The position numbers and the translations under genes are program-made. Below the pieces are notes generated by a model that made no database searches, was not told the origin of the DNA, and worked only from the letters and a program-made list of their open reading frames with translations. From assembly GCA_947307505.1 (NCBI GenBank), contig CAMZJG010000093.1, positions 1 through 5,143 of the forward strand: a DNA stretch of 5,143 nt, given 5' to 3'. This DNA comes from an uncultured Clostridia bacterium. GTDB lineage: Bacteria; Bacillota_A; Clostridia; Oscillospirales; Oscillospiraceae. Positions 1 through 5,143 of this stretch are shown here, piece by piece; position 1 is the stretch's first letter, and every line of letters begins with the position of its first letter.

Positions 1-716
1 GTCTCCGGACGGACGCCGATGGCGATCACCAGCACGTCGAAGTCCACCGTCTCGCCGTTCTGCATGTCGGCCTTGCGTCCCTCGAAGCGCTTCACAGTGT
101 TCCCCAGCATCAGCCGAAGGCCGTTCTTTTCCAGGTGCCGCTCCAGAATGGCGGAGGCGTCCCCGTCCAGGTTGGCGTTCATGGCGTGGGCCGCCAGGTC
201 GCAGACCGTGACGCTGCCCGCCCGGTCCCGGAGCCCCTCGGCGCATTTGAGGCCGATGAAGCCTGCGCCCACGATGAGGACCCGGGTCTCCGGTCCCACC
301 GCTGCCTCCAGGGCCAGAGTGTCCGCCAGGGTGGTGAAGAAAAAGCGCTGCTCCACGGTTTCCACCCCCTCGAAGCGGGGGGAAAAGGGGCTGCTGCCGG
401 TGCAGAGACAAAGGGCGTCGTAGCTGATGGCCTCCCCGGTGGACAGGATGACCCGGTGCCCCTCCGGGTCGACACGTTCCGCCTTCATGGCATGAAGGAC
501 CCGTACCCCCATGCGCGCATAGAAGTCCTCTCCCCGCCAGCTCATGCGGGGGATGTCGGTCTTTCCCTGGAGATAGTAGGAGATCAGAGGCCGCCCGTAA
601 TTGGATACCGGCTCTGCGGAAATGAGGGTGATCTCCCCGTCCGGATCCGCTGAGCGGATGCCCTCGATGCAGCTGACCCCGGCGATCCCGCCGCCGATGA
701 TGACATACTTCTTCAT
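1..716 (-). CDS. FAD/NAD(P)-dependent oxidoreductase, likely electron-input subunit for glutamate synthase (3' end outside window)
   Basis: The first 238 codons are visible and the frame is open to the left edge. The protein starts MKKYVIIGGGIAG, whose G8-x-G10-x-x-G13 is a Rossmann FAD-binding motif. A TGSSP segment (106-110) follows, then a second Rossmann motif, VLIVGAGFIG (146-155), for NAD(P)H, and IAIGVRPE (231-238) at the cut edge. This is the two-dinucleotide-domain pyridine nucleotide-disulfide oxidoreductase fold. The region that holds the redox cysteine in CoA-disulfide reductases reads NYGRPL (39-44) with no cysteine, so it resembles NADH:ferredoxin/rubredoxin or NirB-like flavoproteins. 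The start ATG overlaps the ferredoxin stop as ATGA, and GGAGG lies 7 nt upstream, so the two are probably translationally coupled. By inference it takes the place of GltD and passes electrons from NAD(P)H via the ferredoxin to the synthase. Family is confident; electron donor and partner are inferred from context. Confidence 0.9.
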   Translation of the reverse strand, partial: MKKYVIIGGGIAGVSCIEGIRSADPDGEITLISAEPVSNYGRPLISYYLQGKTDIPRMSWRGEDFYARMGVRVLHAMKAERVDPEGHRVILSTGEAISYDALCLCTGSSPFSPRFEGVETVEQRFFFTTLADTLALEAAVGPETRVLIVGAGFIGLKCAEGLRDRAGSVTVCDLAAHAMNANLDGDASAILERHLEKNGLRLMLGNTVKRFEGRKADMQNGETVDFDVLVIAIGVRPE

Positions 717-1156
717 GCTTCCGCCTCCTCCCGCTCCTCATATACGATGGCCCGGTTGGGGCAGCCTGCCGCGCAGGCAGGCTCTCCGCAGGCATTTTGC
801 AGGCAGAGCTCGCATTTCATGGCCGCCCCGTCCGGCCCCGGCAGCACCGCCCCGTAGGGGCAGACCAGCACACAGGTCAGGCAGCCCACGCACTTGGCGT
901 GGTCGATGCACACAGCCCCGTTTTCCCGATGCAGGGCCCCGGAGATGCAGCTCCGCAGGCACAGGGGATCCTTGCAGTGGCGGCAGGAGACCGCATAGGT
1001 GATGCTGCCGTCCCCCTCCACCCGAATCCGGGGATTGATGGGCTTTCCCTTGAGGGCCAGAGCCATGTCCTTCTCCCCGGAGTTGGCGAAGGCGCAGTTG
1101 TATTCGCACAGATGGCAGCCCAGACACCAATCTTCATTCACATAAACTCGTTTCAA
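713..1156 (-). CDS. Four-cluster [4Fe-4S] ferredoxin, HycB/DmsB-like electron-transfer subunit
   Basis: This 147-residue protein begins MKRVYVNEDWC, using a TTG start. It has four cysteine groups: C11/C14/C17/C21, C58/C61/C66/C70, C89/C92/C95/C99 followed by Pro, and C115/C118/C128/C132 followed by Pro. This sixteen-cysteine pattern is that of the HycB/DmsB/PhsB ferredoxin family, which carries four [4Fe-4S] clusters. C83 and C123 are extra cysteines. No signal peptide or membrane segment is seen, so it should be cytoplasmic. It sits between the synthase subunit and the FAD oxidoreductase and overlaps the latter by 4 nt, which suggests an electron wire between NAD(P)H oxidation and the synthase. 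The frame stays open upstream to an ATG at 1333, but those extra 59 codons lie in a palindromic spacer, are low-complexity and contain no cysteine, so I reject them. Confidence 0.9.
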   Translation of the reverse strand: MKRVYVNEDWCLGCHLCEYNCAFANSGEKDMALALKGKPINPRIRVEGDGSITYAVSCRHCKDPLCLRSCISGALHRENGAVCIDHAKCVGCLTCVLVCPYGAVLPGPDGAAMKCELCLQNACGEPACAAGCPNRAIVYEEREEAEA

Positions 1157-1348
1157 TGATGATTCACCCCTTCTTAGCCTCGCAGAGTTCGCGCCCGCAG
1201 GCGCGAAAGAGTCTGAATCATTTTTGGCGGAATTCATTTCTGCCAAAAATCCCGCTCGCGGAGCGGACGGTCGGCCCGCCAGGATCTGCGGGAAGCGAAG
1301 CGCAAGCCGACTCAACGGGAATGGCAGAGCCATTTCCGTTGAATGATC
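1157..1348. repeat. Palindrome-rich intergenic element inside the glutamate synthase operon
   Basis: This 192-bp spacer is almost entirely made of inverted repeats. They are: 1312-1325 with 1329-1342 (14 bp, one G-U, loop AGA); 1270-1275 with 1306-1311 enclosing CCGC/GCGG; 1252-1257 with 1261-1266 (loop GCG); 1220-1232 with 1238-1250 (13 bp, one G-U, loop TTCAT); 1188-1195 with 1200-1207 (loop CGCA); and 1159-1166 with 1214-1221 enclosing the previous one. A 14-base palindrome, 1341-1354, spans the upstream gene's stop codon. None of the hairpins is followed by a U-tract on either strand, so it does not look like a terminator. It could be a dispersed palindromic repeat, a MITE-like insertion, or an RNA-processing and stability element that sets the ratio of synthase to ferredoxin. 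Its copy number cannot be known from this window. Confidence 0.6.
1165..1172 (-). promoter_or_regulatory. Ribosome binding site that supports the TTG start of the ferredoxin
   Basis: On the minus strand AAGGGGTGA lies 10 nt (from GGGG) or 7 nt (from GGTGA) before TTG at 1156. No ATG or well-placed GTG occurs between this site and the first cluster cysteine codon, so TTG is the best start. The same bases take part in an 8-bp inverted repeat (1159-1166 with 1214-1221), so folding could mask the site. Confidence 0.6.
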
Positions 1349-2857
1349 TCATTCTCCGGCATGCTTGATCCCCAGGATCCGCAGTTCCGTCTCGTTCAGG
1401 CCTACGCCCCGGAGCATGAGCCGGTTGCCCCGCAGGGCCTCGATGGAGTTGATGCCCATGCCCCCCATGAGCTCCATGATCTCCCGCTTCCAGGCGGTCA
1501 TGAGGTTCACCAGGCGCTCCGTCCCCACGTCCGGGTTCAGGCGCTTCACCAGGTCCGGCCGCTGGGTGGCGATGCCCCAGTTGCATTTTCCCGTCTGGCA
1601 GGTACGGCAGAGGTGGCAGCCCAGAGCCAGCACTGCAGCGGTGGCGATATACACCGCATCCGCCCCCAGGGCTACGGCCTTCACCACATCCGCGGAGGAG
1701 CGGATGGAACCGCCCGCCACCAGGCTCACGGTATTGCGGATGCCCTCCTCCCGGAGGCGGCTGTCCACGGCGGCCAGGGCCAGCTCGATGGGGATGCCCA
1801 CGTTGTCCCGGATGCGGGTGGGGGCAGCCCCGGTACCGCCCCGGAAGCCGTCGATGGCGATGATGTCCGCCCCGGAGCGGGCGATGCCGCTGGCGATGGC
1901 GGCGATGTTGTGCACCGCGGCCACCTTCACGATCACCGGTTTCCGGTGCCCTGTGGCTTCCTTCAGCGACCACACCAGCTGCCGCAGATCCTCAATGGAA
2001 TAGATATCATGGTGGGGGGCGGGGGAAATGGCGTCGGAGCCCTCGGGGATCATGCGGGTGCGGCTCACGTCCGGCCCCACCTTGGCCCCCGGCAGATGGC
2101 CGCCGATGCCCGGCTTGGCCCCCTGGCCCATCTTGATCTCGATGGCGGCTCCCGCCTCCAGGAAGTCCTCATGCACGCCAAAGCGCCCGGAGGCCACCTG
2201 GACGATGGTGTTGGGACCGTACTGATAGAAATCCTCGTGGAGCCCGCCTTCGCCGGTGTTGTAGCAGGTGCCCAGCTCTGTGGCCGCCCGGGCCAGGGAG
2301 GCATGGGCGTTGTAGCTGATGGAACCGTAGCTCATGGCGGAGAACATCACCGGCATGCTGAGTTCCAGCTGGGGGGTAAGGTCGGTTTTCAGCTGCCCGT
2401 TCTCGTCCCGTGTGAGCTTCTCCGGCTTCTTCCCCAGGAAGACCCGGGTCTCCATGGGCTCCCGCAGGGGGTCAATGGAGGGGTTCGTCACCTGGGAGGC
2501 GTTGATCAGGAGCTTATCCCAATAGACCGGCAGGGGCTTTGGGTTTCCCATGCTGGACAGCAGCACCCCGCCGGAAGAGGCCTGCTTATAGACCTCCCGA
2601 ATGGTATCGGAATCCCAGTTGGCGTTTTCCCGCAGGCGGCATTCGGATCGCACGATCTTCAACGCCCGGGTGGGGCACAGAGAAACGCAGCGCTGGCAGT
2701 TGACGCACTTGGATTCGTCCGAGAGCATCAGATCCCGCTCCGGGTCGTACAGGTGCACCTCGTTGGCGCACTGCCGCTCGCAGACCCGGCAGCGGATGCA
2801 CCGGTCTTCCCGGCGGACGACCTCGAAATCCGGATAGAGGAAATTTACACCGCTCAT
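1349..2857 (-). CDS. gltB: Archaeal-type glutamate synthase, FMN-binding synthase subunit with N-terminal ferredoxin domain
   Basis: This 502-residue protein is the synthase centre: it should combine ammonia released from glutamine with 2-oxoglutarate and reduce the intermediate to glutamate. Residues 20-30 (C20/C23/C26/C30) and 51-61 (C51/C54/C57/C61-P) form a 2x[4Fe-4S] ferredoxin domain. The FMN-binding (beta/alpha)8 synthase domain follows, with MSYGSIS (175-181), NTGEGG (200-205), KMGQGAKPGIGGHLPG (242-257), SPAPHHDIYS (278-287), VKVAAVHN (310-317), DGFRGGTGA (336-344) and AGGSIRSSADV (381-391). C414-x5-C420-x4-C425 matches the [3Fe-4S] ligand spacing of GltB, with WGIATQ after it. No amidotransferase or GXGXG domain is fused, so this is the split form known in archaea, Thermotogales and clostridia. 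The upstream gene's stop overlaps this start as TGATG, and GGAGG lies 10 nt upstream within that gene. The start is therefore well supported. Confidence 0.96.
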   Translation of the reverse strand: MSGVNFLYPDFEVVRREDRCIRCRVCERQCANEVHLYDPERDLMLSDESKCVNCQRCVSLCPTRALKIVRSECRLRENANWDSDTIREVYKQASSGGVLLSSMGNPKPLPVYWDKLLINASQVTNPSIDPLREPMETRVFLGKKPEKLTRDENGQLKTDLTPQLELSMPVMFSAMSYGSISYNAHASLARAATELGTCYNTGEGGLHEDFYQYGPNTIVQVASGRFGVHEDFLEAGAAIEIKMGQGAKPGIGGHLPGAKVGPDVSRTRMIPEGSDAISPAPHHDIYSIEDLRQLVWSLKEATGHRKPVIVKVAAVHNIAAIASGIARSGADIIAIDGFRGGTGAAPTRIRDNVGIPIELALAAVDSRLREEGIRNTVSLVAGGSIRSSADVVKAVALGADAVYIATAAVLALGCHLCRTCQTGKCNWGIATQRPDLVKRLNPDVGTERLVNLMTAWKREIMELMGGMGINSIEALRGNRLMLRGVGLNETELRILGIKHAGE

Positions 2858-3951
2858 CAGAACTGGCCCTCCTTCACCCGCACGATCACCGGCTCCCCGC
2901 CGGCGGGGGCATAGAAGTTCTCCGCATCCGGCTCCATGGCCCGGATGGCCGCCTCCTCCGAGGCGATATAGACCCGGTCGCCCTTCTCCGCCGTTACCAT
3001 GCTCCGGAGCTTCAGCCGGTCGTTCAGGGCCATGAGGCCCCCGGTAAAGCCCAGGACGATGGAGAAGGGTCCGGTGATCAGGAGACTGGGGAACACGGTG
3101 CGCAGGTAGGTGAGCTCCCGCCGCTCCGTCTCCGGCAGTCTCTCAATGGTCTCCCAGAAGGGAGCTGCGATGACAGAAGCGGTTTCCTCCAGGGTAAGGC
3201 CCTGCTTCCGCAGCAGGTAATCCGCGATATAGGTGATGACCTCCGTGTCTGTCTGGAGGGTGCATTTGTATCCGTACATCTCCATGCAGCGGCGGTTGGC
3301 GTCGTAGGAGGAGATCTCCCCGTTGTGGACCACCGTCCAGTCCAGCAGGGCGAAGGGATGGGCCCCGCCCCACCAGCCGGGGGTGTTGGTGGGATAGCGG
3401 CCATGGGCGGTCCAGCAATAGGCCCCGTATTCCTCCAGCCGGTAAAACTCTCCCACGTCCTCCGGGAAGCCCACTGCCTTGAAGACTCCCATGTTCTTCC
3501 CGCTGGAGAAGACGTAGGCCCCGTTTATTGTGGTGTTGATGTGCATCACCACCCGGGCGATGTACTCATTCTCGTCCACCTGCATGGAGGCCAGCACGCT
3601 CCGGAGAGGGGTGACGAAATAGCGCCAGATCAGGGGCTCATCCGTAATGGCGGGGATGGTGCGGGTGGGAATGGTCTCCCCTTTCACCAACTCCAGAGCG
3701 GTTCGGATATACGCTTCGCACTCCTCCCTGGCCTTCAGGCTGTCATAAAAGAGGTGCAGGGCAAAGAGCTCCTTATACTCCGGATAGATGCCATATCCCG
3801 CAAAGCCGCCCCCCAGCCCGTTGGACCGCTCGTGCATGGGCTTCATGCTCTCGATGATCTTCTCCCCGCTCATGCGTTCCCCGCTTCTGGAGATCACCGC
3901 CGCGATGGCGCAGCCGGAGGGGTTGCGGAACTCGCCTTCTTTTTGACGCAT
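2857..3951 (-). CDS. Class II glutamine amidotransferase subunit of split glutamate synthase (GltB domain-1 type)
   Basis: This protein should hydrolyse glutamine and supply ammonia to the FMN subunit encoded next. I choose the ATG at 3951 (364 residues, MRQKEGEF). The more upstream ATG at 3960 directly abuts the GGGAG Shine-Dalgarno with no spacer, while 3951 is 9 nt away. In 3951 numbering, the conserved N-terminus is NPSGCAIAAVIS, putting the candidate nucleophile Cys at 14. GltB-like class II motifs follow: HGRYPTNT (183-190), GAHPF (196-200), VHNGEIS (208-214), QTDTE (233-237) and ASEEAAI (330-336). An insertion-like region of about 120 residues separates the Cys segment from HGRYPTNT. 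Class II enzymes need a free N-terminal Cys, so a 13-residue propeptide must be removed, or glutaminase activity is absent. It is the first gene of the leftward operon and overlaps the next by 1 nt. Confidence 0.92.
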   Translation of the reverse strand: MRQKEGEFRNPSGCAIAAVISRSGERMSGEKIIESMKPMHERSNGLGGGFAGYGIYPEYKELFALHLFYDSLKAREECEAYIRTALELVKGETIPTRTIPAITDEPLIWRYFVTPLRSVLASMQVDENEYIARVVMHINTTINGAYVFSSGKNMGVFKAVGFPEDVGEFYRLEEYGAYCWTAHGRYPTNTPGWWGGAHPFALLDWTVVHNGEISSYDANRRCMEMYGYKCTLQTDTEVITYIADYLLRKQGLTLEETASVIAAPFWETIERLPETERRELTYLRTVFPSLLITGPFSIVLGFTGGLMALNDRLKLRSMVTAEKGDRVYIASEEAAIRAMEPDAENFYAPAGGEPVIVRVKEGQF

Positions 3952-3960
3952 GGACTTCAT

Positions 3961-3965
3961 CTCCC
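3961..3965 (-). promoter_or_regulatory. Ribosome binding site of the amidotransferase gene
   Basis: GGGAG on the minus strand lies 9 nt before ATG at 3951 and touches the other in-frame ATG at 3960. The spacing decides for the inner start. It begins only three bases after the terminator U-tract, so read-through of that terminator is needed for the site to be made at all. Confidence 0.7.
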
Positions 3966-3968
3966 ATC

Positions 3969-4025
3969 AAAGAAAAAGCAAAGGCCTCCGTTTGGGCACA
4001 AAAACCCAAGCAGAGCGCCTTTGCT
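3969..4025 (-). terminator. Leader intrinsic terminator (attenuator) of the leftward glutamate synthase operon
   Basis: Reading the minus strand, AGCAAAGGC (4025-4017) pairs perfectly with GCCTTTGCT (3985-3977). After one bulged G (4016) the stem continues for 5 bp (4015-4011 with 3990-3986, one U-G). A C/A mismatch follows, then 5 bp TTGGG/CCCAA (4009-4005 with 3996-3992) and an 8-base loop. The hairpin is followed by TTTTTCTTT. It lies between the promoter and the Shine-Dalgarno and no gene ends here, so it cannot be an end-of-operon terminator. Its 5' arm contains the six-base loop of the competing hairpin at 4008-4031. Confidence 0.85.
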
Positions 4026-4031
4026 CTGCTT
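4008..4031 (-). promoter_or_regulatory. Candidate antiterminator hairpin with A1/G4 hexaloop (ANTAR-target-like), glutamate synthase leader
   Basis: On the minus strand AGCAGAGC pairs with GCTCTGCT around the six-base loop AAAGGC (4022-4017). The DNA repeat is 9 bp if the outer A-T pair is counted. From the predicted start near 4027 the RNA would still form AGAGC/GCUCU. Loop A1 and G4 are the bases conserved in RNA targets of ANTAR antiterminators such as EutV and NasR. Loop and 3' stem bases are also needed by the terminator, so the two folds exclude each other. The regulator itself is not in the window. Confidence 0.65.
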
Positions 4032-4033
4032 TT

Positions 4034-4062
4034 ACCATACTCCAACGGCTCAGACTTGTCAA
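4034..4062 (-). promoter_or_regulatory. Sigma-A-type promoter of the glutamate synthase operon
   Basis: TTGACA (4062-4057) is a perfect -35 and TATGGT (4039-4034) a 4/6 match to the -10, separated by exactly 17 bp. The predicted transcript start is about 4027. The 69 bp between this -35 and the opposing -35 at 4132 are AT-rich and show no further element I can support. Confidence 0.8.
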
Positions 4063-4131
4063 TGCTGGCTCAATGAAATTTTGACAAAAAACCGCTTCTT
4101 CGATTCCTTTCGTTTTTTTGCAAATTGACGG

Positions 4132-4160
4132 TTGACAATTCTCTCCGCTGGGAGTAATAT
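4132..4160 (+). promoter_or_regulatory. Sigma-A-type promoter of the glutamine synthetase gene
   Basis: TTGACA (4132-4137, perfect -35) and TAATAT (4155-4160, 4/6 match to the -10) are separated by exactly 17 bp. The expected start near 4167 puts the regulatory hairpin at the very 5' end of the RNA and gives an untranslated leader of roughly 79 nt. Confidence 0.85.
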
Positions 4161-4169
4161 GGCCGCGTC

Positions 4170-4187
4170 AGAGACAAGGACGTCTTT
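4170..4187 (+). promoter_or_regulatory. Candidate antiterminator hairpin with A1/G4 hexaloop (ANTAR-target-like), glutamine synthetase leader
   Basis: AGAGAC (4170-4175) pairs with GTCTTT (4182-4187), six pairs including one G-U, around the six-base loop AAGGAC (4176-4181). Loop A1 and G4 match the conserved positions of ANTAR-protein RNA targets. The loop and the CG at its 3' junction are also in the 5' arm of the overlapping terminator, so the two structures exclude each other. The stem is weaker than in the opposite leader, as expected for a fold that needs protein to hold it. Confidence 0.6.
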
Positions 4188-4222
4188 CGGGCATTGCCCG
4201 GGCGTCCTTGTTTTTTTGTTTT
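4174..4222 (+). terminator. Leader intrinsic terminator (attenuator) of glutamine synthetase
   Basis: ACAAGGACG (4174-4182) pairs perfectly with CGTCCTTGT (4203-4211). Two more pairs, a small bulge and an apical CGGGC/GCCCG stem (4188-4192 with 4196-4200, loop ATT) complete the hairpin. It is followed by seven T, a G and four T (4211-4222). It sits between the promoter and the Shine-Dalgarno of a single divergent gene, so it can only act on that gene's own transcript. This is the typical arrangement of transcription attenuation. Confidence 0.88.
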
Positions 4223-4231
4223 GCCGATCGA

Positions 4232-4239
4232 AAGGAGAG
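4232..4239 (+). promoter_or_regulatory. Ribosome binding site of glutamine synthetase
   Basis: AAGGAGAG, with its GGAG core 8 nt before ATG at 4246. It lies outside the terminator stem, so control is more likely at transcription than by masking of this site. Confidence 0.85.
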
Positions 4240-4245
4240 ATCATC

Positions 4246-5143
4246 ATGTCATCCGTACCGGAGATTTTTGCCAGCAAGGTGTTTGACGACAAGGTCATGC
4301 GCGCCATGCTGCCGGAGAAGGTCTACCGCTCTCTGCGCAAGACCATTGATAACGGCCAGCCCCTGGACCAGAAGCTGGCCAATTCCGTGGCCGAGGCCAT
4401 GTGCGCCTGGGCTGTGGAGAACGGAGCGACCCACTTCACCCACTGGTTCCAGCCCCTCACGGGCATCACCGCGGAGAAGCACGATGGTTTTTTGAATCCC
4501 GCCCCGGACGGCCGGGTGATCATGGAGCTCACGGGGAAAGAGCTCATCCAGGGCGAGCCGGATGCCTCCAGCTTCCCCTCCGGCGGCCTCCGGGCCACCT
4601 TCGAGGCCAGGGGCTACACCGCCTGGGACCCCAGCAGCTACGCTTTTATTAAGGAGAACACCCTGTGCATCCCCACTGCCTTCTGTTCCTACGGCGGGGA
4701 AGCTCTGGATAAGAAGACGCCTCTCCTGCGGAGCATGGAAGCTCTGAACAAGCAGGCGCTCCGCATTCTCCGCCTCTTCGGGAGCACGGAGGTCAGGCGG
4801 GTCACCACCAATGTCGGGCCTGAGCAGGAGTACTTCCTGGTGGACCGGGAGATGTACCTGAAGCGGAAAGACCTCATCTATACCGGCCGCACCCTCTTCG
4901 GAGCCAAGCCCCCCAAGGGCCAGGAGCTGGAGGATCACTACTTCGGGGCCATCAAGCCCCGGGTGCAGGCTTACATGGAGGAGCTGAACGAGGAGCTGTG
5001 GAAGCTGGGCATCCTGGCCAAGACGGAGCACAACGAGGTGGCCCCCGCCCAGCACGAGCTGGCCCCCATCTACGCCACCACCAACGTGGCCACGGACCAC
5101 AACCAGCTCACCATGGAGATCATGAAGAAGGTGGCCCGGAAGC
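4246..5143 (+). CDS. glnN: Glutamine synthetase type III, GlnN family (N-terminal 299 codons; cut by window edge)
   Basis: The enzyme makes glutamine from glutamate, ammonia and ATP in the cytoplasm. The open frame starts [10 protein letters not shown] and runs to the right edge. Type III signatures are visible in order: [13 protein letters not shown] (61-73) with AEKHD (76-80); [19 protein letters not shown] (110-128); [10 protein letters not shown] (154-163); [11 protein letters not shown] (190-200), which carries metal/substrate Glu residues; [14 protein letters not shown] (213-226) and LEDHYFG (228-234); and [15 protein letters not shown] (261-275) with DHNQL (284-288). Types I and II (about 350-470 residues) lack the HFTHWFQP segment; type III proteins are about 700 residues, so more than half the gene lies outside. 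It is divergent from the glutamate synthase operon, completing the GS-GOGAT pair, and its leader carries an attenuator. Databases often label such genes glnA. Confidence 0.96.

Follow-up and report, generated by a model that had tools for sequence, protein, structure and literature searches.

The region between gltB1 and glnN of an uncultured Clostridia bacterium raises the question of whether a transcription attenuator with one hexaloop hairpin can be worked by an ANTAR antiterminator. The window, that is, the whole stretch of 5,143 nt that was analysed, carries on its minus strand gltB1, the gene for the GOGAT FMN domain and a pair of redox genes, and on its plus strand the glutamine synthetase (GS) gene glnN; the divergent region between gltB1 and glnN (3961-4245) holds two back-to-back leaders, one per strand. 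According to the EutV target study (PMC3369931), EutV requires the two hairpins in vivo, induction is lost when P1 is deleted, and linkers of 3 or 14 nt do not work. In the EutV structure paper (PMC8934654) the first hairpin is proposed to recruit the EutV dimer and the minimal binding motif is one hexaloop, while two are kept as required for antitermination and the role of single hexaloops is said to need more work.

The first-pass annotation had described promoters, hexaloop hairpins and terminators on both strands of this region, and all of these parts were recovered as follows.

2857-3960, minus strand: gltB1, stand-alone glutamine amidotransferase domain of GOGAT (PF00310; GATase_2 1.7e-10)
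3970-4026, minus strand: GOGAT terminator consuming the hexaloop (paired 4026-3976), U-rich tract about 3978-3970 (-33.6 kcal/mol, z -5.98)
3992-4009, minus strand: apical hairpin of the GOGAT leader, loop UUUUGU (from folds)
4008-4031, minus strand: GOGAT hexaloop hairpin, proposed antiterminator, loop AAAGGC at 4022-4017 (fold -15.2 kcal/mol, z -3.77)
4034-4062, minus strand: promoter-like site of the gltB operon, TTGACA (4062-4057), 17 nt, TATGGT (4039-4034) (consensus scan, 10/12 matches)
4132-4160, plus strand: promoter-like site of glnN, TTGACA (4132-4137), 17 nt, TAATAT (4155-4160) (consensus scan, 10/12 matches)
4170-4187, plus strand: GS hexaloop hairpin, proposed antiterminator, loop AAGGAC at 4176-4181 (weak alone, forms in the 34-nt intermediate)
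4170-4217, plus strand: GS terminator consuming the hexaloop (paired 4170-4215), U tract 4211-4217 (-29.3 kcal/mol, z -7.22)
4188-4200, plus strand: apical hairpin of the GS leader, loop AUU (from the fold)
4246-5143, plus strand: glnN, type III glutamine synthetase, truncated where the window ends (GSIII_N 8.3e-80)

The promoter scan of 3900-4300 found two sigma-70-like sites, one per strand (0.2 in shuffles), and the predicted RNA starts lie at about 4027 on the GOGAT side (minus strand) and about 4167 on the GS side (plus strand). On both sides the full leader folds into a single long terminator, equalled by 0 of 200 shuffles for each, and the intermediates of 38 nt (GOGAT) and 34 nt (GS) from the predicted starts fold into the hexaloop plus the apical hairpin, with 16 of 200 and 6 of 200 shuffles, respectively, folding equally well. 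Both loops are of the A1/G4 type, the hexaloop overlaps the intrinsic terminator in both folded leaders, and the order of elements is the same: promoter, hexaloop hairpin, second hairpin, an arm able to pair with the loop and the sequence after it, and a U-rich tract. The layout that had been proposed as common to both arms, with the hexaloop at the predicted start and a terminator that consumes the loop, is thus borne out. The GS hexaloop by itself is no more stable than shuffles (-5.2 kcal/mol, z -0.15, 83/200), and for this reason its support is comparative. Of the earlier description of the apical loops it stands that neither is an A1/G4 hexaloop and that the GS-side loop, AUU, has three bases, but in the minimum-energy fold the GOGAT-side loop, described as 8-base or U-rich, has six bases (UUUUGU). 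The scan for dual hexaloops at the published spacing found none in the window; two extra A1/G4 hairpins on the minus strand, with the first loop base at 4096 (6 pairs) and 4144 (4 pairs), are both upstream of the GOGAT promoter. A known Rfam riboswitch or leader family was rejected as the identity of these leaders, since comparison of the window and of seven related loci with Rfam gave no match above a gathering score.

In the contigs of relatives the search for gltB1 gave 31 loci, of which 29 (L001-L029) were used and two holding the end of the gene only (L030, L031) were left out. An A1/G4 hexaloop stands before gltB1 in 27 of the 29 relatives, preceded in 25 by a -10 box and a -35 box of 5 or 6 matches; on the other strand of this region, 24 of the 29 have a promoter-bearing hexaloop. 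Before gltB1 of L012 and L026 the hexaloop was not found, though an ANTAR gene is present in the gltB cluster; in L008 and L025 the contig ends before the promoter position of the gltB1 leader, and in L023 the script did not find a terminator on the gltB1 side. The opposite-side gene of Ruminococcus albus 8 is pyrG (L068). In the same strain two successive promoter-hexaloop units, both with a promoter of their own, precede gltB1 (L021).

The wider survey was based on R1, a 22-nt covariance model of the hexaloop only, built from 45 sequences with promoter and terminator left out and applied to 20 relatives and to 297 genomes belonging to the order of R. albus AR67. At E ≤ 0.03 it matched 169 of the 297 genomes, which is too loose alone, so only units with a terminator were counted, a unit being a hexaloop (stem ≥ 5) whose loop is consumed by a terminator with a U tract; in the relatives most R1 matches of weaker score lie inside genes and are not units. 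The 106 stretches read (L112-L217) are the R1 matches listed at E ≤ 0.0056 minus those in G027 and G028, which the run on the relatives covered, and the genome counts are lower bounds. Among the matches listed, these stretches hold 138 hexaloop/terminator units, or 136 distinct 60-mers, against a mean of 1.3 in three dinucleotide shuffles, and a promoter-like site is present ahead of 109 of them against 0 in shuffles; A1/G4 is required by the unit scan and hence is no independent result there. With 27 of 29 gltB1 relatives and this excess over the shuffle sets, the motif recurs in related genomes, and this check of the first-pass annotation speaks for it.

Without second-in-series members, 105 units among the matches listed have a promoter, with a perfect TTGACA in 93, and the stem lies 6-11 nt after the -10 box in 92 and at most 13 nt after it in 97. 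Transcription starts about 7 nt after the -10 box, which would place the 5' end of the RNA at the foot of the hexaloop. The 29 listed units without promoter include 15 that are second in a series. The 19 pairs in series among the matches listed are 43-387 nt apart, have their own terminator each and mostly precede glnN (L113, L115, L117, L118, L120, L123-L126, L128, L140-L142, L147, L157, L164, L165, L193, L212); they are repeated attenuators rather than P1/P2 pairs, possibly stacked switches.

The stem was assessed on 175 distinct promoter-anchored AANGNC sites, picked within the stretches regardless of pairing. Stem pairs 1-7 form at 0.85, 0.78, 0.79, 0.88, 0.81, 0.62, and 0.55 of the sites, compared with 0.65, 0.68, 0.53, 0.51, 0.45, 0.49, and 0.41 when the 3' sides are re-dealt, while pairs 8 and 9 show no excess over the re-dealt 3' sides; as a hairpin model served to find the stretches, the test is not independent of that choice. 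Double changes that preserve pairing occur in 83 cells of the 45-sequence alignment, against 34.6 in shuffles (reached by 0 of 500), the sequences having been picked with a motif that fixes the closing pairs, and neither the number of pairs nor that of pair types is above shuffles. Stem covariation, recurrence and the promoter-proximal position are established features of this hexaloop.

The genes behind the units were assigned by BLAST against representatives, and among the matches listed 131 of the 138 units precede genes for GS, GOGAT, gdhA, glutamine-using enzymes, nucleotide synthesis or related nitrogen functions. The targets are type III GS (57), gltB1 (45), gdhA (9), purC (4), type I glnA (3), pyrG (3), asnA (3), purF (2), full-length gltB (2), purA (1), amt (1), and guaA (1), with 7 other or unclear. 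On nine representatives NCBIfam placed purF, purC, guaA, gdhA, asnA, pyrG, and purA above the curated cut-off, and the contig-cut pieces of glnA and amt fell below it, yet had these families as best match; pyrG, gdhA, and asnA were also read from the sequences as targets in the close relatives. The purA unit is that of L163 (G112). Two units precede genes for a 6-phosphofructokinase-like protein (L196, G167) and a sodium-dependent-transporter-like protein (L207, G224), as read from the sequence; with no promoter in front, these two may be chance matches.

A second hexaloop was sought upstream of the units, with controls at random positions of the same stretches. Among the matches listed an A1/G4 hexaloop (stem ≥ 4) lies 2-20 nt upstream of 1 of 138 units compared with 4.1% at random positions, and when 3-bp stems are allowed, upstream of 7 of 138 compared with 6.3%, six of the seven overlapping the -10 box. 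In a positive control run without shuffles, the same scanner detected duals with P1 stems of 4-9 pairs in 5 of 16 stretches around clostridial eutB (L279 twice, L282, L284, L288, L293); two further eutB candidates (L283 and the opposite strand of L284) resemble chance matches. The PduV/EutP loci (PF10662), taken as the first control, gave no duals (0 of 6 overlaps), and a looser scan of them gave 1 against 1 in the shuffle. In another dual scan P1 was found at 1 of 167 overlaps in the 106 stretches of the order (matches listed), at 1 of 61 in the 29 relatives and at 1 of 37 in 27 class-wide loci (L221-L247), and no AANGRC loop was present upstream in that scan except in L176, where the "P2" is a different hairpin behind a unit. 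Finding a second A1/G4 hexaloop would have returned these leaders to the known dual motif; on the sequence side, duals at the known spacing are at chance level with a positive eut control, as the annotation of a single hexaloop at the predicted 5' end had implied. Because the predicted promoters, if read correctly, start the RNA at the hexaloop, no first hairpin can exist in these leaders. The loops of the eutB duals are AAWGAW in several cases and not AANGRC.

A candidate regulator is provided by the ANTAR family (PF03861), which is present in 26 of the 30 genomes of relatives, 25 of them above the cut-off (the weak 26th match, in G029, seems to be a different protein), and in 196 of the 297 genomes of the order, 194 of them above the cut-off. 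Among the matches listed 62 of the 63 genomes with a unit are ANTAR-positive, G112 being the exception, compared with 196 of 297 order-wide; the Fisher test of 62/196 against 1/101 genomes with a unit (matches listed) gives p 4e-12, uncorrected for kinship. A single ANTAR match is found in 174 of the 196 positive genomes, and the earlier proposal of one common trans-acting regulator fits these counts. The 106 listed stretches come from 88 genomes, of which 25 have no unit (15 ANTAR-positive and 10 negative). Five relatives (G008, G010, G017, G022, G029) have leaders with no ANTAR gene found by Pfam or by alignment A2; these genomes are metagenome-assembled, and gaps in assembly possibly lie behind the missing gene.

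In 21 of 26 usable ANTAR loci (contig-edge L039, L050, and L060 and the false match L057 being left out) the ANTAR gene is preceded by a type I GS-like gene on the same strand, which adjoins it in 15 and is separated from it by about 390-510 nt in 6. The distance from the gltB1 start to an ANTAR gene downstream of it on the same strand is 5.1-7.3 kb in 11 loci (L012-L016, L018, L023, L025-L028). The ANTAR proteins of relatives were aligned to EutV, AmiR, NasR, and Rv1626, with EutV numbering taken from PMC8934654 and matched at an offset of two. The phospho-acceptor Asp of the receiver is absent from all 22 aligned proteins, being replaced by Asn in 18 and Ser in 4. Met172, Lys149, and Glu160 of EutV are conserved, Lys143 and Lys147 are mostly replaced by Arg, and Tyr164 is mostly replaced by His, which AmiR has there too; Arg142 is conserved neither in these proteins nor in AmiR. 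By this alignment the RNA-touching residues of EutV are largely conserved.

According to these data the two leaders probably belong to a single-hexaloop class of attenuator that one ANTAR antiterminator recognises within a nitrogen/glutamine regulon. RNA polymerase would begin transcription no more than a few bases from the foot of the hexaloop stem, and the hexaloop hairpin with its AANGRC loop would therefore emerge first. Without active regulator the downstream arm would invade the loop and the 3' part of its stem, the terminator would form, and transcription of glnN or of the gltB operon would end after about 50-60 nt. An active ANTAR protein would keep the single hexaloop closed, the terminator would not form, and the operon would be read. 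The same element before GS, GOGAT, gdhA, amt, asnA, and genes of glutamine-using enzymes would make up the regulon, and the signal would be nitrogen status, reaching a degenerate receiver through protein contact, perhaps with the neighbouring type I GS, rather than through phosphorylation. The binding of ANTAR protein to these leaders, antitermination by this binding and transcript starts at the predicted sites are all inferred from sequence. One hairpin might suffice if the dimer forms without need of phosphorylation, if affinity is higher or if more time is given. A more specific version, in which the recruitment hairpin can be dispensed with, as the antiterminator hairpin itself begins the RNA, and in which the activity of a pseudo-receiver ANTAR protein depends on contact with the type I GS encoded beside it, is possible but rather doubtful; if true, the enzyme would report nitrogen status straight to nascent RNA.

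Several facts speak against this reading. Five leader-bearing relatives and G112 have no ANTAR gene found, L026 and L012 have one but lack the gltB1 hexaloop, and 15 ANTAR-positive genomes with an R1 match, among those listed, showed no unit in the stretch. To these are added the change of Tyr164 to His, the loss of Arg142 and the in vivo requirement of EutV for both hairpins (PMC3369931).

That the attenuators are worked by another factor (an RNA-binding protein, an sRNA or a metabolite), the loop being ANTAR-like by resemblance, would account for leader-bearing genomes in which no ANTAR gene was found, yet it is unlikely: the A1/G4 loop with C-G closing pair matches known ANTAR targets, ANTAR genes accompany nearly all listed unit genomes and lie near gltB1 in 11 loci, and no Rfam family reached the gathering level in the stretches scanned. 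The studied dual-hexaloop target, with the first hexaloop supplied by a longer transcript or a cryptic upstream hairpin, was rejected as quite unlikely. The dual form has been shown for EutV, NasR, and AmiR (PMC3369931), the window has its two further A1/G4 hairpins, and the looser dual scan of the 106 loci (matches listed) gave 5 strand-stretches against 0 in one shuffle. Of these five, however, three coincide in part with the -10 box, one, between series units, is an A/T hairpin of 3 bp, and one is not at a unit. Moreover, the hairpins of the window lie upstream of the promoter with linkers far above the 5-12 nt reported for eut, the promoter spacing of the listed units is tight, and the scanner that finds eut duals finds them at chance level here.

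The first-pass annotation had also raised the possibility that two RNAs of one divergent region pair on one protein dimer, so that two single hexaloops act as a dual target. The arrangement would allow it, since an opposite-strand unit lies within 700 bp of 98 of the 138 units (matches listed), and the EutV crystal dimer holds the hexaloops of two RNA molecules (PMC8934654). Against it, 22 promoter-bearing units among the matches listed, before gdhA, pyrG, purF, and others, are isolated, each with 700 bp or more of read sequence to either side and no further unit inside 700 bp, and Walshe et al. (PMC8934654) consider it unlikely that two hexaloops are bound in trans within the time that transcription allows. 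Bridging of the two RNAs of a divergent pair is thus not required and as an explanation is very unlikely. Chance hairpins or plain constitutive terminators, to which the weakness of the isolated GS hexaloop might point, have a negligible probability and were rejected in view of the contrast of 138 listed units with 1.3 per shuffle set, together with stem covariation and tight promoter spacing.

The favoured single-hexaloop attenuators share with the EutV-type duals (E. faecalis eut, nasF/NasR, amiE/AmiR) the A1/G4 hexaloop with C-G closing pair, its position at the 5' base of an intrinsic terminator, an ANTAR protein in the genome (here in those of relatives) and the nitrogen theme. They differ in the lack of a first hexaloop, the RNA seeming to start at the single hairpin, in the loop (AANGRC here; AATGAT, AAAGAA, AATGAA and such in the five clostridial eut stretches, so that positions 5 and 6 of the loop may distinguish the two ANTAR systems), and in the relatives' receivers without phospho-acceptor Asp, in contrast to the phosphorylation-controlled REC-ANTAR proteins of the EutV type. 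In this last respect the relatives' proteins resemble P. aeruginosa AmiR, whose receiver-like half lacks phosphorylation chemistry (PMC8934654); they also resemble it in the His at the Tyr164 position and the unkept Arg142, but their gene neighbourhood is GOGAT and type I GS rather than amidase, and the leaders have one hexaloop.

In solvent-forming Clostridium the antiterminator gene nitR reportedly adjoins glnA, an ANTAR gene beside a type I GS gene as in the relatives studied here. In Ramesh et al. 2012, ANTAR regulons with glutamate, glutamine and nitrogenase genes were predicted in Desulfotomaculum and Pelobacter, with glutamate and glutamine synthases and ammonium transporters among the targets as in the present set; single-hexaloop targets lay outside that search because its covariance model was built on the dual hairpin. 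In the open-access ANTAR and hexaloop literature searched, no single-hexaloop attenuator is described, and models of two hairpins would miss such a class. Many natural leaders with one hexaloop tied to both the terminator and the transcript start would make the question of why two hairpins are used testable on ready-made substrates, and a nitrogen/glutamine regulon with an unusual receiver is suggested for Ruminococcus and relatives.

Two minor features of the window concern the gltB1 operon. A palindrome-rich segment of about 190 bp (1157-1345) lies inside it, between the GOGAT FMN-domain gene and the Fe-S gene; it had no blastn match at any other locus compared, and an Rfam match to Xoo1 within it is weak and sub-threshold. 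In the segment 3951-3965, the gltB1 start as listed, ATG 3960, follows the probable Shine-Dalgarno sequence GGGAG without any spacer, and the better fit of ATG 3951 to Shine-Dalgarno spacing and to the relatives suggests the latter as the start.
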